NCBI GenBank assembly: GCA_013298775.1
Contig: JAAFIV010000020.1
Span: forward strand, 25,322-89,321
Source: Ignavibacteria bacterium
GTDB lineage: Bacteria > Bacteroidota > Ignavibacteria > Kapaibacteriales > UBA4661
Length of the DNA: 64,000 nt
Reading direction: 5' to 3'
Shown: positions 1-64,000 of the stretch, one piece after another
How the letters are laid out: every line of letters starts with the position of its first letter
How positions within the stretch are numbered: the stretch's first letter is position 1
Translations under genes and position numbers: made by a program
Notes under the pieces: model-generated
Databases searched by the model: none
What the model was told of the DNA's origin: nothing
What the model saw: only the letters and a program-made list of their open reading frames with translations

Positions 1-3000
1 CGCATACGACCGCCTAGCGTAGCATCAATAAATGCGTTTGTATTCGTTGGTGTATTATTTGCATTCGTAGCATTAGCAAAAAGCTCTATCCCATTATTCA
101 ATCTAATATTGCCACCACCTGCCAATGGTGACTGGCTTTGGGCATTCATTATTAACTCATTCTGAACGCTGACCGATGTTGCCATTGTGACAAGCACTGT
201 TGCAACGTTTGTCGGGCTGATGGCACCCACTGAGTTTACCGTCAAATTACGTAACTGTGCGCCAGTACCTGAACCCATACGTAGCGTCGAACCTCGCATA
301 GAAACAAATTCAAGTGAAGCATTTGCATCACCAATAATAAGATTAGATGCAGCAGATATATACCCGCTTACACCAACAGCATCACCAGCAAAGCGGAGCA
401 TATTACTGTTCAACGTCAATTGAGCAGAACCATTTAACGCTAATTGTCCTGCAAGGGGACCTGCTGTCAAACCGCGCAAACTAGCGTTTGTACCTGATGC
501 CATTGTTACACTAGCGTTTGTAATGCTTAAAGAACCAAGCATTACTGGACCATTAAATGGAGCAGCAGGCGTATTGGCAACACTTGCATCAAAGCGCAAT
601 GTTACTGGTGTGGAGTTATTATACTCAATACGTGAATCATTGAATGCTGCTGGTGTAGCATTTGTTGAACGGAACATACCAAGCGGAGATGGAGAAATAA
701 GCGGAACGTTAATGGTCATCGTACGACCATTCGTATTAGATAAATCAACCGCACCGCTCAATAAACGAACTTGACCTGTACCAATAACAGACTTGTCAGA
801 ATTAAGTGTAACAAGGTTTTCTGCGATAACTCGCTGTGGAAAGCCTTTCTCAATTTCAAGTATTGCGTTTAGGGAATTCAGTGTATTATCGCCTAATGGT
901 GCATTCAAAACACCAGGGAACTCAACATCTGTTGTAGTAATGTTACCTGTTGTAGAGTAACGCAAAATAGATGTAGAAGCCTGATAACGAACAGGACGCG
1001 TAACAGTTGATGCTAAAGGTGAAATTGTCGGCGGTGCTGTTAGAACACCTCCAAAGATTTCTAATACTCCTGTTGGTGCAACGGTAATACCATCAATAGA
1101 GCGCACTTCCAACGAATTGGCATTAAACGTTGCCAAGTGCGGCGCAGCAGAAGGAGCGGAACCAAGTCGCAAACGTCCTTGTACCAAGACACCAACATTT
1201 GTAAGGCTTGGTAGTGCTGGACCACCTATCTTTGCGTTGGTAACAGTACTCGCAAGCGTCAAGGTATCTGCTGGACTAATCGTCAGTGCTTGCACTCCGT
1301 TACCTTGAAATACATTTAAGCCAGTAGGGTTAGTAAGTGTAAGATTACGGCTAGAATTAAGCGTCACCGTACCCGCAGAACTTGGGATATTTACATACAA
1401 AGCTCCGAGCATTCGGCGATAAGGATTATTATCGGTGAATCGAAGGTTTGAAGCACCGCGACCTTGTACAAAAATTTCTGTTGCACCATCATCATTACCC
1501 CAGAATGTAGAGCCTGCTGCAACGGTAATTGGAGCATTATACGGAATATCACGGTTGTCAGCAGGATCAGCACCAAAATAGAGTTTTTGAACTACAGGGA
1601 TTTCCCAGTTACCTGAAAGTAGGTCGCCACCACCAACAAACCGAAACCCTGTTGTTGGGACAGCAGTATTATTGATGCGGAAATCTCTGTTTATACCTGT
1701 ACGGTTAACAACTATTTTTGCATCCAACTTTGCAGGATCTGGGAGAGCAGAGTTGTTTTTTACTTGATCTATTGAACTAAATTCATTCGAGACTGTTGGA
1801 GTAACAACCACACTTGCTCCTGTTGCATCAGTATATGATAATACTATGGCAGGCGTTGTTGGGGCAAGTCTGTAGAAAGGTTGAAGAGAAGGAGTAATTG
1901 CCGTACCAGCTGGGTCATCTGTACCGTACTGCAAGCGCGAATTAGCCCCTCTATCTAAACCACCACCAGCAATTTGAAGCGTTGCACCACTAGCAAAAGC
2001 AATCAGGTTGTTTGCTGCTCCCGCAAGATTACGAAACATTGACGTTGAGTTTAACTGCATTCTACCAAAAACAACAGTACGCTCTTCGCCACCTACTGTT
2101 GGTGAGGGATTCATAAAAACACTTGTACCATTCAAAGTCAAAGAAGCGTTCGTACCAATGTGCAAAGATTCCTCAAACCATCCTGGATTAGCGGCTGTCG
2201 GTGCTGTAGCAACACGCTGTACCAAATTTAATGTTTGGTTTGGCTGTGCAAGCGTAACATTGGGGTCGCTCATAGATACTGGCAAGCGAGCAATCGTCAT
2301 ACGCTGAATACCACCTGCGGGAATACCCATCGTGATATTTGCCGTGCCTTGATTGAAATATGCCCAATCATTGATGCCCGGAGGATTGGCTGACCCAGCA
2401 CCTGTATTCGGTGTTGCAGACCAGTTATTTATATCTGCCCAGTTATTGCCTGCACCAACCCAATAGATTGGAAATAAGGCATTCGTAACAATAAAACGCT
2501 CAGTTGTTGTACCGATAGCACTAGTAATTGCACCTTCTATGGTCTGCTGACCAGCAGCAAAAGCCATTGGCGTAATTGTATGCGCACCCGATTGTACGCT
2601 TACATAGGTGCTAGGAGTAGTACCAGAGGGGAAAGCACGACGCATTGTAGTGAGAGGTCGCCCGACTACTGTTGAAGATATATTATGAAAATCTAATGGA
2701 GCATTTTCTGCTGGAATACCTGCACCAGTATTTTGATTCCAACCTAGTGTCAAGTTTCCTGTATAACTTGGATTTGCAGCTATAGACCAAGTACCTTGCA
2801 CACTACGATTAAGTAAGTTAGAAGGCACAGAAACGCTGGTAATAGCAGAGGTAGCGCTGAGTGTAAACTGACGACCACCACCGCTTGTAATTGTTGCAGG
2901 CATGTACAAAGATTTAATCCCTGCTGCCGCAGTTCCTGAGAAACTTGCACCAATAGGGAACGTGTATGTTCCTGCAATACTATTCATAATGAGGTTGCCA

Positions 3001-5567
3001 CCTTGCGAAACATCAATAAAGTTACCATTAACATTAGGCGCACCGCCAATAATGGTAAATGACAACGTAAGGTTTGCGCCAGCCGCAAGCTGCAAAATAG
3101 CGTCATTTGTTAAGGATAGTTGATTCGCTATTGTTACCGGACTTCGTAGAGAAACCAAGTAATCTTGGATGCCAGCAGGAGGAGCGGCAACTGGCTCAAC
3201 ACGAAGATTGCTTAGATTTTGCCCACCAGCCACAAAACGTGGAAATGAACGAATTCTATCTGAACGAAACTCTAGATTTGAGGCAGCATCAGAGCTAATT
3301 GCACCTGTATTTGTGATAGGAATATGCCCCCCCTGACCGAGAGTGTTCCCTGGGTCAGCCAGTAATGTTCCTGAAAAGCGAAGTGTAGTGCTAACTAATT
3401 CAAGATTGCCTGTACCTGAAAGTTGCAATCTACCAGCAATATTATCTCCAACCGCCCCAAATCCAGGAACAGCTGTCCCACCTTCAATGCGCACAGTGCT
3501 ACCTGACAAACGCAAATTACCTGAGTTAGTAACACCAAAGGCATTAAAGGCGTTGAAATTACTGCTTGTAACACTTACCGTACAAGGCGTTGTAGCATTG
3601 TATAAGAAGACACCTGTACCTGTTAGCAAATCAGAACCTCCAATATGCCCACCTGCAGACGACGTAATTGGCTGATTTACAATTACACGATTGCCCCCAA
3701 CATTTAACCCACCTAGAGTTAAATTAATTGGTCCATTCAGTGTAACGGTACTATTAAAGGCTCCATAATTACCAAAAACGATTCTATCACGATCAAGTGA
3801 CGGTTGGTTATCAACTACTCGACGATTGACAATAATTTGTCCTTCCATTACTGGAGGTACTTCTTGAGGATTCACCGTACGCGGACCGGTACCAACTAGA
3901 TTGGTTTGATTTACGTCTATAAAACGCGCAATAGTCTGGTTATTAACATAGAATGTATTACCCGCACCAGAAATTTGTCCCGTAAGCGTAGAACCCCAGA
4001 ATTGCATTTCACCTGGTGTAGGAGTATTTGACACAAGAATACCAGCATCCAGACCCGTCCGAACATTACTATTCGTTAACGTTGAATTGGTTGCTAGCGC
4101 AAAAGTACCGTTTACAACAAGTTGTGTATTAGGTTGATTTGCAATTGAGCCACCACCCAGAGTAAAAGTGGGTGGCACCGTCACTGGATAAACAATTTGC
4201 CCCAACCACATCGTTTGTGCAGACGGGATAGTAATTTTGCCATTATCAATAATCAGTCCATCAGGAGCGGTAGCCGCAGCAATTTGTACATTGCTATTTA
4301 CGGTAAGATTCAATGAATTGATATTATTTCTTAAACCTGTAATAACGCCCCAATTTGTTACAGTAGCAGCCGGAATAGCATCCGTCGTAAAAGCAATGTC
4401 AGATGTTGTAGGAGCTAATGATGTAAACGGCGTTGGCGGCGTACCTAATTCTTGGTAAACAAGACGGATAGCCGTAGCGACAGTCGGCGGAAGTGGTGTG
4501 CCAATACGTCCACTAAGCATTCGACTTGCAGTCATATTGATTGTAGTACCATTCGGAACGGTAAGTACAGCAATACCACCATTACCACGTATCTCAAGCG
4601 TACCGCCAATATCGTATGTGCCAGCAGTTAAAGTATTCGTAGCACCAAAAGGACGATTAAGAACGAGATTACCCAGCTGAGTAGTAATTGGTGGAACACC
4701 AGCAGCAGGAATCGTAAAAGCCGTTGTACCAGACATATTAAATTCAAGCGTACCGCGATTACCAGTCATTGCATATTCCAATGCAGCTAAAGCGGCAGTA
4801 CTGGCAGCATTCAATGAACGAATAGAGAGTACGCCACCTTCTTGAATACGAAAAGCAGCACCAGAGATATTATCAATAATACCTTCTTGTCCAACTGTTG
4901 CGTCATTATCTCCAGCAGCGATTGTTCCAAAGATACTAGCCCCTTGAGGAGCAGCACCAGGATTAGCCTGTACACGGACTTGACTAAATCTACCGACTAC
5001 TAATACGCCGGTAGGCTGAACGAGTAGTGGCGGAGTATTATCACCTGCAATACCGGCTATGCTCAGAATTGCATTTCCAGTCATATTCGGACGTTGGAAT
5101 CTAATGCTACTACCCGCCTGCACAACAAGACGACCGACCGTTGTATTTGTCTGCAAGTCAATATCACCGCGATTACCGTTAATAATTGCAATATCACTCG
5201 TTCCAGGCACACCTGCACCACCTGGTCCGCCTGCAGTGAGTGACCAGTTAGCCATATTGTTCCATACACCAGGACTGCTACCAATATAATAATACGTCGC
5301 CGCCTGTGCCATATTCAGCACAGCAAAAAGAGCAATAAAAAACGCCACTACGTGCGGCATCATACCTTCGCCACGAGTAGCTTTGCGAAGAGCGTCCATA
5401 CTGCGGGCGAAGAGCGTTGCGCGACGCTGCGCTATGGCAGTCGTCGTGGCTCCTTGCACCATTGGTGCTAGCAGTACGGTTCGTTCTCCGCGTGTCTCTT
5501 CCAGAGGGTGCAGAACTACGCCGCGAACGGGCGTTTTCTGCGGAAGAGAAGTGTGTAGAGAGTTCAT
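1..5567 (-). CDS. Very large secreted repeat/adhesin-like surface protein, 3' end beyond window (partial)
   Basis: Reverse strand reads open from ATG at 5567 to window edge (~1855 codons). Starts MNSLHTSLPQKTPVRG..., has hydrophobic signal-like MMPHVVAFFIALFAVLNMAQAATYYYIG, then Ser/Thr/Asn/Gly-rich beta-strand-like repeats. A 'W..NW...P...D' motif occurs twice (SPGVWNNMANWSLTAGG..GVPGTSDIAIIN and YWVGAGNNWADINNWSATPNTG..PPGINDWAYFN). Confidence 0.8.
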   Translation of the reverse strand, partial: MNSLHTSLPQKTPVRGVVLHPLEETRGERTVLLAPMVQGATTTAIAQRRATLFARSMDALRKATRGEGMMPHVVAFFIALFAVLNMAQAATYYYIGSSPGVWNNMANWSLTAGGPGGAGVPGTSDIAIINGNRGDIDLQTNTTVGRLVVQAGSSIRFQRPNMTGNAILSIAGIAGDNTPPLLVQPTGVLVVGRFSQVRVQANPGAAPQGASIFGTIAAGDNDATVGQEGIIDNISGAAFRIQEGGVLSIRSLNAASTAALAALEYAMTGNRGTLEFNMSGTTAFTIPAAGVPPITTQLGNLVLNRPFGATNTLTAGTYDIGGTLEIRGNGGIAVLTVPNGTTINMTASRMLSGRIGTPLPPTVATAIRLVYQELGTPPTPFTSLAPTTSDIAFTTDAIPAATVTNWGVITGLRNNINSLNLTVNSNVQIAAATAPDGLIIDNGKITIPSAQTMWLGQIVYPVTVPPTFTLGGGSIANQPNTQLVVNGTFALATNSTLTNSNVRTGLDAGILVSNTPTPGEMQFWGSTLTGQISGAGNTFYVNNQTIARFIDVNQTNLVGTGPRTVNPQEVPPVMEGQIIVNRRVVDNQPSLDRDRIVFGNYGAFNSTVTLNGPINLTLGGLNVGGNRVIVNQPITSSAGGHIGGSDLLTGTGVFLYNATTPCTVSVTSSNFNAFNAFGVTNSGNLRLSGSTVRIEGGTAVPGFGAVGDNIAGRLQLSGTGNLELVSTTLRFSGTLLADPGNTLGQGGHIPITNTGAISSDAASNLEFRSDRIRSFPRFVAGGQNLSNLRVEPVAAPPAGIQDYLVSLRSPVTIANQLSLTNDAILQLAAGANLTLSFTIIGGAPNVNGNFIDVSQGGNLIMNSIAGTYTFPIGASFSGTAAAGIKSLYMPATITSGGGRQFTLSATSAITSVSVPSNLLNRSVQGTWSIAANPSYTGNLTLGWNQNTGAGIPAENAPLDFHNISSTVVGRPLTTMRRAFPSGTTPSTYVSVQSGAHTITPMAFAAGQQTIEGAITSAIGTTTERFIVTNALFPIYWVGAGNNWADINNWSATPNTGAGSANPPGINDWAYFNQGTANITMGIPAGGIQRMTIARLPVSMSDPNVTLAQPNQTLNLVQRVATAPTAANPGWFEESLHIGTNASLTLNGTSVFMNPSPTVGGEERTVVFGRMQLNSTSMFRNLAGAANNLIAFASGATLQIAGGGLDRGANSRLQYGTDDPAGTAITPSLQPFYRLAPTTPAIVLSYTDATGASVVVTPTVSNEFSSIDQVKNNSALPDPAKLDAKIVVNRTGINRDFRINNTAVPTTGFRFVGGGDLLSGNWEIPVVQKLYFGADPADNRDIPYNAPITVAAGSTFWGNDDGATEIFVQGRGASNLRFTDNNPYRRMLGALYVNIPSSAGTVTLNSSRNLTLTNPTGLNVFQGNGVQALTISPADTLTLASTVTNAKIGGPALPSLTNVGVLVQGRLRLGSAPSAAPHLATFNANSLEVRSIDGITVAPTGVLEIFGGVLTAPPTISPLASTVTRPVRYQASTSILRYSTTGNITTTDVEFPGVLNAPLGDNTLNSLNAILEIEKGFPQRVIAENLVTLNSDKSVIGTGQVRLLSGAVDLSNTNGRTMTINVPLISPSPLGMFRSTNATPAAFNDSRIEYNNSTPVTLRFDASVANTPAAPFNGPVMLGSLSITNASVTMASGTNASLRGLTAGPLAGQLALNGSAQLTLNSNMLRFAGDAVGVSGYISAASNLIIGDANASLEFVSMRGSTLRMGSGTGAQLRNLTVNSVGAISPTNVATVLVTMATSVSVQNELIMNAQSQSPLAGGGNIRLNNGIELFANATNANNTPTNTNAFIDATLGGRM

Positions 5568-6125
5568 AAACCTATCTCCAAAAACAAATAAGTGTGTGAA
5601 TTAAAAAGAGGGAGTTTACTGAGGGATGAAATCTGAAATATGAAGTTTTTTGAGGATTGTTTAGCCCTCAGATTTCAATCTTCATATTTTTCTTTAAGTG
5701 TTCCCGATACAAACAAGTATTTTGAATGACTTGACAACGAAGCAAAAATAGCATTTTTCGGAAAATGTGAAAGCATTTTAGAAGCATATTCACAAAATTT
5801 TCCACAAGTGCTTTATTTTCGGACATCTTCATTTCGTCATTTGTCTGGGGCAAGACTGCATTTGTCCCATTTCTAGGCATTTGGCAGTATTTTTTGACCC
5901 ACGAAGAGTAAATGCAAATTTTATGCCGAATTTCTAGGCTTATGTAAAGTGTTTTCTTGTTATCGAAGTCTCTTTTGCTTTTTGCTACAAAGAAGCACAA
6001 AAGCGTAAAGAAATCAGGAGTGGTAGAGAATCTTCTGTAAAACTCCTCGAAAAATTTAGTAATTTTGAAGCAGAACAGTACGTAGCAGATGTAGTCTCTC
6101 CCTCACCGCTATCCCAAAACGAAGC

Positions 6126-6386
6126 ATGATTACAACCGAACCTTCTCTTTCAGCCTCTTTGCCTCTCAGTAATGTTCAACGTGAGCTACTCACGCTCTTT
6201 GCGCAGAACATCCCAGAGCGGCACCTGCAAGAGCTAAAATCCGTCATTGCTCGTTTTCTCATGGAACGTGCTATTGAGGAAGCAAGCGCGGTCTGGGACG
6301 AACGCGGCTACTCCGACGAACAGCTTATTGCGGAAGCCCGCTCAGGAATGACCCGTGCTGAAATGGTACGGCATCAAGCATCATAA
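6126..6386 (+). CDS. Putative antitoxin partner of downstream PIN protein
   Basis: 86 aa ORF 11 bp upstream of a PIN-domain ORF, typical antitoxin-toxin layout. Confidence 0.6.
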   Translation: MITTEPSLSASLPLSNVQRELLTLFAQNIPERHLQELKSVIARFLMERAIEEASAVWDERGYSDEQLIAEARSGMTRAEMVRHQAS

Positions 6387-6397
6387 CAACAAGCACC

Positions 6398-6826
6398 ATG
6401 AAACATTTGGTTCTTGATACGAATGTCCTTGTTATCATCCTTTCAAAACGTTCTGCATACCATTGGTTATTGCAAGATGTCCTGAATGGCGCATATCACC
6501 TATCGCTCACAACAGAAATTTTGTTGGAATACGAGGAGGTACTTTCCGCAAAGTATCATCGCTCCATTGCTCAAACATTTATTGCAAGTCTGGTAGATTT
6601 ACCGAATGTTCACCTCATTAACATTTATTTTCGCTGGAATTTAATAACGATTGACCCCGATGATAATAAGTTTGTTGATTGTGCAATCGCCGCAGGTGCT
6701 GATGTTCTCATCACCGAAGATGGTCATTTCGATGTTCTGAAAAAACTTTCTTTTCCTATAATGCCCGTTGCTTCTTTGGAAGAATTTAGCATGGATAAAG
6801 AAAGCGAGACCCTCACAAAGAAGTGA
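6398..6826 (+). CDS. PIN-domain putative toxin
   Basis: MKHLVLDTNVLV...E..EY.EVL...DPDDNKFVDCAIAAGADVLITEDGHF: PIN acidic motifs. Confidence 0.85.
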   Translation: MKHLVLDTNVLVIILSKRSAYHWLLQDVLNGAYHLSLTTEILLEYEEVLSAKYHRSIAQTFIASLVDLPNVHLINIYFRWNLITIDPDDNKFVDCAIAAGADVLITEDGHFDVLKKLSFPIMPVASLEEFSMDKESETLTKK

Positions 6827-6855
6827 GAGCCTCGCCAAAGACGAACAAAAACGCC

Positions 6856-6899
6856 AAAAGCCGCTTCCCAACGCACGTTTGCGTTGGAAAGCGGCTTTT
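6856..6899 (+). terminator. Rho-independent-like bidirectional hairpin
   Basis: aaaagccgcttcccaacgca-cgtt-gcgttggaaagcggctttt, 20-bp stem with one mismatch, T/A tracts at both ends. Confidence 0.8.
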
Positions 6900-6970
6900 G
6901 TGTGAAATAACATTAACGGGAAACTTGCTCTACCGCGAAGAAGCGGCAGGACGGGAAGAGCGACGGAGCG

Positions 6971-7303
6971 TTAGTTCTCAAACGGCAAAAGCTCTGGATG
7001 TGCTGCCAGCATAGCATTGATTTCCTCCAAAATGCGCTGAATCGCTTGGATGCGTTCTTGCGCAAGGAGATTGTTGTAGCGGCGAATCATGCTGAGGGCG
7101 AGTGCGCCTGTTGCAAGGTCGGAACGAGAGAGACGTTCACGGTTGTGCAATTTCACCAAAATATCTTTCATTTCGTGCTGAAGCCATTCTCCAGCTGCGG
7201 AGCTAGGCTTGTAGAGTGTTGTTGGGGCTGGGGAGGTCATAGAGAGTGTACGCATGGGAGTAAAGAATAAAGTATTGCAAGAAAAGGAGTTATGGTAAAA
7301 CAA
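6971..7303 (-). CDS. Hypothetical protein (start probably downstream at MRTLSMTS)
   Basis: 110 aa ORF with helical, protein-like composition; no family recognised. Confidence 0.5.
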   Translation of the reverse strand: MFYHNSFSCNTLFFTPMRTLSMTSPAPTTLYKPSSAAGEWLQHEMKDILVKLHNRERLSRSDLATGALALSMIRRYNNLLAQERIQAIQRILEEINAMLAAHPELLPFEN

Positions 7304-7584
7304 AGGAGCAATACGGCATCATGTTCGAGAATAACGGTTACAAAATATTTTTTAGGAGATTTTTATCGTCGAAACAATTCACTTTTTGACGAACATCTAC
7401 TACAAAGATACAGATTTTTCACAAACTGTGGTAGTATCTGAAAGTAATAATCTTGTATGGCTAAAAGTCATAGATGCGGCTGAAAAGCGTTTTCCAGATG
7501 GCATAGCTATGGCATGGCTTTTGAAGCTCTGTTCTTGGAATACACACATTCACTACACACGTTCACCAGATTCGGCGGTGTTTT

Positions 7585-8253
7585 ATGTTGATACACTCTG
7601 CAAATGTTATCTCGAAAGTGTCTCATTTTGTGAAGACTTTTGAAAAACACGTCATGGATGACGTTTCGTTGTCCGCACTACAAACATATCTGCGTGGAAT
7701 GCTGATTCTAAGCCTTATTGCGGGGATGTCGTCGTGTCAAAGTAGTATTCGTTTTAGTTCGCGTTCCTCCGTGAAGGAGGTGGAGCAAATACCTTCTAAA
7801 CAGTATTCTTCCAAAAGCCGTGCCAATTCTACCAACGTACCACTCTCGCCCGAACATCTCAGTCCCGCACAGGAACGCCTCCTCAGCACTGCTGAACGCT
7901 GGCTCGGCACACCCTACCGCTACGGTGCAGCAAGCCGCGCAGGGACGGACTGCTCTGGCTTTGCGATGCGGCTTTTTGAAGAAGCGGGTATTGGCACGCT
8001 TCCACGCAGCACCAAAGACCAATGGACACTCGGCAACACCACTCCTATTGACCGCGAAGAGCTTCGCACAGGCGATTTACTCTTTTTTAATACCAATGGC
8101 GTTGGCGTGTCGCATGTCGGCGTATATGCCGGACAAGACAGTATTTTCCACGCTTCCAGCACATATGGCGTAGTCAAACAATCATTTTCTTCGACCTATC
8201 TCACGCGAGCATTCATGGGTGCGCGGCGCGTGTTGTCGTTACAAGCAGATTAA
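7585..8253 (+). CDS. NlpC/P60 family cysteine peptidase lipoprotein (start probably 7654)
   Basis: Lipobox-like LIAGMSSC; GTPYRYGAASRAGTDCSGFAMRLF...LRTGDLLFFNTNGVGVSHVGVYAG.....FHAS catalytic C/H motifs. Confidence 0.9.
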   Translation: MLIHSANVISKVSHFVKTFEKHVMDDVSLSALQTYLRGMLILSLIAGMSSCQSSIRFSSRSSVKEVEQIPSKQYSSKSRANSTNVPLSPEHLSPAQERLLSTAERWLGTPYRYGAASRAGTDCSGFAMRLFEEAGIGTLPRSTKDQWTLGNTTPIDREELRTGDLLFFNTNGVGVSHVGVYAGQDSIFHASSTYGVVKQSFSSTYLTRAFMGARRVLSLQAD

Positions 8254-8278
8254 AAAACTCCCTCTTGATACCCAACCT

Positions 8279-9571
8279 ATGAACATTGCCCTTCTTCACA
8301 ATTACTATCAGCAGCGCGGCGGCGAAGACAGCGTTTTCGAGGCAGAAATGCGTGCTTTGCAGGAACGTGGTCATCACGTTGTGCCGTACATTGTGCATAA
8401 CGACGAGGTGCAGAGCTACTCGGCAGCGCAACTTGCTGTCGCCACGGTGTACAATCGAAAAAGCTACACCGCGCTTCGGAGCTTGTTTGCGGCGGAGAAC
8501 ATAGATATTGTGCATTGCCACAACACCTTGCCGTTGTTGTCGCCGTCGGCATATTTTGCAGCTCAAGCAATGAACATTCCCGTCGTCCAGACCCTGCATA
8601 ATTACCGGCTTCTCTGCCCAAACGCGCTTTTTTTTCGTGGTGGTGTGGTGTGCGAGGATTGCGCTGGGAAATTTTTCGCCTTTCCCGCCGTGCAGCATAA
8701 ATGCTATCGTGGAAGCCGCACCGCTTCACTGGCTGTGGCGGGAACAACAGCACTGCACCGCGCCTTGGGAACATACTCGCACCGCGTAACACGCTACATT
8801 GCGCTCACAGAATTTGCCAAAGCGAAATTCATTGCAAGCGGCATGAATGCTGGACAAATCGTGGTAAAACCGAATTTTGCGGAAATTTCTCAAGCACCAC
8901 ATTTGGGCGAAGCATTTTTTGACAATACTTCCAGTGCAAGCAATGACGAGGCTTTGAAGCAAATTCGTACACACCTCGCGGAATTTGGCTCCGAGTACGC
9001 CGTGTACTTGGGACGATTGTCGCCAGAGAAAGGAATTATGCGGGCGTTGGAGGTTTGGCGGGAATTAGCGAGGTCGCATCCCGCGTGTAGGCTGGTTGTG
9101 ATTGGAAGCGGTCCATTGGAGGAAACCGCGAAAGACTTCTGCCGCGCCAACAACCTCCATTCCGTGCGCTTTGTGGGACAAAAAGCTCCCGACGATGCAC
9201 TCAGCATCCTCCGTGCCGCACGATTCCTCATTTTTCCGTCGCAATTATACGAAACCTTTGGTAAGGCAATCGTGGAAAGTTACGCCTGTGGAACGCCCGT
9301 TGTGGCTTCGGGACTGGGCGCAATGGCTGAAATTGTGCGGCACGGCGAAACGGGCTTTTCCGTGCGTCCCTACGACGACGTGCAAGAATTTGTGCGCTGC
9401 GCTGCCGCGTTACTCAATCTTCCTGCGGCAGAATACCTCGCTATGCGCCGCCGCGCTGTTGCCGAATACGAGCAACATTACACCAAAGACGTAAATATGC
9501 AGCGTTTGGAGGAAATCTACGCGGACGCGCTTCGTGCCACCGAACAACGCTTACCTGCAAAGAAAAGCTAG
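8279..9571 (+). CDS. Glycosyltransferase family 4-like
   Basis: MNIALLHNYYQQRGGED...YLGRLSPEKGI...FPSQLYETFGKAIVESYACGTPVVAS motifs; ORF extends from 8219. Confidence 0.9.
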   Translation: MNIALLHNYYQQRGGEDSVFEAEMRALQERGHHVVPYIVHNDEVQSYSAAQLAVATVYNRKSYTALRSLFAAENIDIVHCHNTLPLLSPSAYFAAQAMNIPVVQTLHNYRLLCPNALFFRGGVVCEDCAGKFFAFPAVQHKCYRGSRTASLAVAGTTALHRALGTYSHRVTRYIALTEFAKAKFIASGMNAGQIVVKPNFAEISQAPHLGEAFFDNTSSASNDEALKQIRTHLAEFGSEYAVYLGRLSPEKGIMRALEVWRELARSHPACRLVVIGSGPLEETAKDFCRANNLHSVRFVGQKAPDDALSILRAARFLIFPSQLYETFGKAIVESYACGTPVVASGLGAMAEIVRHGETGFSVRPYDDVQEFVRCAAALLNLPAAEYLAMRRRAVAEYEQHYTKDVNMQRLEEIYADALRATEQRLPAKKS

Positions 9572-9656
9572 TGCCGTTCTCCAAAGATTTTGTATTTTTG
9601 CAGCGTATTTTGCTTGATTACGCCTTCCTTTTTGTATTCCACAGAAACAATGATAC

Positions 9657-9732
9657 GTGGCACAGACATTCTTGTCTGTGAGTGTTGGCGGGGGCTTCAG
9701 CTGGACAACACAGACAAGAATGTCTGTGCCAC
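9657..9732. repeat. Family A nested-palindrome element, copy A1 (76 bp)
   Basis: GTGGCACAGACATTCTTGTCTGTG-28 nt-CACAGACAAGAATGTCTGTGCCAC. Confidence 0.9.
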
Positions 9733-9808
9733 TATGGCAAATACTTTCCTCATGTACTCAAGACACTTCGACAAACGATAGTTTTTCTTCTCAATAATTT
9801 CACTCCGA

Positions 9809-10693
9809 ATGATTACAAGCATGACCGGCTTCGGTAACGGCGAAGCAAGCAACAATGGCGTAAGCGTAAGCGTTGAAGTACGCAGTTTGAATAGTCGCTT
9901 TTTGGAAATTTTTTCCAATCTGCCCAAAAAATTTTACTTCAAAGAATTTGAAATGCGCGAACTCGTCAAAGGCAAGATGTCGCGTGGAAAATTGAACATT
10001 ACGGTTTCGGTGGAGTACGGTGCAAGTGTCGCCAATTCTGCCGTGAAAGCGAATCTGCAACTTGCCGAAGCGTATTACACCCAACTTCAGGAAATTCGCA
10101 AACAACTGAAATTGAAAGATGCCGTTACGATGGAACACGTGCTTGCAATGCCCGATATTTTCAAGAATACCGATGCCAACGACGACAGCAGCGAGCGCGA
10201 ATGGCAACTTATCGTAAAAGCAATGACCACCGCGCTTGACAAACTCAACAATATGCGCCTCCAAGAAGGACGCGAACTCAGCCGCGACCTTTTCAATCGC
10301 ATGAAAAACATTGAGAAAAATTGCGAGCGCGTTGAGCAAATGGCACAAGAACGCATCCCGCAAGAACGCCAGAAATTGCGCGAAAAAGTAGCCAAACTCT
10401 TTGAAAACGATGAAATTGACCCGCAACGCCTCGAAATGGAAATCGTCCTTTTGGCAGATAAATTGGACATTTCCGAAGAATGCGTAAGAATGCGTAGTCA
10501 CATCAAGTTTTTCCTCGAAGCTCTGAAAGATAAAGACCAAGCGGGTCGCAAAATCAACTTCCTCCTGCAAGAAATGAACCGCGAAGTAAATACGATGGGT
10601 TCAAAGGCGAATGATGCAACGATTTCGCAAATAGTAGTGGGCGTGAAGGAAGATTTGGAGCGCATCCGCGAGCAAGTGCAGAATGTGGAGTAA
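9809..10693 (+). CDS. yicC: YicC family protein
   Basis: MITSMTGFGNGEASNNGVSVSVEVRSLNSRFLEI; C-terminal KINFLLQEMNREVNTMGSKAND...I..VVGVKEDLERIREQVQNVE. Confidence 0.95.
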   Translation: MITSMTGFGNGEASNNGVSVSVEVRSLNSRFLEIFSNLPKKFYFKEFEMRELVKGKMSRGKLNITVSVEYGASVANSAVKANLQLAEAYYTQLQEIRKQLKLKDAVTMEHVLAMPDIFKNTDANDDSSEREWQLIVKAMTTALDKLNNMRLQEGRELSRDLFNRMKNIEKNCERVEQMAQERIPQERQKLREKVAKLFENDEIDPQRLEMEIVLLADKLDISEECVRMRSHIKFFLEALKDKDQAGRKINFLLQEMNREVNTMGSKANDATISQIVVGVKEDLERIREQVQNVE

Positions 10694-10705
10694 GGCATTA
10701 CCAAG

Positions 10706-10847
10706 CTCACCTTACGCATAAGCCCCTCACCCAACCCTCTCCCAGAGGGAGAGGACTTCAGAGCTAGTCTCCACTAACCCTCGCCCTCTGGGAGAGGGTC
10801 TCGCGCAGCGAGGGGTGAGGGCGGCGCGAGGGTGTGCGTAAGGTGAG
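10706..10847. repeat. Nested inverted repeat (CTCACCTTACGCA...TGCGTAAGGTGAG)
   Basis: 13-nt perfect outer arms; inner CCCTCACCC/GGGTGAGGG and CCCTCTCCCAGAGGGAGAGG blocks. Confidence 0.8.
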
Positions 10848-10875
10848 TTACCAAGAATACTTCGATAATCATTTA

Positions 10876-10951
10876 GTGGCACAGACATTCTTGTCTGTGT
10901 TTGTCGCCTGAAACCCTCACCAACACTCACAGACAAGAATGTCTGTGCCAC
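10876..10951. repeat. Family A nested-palindrome element, copy A2 (76 bp, inverted core)
   Basis: Identical 24-nt arms to A1; 28-nt core aligns to A1 as its reverse complement. Confidence 0.9.
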
Positions 10952-11093
10952 TATTGATACTTTATTGTATGCTCCGAGAGATGCGTTACAATCTTGCCGC
11001 GCATTCTCCGTCTTCACCACTAGCTTTAGCTTTGCGCTCGGCTTTGCTACTAGCTTTGCTTGAACACGATTGTTATTACTCGCAGCACCAACC

Positions 11094-11585
11094 ATGAGCA
11101 TTCACGCCACACAGCAGGAAATTGTCGAAGAATTTGCCGATTTCTTTGATTGGGAAGAAAAATATGCCCATATCATTGCGCTCGGGCGTGGTCTCGTGCC
11201 ATTTCCCGAAGAGCATCGCACGGAGGCGAACAAAGTGCGTGGTTGTCAGTCGCAAGTGTGGCTTCATGCGGAGTTCAAGGATGGTCTCGTCCACTTTTGG
11301 GGCGATTCCGATGCACTCATTGTCAAGGGCTTAGTCGCGCTGGCTTTGCGTGTGTATGCAGGGCGTAAAGCGGAGGAAATCACTGCCACCGCACCAGATT
11401 TTATCACGCAAATTGGCTTAGATACACACCTTTCGCCAACCCGTACCAATGGCTTTGCGGCAATGATTAAGCAAATCAAAATGTACGCCATTGGATTTGC
11501 GGTGCTTGAGCAACAATCAGCACAACAATCAGCACAACAATCAGCACAAAAATTAGAGCAAACCTTGGCAGAAAAAGCAGCATAA
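11094..11585 (+). CDS. sufE: SufE family protein
   Basis: F..W..KYA.II.LG..L.PFPEEHRTEANKVRGCQSQVWL; ORF extends from 11070. Confidence 0.92.
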   Translation: MSIHATQQEIVEEFADFFDWEEKYAHIIALGRGLVPFPEEHRTEANKVRGCQSQVWLHAEFKDGLVHFWGDSDALIVKGLVALALRVYAGRKAEEITATAPDFITQIGLDTHLSPTRTNGFAAMIKQIKMYAIGFAVLEQQSAQQSAQQSAQKLEQTLAEKAA

Positions 11586-11610
11586 CATCTTTATCCCTCA
11601 TCAGTTCTGT

Positions 11611-11979
11611 ATGTTTCCCATTCCCACATTGCCCGAAACAAAACACGGTATGACGTTCCTCGACAATGGTACGCTCCCCAACATGGAAGAGCGCGTTATT
11701 GCTGCGATTAAGACGTGTTACGACCCTGAAATCCCTGTGGATATTTACGAACTTGGTTTGATGTACAAAGTCGAAGTAAAACCCGATAACTCCATTTTCG
11801 CTGAAATGACGCTCACCTCGCCAAACTGCCCTTCGGCAGGAACGCTTCCCGGCGAGGTAGAAGACCGTCTGCGCGACATTGACGGCGTTTCGAGCGCGAT
11901 GGTGGATGTTGTTTTCGAGCCGACGTGGGATAAAGCTATGATGTCGGAAGTCGCGCTTTTGGAACTGGGATTTATGTAA
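11611..11979 (+). CDS. DUF59/MIP18 family Fe-S assembly protein (SufT-like)
   Basis: VIAAIKTCYDPEIPVDIYELGLMYKVEV...MTLTSPNCPSAGTLPGEVEDRLRDIDGVSSAMVDVVFEPTWDKAMMSE. Confidence 0.9.
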   Translation: MFPIPTLPETKHGMTFLDNGTLPNMEERVIAAIKTCYDPEIPVDIYELGLMYKVEVKPDNSIFAEMTLTSPNCPSAGTLPGEVEDRLRDIDGVSSAMVDVVFEPTWDKAMMSEVALLELGFM

Positions 11980-11991
11980 GCAGAATGGGAT

Positions 11992-12060
11992 GAACAGACA
12001 AAAGTGTCTGTTCTACCGAAGCCAGTATTGATAGGTAGCACAGATACTCTTGTCTGCGCC
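11992..12060. repeat. Family B palindromic element, copy B1
   Basis: cagacaaaagtgtctgttctaccgaagccagtattgataggtagcacagatactcttgtctgcgcc. Confidence 0.75.
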
Positions 12061-12097
12061 GCAAATTACAATTCTCTCTTCATCAATTTTTTCTTCA

Positions 12098-12376
12098 ATG
12101 TCTCGAACAGTTACTCTCAGCCTTTACGGAAAAAAATCCACTATTACCGTTGAGCCGGATGAAAACATTCTTGCCGCAGCGATTCGCCAAAATCTCGACC
12201 CGCCGTATGCGTGTCAAATCGGCTCGTGTTGCACGTGTCGGGCGAAAAAGCTCTCTGGCGACGTTGTAATGGACGACCGCGAAGCTCTCACCGACGACGA
12301 AATTGCCGATGGCTATATTTTGACGTGCCAAGCACATCCCACGACGGATGATGTCGTGATTGACTATGATGCGTAA
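12098..12376 (+). CDS. 2Fe-2S plant-type ferredoxin
   Basis: [20 protein letters not shown]...ILTCQAHP cysteine motif. Confidence 0.92.
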
Positions 12377-12398
12377 ACCCGCATAAAACCTTGCTTCT

Positions 12399-13079
12399 AT
12401 GGCTGCAAAATCATCCAAATATAAACCGTTTCGCCAGTGGAATGCTGATGACGTTGAAGAAGTATTCCGCCTTCAGCAGGTGGAACATTTGCCGCAGTTG
12501 CAAGAATGGCTGAATGCGTCTGAAAGTATTACCCAAATTGAGCAAGAACGCTTAGAGCAATTACGAGAACGTTTGGCTGAAAATGTCAATACGTGGAATG
12601 AAGAAGAGCTAAAGCTGAAGTTTATTGCGCAGATTTTGGAACTGGTTGATTACGACGTAAGCGGATGTACAACCTTTGCAGACCGCACCATTACTACCAC
12701 CATCGAAGGTAAGGTATTGTCTGGTACGGTGGATGTATTGATTGCGCGAGGCAAACGTGTTCCCAAAGCACCGCTCTTGTGTATTCACGAATACAAAAAA
12801 GAGCGCGGCTCATCGGACGACCCGCTTGGGCAGGTTCTCGTGGCGATGCTTGTGGCGCAATCGGTCAATTCTCTGAAGAACGCAGAACATCAAGCGAGCA
12901 AGCAGCAAAAGCCTGTGTATGGCGCGTATGCTGTCGGACGATTATGGTTTTTGCTCGTTCTGCACGCAAGTAGCTATGCGGTGAGCGAGGCATTGAACGC
13001 TGCCGATAGCAAGGATATTCGCCAGCTTTACCGTGCATTGAAGCATTTTCGCACTCTTATTCCGTCCTTGCTTGCGTGA
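12399..13079 (+). CDS. Hypothetical protein, PD-(D/E)XK nuclease-like candidate
   Basis: GTVDVLIARG...PLLCIHEYKKE...DPLGQVLVAML resembles D...ExK...Q core. Confidence 0.55.
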   Translation: MAAKSSKYKPFRQWNADDVEEVFRLQQVEHLPQLQEWLNASESITQIEQERLEQLRERLAENVNTWNEEELKLKFIAQILELVDYDVSGCTTFADRTITTTIEGKVLSGTVDVLIARGKRVPKAPLLCIHEYKKERGSSDDPLGQVLVAMLVAQSVNSLKNAEHQASKQQKPVYGAYAVGRLWFLLVLHASSYAVSEALNAADSKDIRQLYRALKHFRTLIPSLLA

Positions 13080-13204
13080 TTGTAATCAAACGCGACTACT
13101 TGGAATCATTGCCCCGTCCTACCGCTTCTTCGCGGTAGAACGGGTTTCCCAAAACCCTACACCGCACCCAATTTTTCTCACTTTTCAACTGGAGAGCTAT
13201 TTCA

Positions 13205-13831
13205 ATGGCGTACGAATGGAAATTTAACCCGCGTCCGTACTCGGACGAAGAAGCAAAAAGCCTTTTGAAAGATGTATTGTCGCCGGAAACCACCGATTGG
13301 CACTACAACACGCATCACAAGGGCTATGTAACCTTTTTGAATAAAATCGAAGCTGGTTTGCCGAATGCCGACAAATCCGCCGCAAACGGCAACTGGTCAG
13401 ACTTTGGCGAATTAAAGCGTCGTCAAACGTGGAATCACGGCGGCACGGTGCTGCACGATGTCTATTGGGAAGTGTTGGGCGGCGACGGCGATACGTCGAA
13501 AGGTCCGGACGTTGTTGCAGCGATTGAAAAAGAATTTGGCTCAATGGACGCATGGAAAGCGGACTTCAAAGCAACGTGCGTAGCTGCAAAGCTCTCTGGC
13601 TGGGGCGTTCTCACGCTTGACCAGTTGTATAGCGGTCGCTTGCTGAACGTGCTTGTGGACGAACACCACTACGGCGCGATTTGGGGCGGTATTCCGCTTA
13701 TTTCGTGCGATATGTTTGAACACGCCTATTACCACAAAGACGGTCCAGCTCGCCCGAAATACATTGACAATTTCTTTGCGAGCCTCCACTGGGGACGCAT
13801 TAACGAGCGGTTCAAGAAATTTGCGAAGTAA
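13205..13831 (+). CDS. Fe/Mn superoxide dismutase family protein
   Basis: HHKGYV, TWNHGGTVLHDVYW, SGWGVL, SCDMFEHAYYHKD, FF..LHW metal-ligand contexts. Confidence 0.85.
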   Translation: MAYEWKFNPRPYSDEEAKSLLKDVLSPETTDWHYNTHHKGYVTFLNKIEAGLPNADKSAANGNWSDFGELKRRQTWNHGGTVLHDVYWEVLGGDGDTSKGPDVVAAIEKEFGSMDAWKADFKATCVAAKLSGWGVLTLDQLYSGRLLNVLVDEHHYGAIWGGIPLISCDMFEHAYYHKDGPARPKYIDNFFASLHWGRINERFKKFAK

Positions 13832-13863
13832 TACTATCTACTTGCAAAATATGTGAGCCTCAC

Positions 13864-14295
13864 GTGATTGATGTTGTGATGGATATGAATGTTTTAATTG
13901 CAGCACTGCGTTCACAACGTGGTGCTGCTTTTCGTTTTATATCTATGCTTGGGGAAAGCACCTCTTTCCAGCTCCATATTTCTGTTCCGTTGGTGCTTGA
14001 ATATGAGTCTATCGCAAAGCGTGAACGCTTGCGCTATCCAGAACGTATCGGCGTAAACAACAGGCAGATAGACGCTATTGTTAATTATATTTGCAGTATT
14101 GGTCAAGAGCATGAAATCTTCTATCTTTGGAGACCAATTTTGCCCGACGAAAAAGATGATTGCGTCCTTGAGCTTGCGGTTGCAGCTTCAGCGCGATACA
14201 TCATCACGTTCAACAAGCGAGATTTCAAGCCTGCCGAACGGTTTGGAATTTCACTTGTAACGCCACAAGAATTTTTTAAAATTGTTGGACAATAG
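13864..14295 (+). CDS. PIN-domain putative toxin
   Basis: VVMDMNVLIAALRS...EYE...DEKDDCVLELAVAASARYIITFNKRDF. Confidence 0.85.
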   Translation: MIDVVMDMNVLIAALRSQRGAAFRFISMLGESTSFQLHISVPLVLEYESIAKRERLRYPERIGVNNRQIDAIVNYICSIGQEHEIFYLWRPILPDEKDDCVLELAVAASARYIITFNKRDFKPAERFGISLVTPQEFFKIVGQ

Positions 14296-14297
14296 CT

Positions 14298-14543
14298 ATG
14301 GATAACGGACAATACCTCCACCTAGAACTATCTGCTCCTCTCTTATCGGAGCTTCAAATTATTGCTCAACAAGAGCATAGCACGGTCGAACAGCTTGTTC
14401 TGACGGCAATACGCGAAAAAATTTCCGTCTTGACACACGACAACTACATTCGTACTCGCGCAAAACGTAGCAATCGTGCGGCATTTGAAGAAGCATTGGC
14501 AAATGTTTCTACGCAAGAGCCAGAAGAATGGGATAGAATCTAA
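14298..14543 (+). CDS. Putative antitoxin of the PIN toxin
   Basis: 81 aa, LSAPLLSELQIIAQQEHSTVEQLVLTAIREKI RHH-like helices, 2 bp downstream of PIN ORF. Confidence 0.6.
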   Translation: MDNGQYLHLELSAPLLSELQIIAQQEHSTVEQLVLTAIREKISVLTHDNYIRTRAKRSNRAAFEEALANVSTQEPEEWDRI

Positions 14544-14563
14544 AAAATCGCTCCAAAAACACA

Positions 14564-14599
14564 CAACGCCTGGTAGAATCACGGTTCTACTAGGCGTTG
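14564..14599. terminator. Family D hairpin, copy D1
   Basis: caacgcctggtagaa-tcacgg-ttctactaggcgttg followed by tgttt. Confidence 0.75.
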
Positions 14600-14832
14600 G
14601 TGTTTCTTCTCAGAAAATCCTTTTGAAAATACCTAAAGACAAGACTATGCTTTGCATTGAAGCCTGTTTTTTGATTTTTGCGCTTTGGAGGCTTATCGTC
14701 TGCAAGCAAGATATAATCTTGCATTTAAGCGATTTTATCTTCAGGGTCGGTCAAAGAAATGTTTTTACTCAAGAAGGATGAACCGCCTTGTAGCGGAAGG
14801 AGAGGCGGTAAACCAAGATAGAATGAAATTCC

Positions 14833-16956
14833 GTGAAAACTTCGCTTGGGAAGCATATATTGGGGAAAATAGACCAATTTTCCTTGCAATGGCAAGTACG
14901 AGAATCATTTTACCGTCGAGTATTTATGCAATTTTCACTCTCACAACGCTTTTTCCTTTGGGCATTTGCTCTATCGCTTATTGCGGTGACGACGGTGTCG
15001 CTGTGGTACGACCGCAAAGCCGAAGCAGCTATCGTACAACGCACGTTTGACCAGCTTGCATCGGTGCGGGCATTGAAAAAAAGTAAGGTAAAGGATTACC
15101 TTCATTCTGTGCGCACCATGCTTTCTGTGGTAGCGGCACATCCAGCAACTATTCTTACAGCAGCACGAGAAATGCAGACGAAATACGGCATTCAGGATGT
15201 GTATGTGGTCGCGCCGACGGGAGAGATCCTTTCTACTTTTCAGAATTCTTCCTCTGGCACTAATTCTTTGCCAGCACGTGTTTCTGCGACATTCCAAGCA
15301 ATACAGAGACAAACTACGCTGGCGCAGCAACAAAAAATATATTTCACAGATATTGTACGAGAACAAGGAACGCAGGATATATGCGCTTTTGGAATAGTAC
15401 GGATAGATTCACTTGCTGCTGCAAGCGTCGCAGACGATGCAGGGCAAACCGTCGCGAAGGCTGATATTCCCTTGCGTGAGGGTAATTTTATCTTCGCCAA
15501 AATATCGGCGCATACCATCAATCAAATCATGTTCGATAATGATGGTTTTGGTGCGACGGGGGAAAGTTATTTGGTGGGCGAGGACAGCCTCATGCGCACA
15601 GAGTCACGCTTTTTTGCCGAGGCATCAACGCTCCAGCGTCCTGTTCGTACCGAGCCGCTTCGCCGTGCTTTTGCAAATGAAACAGGATTTGCCGTTGCAC
15701 TAGACTATCGTAATGTCGAGGTTTTAAGCGCGTTCACAGTGATTTCTGTCGAGCAAGCGCGGTGGGCATTGCTTGTGGAACTAGATGTTGCCGAGATTAC
15801 CAGCCCAATCAATGAAACACGACGCGAAATTGCGTTTCTGGGCTTGAGCATAACGATTGTTCTTGCGGCTCTCAGTTGGTATGGTGCGCGGCGGTTCTCA
15901 CGCCCAATTGTGCAGTTACAGGGGCAATTATCCGCTCTGGCGCAGGAAGGGCATTTACCCGAACAACCGCTTGTCATGCGGCGTTCCGATGAAATTGGCG
16001 CAATGGTTCAAGAATTGAATAGGATGATTTCTTCCCTGCGACAAGCAAGCTATTTTGCGAAGGATATTGGTGCGGGCAGATTTGATACCGTCTTCACACC
16101 ACGCAGCCCTCACGATGTCTTGGTCATTGCACTCAATGATATGAAAAGAGAATTTCAGAAACTTCTCGCTGAACGCCAAACACAAGCCTTGCAGCGCACA
16201 CGAGCTTTGGTCGAAGGCGAAGAACGAGAACGCTTGCGCATTTCGCGGGATGTTCACGATGGTGTGGGGCAGATTTTGAGTGCCTTGCGCTTCAATTTGA
16301 AGCGCATCCCCGACGAGCAAATACGCAGCGAAGCGATTGATTTAGCTGATGATGCAATTTCGGAAGTACGCGCAATTTCCCACAATCTCATGCCTGCTGT
16401 CCTTGTGGATTTTGGTATTGTGGCAGCATTAGAACAGCTCTGTAGAAAAATTTCCGAGCGAACCCACGTGCGCATAGAGCGAGATATTCTCACGCTTGCA
16501 GAGCTACCAGAACGCTTGGAATCAGCAAAAGAAATCGCACTGTATCGTATTGCGCAGGAAGCTCTCAATAACGCTTTGCGCTATGCCGATGCCACAATGA
16601 TACGGCTCGTTTTTCGTCTGAAATTGAGGGAGTCGCATAATGAAGATTTCCATGAAGATTTCCATGAAGATTCTCAGAAAAATTCTCAGGAAGATTCTCA
16701 GAAAGATTCCCACAATGAAGCTACCAAGCATGAGGAACACTCTCCACAAAGCGTAGTATTGCTGCGCGTTCAGGACAACGGAAAGGGATTTGATATTGCA
16801 CAAACCGTTGATGGAAATGGAATAGTGAATATGCGTGAACGCGCCGCACTCTTTGGTGCAACATTGCGACTTCGCTCTGCAATCGGCACAGGAACATGTA
16901 TTGAGTTGGAAATGCCGATTGCACTGAGCAAGGATACAATGCACGATGTGATGTGA
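14833..16956 (+). CDS. Membrane sensor histidine kinase (Cache-like sensor, HAMP, HisKA_3/NarL-type)
   Basis: TM segments, ERERLRISRDVHDGVGQILSALRFNLKRIP, IAQEALNNALRYA, QDNGKGFD, GNGIVNMRERAALFGA. Confidence 0.9.
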   Translation: MKTSLGKHILGKIDQFSLQWQVRESFYRRVFMQFSLSQRFFLWAFALSLIAVTTVSLWYDRKAEAAIVQRTFDQLASVRALKKSKVKDYLHSVRTMLSVVAAHPATILTAAREMQTKYGIQDVYVVAPTGEILSTFQNSSSGTNSLPARVSATFQAIQRQTTLAQQQKIYFTDIVREQGTQDICAFGIVRIDSLAAASVADDAGQTVAKADIPLREGNFIFAKISAHTINQIMFDNDGFGATGESYLVGEDSLMRTESRFFAEASTLQRPVRTEPLRRAFANETGFAVALDYRNVEVLSAFTVISVEQARWALLVELDVAEITSPINETRREIAFLGLSITIVLAALSWYGARRFSRPIVQLQGQLSALAQEGHLPEQPLVMRRSDEIGAMVQELNRMISSLRQASYFAKDIGAGRFDTVFTPRSPHDVLVIALNDMKREFQKLLAERQTQALQRTRALVEGEERERLRISRDVHDGVGQILSALRFNLKRIPDEQIRSEAIDLADDAISEVRAISHNLMPAVLVDFGIVAALEQLCRKISERTHVRIERDILTLAELPERLESAKEIALYRIAQEALNNALRYADATMIRLVFRLKLRESHNEDFHEDFHEDSQKNSQEDSQKDSHNEATKHEEHSPQSVVLLRVQDNGKGFDIAQTVDGNGIVNMRERAALFGATLRLRSAIGTGTCIELEMPIALSKDTMHDVM

Positions 16957-16989
16957 GAGTTATTTTTCACAAAAAAGCCCGTAAGCCGT

Positions 16990-17694
16990 ATGAATACTAT
17001 TGCTGAGAATATCACAATCATTCTTGCCGATGACCATCGTCTTGTGCGTGAAGGTATTCGCTCGCTTCTTAGTCGTCATGGGGATATGCGTGTGATTGCC
17101 GATGTTGCCAGCACTGACGCGCTCTTGAGCCACCTCGAAATGCTTTCCTTGCGTGGAGAATTGCCTACTCTTGTCCTTCTTGATATTTCGATGCCGCACC
17201 CTGAAAGTCTCATCAAAAACGGTTTTGAGGCAGCTTCGTTCATTAAAGAACATTTTCCTTCTGTTCAAATTCTTTTTCTGTCCATGCACGAAGAAGCCGA
17301 ATACATCATTGCGGCAATGAAAACAGGTGCGCTAGGATATGTTCTCAAAAATGCGGAGCAGGACGAGCTTGTACAAGCAATTCAGACGGTGGCAAGCGGC
17401 AAACGCTTTCTTGGTAATTCTCTTGCTGATAAGGTTTTCAGTAGTTTCGCACCTTCCCAAAGTGAACACACTGCACAGACCATGAGTGGCAACATCCCCA
17501 TACTGACGCAGCGTGAAAGCCAGATTGTACGTCTTGTTGCGCAGGGACTTTCTACAAAACTTATTGCGGAAGAACTTATCATTAGCCCGCGCACAGTTGA
17601 GACGCATCGCACGAATATTATGCAGAAACTGAAGGCATCAAATACGGCAGAACTGGTACGTATCGCTCTCCAATACGGTCTTGTGAAGGGGTAA
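16990..17694 (+). CDS. LuxR/NarL-family response regulator
   Basis: IILADDHRLVREGIRSLL...LLDISMP...GYVLKNAEQDELVQAI...LTQRESQIVRLVAQGLSTKLIAEELIISPRTVETHRTNIMQKL. Confidence 0.95.
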   Translation: MNTIAENITIILADDHRLVREGIRSLLSRHGDMRVIADVASTDALLSHLEMLSLRGELPTLVLLDISMPHPESLIKNGFEAASFIKEHFPSVQILFLSMHEEAEYIIAAMKTGALGYVLKNAEQDELVQAIQTVASGKRFLGNSLADKVFSSFAPSQSEHTAQTMSGNIPILTQRESQIVRLVAQGLSTKLIAEELIISPRTVETHRTNIMQKLKASNTAELVRIALQYGLVKG

Positions 17695-17736
17695 TACCGT
17701 TTCGATTGTAAAATGAATAGTTTCAATTCTCCGAAA

Positions 17737-17756
17737 CAAGGCAGCATGCTGCCTTG
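17737..17756. repeat. Family P 20-nt perfect palindrome, copy 1
   Basis: CAAGGCAGCATGCTGCCTTG; identical copy at 50437. Confidence 0.85.
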
Positions 17757-18025
17757 CTAAAATCAAAGTATTCAAAATACAGTAAAAACGGTATAACAAT
17801 GTGCAGACGAACTCGAGCCTATTTTGACAAGCTCTTTTTATACAACTTTTTATACCAAACGTACCTCACCTATCCGTACAAATACGGAGACGGCTTCTCA
17901 GTAAAAAATACGGATTTCCCTTGATTGTGTGCGCCCGCATAAATCCTTAGTTTTGCTTCAGAAAACAGAATGATTTTTTATTGAAGATTTCTCTTCACAT
18001 TCACCAACATTTTCGGAGTACAACT

Positions 18026-18475
18026 ATGAAAACGTTCTCGCTCTTCCGCACCCTTGCTGCTCTTGCAAGCCTAGCAATGACCAGCAATGCAGCTTTTGCA
18101 CAAGAAGAAACACCCACTGCGCCAGCACACAAGCACACAAGCATCCGCCAGACGACTATCGCGCAAAACTCTTTTTCTGCTCTGGAGAAAATTTACGCAT
18201 TGGAAACGGAGCCGCATTCTCAGAACAAAGCACCGTACTTCACAATATCAGCAGATAAATTGCAGAAAATCGCGCCAGAATTTGTGAAAACGCGGACAGA
18301 AACGACACCAAGCCCGCATGTACGAATGCCACATTTGGTTCAGCAGAAAACGGTCTATACGGTTGATTATGCAGCAATGATGCCGCTTTTCCTGAAAGCA
18401 CTGCAGGAACAGCAGACAGAAATTGAGCGTTTGCGCAATGAAGTTGTGCTTTTACAAGCCCGTGACCCAAAGTAG
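18026..18475 (+). CDS. Hypothetical exported protein
   Basis: MKTFSLFRTLAALASLAMTSNAAFAQEE signal peptide; C-terminal ALQEQQTEIERLRNEVVLLQ coil. Confidence 0.7.
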   Translation: MKTFSLFRTLAALASLAMTSNAAFAQEETPTAPAHKHTSIRQTTIAQNSFSALEKIYALETEPHSQNKAPYFTISADKLQKIAPEFVKTRTETTPSPHVRMPHLVQQKTVYTVDYAAMMPLFLKALQEQQTEIERLRNEVVLLQARDPK

Positions 18476-18528
18476 GGATGTGAGGCGTTATACCTTGCCT
18501 TAAAGTCAGTTACCAAGAACAAAAACGT

Positions 18529-18566
18529 CCAACGCCTGTTAGAATCACGGTTCTAACAGGCGTTGG
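18529..18566. terminator. Family D hairpin, copy D2
   Basis: Perfect 16-bp stem ccaacgcctgttagaa-tcacgg-ttctaacaggcgttgg followed by tgttt. Confidence 0.8.
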
Positions 18567-18576
18567 TGTTTGTAGT

Positions 18577-18668
18577 GTGAGGCTCTCGCTTCTTCAGCGA
18601 GGGTCTCACTTTACTTTGTCTTTAGCAGAAAAGAGAATGAGAGCCTCACTAGGAAGTGAGACCCTCAC
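18577..18668. repeat. Family R palindromic elements, two copies
   Basis: gtgaggctctcgcttcttcagcgagggtctcac and gagagcctcactaggaagtgagaccctcac. Confidence 0.8.
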
Positions 18669-18679
18669 AAGAACAAGCA

Positions 18680-20527
18680 TTACTCGCGCTCTGGATGCGC
18701 TCCCCACTTTTCGGGAGAACGCCACAAGCCTGATAAAATCAGCTCGCGCATATACAAAAATTCTTTCGGTAAGCGGTCGTAGAGTTTCGCAAAAAGCTCT
18801 TCGTGCGAGAGAACTTCTGCTTTCCACGCCTCTCTGTCCACCGACATCAGTTCGTAGAATTTTTCTGGTGTGAAATCAAGTCCTGTCCAGTCAATATCGT
18901 TGTAGCGCGGCATCCAGCCGAGCGGACTTTCAATGGAGGACGCTCTGCCATGAACGCGCTCGACCACCCATTTCAAAATGCGCATATTGTCGCCAAAGCC
19001 GGGCCACATAAACTTTCCTTCGGCATTTTTACGAAACCAATTCACCACGAAAATACGCGGCGGATTCGAGAGTTCGCGCCCAATCTGCATCCAGTGATTG
19101 AAATAATCCGCCATATGGTAGCCGCAAAAAGGCAGCATTGCAAAGGGGTCGCGGCGAACTTGCCCAAGTGCGCCAGCCGCTGCCGCCGTCATTTCTGAGC
19201 CAATCGTGGCGGCGGCGTACACGCCAAAATTCCAGTTCACTGCCTGATACACAAGCGGCACCGTCGTTGCGCGGCGACCACCGAAAATAAACGCGCTAAT
19301 CGGCACGCCATTTGGGTCTTCCCATGCCGCATCAATAGCGGGATTCAGGTGTGCAGGCGAGGTAAAGCGAGCATTTGCGTGGGCAGCAGGACGACCGCTC
19401 TCGGGTGTCCATGCGTTGCCTTGCCAATCGGTCAATGTCGCTGGAGGCGTGTCGGTAAGCCCTTCCCACCACACATCGCCGTCATCGGTGAGCGCAACGT
19501 TAGTAAAAATGCTGTCCCGCGAGCAAGAAATAATCGCGTTTGGATTGGTTTTCGGCGAGGTACCGGGCGCGACACCAAAATAGCCAGCTTCGGGGTTAAT
19601 TGCATACAAACGCCCATCTGCGCCAGGTTTAATCCACGCAATGTCGTCGCCAATGGTGGTAATTTTCCAGCCTTTCATTTCTGGCGGCGGAATGAGCATT
19701 GCAAAGTTTGTTTTCCCGCACGCGCTTGGGAATGCCGCCGCAACGTAGGTTTTTTCGCCTTCGGGAGATTCCGCGCCTAAAATGAGCATATGCTCGGCAA
19801 GCCAGCCCTCATCCCGCGCCATATTCGAGGCAATGCGCAGTGCGAAACATTTTTTACCCAAGAGTGCGTTGCCGCCGTAGCCGCTTCCATACGACCAAAT
19901 AGCGCGTTCTTCGGGGAAATGCACGATGTACTTTTGGTCTTTGTTGCAGGGCCATTCTACATCTTTTTGTCCGGCTGCAAGCGGCATTCCGACGGTGTGG
20001 ATACACGGCACGAAATCGCCGTTTGTGCCAAGCGTTTCCATCACTTTTTTACCGATGCGCGTCATAATGTTCATATTGACGACCACATACGGAGAATCCG
20101 ACAACTCCACGCCGATATGCGAAATGTGCGAACCAATCGGTCCCATGCTAAAAGGAATTACGTACATCGTGCGACCGCGCATGCAGCCATCGAAGAGCTT
20201 TCCAAGCGTTTCCTTCATTTCTTTTGGCGCAATCCAGTTATTTGTTGGACCAGCATCTTGCTTGCGAATCGAGCAAATGTAGGTGCGGTCTTCCACACGC
20301 GCAACGTCGCTTGGGTCGGACTTCGCATAATAGCTATTCGGACGCTTTTTTTCGTCCAATTTCACAAATGTTCCTGCTTGAACGAGTTTATCACACATTG
20401 CCTGATATTCCGTCTCCGAGCCGTCGCACCAATAGACTGCATCGGGCTTGCAGAGGGCAGCCATATCGCTAACCCACTGTATGAGGTCGGAATGCTTCAC
20501 ATAATCGGGGGGCTGAACCACACTCAT
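18680..20527 (-). CDS. pckG: Phosphoenolpyruvate carboxykinase (GTP)
   Basis: [87 protein letters not shown] extends to 20548. Confidence 0.97.
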
Positions 20528-20734
20528 TGTTATGTCCTTTCTTTTCAAAAAAATGCGCTAAAAAATTGATATATACTGTGATAGAGAGTTTACTTGCATT
20601 GGTGCTATCATCAAATTTCACTGGCAGCGAAAAACGTACATGTTGAGGGCGAAATTACAAAAGATTTCTTTCTCCAACGCAAGGTAATTCAGGCTTTGCA
20701 AAGATTTTTTGTAACGAGTACGTTCATTCGTCAT

Positions 20735-20840
20735 GGAACGCGGATGAAGCCCAGACCAAGAGGATTTTGAGGACTTTTTCACTCTTGATAAGCATCTTTT
20801 TTATCCTCAGAATCCTCTTCATCCTCAATATCCGCGTTCC
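20735..20840. repeat. Family C inverted repeat, copy C1
   Basis: ggaacgcggat...gaggattttgaggac / tcctcagaatcctc...atatccgcgttcc. Confidence 0.75.
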
Positions 20841-20902
20841 CAAATCAAAACCTTACCAAATACCATTTTTTTACCAAAAAACTCTGCATCGCTCGAAAAT
20901 AC

Positions 20903-20932
20903 TTGCCTGAGAAGAAAATACGAGTATCTTTG
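20903..20932 (+). promoter_or_regulatory. Bacteroidota-type promoter candidate
   Basis: TTG-N19-TATCTTTG, resembling the TTTG-N19-TAnnTTTG consensus; ~65 bp upstream of the ATG at 20996. Confidence 0.5.
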
Positions 20933-20995
20933 CCAGACTGTTCAGCTAGATGTTCCGCTAGGCGTGTCGCGCTCTTTATCTTTATTCGTTTTTTT

Positions 20996-23900
20996 ATGCG
21001 CTTTTTTGCTTCCTTCGTCGTTTTCGTGCCATATTTTTTATTTTTCTTCGCCTTTTCTCCTCTGCAAGGCGACGAGCCGCGTATTGTTCCGCAGCAAGGA
21101 ATGGTGCGCCCTCTAAACGTTCATTTTGAACGCCTTACCATTGACAACGGACTTTCTCAAAGCAGTATTTTTGCCATGATGCAGGATAAGTACGGATACT
21201 TGTGGTTCTGCACGCAAGATGGCTTGAACCGCTTCGATGGCTATCAGTTCACCATTTTTCGCAATCGCCCCGAAGATTCGTTATCGCTCGCGGTGAATTG
21301 GGTCAATGATGTGTATCAGGCACCTTCGGGCAGAATCTGGGCAATGACGCGCTCTTCCGTAAACCTGTATTTGCCAGCCTCCGAGCAGTTTCGCTCTTTT
21401 CTATGTACCGTACCAAAACGTGTAGGTCGGACAGGCACGCAAACGGCGGCAATCGCTTCGGTGCTGGAAGATGCTGCGGGGGATGTATGGATTGCCACCG
21501 ATAAAGGGTTGTTTGTCATTCAAAACGCATCTTCTCCAATGCAAGCAACGGTGAGCTTTGTGGAGGAATTTGCTGGGAAGCGCATTTTTGCTCTTGCTCT
21601 GGATAGCGCGAAAACACTCGTTCTGGGAACATCAGACGGATTATTTTACAAAACAAAAAACGCCACAACCTTCAGTACATATGCACTCTCTGGGAAGAAC
21701 ACCAATCCAATAAGTATTCGCGCACTCACGGTTTCGCGCAACGACGCACACATTTGGGCGGTAAGCGAAACGGAACTTTTTCATATCACATCGCTTGGAA
21801 GCGGCGAAAATGCTCCCTTTCAGCGTATTTCATTGCAAGCGTCTTTACCTAAAAAATCCCTGCCAACAGCTCTACATCTGGATTCGCACGGCACGGTGTG
21901 GATTTCCCTCACCGAAGGTCTCTGCACATTTATCCCGAAGACCGCACAAATACACGCTTTCACGGCGGCATCAGGTTTGGCGGGCAATACAATATATTCT
22001 TTTGCCGAAGACAGCGTGCGGCGCGTGTGGATTGGCACTGGCGGCGGCATCAACATTTTTGAGCATTCTGGAGCAATGCAAAAAATATCACAGGATGCAT
22101 CGCAAAAAGAAACGCAAAAAGAAACGCAAAAAGCAATATTTCCATACCATATTTCCACCTGTCTGTATCAAGCGAATGACCCGCAAAGCCTGAGCAATGC
22201 GATTGTTCGTTCATTGATTTGCGACCGCACTGGTACAATGTGGGCAGGAACCGACAACGGCATAAACTCTTGGAACCAGCTTCGATACAAGTTTCACACC
22301 TTTGGCAGCACCAATAACGCCGCTACCACATTTAGCAACACCAGCATTCGTGCCTTCTTGAGTAGTTCCTTACTACCAAACGACCGTCAAAATACGTCCC
22401 TTCGCGGCTTCCACCCTGATTCCACGCTATGGGTTGGCACCGACGACGGGCTCAATCTCTACGACCGCCGCACCAACACATGGCGACGCTTCGGCAAAGA
22501 CGATGGCTTAGCAAATACGGACATCCGCGCTCTTGCGTGGTCGGAAGCGGGCGAATTGATTATCGGCACCAATGGCGGCGGCTTATTTCGCTACAATGGC
22601 AAACGCTTTCGCCAAGAAATCTACGATGCCGAAACGCCTAACTCGCTCAATTCCAACCGTTTACGGGCATTGTACACCGACCGCTCTGGTACGCTCTGGG
22701 CAGGATTGTACGCAGTGCAAGGCATCGCAACACGAGGCGCGACGGGCGGTTTGGCATATTTGCCCAAAGGCGAGACCTCGTGGCGCGTTCTCACAAGCGA
22801 CGGCACAGAAAAAACGCCGAGCGAAAATGATATTCGCTACTTGTACAGCGAGGATGGCGCGAATCTCTGGATTGGCACGCACGGCGGCGGGCTGAATTAC
22901 TTCGATGCCGCCACGCGCACATTCACGCACTTCAAGCACGCCGAGAAAGATTCTACCAGCATTTCAAGCAATATTGTCTCGTGCATTCTGCGCAGCAAAG
23001 CGGGCGCACTTTGGGTGGCAACAGCAAGTGGTTTGAACGAATTCAACCCCGCAACGCGAGCATTTACGCGCTATACCGTCCGCGACGGTTTGCCGAATGA
23101 TTTTGTGTACGGAATTTTGGAAGACAACGACGGCAATTTATGGTTAAGCACCAACAAGGGTGTATCCTGCTTCACGCCTCGCACGCGGAGCTTTCGCAAC
23201 TACGACCGCCGCGACGGTTTGCCGAGCAATGAATTTAATTCTGGCGCGTTTTGCAAACTCCCACTGGGAGAAATGCTCTTCGGCAGCATGAACGGCTTTG
23301 TTCTTTTCCCACCCGACAACATCCGCGATAGCAAACACGCGCCTCCGGTGATGATAAACAGCATAAAAGTCATGAACACGCCGCGTCTTTTCGATGTTTC
23401 GCTCGCCGAGCTAGAATTTATCAGGCTTCCGTACAATGAAAACTTCCTCGCGTTTGAATTTTCCGTGCTGGATTTCATTACGCCAGAACGCAACAAATAC
23501 GCATACAAACTGGACGGCGTGGATAATACCTGGATTGTCGTCCGCAGCGACCGCCGCTATGCCGCATACAGCGACCTCGATGCGGGCGAGTACACGTTCC
23601 GCGTAAAAGCAACCAACGCCGACGGCGTGTGGAACGAGCAAGAACGCCGTTTACGCGTCGTTATTATTCCACCTTTTTGGCAAACATGGTGGTTTAAGGG
23701 AATCATGCTGCTCGCCGCAATGGTGTGCCTTTGGGCGGCGTATCGTGGGCGTGTGTCCTACATCCAGCGTCGGAACAAGGTTTTAGAGCGTTTGGTGCAT
23801 GACCGCACGACGGAATTGGAAGTGGCAAACCACGAACTGAACGCGGTGAATGATGAAATGTCGCGCCAAAATCATATTTTGGAAGAACAAACCGCGCAAA

Positions 23901-24988
23901 TTGAAATTGCCAATACGCAATTACAGGAAAAATATATTGAACTGGGCATTTTGAACGAGCAGCTTGAGGACTACACCGAAGAAATGGAGCGGTATAGCGC
24001 GAAATTAGAAGAGCAAACAAAAGTGATTGAAGAGAAAAATAGCCAGCTTCAAGACAAAAACGACGAACTGGCAATTGTGAACGAACAGCTTGAGGACTAC
24101 ACCGAAGAAATGGAGCGGTATAGCGCGAAATTGGAAGAGCAAGCGCGGGAAATCACGGCAGCAAGTACGCGCATTCAAGAGCAAAATGCCGCGCTGCAAG
24201 ACCTGAACACCCGTAAAAATGAGCTTATCGGCGTGGTGGCGCACGACCTGAAAAATCCGCTTTCGGCTATTCTCATGTCGTCCTCGCTCATGCTGCGCTA
24301 TTACGAAAAAATGACGAAAGACGACCACTTGCAAAACACGCAACGCATCAAGGAAACAGGCGAGCGGATGAATAAAATCATCACGGATTTGCTGGATATT
24401 GAAGCGATAGAATCGGGTAAATTCAAGCTCAATCTCGAAGAATGCGATATTACCGAAATTGTCCACGCAACGGTGAATGATTATCAAGATGCAGCCACGC
24501 GCAAGCAGATAAGCATTCTCACCGAAAGCCCACCACATCTCGCCTTGGGCTATGCCGATACACACGCACTTCGCCAAATTCTGGACAATCTCGTTTCTAA
24601 CGCCGTGAAATATTCGCCCCCAGAGCGACGCATCTGGCTCGTAACCCGCGAAGCTGCATCCGCACACAACGCATCAGCACACAACGCATCAGCACACAAC
24701 GCATCAGCACAAAGCGCACCGGCACACGACGCATCAACACACGACGAAACAATGCTCATGGTGGATGTTCGCGACGAAGGTCCAGGTTTAAGTGACGAAG
24801 ACCAAACAAAACTCTTCGGACGCTTTGCCAAGCTCACCCCGCAACCCACTGGCGGCGAGCATTCCACAGGCTTAGGGCTTTCCATTGTAAAGCAACTCGC
24901 CGAAGCAATGGGCGGAACAGTGCGCTGTTCCTCAGCTCTAGGTGTTGGCACGACGTTTACGGTGGAAATACCGAAGAAGAAAGGATGA
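20996..24988 (+). CDS. Two-component sensor: beta-propeller, Y_Y_Y domain, coiled coil, HisKA and HATPase
   Basis: FERLTIDNGLSQSSIFAMMQDKYGYLWFCTQDGLNRFDGYQF, repeated WIGT.GGG..., VVAHDLKNPLSAILMSSSL, DNLVSNAVKYSP, DEGPGLS, STGLGLSIVKQL; ORF-track start 20903 is a TTG in the putative promoter. Confidence 0.93.
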   Translation: MRFFASFVVFVPYFLFFFAFSPLQGDEPRIVPQQGMVRPLNVHFERLTIDNGLSQSSIFAMMQDKYGYLWFCTQDGLNRFDGYQFTIFRNRPEDSLSLAVNWVNDVYQAPSGRIWAMTRSSVNLYLPASEQFRSFLCTVPKRVGRTGTQTAAIASVLEDAAGDVWIATDKGLFVIQNASSPMQATVSFVEEFAGKRIFALALDSAKTLVLGTSDGLFYKTKNATTFSTYALSGKNTNPISIRALTVSRNDAHIWAVSETELFHITSLGSGENAPFQRISLQASLPKKSLPTALHLDSHGTVWISLTEGLCTFIPKTAQIHAFTAASGLAGNTIYSFAEDSVRRVWIGTGGGINIFEHSGAMQKISQDASQKETQKETQKAIFPYHISTCLYQANDPQSLSNAIVRSLICDRTGTMWAGTDNGINSWNQLRYKFHTFGSTNNAATTFSNTSIRAFLSSSLLPNDRQNTSLRGFHPDSTLWVGTDDGLNLYDRRTNTWRRFGKDDGLANTDIRALAWSEAGELIIGTNGGGLFRYNGKRFRQEIYDAETPNSLNSNRLRALYTDRSGTLWAGLYAVQGIATRGATGGLAYLPKGETSWRVLTSDGTEKTPSENDIRYLYSEDGANLWIGTHGGGLNYFDAATRTFTHFKHAEKDSTSISSNIVSCILRSKAGALWVATASGLNEFNPATRAFTRYTVRDGLPNDFVYGILEDNDGNLWLSTNKGVSCFTPRTRSFRNYDRRDGLPSNEFNSGAFCKLPLGEMLFGSMNGFVLFPPDNIRDSKHAPPVMINSIKVMNTPRLFDVSLAELEFIRLPYNENFLAFEFSVLDFITPERNKYAYKLDGVDNTWIVVRSDRRYAAYSDLDAGEYTFRVKATNADGVWNEQERRLRVVIIPPFWQTWWFKGIMLLAAMVCLWAAYRGRVSYIQRRNKVLERLVHDRTTELEVANHELNAVNDEMSRQNHILEEQTAQIEIANTQLQEKYIELGILNEQLEDYTEEMERYSAKLEEQTKVIEEKNSQLQDKNDELAIVNEQLEDYTEEMERYSAKLEEQAREITAASTRIQEQNAALQDLNTRKNELIGVVAHDLKNPLSAILMSSSLMLRYYEKMTKDDHLQNTQRIKETGERMNKIITDLLDIEAIESGKFKLNLEECDITEIVHATVNDYQDAATRKQISILTESPPHLALGYADTHALRQILDNLVSNAVKYSPPERRIWLVTREAASAHNASAHNASAHNASAQSAPAHDASTHDETMLMVDVRDEGPGLSDEDQTKLFGRFAKLTPQPTGGEHSTGLGLSIVKQLAEAMGGTVRCSSALGVGTTFTVEIPKKKG

Positions 24989-25102
24989 GGGCTGAGGTAT
25001 GAATTATGAAGAAAAAAAGCTGTAATGTGGCTTGAAATCTTCTTTTTCACACCTCATCCCTCATACTTCATCCCTCATACTTCATTCCTCCTCCTTCTCT
25101 TC

Positions 25103-26329
25103 ATGCGCATTCTGTACATTTTGAATCGGATTCCTTTGCCGCTCACTGATGGCGGTGCAATCTGCTCGTACAATTCGGTGAAATTCCTGCACGCCGCCGG
25201 ACACGAACTGCATGTTCTCGCGCTGAACACCAAGAAACATTACCAAGACCCCGCACAAATGCTGGATGTTTGCACCAGCATTGATACGATTGATATTGTT
25301 ACCGATGTTCGCGCTCTGGATGCCGCACGGAATCTTGTGTTTTCGCGTCGTCCGTACATTGCCGAGCGTTTTCACAAGGAAATATTTGCCAATCTCATTT
25401 GCGCAACGCTTCAGGACGAGAAATTCGACGTGGTACATATTGACCACACGATGATTGCATGGTACGTGGATGCCATTCGCGCACGAGTACCGAAGCCGCC
25501 TCCCATCGTGCTGCGGACGCATAACATTGAGCATGTTATCCAAGAACGCTTGGCGGCACACGAGCGCAATCCTGCCAAGAGCTGGTATCGGCGATTTCTT
25601 GCGCGGCGCATGAAGGCATACGAAACGGCGTATTTTCCGAAGTTCGACGCGCTTATGGCAATTACCCCCGAAGAACAAGCAATGATGCGGCAAATGGGCT
25701 ATTCTGGCACAACAGCACTTATTCCAGCAGGAGTGGATATTGCGAAATTCAGCCCAAACCCCAGCATTCAAGCGCGTGCGGGGACAATGTGCTATATTGG
25801 TGGCATGGATTGGCAACCGAATATTGAAGCGGTGCAATGGTTCGTAAGCGAGGTTCTGCCACTTGTCCACCGCACACATCCTAGCGCGGAGATGCACATT
25901 GCCGGAAAGCGGATGCCCGCAGAGGTACGCGCTTTCGGCGAAGCGCATGGCGCGTTTATGCACCCCGACGTGCCTTCGGCGGCAGATTTTATCCAATCCC
26001 ACGCGATGCTGCTTGTTCCGCTTTTAAGCGGTGGCGGAATGCGCTTGAAAATTGTCGAAGCAATGTCGCTTGGAGTGCCGATAATCTCTACGCGCATAGG
26101 CGCGGAAGGCGTTGCGGTACGGCATGGCGAAAGTATTCTTTTAGCGGATACGGCAGAAGAATTCGCGCATGCAATTTCTGAGCTTCTGCATTCCCCCAAC
26201 CTCGCACAAGCACTTGCTCGCAATGCCCGCGACATCGCACTTCGCGAATATTCGTGGGAAAATATTGCCCAAAAAATGAGTATGTTGTACGAGCAAGTAC
26301 AAAAAGCGGCGGGAGCAGCAGAGGGATAA
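25103..26329 (+). CDS. Glycosyltransferase family 4-like
   Basis: MRILYILNRIPLPLTDGGAICSYN...YIGGMDWQPNIEAVQWF...VPLLSGGGMRLKIVEAMSLGVPIISTRIGAEG. Confidence 0.92.
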   Translation: MRILYILNRIPLPLTDGGAICSYNSVKFLHAAGHELHVLALNTKKHYQDPAQMLDVCTSIDTIDIVTDVRALDAARNLVFSRRPYIAERFHKEIFANLICATLQDEKFDVVHIDHTMIAWYVDAIRARVPKPPPIVLRTHNIEHVIQERLAAHERNPAKSWYRRFLARRMKAYETAYFPKFDALMAITPEEQAMMRQMGYSGTTALIPAGVDIAKFSPNPSIQARAGTMCYIGGMDWQPNIEAVQWFVSEVLPLVHRTHPSAEMHIAGKRMPAEVRAFGEAHGAFMHPDVPSAADFIQSHAMLLVPLLSGGGMRLKIVEAMSLGVPIISTRIGAEGVAVRHGESILLADTAEEFAHAISELLHSPNLAQALARNARDIALREYSWENIAQKMSMLYEQVQKAAGAAEG

Positions 26330-28669
26330 ATGCCCACAATACCGCATTATTACTTGCTTGCTGCTTTGTTTTATCAGCATTTTCAAACCCTATACCAAAC
26401 TTTCTCCGTCGTTATGACGTTTTCTTTTTCCGCAGCCACGAAGCCCCGTAGAGTGCTTGCAATCGCGCTTTTTATCACACTTTTCATCACGCTTCTCCTT
26501 CACTCTTTCCTCTGCTTGCCCATGCGCGTCATGGCGCAAACGCCGCCCGTTCAGGGTACGATGTGGCGATTAAGCAATAAGGGCTTATCCGATACTAATA
26601 CCATTGTCCGTGAATTTACTATCAGCAACAAAGTCTTATTTTGTGCGGTGTTTGGGGCGGGCGTGTACCGTTCTACCGATAATGGTGCTTCTTGGAAAGC
26701 ATCGAACAAGGGTTTGAAAAATTTCGATATTTGGTCGCTCTACACGGTAAAAAATCAGTTGTACGCCGCCACGACAAAGGGATTATTTGTTTCCAACAAC
26801 AATGCGCAAACATGGCTAAAAACGAGTGCCAATGCGGATATTCACGCTGTTATCATGTTGGAGAAAACGACCATTGTCGGCTCCTTGGACAGCATTATGC
26901 TTTCCACCGACAATCAAAAAACATGGAAAACAACTTTCCGCGACAATAAAAACTGGTTTGTCAAATCGCTCGTTGCCAATGGCAGTACCATTTTTGCGGG
27001 AACCTCTGGCGGAATTCTGCGCTCCAACGACGGCGGAGCAAGCTGGCAAGCCGTAAACAACGGATTCCGCTATCCCACCGATATTTGGGCAATGGTGGTA
27101 AGTAATGGCGTATTGTTTGCGGCAACATCGGATGGCGTGTATCAATCTACCAACAACGGCGACCTCTGGCAAGCAACCGCAAACCGAGAAAATACGCGCT
27201 CTCTCGTTGTCGTCAATGGTATTCTGTACGCAGGAGCAATTGGCGCAGTCCTTCGCTCGCAGGACAACGGCGCGACGTGGGGAATTTCCCACGAAGGCTT
27301 GCCAAACATGAATATATGGGGCTTGGAGGTTGTTGGGAAAATGCTATTTGCTGGAACATCGCAAGGAATCTACACGGGTGAGGAAGCATTGCTTTTTGGT
27401 GCGCCATCGAAAGTAAGCAGCTCTGGCGAGCGCATCATTGCTGAACCACTACTACGCGCAACATCAGTAAACACGGTCAATGGCGACCTTTCGCATGAAG
27501 AGCCACTGACAAAAATTCGCATTGAAGAATTTATAAGCGAAAAAATTCATTCGCTCTTGAATTATGTTTTTTTCGATGAAAATGCAAGCTACGTACCGCT
27601 CCGCTACCGCCAATTCCCGACCGCGCAATCAGCGAAAGATTTTCAGCCAGAACGCCTCACCAACCGCGAAACACTGGAGGTCTATTACGATGTGCTGAAT
27701 ATCATTGGCTATCGCATGCAGCAATACACCCGCGCAACGCTCACAATTGTTGGCTGCAATGCGCAAAATGGCTTCGAGACACAAGCACCAGACTTGTCGC
27801 TACGCCGCGCACAGGGCGTGCAGCAGTATTTGGCAAACGTCTGGAAAATCCCCTCTTCGCGCTTGTACGTGGAGTTTCGCGATTTGCCCGAAAAACCTTC
27901 CAAGCAAAATGACACCTTCGGCGACCAAGAAAATCGGCGGGTGGAATTATACAGCTCGTGGGATATTCTGCGCCCCGTGCAATACACCGACACCGTGCGC
28001 GAGGCAAACCCAGCAATCATCCGCTTTCGAGCGCATATTCTGGACACGGTGAATGTTCTGCGCTGGCGGCTTTCCGTCGAACAAGGCGGACGCTCGCTTC
28101 GCAAGTGGGCTGGAGGCGGGAACTCGCTTCCCAGCGTGATTGATTGGCACGTCAGCAAGCGACAAAGCCTCGCTCCCACCGATACACTTCCTGTGCAATG
28201 CCAATTAGAAGTGCAGTACAAATATCAATCAAAACCAGCATTATCGCGCCTTCTGAGCTTTCCCGTCGAGCGCATGAGCATTGACAAAAAACGCAGCACG
28301 AAGCTCGCCGATGTTGGAAAAAACAAGTATAATTTGATTTTGTTCGATATTGGCTCCGACCGCGTTTCTGGCGTGAACGACCGCATTGTGTCCTCAATTC
28401 GCACAGCAAATGTCTTCTCTAGCGCAGCAACGGTGCGGGTTCTGGGCTATTCAGATATGGTCGGCGCGGATGATGCAAATCAAATTCTCTCCCAACGCCG
28501 CGCAGAATCTGTCGCGCAGACGCTTGGTCTTACAGCGCAAAGCGTCCGTACACTTGTTGTGAAGGGACGCGGCGAAGAACCGCCACTTCTCTATGACAAC
28601 GACCATCCCGAAGGGCGTTTTTACTGCCGTGCGGTGATTATTGAGCTAGATACGCCCATGAAAGAATGA
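26330..28669 (+). CDS. Exported protein: YCF48/BNR-like propeller repeats plus C-terminal OmpA-like region
   Basis: Repeated GVYRSTDNGASW / GGILRSNDGGASWQ / GVYQSTNNGDLWQ; C-terminal LGYSDMVGADDANQILSQRRAESVAQTLGL OmpA-like. Confidence 0.8.
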   Translation: MPTIPHYYLLAALFYQHFQTLYQTFSVVMTFSFSAATKPRRVLAIALFITLFITLLLHSFLCLPMRVMAQTPPVQGTMWRLSNKGLSDTNTIVREFTISNKVLFCAVFGAGVYRSTDNGASWKASNKGLKNFDIWSLYTVKNQLYAATTKGLFVSNNNAQTWLKTSANADIHAVIMLEKTTIVGSLDSIMLSTDNQKTWKTTFRDNKNWFVKSLVANGSTIFAGTSGGILRSNDGGASWQAVNNGFRYPTDIWAMVVSNGVLFAATSDGVYQSTNNGDLWQATANRENTRSLVVVNGILYAGAIGAVLRSQDNGATWGISHEGLPNMNIWGLEVVGKMLFAGTSQGIYTGEEALLFGAPSKVSSSGERIIAEPLLRATSVNTVNGDLSHEEPLTKIRIEEFISEKIHSLLNYVFFDENASYVPLRYRQFPTAQSAKDFQPERLTNRETLEVYYDVLNIIGYRMQQYTRATLTIVGCNAQNGFETQAPDLSLRRAQGVQQYLANVWKIPSSRLYVEFRDLPEKPSKQNDTFGDQENRRVELYSSWDILRPVQYTDTVREANPAIIRFRAHILDTVNVLRWRLSVEQGGRSLRKWAGGGNSLPSVIDWHVSKRQSLAPTDTLPVQCQLEVQYKYQSKPALSRLLSFPVERMSIDKKRSTKLADVGKNKYNLILFDIGSDRVSGVNDRIVSSIRTANVFSSAATVRVLGYSDMVGADDANQILSQRRAESVAQTLGLTAQSVRTLVVKGRGEEPPLLYDNDHPEGRFYCRAVIIELDTPMKE

Positions 28670-28679
28670 GAGTTCTTGA

Positions 28680-28726
28680 ATGCAAGATACAATGCAAGAT
28701 ACAACGCAAGATACAATGCAAGATAC
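28680..28726. repeat. 12-nt tandem repeat (atgcaagataca) ~4 copies
   Basis: Direct reading. Confidence 0.9.
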
Positions 28727-28746
28727 TTGGTCAGTGCATTCGTCAG

Positions 28747-28848
28747 GGAACGCGGATTTGGAGGACTTTTGAGGACTGGTGAGGACTCTGTGCATAAAAA
28801 TATCATTGAGTCCTCAAAATCCTCGTAAGTCCTCAAAATCCGCGTTCC
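28747..28848. repeat. Family C inverted repeat, copy C2
   Basis: ggaacgcggatttggaggacttttgaggac...gtcctcaaaatccgcgttcc. Confidence 0.85.
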
Positions 28849-28974
28849 TTCATCAAGAATATGACCAGTCTCGCTTGAAGATTTTTTTCATTTTCACGCA
28901 CCGCAAAAGCACCGTATATTTGCAGCTTCTTTCAGGTTTTCACTACTTTTCACGAACATTTTTTTCACTTTTCA

Positions 28975-30573
28975 ATGAGACGGGGAAAGATATTTTTTAT
29001 GAATACCACAACCACGAATAAGAGAACCACGAATAAGAGAATATACCGTGCTTTGAGCGCGTTTGCTTGTTGTAGTGCAATAGCAATATTTCCGCAAGAC
29101 CTCGTACAAACACGCTTGCATGCACAAACTTCCCCGACACAACCTTCTTCCGTACAAACAAAATCCGCACAAGAAAAAACACTCCCTGCAAACAAAAAGC
29201 CATCCGCATTTTTCACCAATACCCGCGCCGTTCTTGGTCAGCGAGCTGTTACAACTGCTACAATTCCTTACCAGAATGTAAAGCAACTTGATTCGGCGTA
29301 TATGCAGAAAAACTATGCTGAAATTGCGAAGAAAATTCTTGCTCACGCAATGAAAGATAGCCTTGCCTACAAGCGTTTGCAATACATGTGCGACACCTAC
29401 GGACCGCGTCTTTCCGGTTCGGCTGGACTTGAACGGGCGATTGACTGGACACTCAGCGAACTCAAAAAAGATGGTTTTGACAACGTACGCGGCGAAGAAG
29501 TGATTGTTCCTTCGTGGCAGCGCGGCGAGGAATCATGCGAGTTGGTGTTTCCACGCGCACAGAAACTGCCCGTTTTGGGCTTGGGCGGAAGCGTGCCAAC
29601 ACCGAAAGGTGGCATTACGGCTCGTGTTCTGGTCGTAAAAGATTTTGCAGACTTGAAACAACGCGCTGGCGACGCGAAAGGAAAAATTGTTCTTTTCAAT
29701 GCGCCCTTTACGCAATACCGCCAAACCGTGATTTACCGCGCTGAGGGTGCGATTCGCGCAGCAGAAGTAGGCGCGGTTGCGAGCCTTATTCGCTCGGTTG
29801 CGTCGTATTCGATGCAAAGCCCGCATACAGGCGGGATGCGCTACCAAGATAGCGTTCCGCAAATTCCACACGCCGCTATTTCGGTGGAAGACGCAGAAAT
29901 GCTTGCGCGGATGCAAGAGCGCGGCGACAGCGTGGTTGTGCGCCTTGTGATGAATGGTCAATCGCTGCCTGATGTAACTTCGCGCAACGTCATTGCGGAA
30001 CTCAAAGGACGCGAGAAGCCTGATGAAATCGTCGTTTTGGGCGGACACATTGATTCATGGGATGTCGGCACGGGCGCGATGGACGATGCGGGCGGCTGCT
30101 TTGCAACATGGAAGGCATTGCACATTCTGAAAGAACTTGGCTTAAAGCCTCGCCGTACCTTGCGTCTGGCACTCTGGACCAATGAAGAAAACGGCTTGCG
30201 TGGTGGAATTGATTATGCAGACAAGCACGGCAAGGAAAAGCACATTTTGGCGTTTGAATCCGATGGTGGCGTGTTTCAGCCACAAGGTTTTGGGTTTACG
30301 GGCGCACCAGATTTGCTGCGCGTCTATTCAGCTGCCGCTACGCTGCTCGCGCCTGTTAGTGCGGCTTCCGTTACAGTTGGCGGTGGTGGTGCAGATATTT
30401 CCCCGCTTATTGAGTACGGCATTCCGCAAATGAGTATTCTGGTAGAAGGCACAAAATATTTTTGGTATCACCACACCACTGCCGACACGCCCGACAAGCT
30501 CAACCCGCATGAAATCAACCAATGCGCGGCGGCAATTGCGGTAATGATGTTTATTGCAGCGGATTTGCCGTAA
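28975..30573 (+). CDS. M28 family metallopeptidase with PA-like insert, exported
   Basis: VVLGGHIDSWDVGTGAMDDAGGCFATWKAL, ALWTNEENGLRGG, YFWYHHTTADTPDKL metal ligands. Confidence 0.92.
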   Translation: MRRGKIFFMNTTTTNKRTTNKRIYRALSAFACCSAIAIFPQDLVQTRLHAQTSPTQPSSVQTKSAQEKTLPANKKPSAFFTNTRAVLGQRAVTTATIPYQNVKQLDSAYMQKNYAEIAKKILAHAMKDSLAYKRLQYMCDTYGPRLSGSAGLERAIDWTLSELKKDGFDNVRGEEVIVPSWQRGEESCELVFPRAQKLPVLGLGGSVPTPKGGITARVLVVKDFADLKQRAGDAKGKIVLFNAPFTQYRQTVIYRAEGAIRAAEVGAVASLIRSVASYSMQSPHTGGMRYQDSVPQIPHAAISVEDAEMLARMQERGDSVVVRLVMNGQSLPDVTSRNVIAELKGREKPDEIVVLGGHIDSWDVGTGAMDDAGGCFATWKALHILKELGLKPRRTLRLALWTNEENGLRGGIDYADKHGKEKHILAFESDGGVFQPQGFGFTGAPDLLRVYSAAATLLAPVSAASVTVGGGGADISPLIEYGIPQMSILVEGTKYFWYHHTTADTPDKLNPHEINQCAAAIAVMMFIAADLP

Positions 30574-30591
30574 CAATATTGTTTTTAGCCT

Positions 30592-30664
30592 CAAAGCTCA
30601 AAGAGCGCGTAGAATTCTCAATGAAATACATCAAAATGAGATTCTAAGCGCTCTTTGAGCTTTG
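30592..30664. terminator. Long palindrome between convergent genes, putative bidirectional terminator
   Basis: caaagctcaaagagcgcgtagaattctca...tgagattctaagcgctctttgagctttg. Confidence 0.75.
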
Positions 30665-30690
30665 CAGTTAAAATTCTGTTGGGAACGGAC

Positions 30691-31416
30691 CTAATACTTG
30701 ATAACCACAAACCCGTTCTGCCGCTTACCTTCTGCGGTTGTTAATCCCAAAACTCCTTTGTACTGCATAAATCTATTTGGTTTTGCGCGTTCAAAGGTAA
30801 AGTAGCCGGGTTCGCCCATCAAAATTCTGTAAAAAATATTACACGGTTCAAAGCGAATAGTAATGCACGGAACGCCGCTCACAACCTCGCTTGCAGCCTT
30901 TGAAAGGCACATATCTGCAACAATTCCATGGAGCGGTAAGGCAACCATAAACGTTACATTTTCTCCCCTATCAACCGCCTCAATGCTTTGTGCAATGCGC
31001 TCGCTCACAAGCGTTGTCGGGACGGCATTCTCGGCTTTTATGCTATGCTCTTCCAAGCCCGCGCCTTTGCGCTCGCGGTGTTGCGCCACAAAGCCATTTG
31101 CGGAAGGCGTTTGAAAAAGATATTCGCCCGTGCGATAATCTTCAATTTTATTCAAAAATAGTTTTAATTGTTTTGCCTGAAAGTGCGTTGTTTCCTGCCG
31201 AACAAGATTCTTTTCACTATCGAAATATGACGTAACACGACGCGTCGTGTCGCCGCTTTGAACAAATTTCACAGTATAAGTGTGCGTATTTTTACTGTTA
31301 ATCGCAATCGTTGCGGAGTAGTCAATATGCGGTGACAACGTAGTAATGATGCTTGGAGCAATAGCAAAAGCGCCGACGGAACAACATACCATTGTGAGAA
31401 AAATACGTACTTTCAT
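30691..31416 (-). CDS. Hypothetical exported protein
   Basis: MKVRIFLTMVCCSVGAFA signal; no family recognised. Confidence 0.75.
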   Translation of the reverse strand: MKVRIFLTMVCCSVGAFAIAPSIITTLSPHIDYSATIAINSKNTHTYTVKFVQSGDTTRRVTSYFDSEKNLVRQETTHFQAKQLKLFLNKIEDYRTGEYLFQTPSANGFVAQHRERKGAGLEEHSIKAENAVPTTLVSERIAQSIEAVDRGENVTFMVALPLHGIVADMCLSKAASEVVSGVPCITIRFEPCNIFYRILMGEPGYFTFERAKPNRFMQYKGVLGLTTAEGKRQNGFVVIKY

Positions 31417-31516
31417 GCAATACGGGTGGAATGTGGTGAGAAACTGTATCGTTTTAACAAGAAGCCGATAGTGGTGAAGGGTGTTACAACGTTTTTTGAC
31501 AAGTACATGTAACCAT

Positions 31517-31614
31517 AGGTGTTTTGAAAAAGGTGTTTTGAAAAAGGTGTTTTGAAAAAGGTGTTTTGAAAAAGGTGTTTTGAAAAAGGTGTTTTGAAAA
31601 AGGTGTTTTGAAAA
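31517..31614. repeat. 14-nt tandem repeat, 7 copies (AGGTGTTTTGAAAA)
   Basis: Units start at 31517, 31531, 31545, 31559, 31573, 31587, 31601. Confidence 0.95.
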
Positions 31615-31740
31615 CCAATCTGCACACCGCTTAAAATATCACTTTTTTGAGAATATTTCCTATTGTATGGTGTACTACCTCTGAAACAATTGTAGTAACA
31701 ACCGTCTGCACATTTTGAACATATAGGTTTGAATCGGGTC

Positions 31741-31807
31741 GCAGACAAGAATATCTGTTTGCGCCGAAGCCTGATTTTAAGAGGCACAGATAGACATTCT
31801 TCTCTGT
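31741..31807. repeat. Family B palindromic element, copy B2 (degenerate)
   Basis: gcagacaagaatatctgtttgcgccgaagcctgattttaagaggcacagatagacattcttctctg. Confidence 0.6.
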
Positions 31808-31894
31808 TTCTTCTCGAAAATGTCCAGACTATTGCCGTAGGAAAGGTAGAAAAATCTGTACGACTGCAAATGTACTATTGTATTTTGGACATCA

Positions 31895-34447
31895 GTGGCA
31901 AATATCCCTGAAAATTCCCATTCATTATTTCAAAAAATCTTGTATTTTTGCTTTGCTGATTTCACAATTACTCTCTCAATACTTTTCGCAAAAGCCGCTA
32001 CTTCCCCACATTTCACAACGCATGACGCATTGACCCGCCGTATTCCCTGTTGTTTCACTTCTTTGCTGGATGTTATGAATTTCTCCCAATATCGCTCCCA
32101 ACGCACTTTCCGCGCTGGTGCAGTGCTGTTTTCGATTGCAATGATTTCGGTGCTTTTCGCCGCAATGCACGTTCCCACGCGCCTTGCAGCACAGGTGCGC
32201 GTAAGCGCGTGGCAAACGTATTCTTCCATGCTCAACATTCGTGCAACCGTTTCGGATAGGAATGGTGCGGTCTGGGCGGGTACGTCGGGTGGCGTATTTT
32301 CCTACAACCCCAGTACCAATGCGGTGCAGGAGTATCGCAATGTCAATGCGCTTCTCGGCTTGGATATTACTGCGCTCGCAATTCACCCGACAACGGGCGA
32401 CATCTACGCTGGCGGCTTCAATGGTGTGATTAATATTTTCGACGGCAAAAATTGGCGCAATGTTACCGATGTCCTCAGCGCAAATACGCCGCGCAAGCAG
32501 ATTAACAGCTTTTTGTTTATTGATAATCTCGTGTTTATCGGTGGAGAATTTGGGCTAATTGTCTTCGACCCCGCACGAAATGTGATTACCGAGACCGTCC
32601 AGCGTTTTGGCTCGTTGCAGCCGAATTTACCCGTGAAGCAGCTTTTGCTTGCACAAAACCGCATCTGGGCTGCCACCGACGGCGGTGTCGTTTCCGCACA
32701 ACTCGGCTCGCGAAGCTACGTTAGTCCTGCTCTTTGGACCGTTCACCCGCTTGTGGCGAATAATGTACCGCTCACGCAGCAAGGCGTTTCGCGGATTGCT
32801 GTGCTTGGAACAAGCGTATATGCGGTGCAGGATAAAAATCTCTGGCAAATGCGTCAAAACCGCTTCGATACGACGCTCGTAACTGCCTTCGAGCCGATTG
32901 TGTCCATGCAAGTTTTCCAAAATCAGCTGTACTACGCCTCGCAGAGCCGCGTCTGGCGATTGCGTCAGGAAGAACAGCTTATGGTCGCCGACCCGCGTTT
33001 TATCAATGGTTTGAATGTGCTTCAGGTGCAAGGAATGGAGCGGCTTTCGGTGAATACCACACAAAGTTTCGGCTTCCTCGCACCAAGCGTTGGCGCGATG
33101 CCCCCCACAACGCCAACGAACTTTATTTCGCTCAATTCCCCGCTCGCAAACCGCTTCCGCTCTCTCACGGTGGACAAACAAGGCGGCTTGTGGTGTGTTT
33201 CCGGCGCAGGCAATCCCTCGCAAATCCCCAACGATGGCGGCGCGACGGGCATTTCGCTCTTTGAAAATGAGAAATGGTCGAGTTTTAACGTGGCAAATTA
33301 TCCGCAAATGCGAGCAAATACGTACTACCAGATTGATGCGCAGCCAGACGGCTCGGTCTGGGCAGCAAACTTCGGACGCGCAGGCGCGTTGCAAATTGAG
33401 CGCACCGGTACTGGCGGCGGAACTGGCGCAAATACTGGCTTTCGCTTGACAAATTTTACCACAACCAATTCCACGCTCAGTTTTTCGTCGGGAGAATTTA
33501 TCGTCACGGGGCAAGTCCGCACCGATGAGCGTGGCGTACTTTCGATGCCGAACTTTTTGGCAGATAGTCTCGTTGTGCAGCGCGACGCGCAAGGGAGATT
33601 TTACAAACGCTCCAGCCCAATTCTTCGCGAGAAGCAGTACATTTTCCAAGCCATAGACCGCGCAAATACGCGCTGGTTCGCAACATGGCGCGGCACGCAG
33701 ATTCTTGCCTACAACGACAATAACACGCTGAGTAACCCCAACGACGACATTTGGTATTATCTGCCCAGCGACCTCATTACCGAAGGGCAAAGCTGCATTG
33801 TGGCGGATAAGCAAGATTTTATCTGGATTGGCACACCCAAAAATTTGTATGCCATTATCAATCCAGGCGTAGTGCTGAACACGGGTACACCAACGCGGAT
33901 TGCGCTTGAAACCAACCGCGCACTCGCCGACCAAAGCATCAATGCGATTGCGGTGGACGCGCTCAATTACAAGTGGATTGGCACAAACAATGGCGTGTGG
34001 GTGTTGGATGAAGTTGGCGGCAGAGTGCTGGCGCAATTCACGACGCAAAATTCCCCGCTCGCCAGCAATTCCGTCTTTGCCATCGCGATTGACGATAACT
34101 CTGGGAAAGTTTATTTTGGCACAGACAATGGCTTGTCAGTCGCGCAGACACTCTCGGTCAAGCCAAATGCTGATTTTTCCGCGCTGCGCTGCTTCCCACA
34201 ACCTTTTGTTCCGCAGCAGGACAATGAACTTGTGATTGATGGCTTGGCAGAAAATTCAGAAGTAAAAATTTCGACGGTTGATGGCGTACTCGTGCGCTCT
34301 TTCGCTAAGTCGAACTCGCGCACAGTTGTCTGGGACGGCTTTGATAATTTTGGTCGCGCCGTGCAAAGTGGCGTGTTCGTTATCTCGGCGTACTCCGAGA
34401 CCAACGGCACAAACGCTGTGGTGAAAGCAATGGTCATCCAGAAATAA
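31895..34447 (+). CDS. PorZ-like beta-propeller protein with C-terminal sorting/FlgD-like domain
   Basis: VSAWQTYSSMLNIRATVSDRNGAVWAGTSGGVFSYNPSTNAVQEYRNVNALLGLDITALAIHPTTGDIYAGGFNGVINIFDG...; C-term VVWDGFDNFGRAVQSGVFVISAYSETNGTNAVVKAMVIQK; true start probably MNFSQYRSQRTFRAG. Confidence 0.8.
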   Translation: MANIPENSHSLFQKILYFCFADFTITLSILFAKAATSPHFTTHDALTRRIPCCFTSLLDVMNFSQYRSQRTFRAGAVLFSIAMISVLFAAMHVPTRLAAQVRVSAWQTYSSMLNIRATVSDRNGAVWAGTSGGVFSYNPSTNAVQEYRNVNALLGLDITALAIHPTTGDIYAGGFNGVINIFDGKNWRNVTDVLSANTPRKQINSFLFIDNLVFIGGEFGLIVFDPARNVITETVQRFGSLQPNLPVKQLLLAQNRIWAATDGGVVSAQLGSRSYVSPALWTVHPLVANNVPLTQQGVSRIAVLGTSVYAVQDKNLWQMRQNRFDTTLVTAFEPIVSMQVFQNQLYYASQSRVWRLRQEEQLMVADPRFINGLNVLQVQGMERLSVNTTQSFGFLAPSVGAMPPTTPTNFISLNSPLANRFRSLTVDKQGGLWCVSGAGNPSQIPNDGGATGISLFENEKWSSFNVANYPQMRANTYYQIDAQPDGSVWAANFGRAGALQIERTGTGGGTGANTGFRLTNFTTTNSTLSFSSGEFIVTGQVRTDERGVLSMPNFLADSLVVQRDAQGRFYKRSSPILREKQYIFQAIDRANTRWFATWRGTQILAYNDNNTLSNPNDDIWYYLPSDLITEGQSCIVADKQDFIWIGTPKNLYAIINPGVVLNTGTPTRIALETNRALADQSINAIAVDALNYKWIGTNNGVWVLDEVGGRVLAQFTTQNSPLASNSVFAIAIDDNSGKVYFGTDNGLSVAQTLSVKPNADFSALRCFPQPFVPQQDNELVIDGLAENSEVKISTVDGVLVRSFAKSNSRTVVWDGFDNFGRAVQSGVFVISAYSETNGTNAVVKAMVIQK

Positions 34448-34464
34448 ACAAGAAATTACTCTAC

Positions 34465-34556
34465 GTGAGGCTCTCATTTCCTAATGAGGGTCTCACTTTG
34501 GTAATGTTCTTCGTCAGGGTCTCACTTTGGTAATGTTCTTCGTCAGGGTCTCACTT
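34465..34556. repeat. Family R palindrome plus tandem 29-bp copies
   Basis: gtgaggctctcatttcctaatgagggtctcac then 2x ggtaatgttcttcgtcagggtctcacttt. Confidence 0.8.
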
Positions 34557-35988
34557 TTTTTCGAGAAAAAACCTCCCAAAGCCGCACCACACCAAGTCCC
34601 ACAAGCGGCAGCATCCCTGCAAACACATAAATCCGATAACGCGGCAAGACAAAGGTAAGCGCGAAAATACCCGTGTACATCAGCAAATATGCGGCAATGA
34701 GAAAAGCGGCAGCATTTGGCGCGAACAATTTCTTTGCGGCAAAAATACTCCACACACCGCACCAAATCAAGATGCTCACGCTTATCATGCTGAGAGCATA
34801 GAGGATGTTTTGACTTTGTGGATTATAGAAATCATGCACCCACAAGAAAAATACTTTTTTTGCTGATAATACTAGTGTTTCTGCGGGATGTGCGCGTATG
34901 TAGCCAATGGCTTCTGCTTTCAAAATATCATTTGCCCGAAGCTCAAACGTGCGGTCGAAGGACAGCGCGTCGAACTTACGCGTAATGGGCGCGTACAGCG
35001 TGTCCGACAAAAGCGAACACGCTTCCTCGCCGCCTGGTTTCCAGCCTGTACCAGTGGCATAAGGATTATTCCCGCGCCAAATCTCAAACCAAGGGCGGCT
35101 CACCGTCGGAATAAATTTTCCAAACACCTGATAATTCCTCACAATCCACGGCGAAATTACGAGCAAAGCAAGAATGCAAGCAAGCGCAGAAATTCCAATA
35201 AATCGTATTTTGCGAGCCTGTACCGTAGTAATGATGCCCGCTCCAAGCAAAAGCAGCGTTCCAAAAACAAGAAACTCACTTCGCAAAAGCATCTGCACAC
35301 CAGCACAAATGCCCGCAGCAAGGAAATATGCGGCATTGCGCTGGCGTACTGCTTCGAGTATCATCCAAAAAAACATAATAATCCCAAGTTGATATAAACT
35401 TGAGCCAGAATACGTGACAACACCATACGCAAGCGGCAAAAAGAACGTTGAAACAATAGCACTGATGCGGGCTGCAGCTTCGCTCGCATTTTCCGATAAA
35501 ACCGTATCAGGAAATTCTTCCGCAAGCAATAAAGCCACCTTGTACGCAACAAGCGGAAACAACGCGCTCCACAGAACATTGAGCCACATCAGCATTGATG
35601 CGGCGTTGGGCGTTTCTCCCCAGAGCAAAAACGCCCAATACACGATATACGTTTGCAAGGGCGGCTGCCACGCTGTTTCGTAGGGTGGCGGCGTGTGCGA
35701 TTCTATAAGGGCGCGGCGTTCCACGTCAAGCGGAATGTAGGTGAGCCAGTGCATTGCATAGCCGTGTCCGTGCAGCATATTCGAGGCTATTGCGCCCATT
35801 TCATACATTTCTGGCTTTTCAGGTGTGCCAAAGTGCAGCACGATTGCGCCCCGTATCATTACCGCCAGAAGGAGAATGCCGAGAAGGAATATCTTCTTCG
35901 GAGAGCGCACCAATACTTGCCCCGTGAGCTGAGATATTGTGCGGAATATAGCTTGGCGCGGAGAAACGCGAGGCGAGGACTTGGTCAT
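34543..35988 (-). CDS. Polytopic membrane glycosyltransferase (GT39/ArnT-like)
   Basis: EMYEMGAIASNMLHGHGYAM...; multiple TM segments; paralogous to 36935..38557. Confidence 0.85.
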   Translation of the reverse strand: MTKSSPRVSPRQAIFRTISQLTGQVLVRSPKKIFLLGILLLAVMIRGAIVLHFGTPEKPEMYEMGAIASNMLHGHGYAMHWLTYIPLDVERRALIESHTPPPYETAWQPPLQTYIVYWAFLLWGETPNAASMLMWLNVLWSALFPLVAYKVALLLAEEFPDTVLSENASEAAARISAIVSTFFLPLAYGVVTYSGSSLYQLGIIMFFWMILEAVRQRNAAYFLAAGICAGVQMLLRSEFLVFGTLLLLGAGIITTVQARKIRFIGISALACILALLVISPWIVRNYQVFGKFIPTVSRPWFEIWRGNNPYATGTGWKPGGEEACSLLSDTLYAPITRKFDALSFDRTFELRANDILKAEAIGYIRAHPAETLVLSAKKVFFLWVHDFYNPQSQNILYALSMISVSILIWCGVWSIFAAKKLFAPNAAAFLIAAYLLMYTGIFALTFVLPRYRIYVFAGMLPLVGLGVVRLWEVFSRKKVRP

Positions 35989-36706
35989 AGTGTTTATCGA
36001 AAAGATTATATTTCACAATACATTTGAGCGCGGAAAAGCCGTCTTTCCACGTGATTTTCTTGCCTTCGGCGTAGGTGCGCCCGTTGTAGGAAATACCAAC
36101 CTCGTACATCCTACACACGCCATATTTTGAGAGCTTTGCAACTTTCGCCGTAATTTCAGGTTCAAATCCGAAACGCTCCTCTTTAATCTCAATATGGCGC
36201 AAAATCTCGCTCCGAAAGACTTTGTAACAGGTCTCCATATCGGTTAAATTGATGTCGGTGAACATATTGGAAAGCATCGTGAGAACTTTATTGCCCACCG
36301 AATGCCAGAAATACAAGACGCGGTGCGGCTCTCCGCCAGCAAAGCGTGAACCAAAGACAACATCTGCCTTACCAGCAAGAAGCGGCTTCAGGAGCAGTGG
36401 ATAATCCATCGGGTCGTACTCAAAATCGGCATCTTGAATCAGCACAATATCGCCAGACACCTTGCCAAATCCCGTTCTAAGGGCAGCTCCTTTTCCTTGA
36501 TTAACGTCGTGGTGAAAAATGCGGATAACATCATGTCCTGCATACCGCTCCAATGCTCGTGCGGTGCCATCTTTCGAGCAATCATTCACCACAATAATTT
36601 CCCGCGATAAACCCAAATGAGCTACATCGCTTGCCAATACACGCTCAAGAACTGCATGAATATAGCGTTCCTCGTTATAGACAGGTATTACGATAGAGAG
36701 TTTCAT
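35819..36706 (-). CDS. Glycosyltransferase family 2 (dolichyl-phosphate-mannose synthase-like)
   Basis: MKLSIVIPVYNEERYIHAVLERV...VVNDCSKDGTARAL...QGKGAALRTGF...ILIQDADFEYDPMDYPLLLKPL. Confidence 0.93.
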   Translation of the reverse strand: MKLSIVIPVYNEERYIHAVLERVLASDVAHLGLSREIIVVNDCSKDGTARALERYAGHDVIRIFHHDVNQGKGAALRTGFGKVSGDIVLIQDADFEYDPMDYPLLLKPLLAGKADVVFGSRFAGGEPHRVLYFWHSVGNKVLTMLSNMFTDINLTDMETCYKVFRSEILRHIEIKEERFGFEPEITAKVAKLSKYGVCRMYEVGISYNGRTYAEGKKITWKDGFSALKCIVKYNLFDKHYDQVLASRFSAPSYIPHNISAHGASIGALSEEDIPSRHSPSGGNDTGRNRAALWHT

Positions 36707-36790
36707 ACCAACAACCTTGATAAATGAAAAAACAGGGGACTAAATACATCATTCTCGCATTAAGCAGCAATAATGAAAAATGTGAACAAA

Positions 36791-36876
36791 GAACGCGGAT
36801 TTGAGGACTCAAGAGGACTGTAAGGATGAAAAAAAGTCCTCAAAATCCTGAGAGTCTGGGAACTCATCAGCGTTCC
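36791..36876. repeat. Family C inverted repeat, copy C3 (degenerate)
   Basis: gaacgcggatttgaggactcaagaggac...gtcctcaaaatcct...cgttcc. Confidence 0.6.
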
Positions 36877-36934
36877 AAATAATCGTTGCATAATTCAAGC
36901 ATCATGCACTACAATTATGACAACATAAAACGAA

Positions 36935-38557
36935 TTATTTTACACGAACCTCCTTCCCATGCAGGAAAAACCACGCTCCTAGCCCCACAAACGGCATGAG
37001 CAACGACACAAAATAAATTTGATAGCGCACCATGTAGAAGGTGATGCCAAAAATTGCCGTGTAATAGGCGTAGATACACGAACAACACCAGAGCAACAAG
37101 GATTGATGCGCTCTCCACGCACCTGCGCGAATTCGCCTTCGCCACAGCGCAACAAGCCCTGTCATTGCGCAGATTGTCCAAGGCAGAACCGTGAGAAGGT
37201 AGGCAGGATGCCGTGTTTTGGAGTAGAACATATCAAACATCCAGATTTCACCAGCTTTTAGGAGCGTCATCGCAGTAGTGCGCACAGGATTCGCTTTCAT
37301 GTAGGCAAGACTTTCTTCTTTGAAAATATCGTCCATCTTCGGCTCAAATGCTTGGTTGTAGGGCAATGAATCCAAGCGTTGGAGAATATGGCGATTGCGC
37401 AGAGTGTCGCAGGCAGAGAGGAACTGCTCGCCTTCCACGCCACGAATGCGATAAATACTGCCTTCAAAGAGCGCATTATTACCACGCCAGATTTCATGCC
37501 ATGCGCGGCTAATCGTTGGCATGAATCGGTGAAAAAGTGTGTAATTGCGCCATGTCCAAGGAGCAATCACTACCGCGCACACCAGTATCGCTATTGCACC
37601 ATTTCTCACGCTGTGGAGTATTGCGGCGGAAGACGCGCCATTGACAAAGCCATGCTCACTGATATGCCCTGCAAGCAGCACTACAACAAGCACGGCAAAG
37701 AGTAGCATTGCTTCACTGCGCGTCATCATCAAAAAACCAAAGGCAACACCGAGACACGCTGACGAGGCAAGCGACCACACGCGAGCCGCCCGCACCACTG
37801 CCCACATCGCCAGTAATGCAACAAAGACCGACGGAACAAGAGCGAGAATTTTCGTGGCAGCATGGGCGGCAGGAAGGAAACACGCGCCCATGACAGCAGC
37901 GAGGCGAGCAATAGCCTCATCGTGTGGTAAAATATGTTCTGATGCAATTCCCTCAAACATCTCATATAATCTTGCTTCCAGCGTTATTTGATACACAAGC
38001 CACACTGAGAGCATTCCCAAGCAACAATCCAGCAACACAAGGAATAATCGGGCGTGTGGGGTTTGTCCGAAAAGGAAATATGTTCCAGCAATGATAGCAG
38101 GGTACATCGGTGGCTGATTCGCGCTGAGAAATGTTGGTGCTTCGCGCATAACGGCACGGCGTTCTTCCTGAAGCGACGTGTAGATATACCACGCATGAAA
38201 TGAGAATCCATGCCCTTTATAGATGTTTTCTGCAATACCGCCCTGCTCGTACAATTCCTCATTTTGGGGAATACCAACAGCAGCAACCATCAGCAAACGC
38301 AGCAATAATGCGCCACCGAGAACGATGAGTAAAAATCGCTTTTGCGATGATTGAAGTATAACCCGAAGTGTCGCATGACGTATAGCCTGAAGTGTCGCAT
38401 GACGTATAGCGGACAGAGCGAAATATCGAAATCGCGCAAGCATGGTATCCTCTTCTTTCCGAACGGGACGACGCAAGAATAAACAAGAAACAGGTCGAGA
38501 GCAAAACACCTTCAAAGCCTCGTAAAAACAGGCGTTGAATGAAGTTTCTCCCCTCAA
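36935..38557 (-). CDS. Polytopic membrane glycosyltransferase (GT39/ArnT-like) paralog
   Basis: NEELYEQGGIAENIYKGHGFSFHAWYIYTSLQEERRAVMREAPTFLSANQPPMYPAIIAGTYFLFG. Confidence 0.85.
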   Translation of the reverse strand: MRGETSFNACFYEALKVFCSRPVSCLFLRRPVRKEEDTMLARFRYFALSAIRHATLQAIRHATLRVILQSSQKRFLLIVLGGALLLRLLMVAAVGIPQNEELYEQGGIAENIYKGHGFSFHAWYIYTSLQEERRAVMREAPTFLSANQPPMYPAIIAGTYFLFGQTPHARLFLVLLDCCLGMLSVWLVYQITLEARLYEMFEGIASEHILPHDEAIARLAAVMGACFLPAAHAATKILALVPSVFVALLAMWAVVRAARVWSLASSACLGVAFGFLMMTRSEAMLLFAVLVVVLLAGHISEHGFVNGASSAAILHSVRNGAIAILVCAVVIAPWTWRNYTLFHRFMPTISRAWHEIWRGNNALFEGSIYRIRGVEGEQFLSACDTLRNRHILQRLDSLPYNQAFEPKMDDIFKEESLAYMKANPVRTTAMTLLKAGEIWMFDMFYSKTRHPAYLLTVLPWTICAMTGLVALWRRRIRAGAWRAHQSLLLWCCSCIYAYYTAIFGITFYMVRYQIYFVSLLMPFVGLGAWFFLHGKEVRVK

Positions 38558-39043
38558 GTTGTTCCTATTTCTTGAGAGTATGAAAAATACACTTGTCAGT
38601 GAATAATTTTACAATGCAGTCTAAAAACACAGCGAAAAAATACAGCAAAAAAAACAGTAGTAGTGCAGTAATAATGCAGGTTTCACGCTACATCGTTATT
38701 GCGAGGTATGCAGTTCTGGAAGAAGGAGAAAAAAAAGATAGCACGAGGAGAACGCTTGCAACTTACAAAAGGAAAGAAGGGGAAAATAGTGCAGGGAAGT
38801 AACAAAATAAGATGACCAAAAGTCATGGCAAAGGCGGGTTTGAATGGCAGAAAAGAGAGAAGACCGATAGCTCGTCAAACAAGTTTTGATGTATTGCCCT
38901 TCGATTTCTGTAATACAATCAAGCCCAGCATGAGGTTTGGTGAGGTTTTCACCCTGCTTCATTCTGAGCTTATTAAAGGGATCGAAGGGTGTAGTTTAAT
39001 TTTTTATGCCCGTAAGGTTGTGGACGCAATTACATTCCATTGG

Positions 39044-39123
39044 GCAGACAAGAGTGTCTGCTTGTGCCGAAGCCAGTATTTATCGGTAGCGCAGACCACT
39101 CTTGTCTGCGCCACAAGACGCTC
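39044..39123. repeat. Family B palindromic element, copy B3
   Basis: gcagacaagagtgtctgcttgtgccgaagccagtatttatcggtagcgcagaccactcttgtctgcgccacaagacgct. Confidence 0.85.
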
Positions 39124-39187
39124 ATGTATTGTGTCCATAACCGCAACTTGAACGATATTCCTCCTAAAACTGCCGTTCCTCATAACT

Positions 39188-40567
39188 CTAATAACAATAT
39201 CCAAAAATAAAATTCATTTCTTCAGTAGAGCGATAGCCCCAAAGGACAGGCTTATCGGTGTCGTTGTAAAACGTAACCGTCGATTTTAAGCCTTCTCCGC
39301 GCTTCAAGACAATAGGCTCGCGGAAATTGATGAGTGGCGGATTCAGCCAATTTGTGGCGGTATAAATCACCTCGCCATCGCGCTTGCCACCGACAATCTG
39401 AATCACAAACTTCTTCCCTAAGCGGTGTGTATGCGAGGTCAAACCGATGATATGCACCGTATCTTGATTTGGAAATGTACCAGTGGGTGCTTCATCGTCT
39501 GAAGGCGTGGCGCGGCTTGGTGTTGTGGGAACACGGAAGATGGATTCTACAATTGTTTCGCGCTTCGGCGGCAAGGAAAGGTTTACATAGCCGATTCCAA
39601 GCGGCTTGACGATAGTCCGCACCTTGTCTGGCGTGGTGGAATGTAGGTTCACGACCACTTCACCGCGCGAAGTGTCGCGTGTGCCATTCACGTAATGCGA
39701 ATTCAAGTCCAGAAGCCACTTTGCGGGAATTCGCATTGCCATTCCGGGCGGAAATTCCACCGTCTCACTTTTCAGTTGCGACCCCATGACGTAAAACCTA
39801 TCGGAAATTTCTTCGGTACTTTTATCCAAATATTTTCCCGTTGCATCGTACAAATCCCGCATCATACCTGCTCTGGGGACGATAGGCGATTTTCTGGTGT
39901 CGTAGCCGTAGATAGCAAAATGATGGCTGCGGTCGCGCTGGAGCATCTCGAATTTCGTTACGTACACGTCCTGCGTATTCTGCACGGCAAAGTTGATTTC
40001 CCGCTCGAAAAGTGGCGACACGCCAAAGATAGGCGTGCGAAGTTGAATACCTTGCGCGGGTGGCGGCAGCGCAATGGTTTCATTTTGCGAGCGTGAATCC
40101 TCCAAGAGGCGAGCATCGGCAGTGTTTCCCGTCGTTTTCGCGCCACCTGCAATCCAAAACTTGATAAATGCCAATTGTCCCGCCGAAATTGCCCGCGAAC
40201 CAAGCGGCATCACGCTTCCGTAGCCGTCGGACTTGTGCAGATTCGCGCTGTCGAGCTTCACGTACAAAAAGCTCTTGTACGGGTCGGCAGCTTTCACACG
40301 CAGCATTCCGTCTGCTTTAGCGTTGCTGTTGCTGGGCGCAATGCCAACTAAACTCGTGTATGCCTTGCCAGCAGTGAGATTCAAGCCACCAACGGCATTT
40401 TGCGTGTCGTGGCAGCCGCTCACGGCGCAGCTTGGCGTGAAGACTTTTTCCTGCAACAGCGCGAAGTCCGAGCCGGGTTCGATGACTTCGGGCTGCGCAG
40501 TTTGTGTTTGACAGGAATGCAGCGTAAATGCTGCAATGGTGAAGATTGGGAGGAGGAAATTTTTCAT
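39188..40567 (-). CDS. Copper type II ascorbate-dependent monooxygenase-like lipoprotein with cytochrome c-like N-terminus
   Basis: LHSCQ lipobox, CAVSGCHD, SHTHRLGKKF, DLNSHYVNGT, EEMNFIFGYC PHM-like copper ligand contexts. Confidence 0.8.
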   Translation of the reverse strand: MKNFLLPIFTIAAFTLHSCQTQTAQPEVIEPGSDFALLQEKVFTPSCAVSGCHDTQNAVGGLNLTAGKAYTSLVGIAPSNSNAKADGMLRVKAADPYKSFLYVKLDSANLHKSDGYGSVMPLGSRAISAGQLAFIKFWIAGGAKTTGNTADARLLEDSRSQNETIALPPPAQGIQLRTPIFGVSPLFEREINFAVQNTQDVYVTKFEMLQRDRSHHFAIYGYDTRKSPIVPRAGMMRDLYDATGKYLDKSTEEISDRFYVMGSQLKSETVEFPPGMAMRIPAKWLLDLNSHYVNGTRDTSRGEVVVNLHSTTPDKVRTIVKPLGIGYVNLSLPPKRETIVESIFRVPTTPSRATPSDDEAPTGTFPNQDTVHIIGLTSHTHRLGKKFVIQIVGGKRDGEVIYTATNWLNPPLINFREPIVLKRGEGLKSTVTFYNDTDKPVLWGYRSTEEMNFIFGYCY

Positions 40568-40623
40568 GGTAAAGTAGAAATAACTATTGAGTAATGAAAA
40601 GCCGCATAGATACTGCGTCCTAG

Positions 40624-40731
40624 AGTGAGTGTCTCACTTCTTGGTGAGGCTCTCACTCGTATAAGTGAGACCCTGACGAAGAAGTCAGAGCCTTACACAG
40701 AGCCTTACACAGAGCCTTACACAGAGTCTCA
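40624..40731. repeat. Family R palindromes plus 12-nt tandem (agagccttacac)
   Basis: gagtgtctcacttcttggtgaggctctcactcgtataagtgagaccctgacgaagaagtcagagccttacacagagccttacac... Confidence 0.8.
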
Positions 40732-43305
40732 TCAAAACATCACCGTAAAACCAAGCGTTGGAATGATGGGCCAGAGCGTAACGCTCTTGCGCACAGGCTT
40801 CCCGTCGCCATCCAGTGTGTAATTGAAGGTATAGACATTCGGATTGTTGGTAACATTGGAAATATCAAGGTAGAATGCGGCATTCAAGCCAAACACGGTC
40901 AGGCGTTTATCAATGCGAATATCCAAGCGTTGGTAGGCGGGCAGATGTGCGCTGTTTTTCTCGCCTTCCGCCCACGTCCATTGCCGCAGAAACTCGCGGT
41001 AAATCGGCACGTAGGGCGTGTAGGCATAACCGCTCCCGAAGGTGTAGCGCACACCGCCGCTCCAGCCTTCGCCGAAATCGTAGTCGGTTACGAGAGCCGC
41101 CGCGTGGCGTTGGTCGGTGAAGCGAGCGTAGGAATAGTTTGCATCGTAAATGGTATCGCGGAGTAAGGCTTCACGCGCTTCCAAGAGACCATAGCTCAAC
41201 CAGCCATTCAAACGCCCCAACATGAATGCGAGGAAAACGTCCACACCCCGTGCCGATGCTCGTGCGTCGTTGCGCTTGGTTGGGTACAAAATGCCTCCGG
41301 TGGAAAGCGCACGGTTTGCAAGGTCGCGGTTTGCGGAAATGACGTTGGAATAATCTTTGTAATACGCATCCACTTTGAGCGTCAAACTCGCTTCATTGCT
41401 TGATGGAGAAGATGAAGCAAGGAAGCTGTTCTCCACCGAACCAAGACTGAAGCGGCGTTCAGCACTTGCCACGTAGTGAATGGCGCGTTGTGCCTTCGTG
41501 TTGGTGTCGGAAGATTGATAGCTCAGTAATTGCCGATAGAGTGGCGACTGGAAATACAGTCCCCATGCGGCACGGAAGGTAATGCCAAGCGGCGAAGAAT
41601 AGGAAACGTTCACGCGCGGACTGAGGTTCAAATCGCGGTTGAGGTCGAAATAATCAAAGCGTCCGCCAATGTTCAAAAGCAAGGATTCATCAATTTGGAA
41701 GATGTTTTCAATAAAACCGTTTGCCTTGAACGAGCGCGTATCGAAGCCGAAATATGGTTGCGCCGAATTGCCGTTATATTGCTGGCGAAGCGTGTCGGGA
41801 TAGGTGTTGAAGCTATTATCGCGGGTGCGATTGTCAATGGCTTCTTTTTGCTGCTTGTAAGCAAGATTTTGATAACCTAATCCAGCGCGTATTTGATACA
41901 ACGAACTCACTTCCACATCAGCAATGGAGCGGGCTTCAAGCGTTTGCACATTCAGGCGATTATACCCATTTCCTTTGTAGGTGTCGTACTGGTAATACGT
42001 GCGAGGGCTGATGCCGCCTGGCGTAGCGGGGCGCACAACGCCGCGATATGCACCAGTGCTTTCTTCTGAGTACGACTCGTCGTCAAATTGGTCGTAATAC
42101 GAAACTTCTGTGCGCAGAATCAGCGTTGGCGAGACCACATTACGGCTGCGAAGATTGAGCATCGTGCTTCCGTAGCGAGAATTGATGAGGTTTCTGCTCG
42201 TCCACGTTCCTGAAATATCGGTCAATTCCCCGCGCACAGAGGTTGCGTAGTTTACTTTGCCGCTATTTGGGTCGGGGTCAATTTGGAAGCGGTCGCCGGA
42301 GTGAACGAATTGAAACGTGAGATTATCACGCGATGAAAGATTGTAGGAAACCTGTCCCTGAACATCGTAGAACGAAGGTTTGATGCGCTCGTCAGGCACA
42401 AGCAACCCCACGAGAAATTCCGTAAAACTTTGCCGCGCACCAACGATAAACGAGCCGTGTTCGCCAATCGGACCTTCGACAAGCGCGTCCACATTCGTCA
42501 GGCTCACGCCCGCCTGCCCACCGATGCGGTCTTTCCTGCCGTCGCGGTATTGGATATTCAGCACCGAACTCATGCGGTCGCCGTATTCGGCACTAAATCC
42601 GCCGTTTACGAGGTCAATTTTTTTCACAAGGTCGGTATTAAACACGCCGATTGCCGCCGAACCCGCGTACTTAGCGTGAAATGGCTCAAATACTTGCGTT
42701 CCGTTTACCAGTACCAAATTTTCATCCTGCAAACCGCCACGCACGCCCATTCTGCCCGAAAGTTCGTTCGTGCCGATTGCGCCTGGCATCGTCTGAGCGG
42801 CGCGGAGAGCGTCTTTCAGGATACCGCCGTTTTTCTGCACGGTTTCGCTGTTCATGGAAAGCATTCCAGCGCGTTCAATATCGGGAATGTTGTCATTGGA
42901 AGAGCGCGAAAAAACGGACACTTCTTGCAAAAGATAACGCACAGGAAAAAGCGAAATCGGCACAAACAAATCCTTGTTCGCAATAGTAACGGTGCGCTTT
43001 TCGGTCTTATAGCCAACGCTCGTAAAGGTGAGCATATATTTGCCTGCGGGCAGGCTGAAACTGAAGCGTCCGTTATCGTCAGTATTGGTTTTTGCGACGG
43101 TTTCCGCGCCGTTATTGGCAGCAATTCCCACAAGCGGAAGAGCTTGGTTGTTCGCGCCGTCGCGTACGCTGCCTGAAAGCATGAGGTTTTGTGCGCTTGC
43201 CTGAACAGTAATGGCACAAAACAAGACAGCAAGGGCAGTCCAGAACTGCCTTGCTTGAACGAGAGTAAAAACATTCATGAAAACTGCCTCAAAAAGATTT
43301 TCCAA
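40732..43305 (-). CDS. TonB-dependent receptor with carboxypeptidase-regulatory-like N-terminal domain
   Basis: SGSVRDGANNQALPLVGIAANNG...PGAIGTNELSGRMGVRGGLQDENLVLVNGTQVFEPFH...VDLVNGGFSAEYGDRMSSVLNIQYRDG. Confidence 0.93.
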   Translation of the reverse strand: MENLFEAVFMNVFTLVQARQFWTALAVLFCAITVQASAQNLMLSGSVRDGANNQALPLVGIAANNGAETVAKTNTDDNGRFSFSLPAGKYMLTFTSVGYKTEKRTVTIANKDLFVPISLFPVRYLLQEVSVFSRSSNDNIPDIERAGMLSMNSETVQKNGGILKDALRAAQTMPGAIGTNELSGRMGVRGGLQDENLVLVNGTQVFEPFHAKYAGSAAIGVFNTDLVKKIDLVNGGFSAEYGDRMSSVLNIQYRDGRKDRIGGQAGVSLTNVDALVEGPIGEHGSFIVGARQSFTEFLVGLLVPDERIKPSFYDVQGQVSYNLSSRDNLTFQFVHSGDRFQIDPDPNSGKVNYATSVRGELTDISGTWTSRNLINSRYGSTMLNLRSRNVVSPTLILRTEVSYYDQFDDESYSEESTGAYRGVVRPATPGGISPRTYYQYDTYKGNGYNRLNVQTLEARSIADVEVSSLYQIRAGLGYQNLAYKQQKEAIDNRTRDNSFNTYPDTLRQQYNGNSAQPYFGFDTRSFKANGFIENIFQIDESLLLNIGGRFDYFDLNRDLNLSPRVNVSYSSPLGITFRAAWGLYFQSPLYRQLLSYQSSDTNTKAQRAIHYVASAERRFSLGSVENSFLASSSPSSNEASLTLKVDAYYKDYSNVISANRDLANRALSTGGILYPTKRNDARASARGVDVFLAFMLGRLNGWLSYGLLEAREALLRDTIYDANYSYARFTDQRHAAALVTDYDFGEGWSGGVRYTFGSGYAYTPYVPIYREFLRQWTWAEGEKNSAHLPAYQRLDIRIDKRLTVFGLNAAFYLDISNVTNNPNVYTFNYTLDGDGKPVRKSVTLWPIIPTLGFTVMF

Positions 43306-43647
43306 ATAGTTTTGGAGGTGCGCACCTTTTTGATATTATTGGGAGAAAGCCGCGAGCGAGGAAAAGGTTACAAGAGGCATGTGTAGGGCAAAAATTTGGC
43401 AGATAAATACGTGAGAAGATAGCATTTGCGGGATGTTTCAAAGTATTGTAGTTTTAGGGAAATTCTCAAGAATATTCTCAAGAATATTTTTGAGAATATT
43501 TTAAACAGGCAAAATCATGTTCCGCAGAACGCTGAGAGCTACCGCATTGACAGACATGTTCTCAGAGGATGATGACATCATCAATAGTCGCAGGTACTCA
43601 TACTATCTTGCTTTCATCGTTGTTGTTATCATTCCAATTTTTTTATC

Positions 43648-44094
43648 ATGCACACAAGCCACACTATGAACGGCTACGCCATCTCCACCGAAGTGCAGAA
43701 AATGGACGTGGAGGCAATTTACGCCTATCTTTCGCGCTCCTATTGGGCGGAAGGGCGCACCAAAGCTACGGTGGAGAAGTCTTTACAACATTCGCTCAAC
43801 TTCGGCGTTTTTACCGTAGAAGGCGCACAAATAGGCTTTGCACGAGTGATTACCGATTACGCCACATTTGCATATTTGGCAGATGTGTTTATCTTAGAGG
43901 AACATCGCGGCAAAGGACTCAGCAAATGGCTCATGGAAACGATTATGGCGCACCCAGAATTGCAAGGCTTACGGCGGTGGTCGCTCGCAACACGCGATGC
44001 GCACGGGCTGTACGCGCAGTTCGGTTTTACGCCGCTTCCCAAGCCAGAGATATGGATGCAGATTTTTGACCCGACGGCGAATCCTCAATCATAA
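43648..44094 (+). CDS. GNAT family N-acetyltransferase
   Basis: FARVITDYATFAYLADVFILEEHRGKGLSKWLMETIMAHPELQGLRRWSLATRDAHGLYAQFGF. Confidence 0.92.
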   Translation: MHTSHTMNGYAISTEVQKMDVEAIYAYLSRSYWAEGRTKATVEKSLQHSLNFGVFTVEGAQIGFARVITDYATFAYLADVFILEEHRGKGLSKWLMETIMAHPELQGLRRWSLATRDAHGLYAQFGFTPLPKPEIWMQIFDPTANPQS

Positions 44095-44109
44095 TTTTTT
44101 GAAGCAACT

Positions 44110-44418
44110 ATGTCAGCACTTCTTCACATTCAAGCATCGTCCGAAGCCGCACAGAAAGCGGTCTTAAGCCTTGTTCACACGGCGATTGACGCGGAAATTC
44201 AACGCCTTGCAATGGCAATTTCCTTTGCGCAGAAGCGTTTATCAGTGTTTGAAGAAAAATATAACGTTGCATCGGAAGTATTTATGAGCGACTTCGCTGC
44301 CGAAGACTTAGAAGGTGGCGATGATGAATACGTCGAGTGGGCAGGTGAATACAAAGGTTTACTACGATTACATGAGCATTTACGCCGCTTGCAAGAGGTT
44401 GAGTATGCGGGTGCATGA
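44110..44418 (+). CDS. Putative TumA-like antitoxin
   Basis: 102 aa coil-rich ORF overlapping the start of a TumE-like ORF. Confidence 0.6.
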   Translation: MSALLHIQASSEAAQKAVLSLVHTAIDAEIQRLAMAISFAQKRLSVFEEKYNVASEVFMSDFAAEDLEGGDDEYVEWAGEYKGLLRLHEHLRRLQEVEYAGA

Positions 44419-44794
44419 AGTTGAGGCAGAATGGCATAATACCTTGCGCCGCTACAATAGCCTTCGTTGCATTATTCATACTGCGCTCAATTTCGACACA
44501 CGACCAATGCAGCAAGCATTTATCAAAGCCTCCATCACGTTTGCAAATGGCGAAACGCTGTATTTACGTGAGTTTGTTGATTGCTCAAGCGGTACTGTTG
44601 TAAAGTTCTCATACAGCTATCATGCCCAGACAGCGCATGAAAACTTACTGTTTCGCTACGATAATGCGCCACACAAGCCTCCACTTGGTTTTGTTGAGCA
44701 TAAACATTGCGCTGATGGTCAAATTATCGCAGCAACAGCACCAGAACTAGAGGCTGTACTGGATGAAATGCTGTACCAATGCTCATATTTTTGA
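44405..44794 (+). CDS. TumE/DUF6516-like putative toxin
   Basis: TFANGETLYLREFVD....KFSYSYHAQTAHENLLFRYDNAPHKPPLGFVEHKHCADGQI; ORF extends from 44315. Confidence 0.75.
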   Translation: MRVHEVEAEWHNTLRRYNSLRCIIHTALNFDTRPMQQAFIKASITFANGETLYLREFVDCSSGTVVKFSYSYHAQTAHENLLFRYDNAPHKPPLGFVEHKHCADGQIIAATAPELEAVLDEMLYQCSYF

Positions 44795-44822
44795 TTTGAA
44801 TTCTACAAATATCAACAATACT

Positions 44823-45185
44823 ATGACTATCTCCCCATTCGCAACATTGCTCAATATCGAAGTTGTGCGCGTTGAAGCTGGCGCGGCGCACGTCCGAGCG
44901 GAAGTGCGCGATGTTCACACGAATCACTTCGGGTTCGCGCATGGCGGATTTATCGGGGGTGTAGCAGATTTCGCACTGGAACTCGCCTCGAATAGTCATG
45001 GCGTACAAGCCGTTGCCTTGACGACAAATACGCACTATCACCGCCCCGCGCCGATTGGCACGGTGCTGGAAGCAAAAGCACACGAAACGCATTTGGGCAA
45101 AACAACCGCAACGTATCACATCGAAATCACCGCACAGGACAAACGCATTGCCTCCTTCACAGGAACAGTGTACAGAACATCGTAA
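44823..45185 (+). CDS. PaaI-family hotdog thioesterase
   Basis: DVHTNHFGFAHGGFIGGVADFALELASNS. Confidence 0.88.
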   Translation: MTISPFATLLNIEVVRVEAGAAHVRAEVRDVHTNHFGFAHGGFIGGVADFALELASNSHGVQAVALTTNTHYHRPAPIGTVLEAKAHETHLGKTTATYHIEITAQDKRIASFTGTVYRTS

Positions 45186-45249
45186 CGAGAAAATGTACCA
45201 TCATATTTCATTTTATTTTTTCATCACTTTTTCAGAGAGATGAGTATTT

Positions 45250-47007
45250 ATGTCAGCAACAGCAACACCAAGCGCGAAAAAACAAAAGACTCCACCAGAG
45301 GCGCAAATGCAAGCACAACCCCGCACCATTACTGGCGCGGAAGCCGTCATTGCGGCACTTGTGGAGGAAGGCGTTGATTTAATTTATGGTTATCCAGGCG
45401 GCGCAATTATGCCCATTTACGACGCGCTCTACGACTACCAAGACCGCGTGAAGCACGTGCTTGTGCGCCACGAGCAAGGCGCAGTCCACGCCGCACAAGG
45501 ATATGCACGGGTTACAGGGCGCGTAGGCGTGTGTTTCGCAACGTCTGGTCCGGGCGCGACGAATCTTATCACGGGCATTGCCGATGCGCAGATAGATTCT
45601 ACGCCGCTTGTGTGCATCACGGGGCAAGTCGCATCGCATCTTTTGGGAACCGATGCTTTCCAAGAAACCGACGTGATGGGGATTTCCATGCCCGTTACGA
45701 AGTGGAATTATCAAATCACCAAAGCCAGCGATATTCCTGCCGCCATTGCCAAAGCCTTCTACATTGCCAAAAGCGGACGACCAGGACCTGTGCTGCTCGA
45801 CATCACCAAAGATGCGCAGTTCAACAAATTTGAGTATGAATACGAGCCGTGTACGGGGATTCGCAGCTACAATCCCGTTCCGAAGGCGCGTCCGGACGAC
45901 ATCGAAGCCGCAGCAAAGCTCATCAATGGCGCGAAAAAGCCCTTTATTTTGGTGGGACATGGCGTGTTGCTCTCCGGAGCGCAAGAAGAGTTCAAAAATT
46001 TCGTCGAAAAGACGGGAATCCCTTCTGCTTCCACGCTCTTGGGCTTGTCGGCGTTTCCCGCAAATCACCCGCTCAACGTTGGCTATTTGGGAATGCACGG
46101 CAACTATGGACCGAATGTAAAAACGAACGAAGCAGACGTGATAATCGCTGTCGGAATGCGCTTCGACGACCGCGTTACGGGCAATTTGTCGCTCTACGCA
46201 AAGCAAGCAAAAATCGTTCACATCGAAATTGACCCCTCCGAGATTGACAAATGTGTGAAGGCAGACGTAGCCATCATTGCCGACGCAAAAGAAGCTCTCA
46301 CGCTGCTCACGGCACGAGTAACCGCTAACGCACATCCCGCATGGTTGCAAGAGTTTCATGATTGCGATGTGATTGAAAACGAAAAAGTTATCCAAAAAGA
46401 TTTCGCCTTACCCGAAAATTCTATCAAAATGGCAAACGTGGTGCAGCGCATCAGCGATAAAACCAAAGGCGAGGCAATCGTTGTAACCGACGTGGGACAG
46501 CACCAAATGGTTGTTTCGCGCTATTACAAGTTTATCGGCACCGACACCAACGTTACTTCTGGCGGCTTGGGAACGATGGGCTTCGCACTTCCAGCGGCAA
46601 TCGGCGCGAAAATGGGGCAGCCTGACAAGGAAGTCATTGCGGTGATTGGCGATGGCGGTTTTCAGATGACCTTGCAGGAACTTGGTACAATTTTCCAAGA
46701 GCAAACAGGCGTGAAAATCGTGCTTTTGAACAACAACTTTCTTGGAATGGTGCGGCAATGGCAGCAATTATTCTTCGACCGTCGGTACTCGTTTGTGGAA
46801 TTGAAAAATCCGAACTTTATCAAAATTGCCGAAGGGTTTGGCATTACCGCGCGGAAAGTAGAAAATCCGAAAGAGCTTGATGCCGCGATTGACGAAATGC
46901 TTGCGCACACGGGACCGTATTTCTTGGAAGTGGTCGTCGAAAAAGAAGAGAACGTCTTCCCGATGGTGCCGACGGGCGCGAGCGTGGCGGATATTCGCTT
47001 GGAGTAA
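45250..47007 (+). CDS. ilvB: Acetolactate synthase large subunit
   Basis: GAEAVIAALVEEGVDLIYGYPGGAIMPIYDAL, VRHEQGAVHAAQGYARVTG, GDGGFQMTLQELGT...NNNFLGMVRQWQQLFF. Confidence 0.97.
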   Translation: MSATATPSAKKQKTPPEAQMQAQPRTITGAEAVIAALVEEGVDLIYGYPGGAIMPIYDALYDYQDRVKHVLVRHEQGAVHAAQGYARVTGRVGVCFATSGPGATNLITGIADAQIDSTPLVCITGQVASHLLGTDAFQETDVMGISMPVTKWNYQITKASDIPAAIAKAFYIAKSGRPGPVLLDITKDAQFNKFEYEYEPCTGIRSYNPVPKARPDDIEAAAKLINGAKKPFILVGHGVLLSGAQEEFKNFVEKTGIPSASTLLGLSAFPANHPLNVGYLGMHGNYGPNVKTNEADVIIAVGMRFDDRVTGNLSLYAKQAKIVHIEIDPSEIDKCVKADVAIIADAKEALTLLTARVTANAHPAWLQEFHDCDVIENEKVIQKDFALPENSIKMANVVQRISDKTKGEAIVVTDVGQHQMVVSRYYKFIGTDTNVTSGGLGTMGFALPAAIGAKMGQPDKEVIAVIGDGGFQMTLQELGTIFQEQTGVKIVLLNNNFLGMVRQWQQLFFDRRYSFVELKNPNFIKIAEGFGITARKVENPKELDAAIDEMLAHTGPYFLEVVVEKEENVFPMVPTGASVADIRLE

Positions 47008-47010
47008 GGA

Positions 47011-47331
47011 ATGATGCTGACCTTAGAAGAAATACAAACACAATTTCTGCGCGGTGAGCGGGAAAGCTCCTTTCATGCTCTTGAACGAATGGCGGAACGT
47101 CATATTCTTCCAACAGAAATTCTGGAAGCTATGCAGACAGCAGAATGCCTTGAGGCATATCCTCACGACAAATATGGAGCAAGTATGCTTATTTTGGGTT
47201 TTACTTCCGAGCAACGCCCGTTGCACCTTCACGTTTCAGCATTTGTTCGAGAACGTATTAAACTCATTACAGCATACGAGCCAGATAGTAACGATTGGAT
47301 TGATTTTCGTACACGACGAAGAAAGGAATAA
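47011..47331 (+). CDS. DUF4258-like putative toxin
   Basis: SFHALERMAERHILPTEILEAM...LGFTSEQRPLHLHVSAFVRERIKLITAYEPD. Confidence 0.75.
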   Translation: MMLTLEEIQTQFLRGERESSFHALERMAERHILPTEILEAMQTAECLEAYPHDKYGASMLILGFTSEQRPLHLHVSAFVRERIKLITAYEPDSNDWIDFRTRRRKE

Positions 47332-47333
47332 TC

Positions 47334-47576
47334 ATGGCAAATCAATGTATTATGTGCGGCAACACAGAACACGTGCCGTCCACGATGACCCACGTTTTTA
47401 CGGCATCAAACGGTGAAAAAGTTCTGATTGACAATATCCCCGTTACAGAATGTACGCAATGCGGCGAGCAAACGCTTTCGTGGGAAACGACGGAGCATAT
47501 TATGAAAATCGTACAAGCCGCATCAAACCGCACGTTGAACGCTCCACGCGCTATGCCTGTGTATGAATATGCGTAA
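47334..47576 (+). CDS. YgiT-type zinc finger (MqsA-like) antitoxin
   Basis: CIMCGN...VLIDNIPVTECTQCGEQTL CXXC pairs. Confidence 0.85.
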   Translation: MANQCIMCGNTEHVPSTMTHVFTASNGEKVLIDNIPVTECTQCGEQTLSWETTEHIMKIVQAASNRTLNAPRAMPVYEYA

Positions 47577-47661
47577 TTTCCCATGCTCCGCCCTACGCTT
47601 TGCAAAGCTGTGAACGAGTATATTTCTGAAATTTCTCACTTGTTGTTCTGTGTGAATAATT

Positions 47662-47856
47662 ATGCAAACAATTCCCACAATGCCCATACATCCTGAAGAA
47701 GCCGCTATTATGGCACTCTTCAGCAAGCCCGCTTCCAAAGCGATAAAAGCTGTGAAAGTAAGCGACGAGCAAGTACGCCGCTTACAAGAAATGTCGCCCG
47801 AAGAGCGTGCTGCCTTCGTGAAGCACATTGTGGAAGAAGGCAATCGTGAACAATAA
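47662..47856 (+). CDS. Hypothetical small protein
   Basis: 64 aa, KVSDEQVRRLQEMSPEERAAFVKHIVEEG; overlaps the next short ORF (47828..48082). Confidence 0.4.
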   Translation: MQTIPTMPIHPEEAAIMALFSKPASKAIKAVKVSDEQVRRLQEMSPEERAAFVKHIVEEGNREQ

Positions 47857-48118
47857 TGCTTTGCGTACGTTGTTGTACATGACCAACAGTTTTGCAAAGG
47901 AAGGCGTTGTCGCATCATTCAGCAATGAAGCCATTGAGAAGCTCCTTCTGCTGTTTGAGGAATATCCGAGCAATGCGGTTGTTGCCATGATTGTCGAAGC
48001 CTACACCGAACTTCGTGATGACCGAACATTTGAGCAATGGTACAGATGTATGAGTATGCGTAACTTCTCATGCCCCATCTGAACGAATATATACTTCATT
48101 CACATTTTCATCGAAACA

Positions 48119-48613
48119 ATGATAGATATACATTTTCGCCCGACAACACTGGAAGATATTTCGTTTGTCGTTGCCGCAGAAAAGCACACCGAAAATCGTC
48201 TGTTTGTAACATCGCAATCCGAAGAAGAGCATCGTGAGTACATTGCTGACCCAAATGTTTCGCATTGGATTATTGAAAAAGCAAGCGATTCCGCGCCCGT
48301 CGGCTACGTTATTCTTGTGGGCGTGGAAAAGGGAACGGTTATTGAGTTTCGACGGATTGTGATTGCAGAAAAAGGCTTAGGAATTGGCACGGCAGCTCTC
48401 CGTTGGATCAAACATTTTGCTTTTGAACAATGCAATGCGCATCGTTTGTGGCTTGATGTGGTAACGCATAATGAACGCGCTCGCGCTTTGTACAAAAGTC
48501 AAGGCTTTGTCGAGGAAGGAATTTTGCGCGAATGTGTTCAGACAGATTCTGGCTGGAATTCGTACGCGCTGATGTCTATGTTAGCCCATGAATACACGCC
48601 TTCCAGCACGTAA
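48119..48613 (+). CDS. GNAT family N-acetyltransferase (RimJ/RimL-like)
   Basis: IAEKGLGIGTAALRWIKHFAFEQCNAHRLWLDVVTHNERARALYKSQGFVEEGILRE. Confidence 0.92.
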   Translation: MIDIHFRPTTLEDISFVVAAEKHTENRLFVTSQSEEEHREYIADPNVSHWIIEKASDSAPVGYVILVGVEKGTVIEFRRIVIAEKGLGIGTAALRWIKHFAFEQCNAHRLWLDVVTHNERARALYKSQGFVEEGILRECVQTDSGWNSYALMSMLAHEYTPSST

Positions 48614-48704
48614 ATGATTGTACGAATGTGCAACGTAGCTTCAACACTCAACATCCAAAACTCAACATTCAAACTCAACATTCAAACTCAACATTTTCAA
48701 AATT

Positions 48705-49277
48705 ATGACGCAACCAAAACGCCTCTACACCATCATCGCCTTTACGGAAAATCGTATCGGCTTGCTGAACCGCATCACGATTATTTTTACGCGGCGGCAT
48801 ATCAATATCGAATCGCTCACCACCAGCGAATGCGAAGTGGACGGCGTACACCGCTTCACCATTACCGTCCGCACGACGGAAGAACGCGCTGTGAAGGTGG
48901 TGAAGCAAATTGAAAAGCTCATCGAAGTCATCAGAGCCTCGCTGCACACCGAAGAGGACACGATGTATCAAGAACTCGCGCTCTTCAAAATTGATGCGCA
49001 CAGAATCGCTGCCGATGGCTCATTTACTGCATTCTTGAGTACGCTCAAAAAATACAATGCGGAAATCCAAAGCTCTGAAAAAGACTACATCATCGTTCAA
49101 AAAATTGGTCGGCGCGTGGAAATTTTCATGCTTTTGGACGCGCTGAAAGAATATCACGTACTGGAGTTTGCAAAGTCTGGCAGAGTAGCAATGACGCGCT
49201 CTGCAATGGATTTGGATGGTTATTTGCATGAAGTAGAGCAGCGCAGTCTGATTCCCGATACGTTGTCCACGAATTAA
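48705..49277 (+). CDS. ilvN: Acetolactate synthase small subunit
   Basis: YTIIAFTENRIGLLNRITIIFTRRHINIESLTTSECEVDGVHRFTI...QIEKLIEVI ACT domain. Confidence 0.93.
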   Translation: MTQPKRLYTIIAFTENRIGLLNRITIIFTRRHINIESLTTSECEVDGVHRFTITVRTTEERAVKVVKQIEKLIEVIRASLHTEEDTMYQELALFKIDAHRIAADGSFTAFLSTLKKYNAEIQSSEKDYIIVQKIGRRVEIFMLLDALKEYHVLEFAKSGRVAMTRSAMDLDGYLHEVEQRSLIPDTLSTN

Positions 49278-49285
49278 GCCTTTGA

Positions 49286-50065
49286 ATGACAACATTTAGC
49301 AAAAAAATAGTCCTCGTAACAGGCGCAGCATCAGGCATTGGCGCGGCAACGGCGACTGCATTTGCCCGCGAAGGCGCGACAGTGCTATGTGCCGATATTA
49401 ACCTCGAAGCCGCATCACGTCTTGCTTCTCAGCTTTCGCTAGAAGGCGTGAATGCTCATGCAATCGAACTAAACGTCGCCTCAGAATCCGCATGGAATAA
49501 GGCTTCTGAGCATATTCGCACAACATATAGTCGCTTAGATGTATTGGTCAATAACGCTGGAATTTCCTTCGGGAAACCGCTTCTGGACATGACGCTTGCG
49601 GAATGGCAGCGCGTGATGCAGGTGAATTGTGATGGCGTGATGCTTGGCACACAAGCCGCATTCCGCCTCATGTTTCCGCAGAATTCTGGCGTGATTATCA
49701 ATATTGCTTCTGCCTCTGGCATTAAGCCTGTGGCGGGCGCGTCGGCGTATTGCACAAGCAAGGCAGGCGCAATCATGCTGACGAAGGCTGCCGCGCTAGA
49801 AGCCGCACCACACAAGGTGCGTGTGAATGCCATCGCGCCAAGCGGCGTAACAACGCCAATGTGGGAAAGTATGGAGTTTTTTCAAGGAATGATTGCTGAA
49901 GCAGGCAGTAAAGAAGCGGCATACAAGGCACTTGCTGTCGGTGTGCCGCTTGGGCGGTATGCCACGCCGGAGGAAATCGCCGAAGCCGTATTGTATCTAG
50001 CTTCCCCAAAGGCAGGATTTATCACGGGTGCGGTTTTGAATGTGGACGGTGCTTATACGCTCTAG
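49286..50065 (+). CDS. SDR family oxidoreductase
   Basis: VLVTGAASGIGAATATAFAREG, NNAGIS, YCTSKAGAIMLTK. Confidence 0.95.
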   Translation: MTTFSKKIVLVTGAASGIGAATATAFAREGATVLCADINLEAASRLASQLSLEGVNAHAIELNVASESAWNKASEHIRTTYSRLDVLVNNAGISFGKPLLDMTLAEWQRVMQVNCDGVMLGTQAAFRLMFPQNSGVIINIASASGIKPVAGASAYCTSKAGAIMLTKAAALEAAPHKVRVNAIAPSGVTTPMWESMEFFQGMIAEAGSKEAAYKALAVGVPLGRYATPEEIAEAVLYLASPKAGFITGAVLNVDGAYTL

Positions 50066-50197
50066 TAGTCTGTCAAATGTATTTGAAGAGGCTTGAGACA
50101 AGAGTGTCTGTGCTACCGAAGCCAGTATTGTGCGGTAGCGCGTAACACTCTTGTCTCAAGCCACAAGACGCTAAACATTTGTTTGACGGACTACTAG
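50062..50197. repeat. Family B element, copy B4, with outer inverted repeats
   Basis: Outer CTAGTAGTCTGTCAAA.../...TTTGACGGACTACTAG; inner gagacaagagtgtctgtgctaccgaagccagtattgtgcggtagcgcgtaacactcttgtctcaagccacaagacgct. Confidence 0.85.
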
Positions 50198-50271
50198 GCG
50201 GAGAGGTATTTTGAGCAGTATCTGTTTTAGGTGCTACATGATTTCAGTTAGAAAGAATCCTTACCTCATGA

Positions 50272-50347
50272 GTGGCACAGACATTCTTGTCTGTGAGTGG
50301 TCGTGCGGGATTCAGGTAGAAAACACAGACAAGAATGTCTGTGCCAC
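50272..50347. repeat. Family A nested-palindrome element, copy A3 (76 bp)
   Basis: Identical 24-nt arms, diverged 28-nt core. Confidence 0.9.
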
Positions 50348-50436
50348 TATTTGTTTTTGTACCTTTTCAACCCAATACCATACCTGATTTCTCACTGAAA
50401 TTATTTAGTATCCTATTTTACGTGCAAACATGAAGC

Positions 50437-50456
50437 AAGGCAGCATGCTGCCTTGT
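50437..50456. repeat. Family P 20-nt perfect palindrome, copy 2
   Basis: CAAGGCAGCATGCTGCCTTG. Confidence 0.85.
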
Positions 50457-50545
50457 TTAGCCAAAAGAATAGCGGCTAATTTTCGACACTACCTGCATTC
50501 CAAATAATCATTGCTTCATTCAAAAAATACCTAACAAATACCCCC

Positions 50546-51691
50546 TCAAACCTCGCGCAATTCCACGCTCTGCAAGGCGTGAACATTCACCGCGCCTGTT
50601 AAAAACATCACTGCCCGCACTTGGTATTGCCAGCCTAAGAGTGCCGTTTCAAGCGCGTGTTGCCCGTGTTCCATCAAAATTTGCAAGAGTGGACGCGCTG
50701 AGGCAGCCATATCTGCCCCCAACGCGAGTGATTTCGCTACTTCTATGCCAGAGCTTATTCCACCAGAAGCCACAAGTGTAAAGTTTTTTTCTGCCTTCAA
50801 GGGGTGAATGCGCCGTAAACACTCGCTAGTAGGCAAACCCCAGTCCCAGAACGCACGTTGGTATGGTGCAAGTGCATCGTCCTCTTTTGCGCGTAAAAGC
50901 TCGACTCCCGCCCAACTTGTACCGCCTGCGCCCGCTACGTCAATCACGCTCACACCCGCGTCCAGAAGCCGCCGCGCAACGCTTTCCGACAACCCTGCAC
51001 CAACTTCTTTCACAATAATTGGCACACCCAGCGAGGCGCGTATTTGCTCAATTCCAGCCAACACACCGCGAAAATCAGGATTGCCTTCGGGCTGCATCAA
51101 TTCTTGGAGCGGATTTAAATGCACCGTTAGCGCGTCGGCATGAATCATGTCAATCAAGCGAGCAATATTTGCACGGACGCTTGGTTTGGCAAGCTCTGCC
51201 GCGCCGATGTTTGCGGTGAGCGCAATCGAAGGCGCGTGTTTGCGTGCTGCTTGGAAGGTATGGTGAAATTCCGCTTTCTCTAATGCTTGTCGCTGCGAAC
51301 CAACGCCCATCGGCAATCGCAGCGATTCACACACTTCCGCTAGTTCGCGGTTGATGCGCTCTGCTTCGGCGTAGCCGCCCGTCATACTGGAAATTTGCAG
51401 AGGAAAGGAGATTGCTTTACCGAGAAAGGTTGTTTCGGTGGAAACATCGGTAAAATTGATTTCTGGTAGAGCATTATGCACAAAATCAAACCGCTCAAAG
51501 CCGCTTGTTTTCTCGCGAAAGCTCACGCGCTCGCCAACACAGAGTTCAACATGGTCTTTCTTCCGCGAAACAGTCTTCGTGGCTTCTGGTGCGCCTTCTC
51601 GCGAATGTACTGGCACTGTGGCTAGCACTGTGGCTGACACTGTGGCTGACATTGTGGCTAACATTGGTGCGCTTGAAGAGGGAGTGTGCAT
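50546..51691 (-). CDS. fni: Type 2 isopentenyl-diphosphate delta-isomerase
   Basis: KDHVELCVGERVSF..KTSGFERFDFVHNALPEI...SMTGGYAEAERINRELAEVCE...MGVGSQRQALE...VKEVGAGLSESVARRLLDAGVSVIDVAGAGGTSWA. Confidence 0.95.
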   Translation of the reverse strand: MHTPSSSAPMLATMSATVSATVLATVPVHSREGAPEATKTVSRKKDHVELCVGERVSFREKTSGFERFDFVHNALPEINFTDVSTETTFLGKAISFPLQISSMTGGYAEAERINRELAEVCESLRLPMGVGSQRQALEKAEFHHTFQAARKHAPSIALTANIGAAELAKPSVRANIARLIDMIHADALTVHLNPLQELMQPEGNPDFRGVLAGIEQIRASLGVPIIVKEVGAGLSESVARRLLDAGVSVIDVAGAGGTSWAGVELLRAKEDDALAPYQRAFWDWGLPTSECLRRIHPLKAEKNFTLVASGGISSGIEVAKSLALGADMAASARPLLQILMEHGQHALETALLGWQYQVRAVMFLTGAVNVHALQSVELREV

Positions 51692-51705
51692 AAAACTAGT
51701 TCAAA

Positions 51706-52383
51706 TCAAGGATTGAAGCGGGTTTTGAAGTATTCATAGAAAATATTGCACAAAGCAAGGTGCGTTATGCCATAGCCAAAATCTTCGACGGGAATGGTGC
51801 CAATACGGAAATCAAGCTGATACGCTGGAGCGTAGATAAGAAGCGGTCTTGAGGTGAGATACATATTGAAAACAAGCGTAAAAAATAGCACCGAAGCCAA
51901 AAACCAGTAGGTACGAGTCTGCAAGAGTGTATCGGTGCGGAATTGGCGGTCGAGAAAGGCAATTACGCCAAAAGCAATCAGCACCAATCCCGTGTATTCC
52001 TTACCTGTTTGGAAGACGAATACGCCAATCGGCATGAGTGCGAACATACCGATTCGTACCCATTCCAAGGCGCGGTGGAAAGAATTTTTGAAGACTAACC
52101 CCAGCACTTCCTTGACGAACAAACACGCATACGGCACAGTGATAAAAAAAAGATATTCTTCAATCGGGAGATTGAACACGCGCACATCCAGCATATACGG
52201 CGGATTGAAGTACCAATGCCGATTCGTAACAGAAGAATCCCAAATCACATAGACAATGAGCGAAAGAACAATAGCCGGAAACGCGCTTCGCCAGTATTGC
52301 CGAAAGTGGATTTTTTTCTCAAAACTGTTCGCAAAAGGTCCAATAAAAACAAGAAGATTGAAAAGTAAATATTCAAATTTCAT
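51706..52383 (-). CDS. Lycopene cyclase domain protein (fused CrtYcd type)
   Basis: MKFEYLLFNLLVFIGPFANSF..., NRHWYFNPPYMLDVRVFNLPIEEYLFFITVPYACLFVKE, second half FRIGTIPVEDFGYGI; ORF extends to 52542. Confidence 0.9.
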   Translation of the reverse strand: MKFEYLLFNLLVFIGPFANSFEKKIHFRQYWRSAFPAIVLSLIVYVIWDSSVTNRHWYFNPPYMLDVRVFNLPIEEYLFFITVPYACLFVKEVLGLVFKNSFHRALEWVRIGMFALMPIGVFVFQTGKEYTGLVLIAFGVIAFLDRQFRTDTLLQTRTYWFLASVLFFTLVFNMYLTSRPLLIYAPAYQLDFRIGTIPVEDFGYGITHLALCNIFYEYFKTRFNP

Positions 52384-52629
52384 GGTAATAAAAGTGTGGT
52401 GAGCGATGCGGTGGAGGGGAATTGCCTGTAAACGTCGTATCTGTAAACGTTGTAATATCTCGGATTCAGAAGAAACAACAACGGCGATTCCCGTGAAAAT
52501 TACCACGAAGAACCGCCGTTCAAAAAATCGGATACTGTGCAAATACAGCGTGCAAGGCGCGTAAAATCTGGATGTATGAAGAGAGACGGCAATACAGCTT
52601 CATCCCTCAGCATTCAGATTTTATCTTTT

Positions 52630-52962
52630 TTAGTTCGCGCTTACTGCTGCTTCAAGTTTCGAGGAAATGTGCGTTTTCGGAACGGCACCGATGATTTGGT
52701 CCACCACTTTTCCGCCTTTGAAAATGAGCAAGGAAGGGATAGAGCGGATACCGTATTGCATTGCCACGCGCTGATTGTTATCAACGTCGAGTTTGCCAAT
52801 TTTCGCTTTGCCATCGTAGTCGCGGGCAAGTTCTTCGATAACGGGCGCAATCATGCGGCACGGACCGCACCATGCAGCCCAGAAATCCACAAGAACGGGT
52901 TGGTCGGAATTTAATACTTCCTGTTGGAAGTTGTCATCGGTAAAATGAATCGGCTCTGCCAT
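52630..52962 (-). CDS. trxA: Thioredoxin
   Basis: [24 protein letters not shown]. Confidence 0.97.
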
Positions 52963-53190
52963 AGAGCGCGTCTCCAGTAAATTGTGAACAATTAGTAAAA
53001 GTGATGGAGCAAAATTGCGAAATTTTTTCCACCTGCAAAATTGCTTTCTTCACGTAAATACGATTTTCTCAGTCGGATATTGCAAGAAAAAGGATGAAGT
53101 CTGAGGGCTGAGGAAGGAAGTGCAATAGATACAAAGACTTAATGAATAGTCGCACTGCATATTTTCAGCCCTCAGCATTCATCCTGCTCT

Positions 53191-53445
53191 TCAGGCTTCT
53201 TGAAGTTCAATGTGAAAATCTTCCATAACGGGATTGGCAATGAGTTTTTTACACGCATCGTCCACGCGGGCAAAAGCCGCATCTTTACTTGCGGCTTCGA
53301 CGGTGAGTTCGACGTATTTGCCAATATGCACGTGAGAAATATCCTGAAAATTCAAGGAATGAAGCGCATTTTCAACGGTTTTACCTTGAACATCCAAAAT
53401 TTGTTTGCGAAGCTGAATGCGAATAGCGGCGCGGTATTGAGCCAT
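53191..53445 (-). CDS. purS: Phosphoribosylformylglycinamidine synthase subunit PurS
   Basis: MAQYRAAIRIQLRKQILDVQGKTVENALHSLNFQDISHVHIGKYVELTVEA; ORF extends to 53541. Confidence 0.88.
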   Translation of the reverse strand: MAQYRAAIRIQLRKQILDVQGKTVENALHSLNFQDISHVHIGKYVELTVEAASKDAAFARVDDACKKLIANPVMEDFHIELQEA

Positions 53446-53544
53446 AATGTGGAGAAGTTGAATACGAAGAAGAAATGAGTGCGGTGTTGTTGAAATTGCT
53501 GAAGTCTCAAATTTACTCAAAATTGCGATGCTGTCATGCAAAAA

Positions 53545-54786
53545 TTATTGTTCGTGCGCGGCATAGAGCGTGAGGACGTACTCGGCGTGAGCATGAGCCA
53601 CTTCTGCACGTAGTTCTGATGCGGCTTTCGGGGAAGTGCGGTCTTGTGAAGAAGGTGAGTGCGGATGCAGTTCCGCAATATATTCCAACAAGCCTTGTTG
53701 CACAAAGGTGTACTCTTGCTCAATCTCGGGAAAACGACGTTGCAATGCGGCATAGCGGCTATGGGAACGCAACGCGAAGAATTCATCCCACAAAACATCC
53801 AGACAAGGATTGTGGGTGGATAGTGAAAATTGAGCAGATTGTGTAGAACTGGCATTCAAGGAAGAATGTTTTTCTCCACGTCTCTCCGAATGCCACGCAA
53901 GCGCGATTCCAAGCGGTAGAAGGATATTGAGAAAAAATTCGTGCCGCAGGGCTTTTCCCTTTGCGATAGTGTTCGCATTGACAATATTTTTATTCAAGAT
54001 TATTTGCACATAACGTTGTGTTGCATCCTTCAATCCCTGATGAATACTTGCAAAGAAGGATTTCACATTATTCTCCTCTTCTGTATCTTTCGCAAATGCT
54101 TCGGCAATATCGGTGCGCACAGCAAGCATTTGTGCGACTCCGCGTGGACGACGTTGTTTGTGTTGATTACGCTGTGCAAATTCATCTATCAAGCGGAGCA
54201 AGGTTTCATCAGGCTTGTAGGGATTCAGAACGCTTGCGGCATAGTGCGCCTTGCGGAGAATGCGCCGCGCTGCCCAATCACCTAGAATTGCGCGGGTTTC
54301 CGAATGTGATTTCTGCAAGGATGCCGCCCGATTCAAAAGGTTGATTTCCTTGAGAGACTGTCCCCATGCGGTGCGCAGCTCTTCTTCGCTTACAACAAGC
54401 GTGTAGCGAGCGATGGAATCCGTATCATGTTGGTTCGTTGCTTGCACGACGATATGGAGTAGAAGTCCCGCAAAATCTGGGTTCTGAGCGTGTTCGTGCG
54501 CGTGCCAGTCGCGAAGCGAGCGGTGAAATTCGGCATTCCCAACGTGAACACGCCCCTCGGCAAACACCGCGACATCCAGAAAATCTGGTCCTGCGGCATG
54601 ATTCCATTCCCCAATAGAAAGAATTTGCATCGCAACACCACTTGTGCTGTGCCAAACCCGCGAAGAATCGGTGCAGACACGGCGGACAAGGCGTTGTAGT
54701 TCATATTCTGGCAGCGCAAGTATTCGTGCGCCTTCTGGACGATTTGCGCTGCTCTTTCGTGAGAAATCCATAGACAAAACCAGCAA
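53545..54786 (-). CDS. DUF2851 family protein
   Basis: GEWNHAAGPDFLDVAVFAEGRVHVGNAEFHRSLRDWHAHEHAQNPDFAGLLLHIVV. Confidence 0.85.
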   Translation of the reverse strand: MLVLSMDFSRKSSANRPEGARILALPEYELQRLVRRVCTDSSRVWHSTSGVAMQILSIGEWNHAAGPDFLDVAVFAEGRVHVGNAEFHRSLRDWHAHEHAQNPDFAGLLLHIVVQATNQHDTDSIARYTLVVSEEELRTAWGQSLKEINLLNRAASLQKSHSETRAILGDWAARRILRKAHYAASVLNPYKPDETLLRLIDEFAQRNQHKQRRPRGVAQMLAVRTDIAEAFAKDTEEENNVKSFFASIHQGLKDATQRYVQIILNKNIVNANTIAKGKALRHEFFLNILLPLGIALAWHSERRGEKHSSLNASSTQSAQFSLSTHNPCLDVLWDEFFALRSHSRYAALQRRFPEIEQEYTFVQQGLLEYIAELHPHSPSSQDRTSPKAASELRAEVAHAHAEYVLTLYAAHEQ

Positions 54787-55123
54787 GTATGTTTACACGT
54801 ATGTTGAATAGTTGGTTAATTTTCACAAAAAGTGAAAAATTTCACATAAAGTTTACTACAATATCGGTAATTTTACACTCGTATTTTTCATGTTGTGAAG
54901 GTATATTCGTAGTTGGTAAAAATTGCTGTCAGGGAACGGCTTGGTGAATTTTTTGTATTCCTCATCAGCACCCTTATTGCATTTGGTATTGCATTTGGTC
55001 TCTCATTCTGCTGAACACGCAGATTCTTAGCAAGAAGTCAGCAAGAAGATTGCATCAACAAATGCAGCACACGCGCTCACCACGAGCATTCAGCACACGC
55101 ATTCCAAACAAAGGTAACAGCCC

Positions 55124-57271
55124 ATGAAAGGTTTGAATTTTGCCACAAAATTCGCATTGGTTCTTTGCTCAACCTCGCTTCTGGCGGTGGGCGCGATTGG
55201 CTATTGGCTTTCGGTCATCAATCTCCAAACGCTCGAACTTCTTTCGCAAAATCGCTATCAAGTAATTGCGCACGACGCAAGTGCGCGACTTTCTGAGAAA
55301 GTCCGTTCTATGCGAGTTTTGCTTCAGGAAGCGAATGATATTTTTTCTAATCTCGAACTCAGCAATCAAGCCGCTCAAACCCTTGTTGTGTCTGCCTTGC
55401 AGCGTAATACGGAAATTGATGCTATCGGCTTGTATGACGTAGAAGGTAGCTTTGTGGATGCGATTGCGAAGGGTGAAAACATCCTCCCGAAGCACCTTCC
55501 GCAGCAACTTATTGATACGCTCAATATCAGCCCAAACACGGTCATTATCGGACGTGTAGGGCAATACACCGCAGGACAAGCCCCGATGATTCCGATTGCT
55601 ATTCGCTTTGAGCGCGGCGACGGTTCGCGGGGGATTTTGGCGTGCGCACTCACCGGACAAGACCTTTCCGCCTTTATTGCCCAAGCCTCCAAAGACGCAT
55701 TCGGGCGAAAAGAACAAATGTACATCGTGGATGATTCCTTGCGTTTGATTGCTTTTCACGACATGCAAACCTTGCTAAAACAAGAACGATTTTTTGGAAA
55801 AGGTATTTTTCAAGAAGTGAAAAAACCATCGCAAGTCGTGATTGGACGCGACGTAAGCGCGACGAAAGAATATACAACGCCAGACGCACGCGAAATGGTA
55901 GGAACATACATCACCTTGCCAGAAATCCGCGCTCTCATGGTTATTGAAGAGCCGCAAGCACTGGTGTACAGGTCGGTGAATGAGATGCGACGCGGCGTTG
56001 TGGTGGGTTTACTTGCCGTCGGTACGGCAGCGATTGTGATTAGCTTTGCCGTCGCGCGTCAGCTTAGTCGCCCGATTAACCAGCTTTTGGAAGGCTCGGA
56101 GCGTATTGCGGCGCAAGATTTCACCTATCGTCTGGACGAAGGTCGCGGGGATGAGTTTGGTATTTTGTTTCAAAGTAATAATCGCGTGGCGGGAGAATTA
56201 GCGCGGTATCAACAAATGAATTTGAACAAAATCGTTGGCACACGAAATAAGCTGGAAAGCGTTGTGCGGCAAGCCAGCGACGGTTTTATTGTCATTGAAC
56301 CAAACCGCTCCATTTTTGTAATGAACGACGTATTTGCGCATTGGTTTGGCGCAGATGCGAATACCGCAGAAGGGCGGTCATTCCTTGATGTGTTGAATCA
56401 TTACGAATTAAAACAAACGATTATGCAAGCCTTCGTGGATGAAGAAACGCATATTCCCGTACAGTTTACGCTTGATTTGGTCGGCGAAGCCAGCGAAACC
56501 GTTGTCAAAGGGACGTTTGTACGCGTGATGAGTGAAAATCAGCTTACGGCGGTGATGGGTGTACTCCGCGATGTAACGCGCGAAGTGGCTGTGGACCGCA
56601 TGAAAACAGAGCTTGTGTCAATTGTGGCGCATGAATTACGCTCGCCCTTGAACACGATTCGTGGCTTTAGCGAACTCATCAAAAAAGGACTGGACGCAGA
56701 CGAAACACAAGAATTTGCGGGAATTATTTCCTCCGAAGCAGACCGCTTGAATGGCGTTATCACGAAGTTTTTGGATATTAACCGCATCGAATCTGGGCGC
56801 ACCGACCTTCGTAAAATTCCGTTCCGCATGCACGAACTCGTAGCAAATGTGCTGAAAGTAAATATGCCGCTTGCAGAGGCACGAGGAATGACGGTCGAAA
56901 CGGAAATCCCGCTTTCTACCACGCCGATTGTGGGCGACCCCGACCTTATCGGACAAGTATTCTTGAATTTATTCAGCAACGCCGTCAAATACTCGGAAGC
57001 AAACAAAACCGTGCGCATTGAGGTCGTCGAAGGCTCAGATACGATGCGCGTAAACGTGTACGACCAAGGCTATGGCATTTCAGAATCGGCGAAGGAAAAG
57101 CTCTTCACAAAATTCTTCCGCGCTGTGGATGACGAGCGTGTGCGCCAACACGTCGGAACGGGCTTGGGACTTGCATTCATCAAAGAAATCGTTGAAAAGC
57201 ACGGCGGCGAAATGGGCGTAGAAAGCCAGTTGAATGTTGGTTCGATGTTCTATTTCTGGCTGCCGAAGTAA
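55124..57271 (+). CDS. Membrane sensor histidine kinase (Cache-like, HAMP, PAS, HisKA, HATPase)
   Basis: ARQLSRPINQLLEGSERIA, SIVAHELRSPLNTIRGFSELI, FSNAVKYSE, DQGYGIS, GTGLGLAFIKEIVEKHGG. Confidence 0.93.
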   Translation: MKGLNFATKFALVLCSTSLLAVGAIGYWLSVINLQTLELLSQNRYQVIAHDASARLSEKVRSMRVLLQEANDIFSNLELSNQAAQTLVVSALQRNTEIDAIGLYDVEGSFVDAIAKGENILPKHLPQQLIDTLNISPNTVIIGRVGQYTAGQAPMIPIAIRFERGDGSRGILACALTGQDLSAFIAQASKDAFGRKEQMYIVDDSLRLIAFHDMQTLLKQERFFGKGIFQEVKKPSQVVIGRDVSATKEYTTPDAREMVGTYITLPEIRALMVIEEPQALVYRSVNEMRRGVVVGLLAVGTAAIVISFAVARQLSRPINQLLEGSERIAAQDFTYRLDEGRGDEFGILFQSNNRVAGELARYQQMNLNKIVGTRNKLESVVRQASDGFIVIEPNRSIFVMNDVFAHWFGADANTAEGRSFLDVLNHYELKQTIMQAFVDEETHIPVQFTLDLVGEASETVVKGTFVRVMSENQLTAVMGVLRDVTREVAVDRMKTELVSIVAHELRSPLNTIRGFSELIKKGLDADETQEFAGIISSEADRLNGVITKFLDINRIESGRTDLRKIPFRMHELVANVLKVNMPLAEARGMTVETEIPLSTTPIVGDPDLIGQVFLNLFSNAVKYSEANKTVRIEVVEGSDTMRVNVYDQGYGISESAKEKLFTKFFRAVDDERVRQHVGTGLGLAFIKEIVEKHGGEMGVESQLNVGSMFYFWLPK

Positions 57272-57372
57272 GAGAAGGATGAAATCTGAGGGCTGAGGGA
57301 TGAAGGTTTTGCGCCTATTCTCAAGGAACCAAGCACCAAGTAACTAAGCACCAAGTAACTAAGCATCAATCA

Positions 57373-57696
57373 ATGCCGAACCGCCTCGAACATCTTCTCG
57401 AATTTTACCGCGACGACCCGCACGATGCTTTCACACAGTATGGTATCGCGCTGGAATACAATGCGCTCAAAAATTACCCTGCGGCGTTGGAATGGTTCGA
57501 GCGTTTACGCGCTGCGCAGCCCGATTACGTGCCGACCTACTACATGCTCGCGGGCGTGTATCGCGCTGTGAATGAGCCACGCAAGGCAGAAGAAATCTAT
57601 CGTGCAGGGCAAATTGCCGCAAAAAAAATGGGCGACCATCACGCTTTTGCCGAGCTGTCGGCGGCATTGGAAGAATTGCTTGAAGATGAGGATTGA
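57373..57696 (+). CDS. TPR-like small protein
   Basis: DAFTQYGIALEYNALKNYPAALEWFERLRAAQPDYVPTYYMLAGVYRAVNEPRKAEEIYRAG. Confidence 0.85.
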   Translation: MPNRLEHLLEFYRDDPHDAFTQYGIALEYNALKNYPAALEWFERLRAAQPDYVPTYYMLAGVYRAVNEPRKAEEIYRAGQIAAKKMGDHHAFAELSAALEELLEDED

Positions 57697-57952
57697 TAAG
57701 GTTTCACGCGCCTTCCCAGCCATAGATATTCTTGAATGAAAAAAATTTCATTTTTTCCTGTTTAAGCGAAACAAAGCGCGAAATTTTGTGCTATATTTGT
57801 CGTGCTAATAAATGACAGGTATTCACGTAAAGAGAATACGCCCTATGCGGCTTTATACCTTGCGTTGATGCTTATGAAAAAGCATTCCCTTCCCGTACAA
57901 ATTTCGTCTCAAAACCCTTTATTTTTTTATAGTTTGTTCTAGGAGCCACCGT

Positions 57953-59290
57953 ATGTTGGATAAAATCGACCTCGCAAAAGCAGCGAAAGTTGCTGAAAAG
58001 ATGGACTTGAACGTCCTTATGGACTTCGTTTTGAATATGGACCCAAAAATGATGGAAATGCTCATGTCGCAATTTGGCGGCGGCAAAGGAGCAAATGGTT
58101 CTGCAAAAAAGAAAGAATTACCCGCACCAAATCTGGATTTCTACAATGTGTATGAGTTCCTCACGCCCGAACAACGCGCTATTCAAATGAAAGTGCGGAA
58201 TTTCATGGAAACTGAGGTAAACCCAATTGCAAATGAGTATTGGGCAAAAGATGAGTTCCCGCATCAAATCATTCCAAAAGTAGCGGAGCTTGGGCTTATC
58301 GGGCTTGCGTACAAAGGCTACGGCTGCTTGGGCGAAACCACGCTCTTGGAAGGCATCTGCGCAATGGAAATGGCACGTATTGACTCCTCCTTCGCAACCT
58401 TCTTCGGCGTACATGGCGGCTTGGCAATGGGTTCGATTTACCATTGCGGCTCGGAAGAGCAAAAGCAAAAATGGCTTCCAGCAATGCGCAAGATGGAAAA
58501 AATCGGCTGTTTCGGCTTGACCGAACCGGAAGTAGGCTCTGGTACTGCGGGCGGAATGCACACTACCTGCCGCCGCGAGGGTGATACGTGGATTCTGAAC
58601 GGCAAAAAGAAATGGATTGGAAACGGCACCTTTGCTGACGTTGCCGTGATTTGGGCGCGTGAAGAATCTACAAATCAAGTAAAAGGTTTCTTGGTAGAGA
58701 AAGATACGCCTGGCTTTACCTCGAAGAAAATTGAAGGCAAAATGGCATTGCGCATTGTGCAGAACGCTATTTTGAAACTTGAGAACGTGAAAGTTCACGA
58801 GGAAAACCGCTTGCAAGAAGCAAATACCTTTGCCGACACAGCAAAAGTCCTTCGCATGACCCGCGCTGGCGTAGCGTGGATGGCGGTTGGTTGCGCTTTG
58901 GGTGCGTATGAAAACAGCTTGAAATACTCACAAACACGTAAGCAATTTGGCAAGCAAATCGGTAATTTCCAGCTTGTCCAAAACTTGCTTGTGCAGATGT
59001 ACAGCAACGTAACAGCTTGCCAAACCTTGTGTACACGCCTCTCGCAAATGCAAGACTCTGGCACAATGAAAGACGAACACGCTTCCATGGCAAAGGCATT
59101 CTGCACACTTCGCATGCGCGAAACAGTGGGTTGGGCGCGTGAGCTTCTTGGCGGCAACGGTATTTTGCTCGGACACAACGTCGGTCGCTTTGTTGCCGAC
59201 GCGGAAGCAATCTACTCCTACGAAGGCACTCGCGAAATGAACACGCTTATCGTCGGTCGCGCAATTACTGGCTTCAGCGCATTCGTGTAA
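57953..59290 (+). CDS. Acyl-CoA dehydrogenase family protein with ~60 aa N-terminal extension
   Basis: IGCFGLTEPEVGSGTAGGMHTTCRREGDTWILNGKKKWIGNGTFADVAVIWA, REFLG-like ELLGGNGIL, YEGTREMNTLIVGRAITG. Confidence 0.93.
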   Translation: MLDKIDLAKAAKVAEKMDLNVLMDFVLNMDPKMMEMLMSQFGGGKGANGSAKKKELPAPNLDFYNVYEFLTPEQRAIQMKVRNFMETEVNPIANEYWAKDEFPHQIIPKVAELGLIGLAYKGYGCLGETTLLEGICAMEMARIDSSFATFFGVHGGLAMGSIYHCGSEEQKQKWLPAMRKMEKIGCFGLTEPEVGSGTAGGMHTTCRREGDTWILNGKKKWIGNGTFADVAVIWAREESTNQVKGFLVEKDTPGFTSKKIEGKMALRIVQNAILKLENVKVHEENRLQEANTFADTAKVLRMTRAGVAWMAVGCALGAYENSLKYSQTRKQFGKQIGNFQLVQNLLVQMYSNVTACQTLCTRLSQMQDSGTMKDEHASMAKAFCTLRMRETVGWARELLGGNGILLGHNVGRFVADAEAIYSYEGTREMNTLIVGRAITGFSAFV

Positions 59291-59525
59291 ATGTAGTTGT
59301 CAATCTTTACAAGGTCTGGTGTCATTCAAGCATCAGACCTTGTTCATTTTAAAGATGAAATTTTAGAGATGAAATTTTAGAGATGAAATTCACTTGCAAC
59401 TACCTCTTGTAATCACAACATATTCAAAAGTTTACAGCAATTATCAACAACAAATACATCTATTGATGTACGTATTTCGTATTCATTATGTTTGTGTTTC
59501 CCACCCACCTCTATTCAGTAACACT

Positions 59526-60842
59526 ATGCAACCAATACAAATCCAGATTCCCACTTCGTTTGCTCAAACGCCGTCATTATCGGGCATTCGTAAAATTGGT
59601 TTAGCAATTCTCCTTGTTGGAATTGCCGTGTTTTTGCTTGGTGCGACAGGTGCGTTTGCCGCATCACCACTCATGTACAGCGTTTTTAGCTTTGGAATGG
59701 TGCTGCTGGGCGCATTCACGTATATTGTGCCGCTTGTCCGCGAACACTCGGCGGGCATTCAAAATACGGGCATCATGTTTAGCAAGGCAAGTCATAGGGG
59801 AGCCGTCGCGTGGCTTATCGGCGTGGGAATGACAGGCTTTTATGTGCTGTTGTATTGGTTTCCCGAATACCTCACGCATTGTATCGCATCGGTGAATTGG
59901 CTCAGTTTCGCGCTCAAGGGTAAGGCGGCTGACCAATGGTTTTTATACGGTACCATATACACGCTGGCGGTTTTGGTTATGGGCGTTCGCATGATTATCA
60001 AGTACCGACACAGCAAATATCAGATTGTGCGGACACTTTCGGTAATGTTTTTCCAACTTGTTTTTGCATATTTAATTCCGTCGTTCCTCGCGCTCATGCA
60101 CCAGCCGGATTTTTATTTTACCTACTTCTGGCCCCTCAAATTCGACTACTTGAATCCCTTCACCGTGCGCTATTATCTCGCTTCGCCGAACCATTTGATG
60201 GTCTTTATGATTTTTTGGGGATTTATGATGACACTTGTTGCCACGCCTGTTCTGACGTACTTTTTTGGCAAACGCTGGTACTGCTCGTGGGTATGCGGCT
60301 GCGGCGGACTGGCGGAAACACTCGGCGACCCCTTCCGCCAAAACTCTGATAAATCCTTGCGTGCATGGAAAATTGAACGCTGGATGATTCACAGTGTGTT
60401 GGTCTTTGCAGTGGTTACAACGGCGTTGCTGTGGCTGAATTCCTCCATGCAAGGTGCAATTTTGGGCGAGGCATCGGGAATGTTCGCAAAAGCGTATGGA
60501 TTTCTGATTGGCTCAGTATTTTCGGGCGTTGTGGGAACGGGCTTTTATCCGATAATGGGTTCGCGCGTGTGGTGCCGTTTTGGTTGCCCGCAAGCCGCGA
60601 TTTTAGGCGTGTTGCAAAAATATTTTTCGCGCTTCCGCATCACCACCAATGGCGACCAATGTATTTCCTGCGGCAATTGTTCCACCTATTGTGAAATGGG
60701 TATAGATGTTCGTGCGTATGCCCAGCGTGGCGAAAACATCGTCCGCGCTTCGTGTGTGGGTTGTGGCGTGTGTTCGGCGGTATGTCCGCGTGGTGTGCTT
60801 TCATTGGAAAATGGTCCTGCGCAAGGAAAGACGCGCTTTTGA
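59526..60842 (+). CDS. Membrane 4Fe-4S binding protein (NapH/CcoG-like)
   Basis: KRWYCSWVCGCGGLAETLGD, SRVWCRFGCPQAA, CISCGNCSTYCEMGID, CVGCGVCSAVCPRGVLSLENG. Confidence 0.88.
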   Translation: MQPIQIQIPTSFAQTPSLSGIRKIGLAILLVGIAVFLLGATGAFAASPLMYSVFSFGMVLLGAFTYIVPLVREHSAGIQNTGIMFSKASHRGAVAWLIGVGMTGFYVLLYWFPEYLTHCIASVNWLSFALKGKAADQWFLYGTIYTLAVLVMGVRMIIKYRHSKYQIVRTLSVMFFQLVFAYLIPSFLALMHQPDFYFTYFWPLKFDYLNPFTVRYYLASPNHLMVFMIFWGFMMTLVATPVLTYFFGKRWYCSWVCGCGGLAETLGDPFRQNSDKSLRAWKIERWMIHSVLVFAVVTTALLWLNSSMQGAILGEASGMFAKAYGFLIGSVFSGVVGTGFYPIMGSRVWCRFGCPQAAILGVLQKYFSRFRITTNGDQCISCGNCSTYCEMGIDVRAYAQRGENIVRASCVGCGVCSAVCPRGVLSLENGPAQGKTRF

Positions 60843-60853
60843 AATCATTCTGT

Positions 60854-60885
60854 GTGAGGCTCTCGCTTCTTCGCGAGGGTCTCAC
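60854..60885. repeat. Family R palindromic element
   Basis: gtgaggctctcgcttcttcgcgagggtctcac, 12 nt after a stop codon. Confidence 0.8.
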
Positions 60886-61032
60886 TCCAGCAAAGACTTC
60901 GGCAAAGACTTCGGCAACGTAATACTCTTCTACCGTTCTGACTGTGTTTTTGTTATTTTGCATAGCTTGAATTCAAAAAGTAATAGTTTGAGACGCAAAC
61001 TATTCGTCTTGATTATCCCTTCGCCATTCTTT

Positions 61033-62136
61033 ATGACCCTCATTACACTCGACCATCTTGAAAAACGCTACGAGAACGGTTTTGAAGCCGTTAAGGATCT
61101 TTCTTTGCGCTTGGAAAGCGGAAAATTCACGGTGCTACTCGGACCGTCAGGATGCGGTAAAAGCACAACCTTACGCATGATTGCTGGCTTGGAGAGCATT
61201 ACTGCTGGAGAATTGCGTTTCGATAATGAGCGCATGAATGAAGCATTACCCAAGCATCGTGATATTGGTATGGTGTTTCAAAATTACGCACTGTACCCAC
61301 ATTTGAGTGTGTTTGAGAACATTGCGTTCCCACTGCGTTTGCGCCGCGAAGCAAAAGCACGTGTTGATGAGCGTGTCCGCGAAGTAGCAGCAATGACGGG
61401 CTTGGCAGAACTTTTAGACCGGAAACCCAAGCAACTCTCAGGCGGACAACGCCAGCGCGTGGCATTGGGGCGAGCAATCGTGCGAAAGCCGCGTGTATTC
61501 TTGTTCGATGAACCACTCTCGAATTTAGATGCTCAACTCCGAACCCAAATGCGCGTGGAAATAAGCCAATTGCAACGTCTTGTTGGCTCAACGGCAGTGT
61601 ATGTAACGCACGACCAAACCGAGGCGATGACGATGGCAGATACGATTGTGGTGATGAACAAAGGGGAATTGCAGCAAGTCGGGACACCGCAGGAAATCTA
61701 CAATAATCCCTCAAACCGCTTTGTTGCTGGATTTTTAGGTAGCCCAACGATGAATTTTTTTGAAGGAAATCTTACGCAAACTGCGAAGGAATGGCACTTT
61801 CAAGAGCAAGACGGATTCACACTCAATGATGCTCAAAATCAGGTATTATCTGCCTTTCAGGGGAAAGTTGCACTTGGCATTCGTCCAGAAAATATAGCCT
61901 GTACACCGTTTGAGAGCGATTCTGCCGCGTTATCTTTCTCTGCAACGATTGAACGCATTGAATTTCTTGGGAATGAAAAGCTCGTCTATTTTCGGACGCA
62001 ATCGAAATCAGCATCATTGCTCAAAGTCCTGAGAGCGAGTATTGGCGAGGTCATTGGCGAGGTTGGCACGAACTGTACGCTTTTTGTCAAACGAGGAGCG
62101 TGTGCATTTTTTAATGAGCGTGGTGAGCGAGTGTAA
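61033..62136 (+). CDS. ABC transporter ATP-binding protein (MalK/UgpC-like)
   Basis: GPSGCGKSTTLRMIAGLE, LSGGQRQRVALGRAIVRKPRVFLFDEPLSNLDAQLR; C-terminal TOBE-like; ORF-track start 60706 is too far upstream. Confidence 0.93.
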   Translation: MTLITLDHLEKRYENGFEAVKDLSLRLESGKFTVLLGPSGCGKSTTLRMIAGLESITAGELRFDNERMNEALPKHRDIGMVFQNYALYPHLSVFENIAFPLRLRREAKARVDERVREVAAMTGLAELLDRKPKQLSGGQRQRVALGRAIVRKPRVFLFDEPLSNLDAQLRTQMRVEISQLQRLVGSTAVYVTHDQTEAMTMADTIVVMNKGELQQVGTPQEIYNNPSNRFVAGFLGSPTMNFFEGNLTQTAKEWHFQEQDGFTLNDAQNQVLSAFQGKVALGIRPENIACTPFESDSAALSFSATIERIEFLGNEKLVYFRTQSKSASLLKVLRASIGEVIGEVGTNCTLFVKRGACAFFNERGERV

Positions 62137-62151
62137 GGTTGTACAATTTCA

Positions 62152-62345
62152 TAATTTCATGGTGAAGCTGAACGGTACTCATATCAGAATGGAAAGAATG
62201 CAACAACGTGAATCACAGGCAAATCCATCAAACCCTCTCAGCACAAGATATTATGCGCCTTCCACGCGAAGAGCGCACAATCATCATGGCGGAGCAAGCA
62301 GAACTGATGTGCCGCCACTATGTCGAAAACCCTGATGAAATCTTG
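62152..62345 (+). pseudogene. Decayed duplicate of 62864..63119
   Basis: Near-identical to right copy but lacks ~62 bp, so reading frame is broken. Confidence 0.85.
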
Positions 62346-62692
62346 TCGTAGGCTTGGATATGTAGCACTTTTGCCAATGCGTTTTCTATATCCGAAAGAA
62401 AAATCTTATCAATAACACCCAAACGCCGCATAAAACGAGTGGTCGAAACAGAGCGCACTTGAAAACAATCGGCAGCAGAAGGTTTAGAAAGCCCATTGTC
62501 TGTGTTGGGTGCAATCTCTAGTAGCCAAGGTGTTTCGGCATAATGCGGCTTCCAGTCGGTGATTGGCACAATAACACGCAACGGTAAAATACCTAATTGG
62601 TCGTCGCTGACAATAAGCGCGGGGCGTGTTTTCTGGATTTCCGCACCAAGCGTCGGGTCAAGGCTCACAAGCCAGATTTCACCGCGCTTCAT
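62318..62692 (-). CDS. MazF/PemK-family putative toxin
   Basis: MKRGEIWLVSLDPTLGAEIQKTRPALIVSDDQLGILPLRVIVPIT; ORF extends to 62872. Confidence 0.92.
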   Translation of the reverse strand: MKRGEIWLVSLDPTLGAEIQKTRPALIVSDDQLGILPLRVIVPITDWKPHYAETPWLLEIAPNTDNGLSKPSAADCFQVRSVSTTRFMRRLGVIDKIFLSDIENALAKVLHIQAYDKISSGFST

Positions 62693-62894
62693 GGAAATCC
62701 TCGCCGTCAAGAGCAGTAAAAGCGGTAAGTTCAGCATCGTTGCTATAATCCGCCAGCATTCGAGCGGCGGCATCTGCCAAACTCGCCTCTGTGTGCGATA
62801 TTTGCTGCACCTCGCGCAAGAGCCACGCCGAAAGCGAGCGTTTTTCGTCCAGTGAAAGTTTCGTAATTTCATGGTGAAGTTGAACGGTACTCAT
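62679..62894 (-). CDS. Putative MazE-like antitoxin
   Basis: MSTVQLHHEITKLSLDEKRSLSAWLLREVQQ..., overlaps mazF start. Confidence 0.75.
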   Translation of the reverse strand: MSTVQLHHEITKLSLDEKRSLSAWLLREVQQISHTEASLADAAARMLADYSNDAELTAFTALDGEDFHEAR

Positions 62895-62900
62895 ATCAGA

Positions 62901-63158
62901 ATGGAAAAAATGCAACAACGTGAATTACAGGCAAATCTATCAAAATTTATGCTGACAACCGCACATCTCATCACAGTTTTGCCTGAAATTTCAGAGAGTG
63001 TGCGTACCCTCTCAGCACGAGATATTATGCGCCTTCCACGCGAAGAGCGCACAATCATCATGGCGGAGCAAGCAGAACTGATGCGCCGCCACTATGTCGA
63101 AAACCCTTATGAAATCTTGCCCGATGTTCTTGATGATATTTTCGAGGAAACAGCATGA
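62901..63158 (+). CDS. Small protein upstream of MNT nucleotidyltransferase
   Basis: MEKMQQRELQANLSKFM...IMRLPREERTIIMAEQAELMRRHYVENP; overlaps MNT start; divergent from mazE. Confidence 0.65.
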   Translation: MEKMQQRELQANLSKFMLTTAHLITVLPEISESVRTLSARDIMRLPREERTIIMAEQAELMRRHYVENPYEILPDVLDDIFEETA

Positions 63159-63490
63159 ATACAACAGTCCCACAAACAAGCATCCAAGCACTGTTAAAGG
63201 CATTTACGCACATCGTACAAAAACTCTACGGTGAGCGTTTGGAGCGTGTTGTGCTGTTTGGTTCGTATGCACGTGGTACGGCGCGTGAGGGTTCGGATAT
63301 AGACCTAGCAGTTGTTCTGCGCGGCGTAGTGAAGCCGATGGAAGAGATTGATGTGATTGTGGATGCGACATACAATATTAACTTAGAATACGGCGTATTG
63401 CTTGCAATCTATCCTGTGGCTCTTCAGCGTTATGACAATGAACAAAGCCCTCTGCTTATCAACATCCGCAAGGAAGGAGTACTGCTGTGA
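63155..63490 (+). CDS. MNT-type minimal nucleotidyltransferase (antitoxin-like)
   Basis: VVLFGSYARGTAREGSDIDLAVVL. Confidence 0.92.
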   Translation: MNTTVPQTSIQALLKAFTHIVQKLYGERLERVVLFGSYARGTAREGSDIDLAVVLRGVVKPMEEIDVIVDATYNINLEYGVLLAIYPVALQRYDNEQSPLLINIRKEGVLL

Positions 63491-63893
63491 GTTCTCTTTA
63501 TGGTCAAAGTTTTGCTTACTTGGAAAGAGTGGATAAATACTGCCACAGTGCCAATTATTGCTTGATGCGGGTGATTACGAGTCGAGTGTTTCGCGCTCTT
63601 ACTATGCCATGTTCTTTGCGGCAGAAACGGCATTATTGACCAAAGGAATAACCCAAAGCACACATTCCGGCATTCATCGGCTTTTTGGAGAACATTTCGT
63701 TGTTCCGGGCATTTTTCCCGTCGAAATGGGAAAAAACCTTGCGCGAGCATTCGGAAAACGTCAGATTGGTGATTATGAGAGTGAATTCCTTATTTCTCGG
63801 GAAGAAGCGGAAAGGCTCTGTCAGATTAGCAAGGACTTTGTTACCCAAATACGCATCTATCTCAACAAGCAAAGTAGCGGCGACCATGAATAG
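63487..63893 (+). pseudogene. HEPN-domain protein with apparent 1-nt frameshift near 63550
   Basis: GTG start overlaps MNT stop: VSSLYGQSFAYLERVDKYCHSA, then +1 frame LLLDAGDYESSVSRSYYAMFFAAETALLTKG... Confidence 0.75.
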
Positions 63894-64000
63894 CAAGCCG
63901 CTTTGAAGAATGTTCAACAAGGAACAGTTACCGAAATACAAGCAACGTTGTAACAACACACCCCAAAACACCATGCACTACCTCGTTTCCCTCATCATGC

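Follow-up and report, generated by a model that had tools for sequence, protein, structure and literature searches.

A 76-bp nested palindrome of an Ignavibacteria genome as a likely REPIN, and RAYT transposase domains in frame inside housekeeping genes

What is the 76-bp nested palindrome found three times in a 64,000-nucleotide stretch of an Ignavibacteria bacterium genome (the window), and what could have spread it? The copies are located at 9657..9732 (plus strand; arm 9657-9680, core 9681-9708, inverted arm 9709-9732), upstream of a yicC-like gene, at 10876..10951 (minus strand; arms 10876-10899 and 10928-10951), with the core inverted relative to copy 1, and at 50272..50347 (plus strand; arms 50272-50295 and 50324-50347). 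All three are intergenic, and each consists of exactly a 24-nt arm, a 28-nt core and a 24-nt inverted arm, with identical arms, as stated in the first-pass annotation made from the sequence alone. Its claim of a hairpin within a hairpin also held. In the predicted fold the arm has an unpaired GTGG foot (4 nt), followed by the 8-bp stem CACAGACA-TTCT-TGTCTGTG with a TTCT loop, and it folds by itself; the whole unit folds into a long hairpin (-27 to -30 kcal/mol for the elements as single-stranded DNA, z about -10). The 12-nt arm centre was detected 17 times in the window at up to 2 mismatches against 5.4 expected, and none of 100 shuffles reached this count. We regard the arm as a REP of the GTRG-tagged type (GTGG foot plus 8-bp hairpin) and the inverted pair as a REPIN, with a rough probability of 0.82 for the REPIN reading as a whole.

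The window also carries related and other repeats, for which no strand was assigned. Two diverged family-A arms with a GTAG foot (5 and 4 mismatches) stand tail to tail at 11993..12058 and are decayed singlets. The diverged inverted pair at 50090..50162, with the hybrid arm GGCTTGAGACAAGAGTGTCTGTGCTAC, belongs to a related REP subfamily and adjoins copy 3. Another REP-like inverted repeat, CTCTCCCAGAGGGAGAGG, is located at 10734..10799.

The first-pass annotation described a three-copy element, and this part failed: the arms form a family, here called family A, of about 600 members. In the own genome (5.19 Mb, 95 contigs) 610 arms were detected at up to 3 mismatches, 318 on one strand and 292 on the other, and the reversed pattern gave 0; exact arms alone form 77 inverted pairs, mostly of 76 bp. 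The population statistics rest on 864 kb of this genome, taken as stretches and including the window, with 131 arms at up to 6 mismatches. Neighbouring arms within 120 bp form 40 outward-footed inverted pairs, 13 pairs of the opposite kind and 1 direct pair. The core is exactly 28 nt long in 30 of the 40 inverted pairs, which makes this the preferred spacing. Paired arms have on average 0.74 mismatches versus 3.5 for unpaired arms (both ascertained at up to 6 mismatches), and only 1 of the 40 inverted pairs lies inside an ORF of at least 200 aa, versus 78% of random positions. The repeat population, its pairing, its fixed spacing and its extragenic placement are thus directly shown. Higher conservation of paired than of singlet arms and the extragenic pattern were reported for REPINs by Bertels and Rainey (PMC3116915), and the 76-bp element is likely a REPIN family not known before.

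The cores had been described as aligning only partly, and this is amended here: once oriented they align, with the consensus AGTGTTGGTGCGGGATTCAGGCGAAAAA over 30 copies and a mean conservation of 75%, versus 97% for the arms. Because the copies had been found by their arms, we also selected copies by core instead, and the core still showed more differences (19%) than the arms did (8%). The suggestion of a REP/MITE-type element with selection or conversion acting on the arms was the right lead and is supported. Random spacing of the arms, or only three copies without relatives in sister genomes, would have refuted it; neither holds, given the fixed spacing and the 99-583 arms in each of four sister species.

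In these four species of the same genus the arm counts are 583, 258, 200 and 99, and in three others 2, 0 and 0. The wider sample of the order gave 0 arms, except for two weak matches in one genome of the same family. The arms are shared and the cores are species-specific: 28 nt in the own genome and in species G005, 26 nt in G001 and G006 with a sequence different from the own-genome core, and 30-31 nt in G007, where the arms mostly have a TTTT loop. Constant arms with changing cores would be expected if the arms are what the transposase reads. We also searched for a clean empty site. The element is absent from the G005 site of copy 1, with flanks too diverged for the junction to be resolved, and for copy 3 no continuous orthologous site was obtained.

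About half of the pairs have further flanks in common, CTTCA.TA to the left and TGAAGCCTGATT to the right. Where both ends can be recognised, these are an outer inverted repeat, CTTTGTACACGACAAAA, and the whole forms a composite palindrome; 11 such outer pairs were found, mostly of 150-152 bp. The outer repeats are missing from all three window copies, which consist of the 76-bp unit only. It is possible that the moving unit is larger in this half of the pairs, and two options remain undistinguished: REPINs may have landed in an older element, or the 151-bp composite may spread as a unit. Composites of this kind, with ends CTTTGTACACGACAAAA and family-A arms inside, are present outside the window on contigs C1, C3 and others of the own genome (for instance, C1:187747-187897 and C3:49270-49420), and one arm is sometimes replaced by the hybrid GTGGCTTGAGACTTTCTGTCTGTG.

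No encoded transposase had been seen at first reading, which is true of the window. The transposases associated with REPs are RAYTs, of the Y1 (HUH) type. Of the two Y1/RAYT genes in the own genome, one has an internal stop. Both were considered as drivers of family A and rejected, each being flanked by REPs of another family. Three profile searches for a hidden or split RAYT, two of them at lenient E-values, returned the same two genes and one 40-residue scrap (E 0.03). The intact RAYT (locus L032, G000:C8, 1000-2000) has REPs of its own (GTGAGGCTCTCAC...) in a dense array around it.

Only sister species were found to have a RAYT with family-A arms on either side, and there it lies inside recG. 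In G005, G006 and G007 the RAYT shares one open frame with recG. It is placed between the helicase motifs II (DEQHRFGV) and III (SATPIPRT), and the family-A arms that flank it are translated as VAQTFLSV and QTRMSVP. The arms are of the GTAG variant in G007, with a TTCT loop, versus the commonest arm of that genome with a GTGG foot and a TTTT loop; the arm variant beside the RAYT thus matches the genome-wide arms in G005 and not clearly in G007. G005 and G006 have one recG copy each, and in G007 the contig stops inside the insert and so truncates the gene. At the insertion site G001-G004 have a short empty loop. These in-frame recG insertions with family-A arms are established by the data.

The three RAYTs group together in the tree (support 82), and their NCBIfam REP_Tyr_transpos scores are 79.7 bits for G005, 80.3 for G006 and 96.4 for G007, with a cut-off of 80. 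Between species the RAYT domain has a dN of about 0.4 and a dS of at least 2.6 or saturated, a pattern consistent with purifying selection. The embedded RAYT is present in 3 of the 5 arm-rich and in 0 of the 3 arm-poor genomes of the genus, a weak association over eight genomes. We infer that it is likely the cognate transposase and mover of family A; no movement was seen and there are no activity data. A RAYT of this clade was not detected by profile search in the own genome, nor in G001 despite its 200 arms. The driver of family A in the own genome is therefore missing, lost or unknown, and is inferred from the sister species. In the recG gene of the own genome the RAYT is absent; an in-frame palindromic repeat of the CTCTCCCAGAGGGAGAGG type occupies that site.

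In the explanation that we propose, the 76-bp element would be a non-autonomous mobile REPIN, in which a spacer separates two inverted REP hairpins with GTGG feet. The RAYT would recognise the GTGG foot and the hairpin in single-stranded DNA, so that the arms would stay constant because they are what it recognises, and the core would drift. In the sister species the arm-RAYT-arm cassette sits in recG and would hence be made as an extra RecG domain. One RAYT branch may travel as REP-bracketed, translatable cassettes, which would keep the host reading frame open and settle in loops of single-copy housekeeping genes. We consider the REPIN explanation with the RecG-embedded RAYT as the probable driver to be likely, at the same 0.82; movement, translation and activity are not shown.

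Three other explanations were weighed. The 151-bp palindrome with terminal CTTTGTACACGACAAAA could be the real element, a MITE moved by a DDE cut-and-paste transposase, with the 76-bp unit as its inner part. The shared flanks of about half of the pairs and the 11 outer pairs of mostly 150-152 bp speak for it. However, the outer repeats are missing from the other half and from all three window copies, no partner transposase was found, and the REP layout is complete in the 24-nt arm by itself, the part that brackets a RAYT in sister species, so we regard this MITE as unlikely. Less likely still is a host-selected RNA or terminator, with hairpins kept for ending transcripts or shielding mRNA 3' ends and any mobility long past. 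The strong hairpin and the location almost only between genes would fit, but any tolerated insertion would be expected to lie between genes, and Rfam gave 0 matches in the window. This role alone also leaves unexplained the fixed spacing with a drifting core, the species-specific cores, the decay of singlets and the transposase in recG that has these arms on both sides.

A host protein-binding or recombination site for chromosome organisation, for which the high copy number and the exact arms could be cited, is very unlikely: both strands are used equally (318 and 292), several arms are decayed singlets, and the arms are absent or nearly so in 3 of the 8 genomes of the genus. The first-pass annotation had listed a recombination or protein-binding site and a structured RNA among its options; neither is needed, although the element could still have a side role in RNA.

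To return to the REPIN with its RecG-embedded RAYT, the embedding is not restricted to this genus. We scanned 85,462 species genomes with the three recG RAYT domains as queries and kept the best 80 loci, counting a RAYT as embedded if its open frame runs at least 130 codons past the domain. By this criterion 37 of the 80 are embedded, which is not a frequency, since the queries came from embedded copies and only the best matches were kept. Many of the 80 loci are metagenome-assembled, yet the pattern recurs in independent assemblies. According to NCBIfam and Pfam, usually matching on both sides of the RAYT, the hosts are alaS (9), recG (6), thrS (3), purH (3), metH (2) and rdgB (2), together with ileS, gcvP, rarA-like and some methylase or defence-like genes. 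The embedding of RAYTs in host genes across phyla is a direct observation.

Inverted repeats bracket the RAYT in 35 of the 36 embedded loci tested (score above the best of 20 shuffles); nearly all are GTGG-, GTAG- or GGGG-footed hairpins, translated with the host. The same hairpin is present in 18-65 copies in several host genomes, with 0 for the reversed control, and it is rare or absent in other genomes with embedded RAYTs, as a different REP there would predict. The median distance to the nearest Met upstream is 64 residues in embedded versus 12 in free RAYTs (GTG and TTG starts were not excluded), and most embedded RAYTs therefore seem to depend on the host start. In the HUH domain both His are present in all 84 rows and the catalytic Tyr in 99%. 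The interrupted alaS is full length and the sole alaS in six genomes. An AlphaFold model of one AlaRS-RAYT, based on a shallow alignment (9 sequences, pLDDT 66.6), has a fairly confident HUH domain between low-confidence linkers. Its structural matches are AlaRS entries and 4er8, a TnpA-REP in complex with a REP hairpin. A working host protein together with a working transposase domain is an inference, in the absence of activity data.

In the tree the purH insertions and the thrS insertions each form one supported group. The hosts alaS, recG, thrS and metH are interleaved in the Verrucomicrobiota branch, and the cassette therefore seems to have changed its host gene there more than once. The tree is a quick one with many weak forks and at least 18 changes between free and embedded; that the cassettes jump from gene to gene is an inference, no movement having been seen.

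The closest known system is the REPINs of Pseudomonas fluorescens SBW25 (PMC3116915), likewise inverted REP doublets with a spacer, extragenic, in hundreds of copies, with doublets more alike than singlets and a predicted nested hairpin. The differences are the sequence, the bacteria, the lack of a cognate RAYT found in the own genome and the location of half of the family-A copies within the 151-bp composite. The GTAG/GTGG-tagged REPs and REPtrons (PMC3733652, PMC6006769) share the GTRG foot with a hairpin, and the inverted REPs flanking a RAYT. REPs in frame inside ORFs, including replication and repair genes, and inside tnpA-REP have been published (De Nocera et al. 2013, PMC3733652; Quentin et al. 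2018, PMC6006769). The REPtron papers treat RAYTs as separate genes, whereas the cassettes described here, REP-RAYT-REP as a whole, share the reading frame of housekeeping genes; we found no report of this in the open-access literature searched. The usual RAYT is a free-standing gene with its own start, a feature that is not strictly defining and that the embedded RAYTs fail. The 2018 survey removed unexpectedly long RAYT proteins as fusions or annotation errors (PMC6006769), which would have hidden embedded ones; annotation and protein-length surveys have probably missed many RAYTs.

Rickettsia palindromic elements (RPE; cited in PMC3733652) resemble these cassettes as palindromic repeats in frame in protein genes and translated, but to our knowledge they carry no transposase, while the insert described here carries a complete HUH transposase domain. 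Inteins are in-frame inserts in conserved single-copy genes with a DNA-acting enzyme domain, and the RAYT cassettes are alike in this. Unlike inteins, the cassettes have no splicing domain that family scans could detect: the scans returned only the host and RAYT domains and no self-splicing (Hint) domain. The insert most likely stays in the host protein, although there are no protein data. A bolder reading, to which we give slightly less than even odds, sees in the REP-bracketed RAYT cassettes a class of mobile elements that code for protein and resemble inteins but do not splice. They would insert in frame into loops of single-copy housekeeping proteins, of which they would become a translated domain. 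They would also be HUH-active and able to move the REPIN populations of the genome, and would be protected from loss because damage to the cassette can harm an essential gene.

RAYTs have been portrayed as domesticated transposases, single-copy and inherited vertically (PMC8049555), with no settled reason for their persistence. For one branch the location itself offers a direct answer that can be tested: a RAYT in the only copy of an essential enzyme, such as AlaRS in six genomes, is not easily lost. AlaRS, RecG, PurH and similar enzymes in several phyla thus carry a predicted endonuclease domain. Not all hosts are of this kind: the RAYTs at loci L122, L126, L147 and L123 are embedded in DUF1156, BREX-like methylase and SNF2/DrmD-like genes, which are defence-like and not essential. 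A further Y1 domain, in G001 (locus L073, G001:C239), lies in the frame of an Eco57I-like methylase with another REP family, translated as PILTREHAPL, and one stop breaks this frame.
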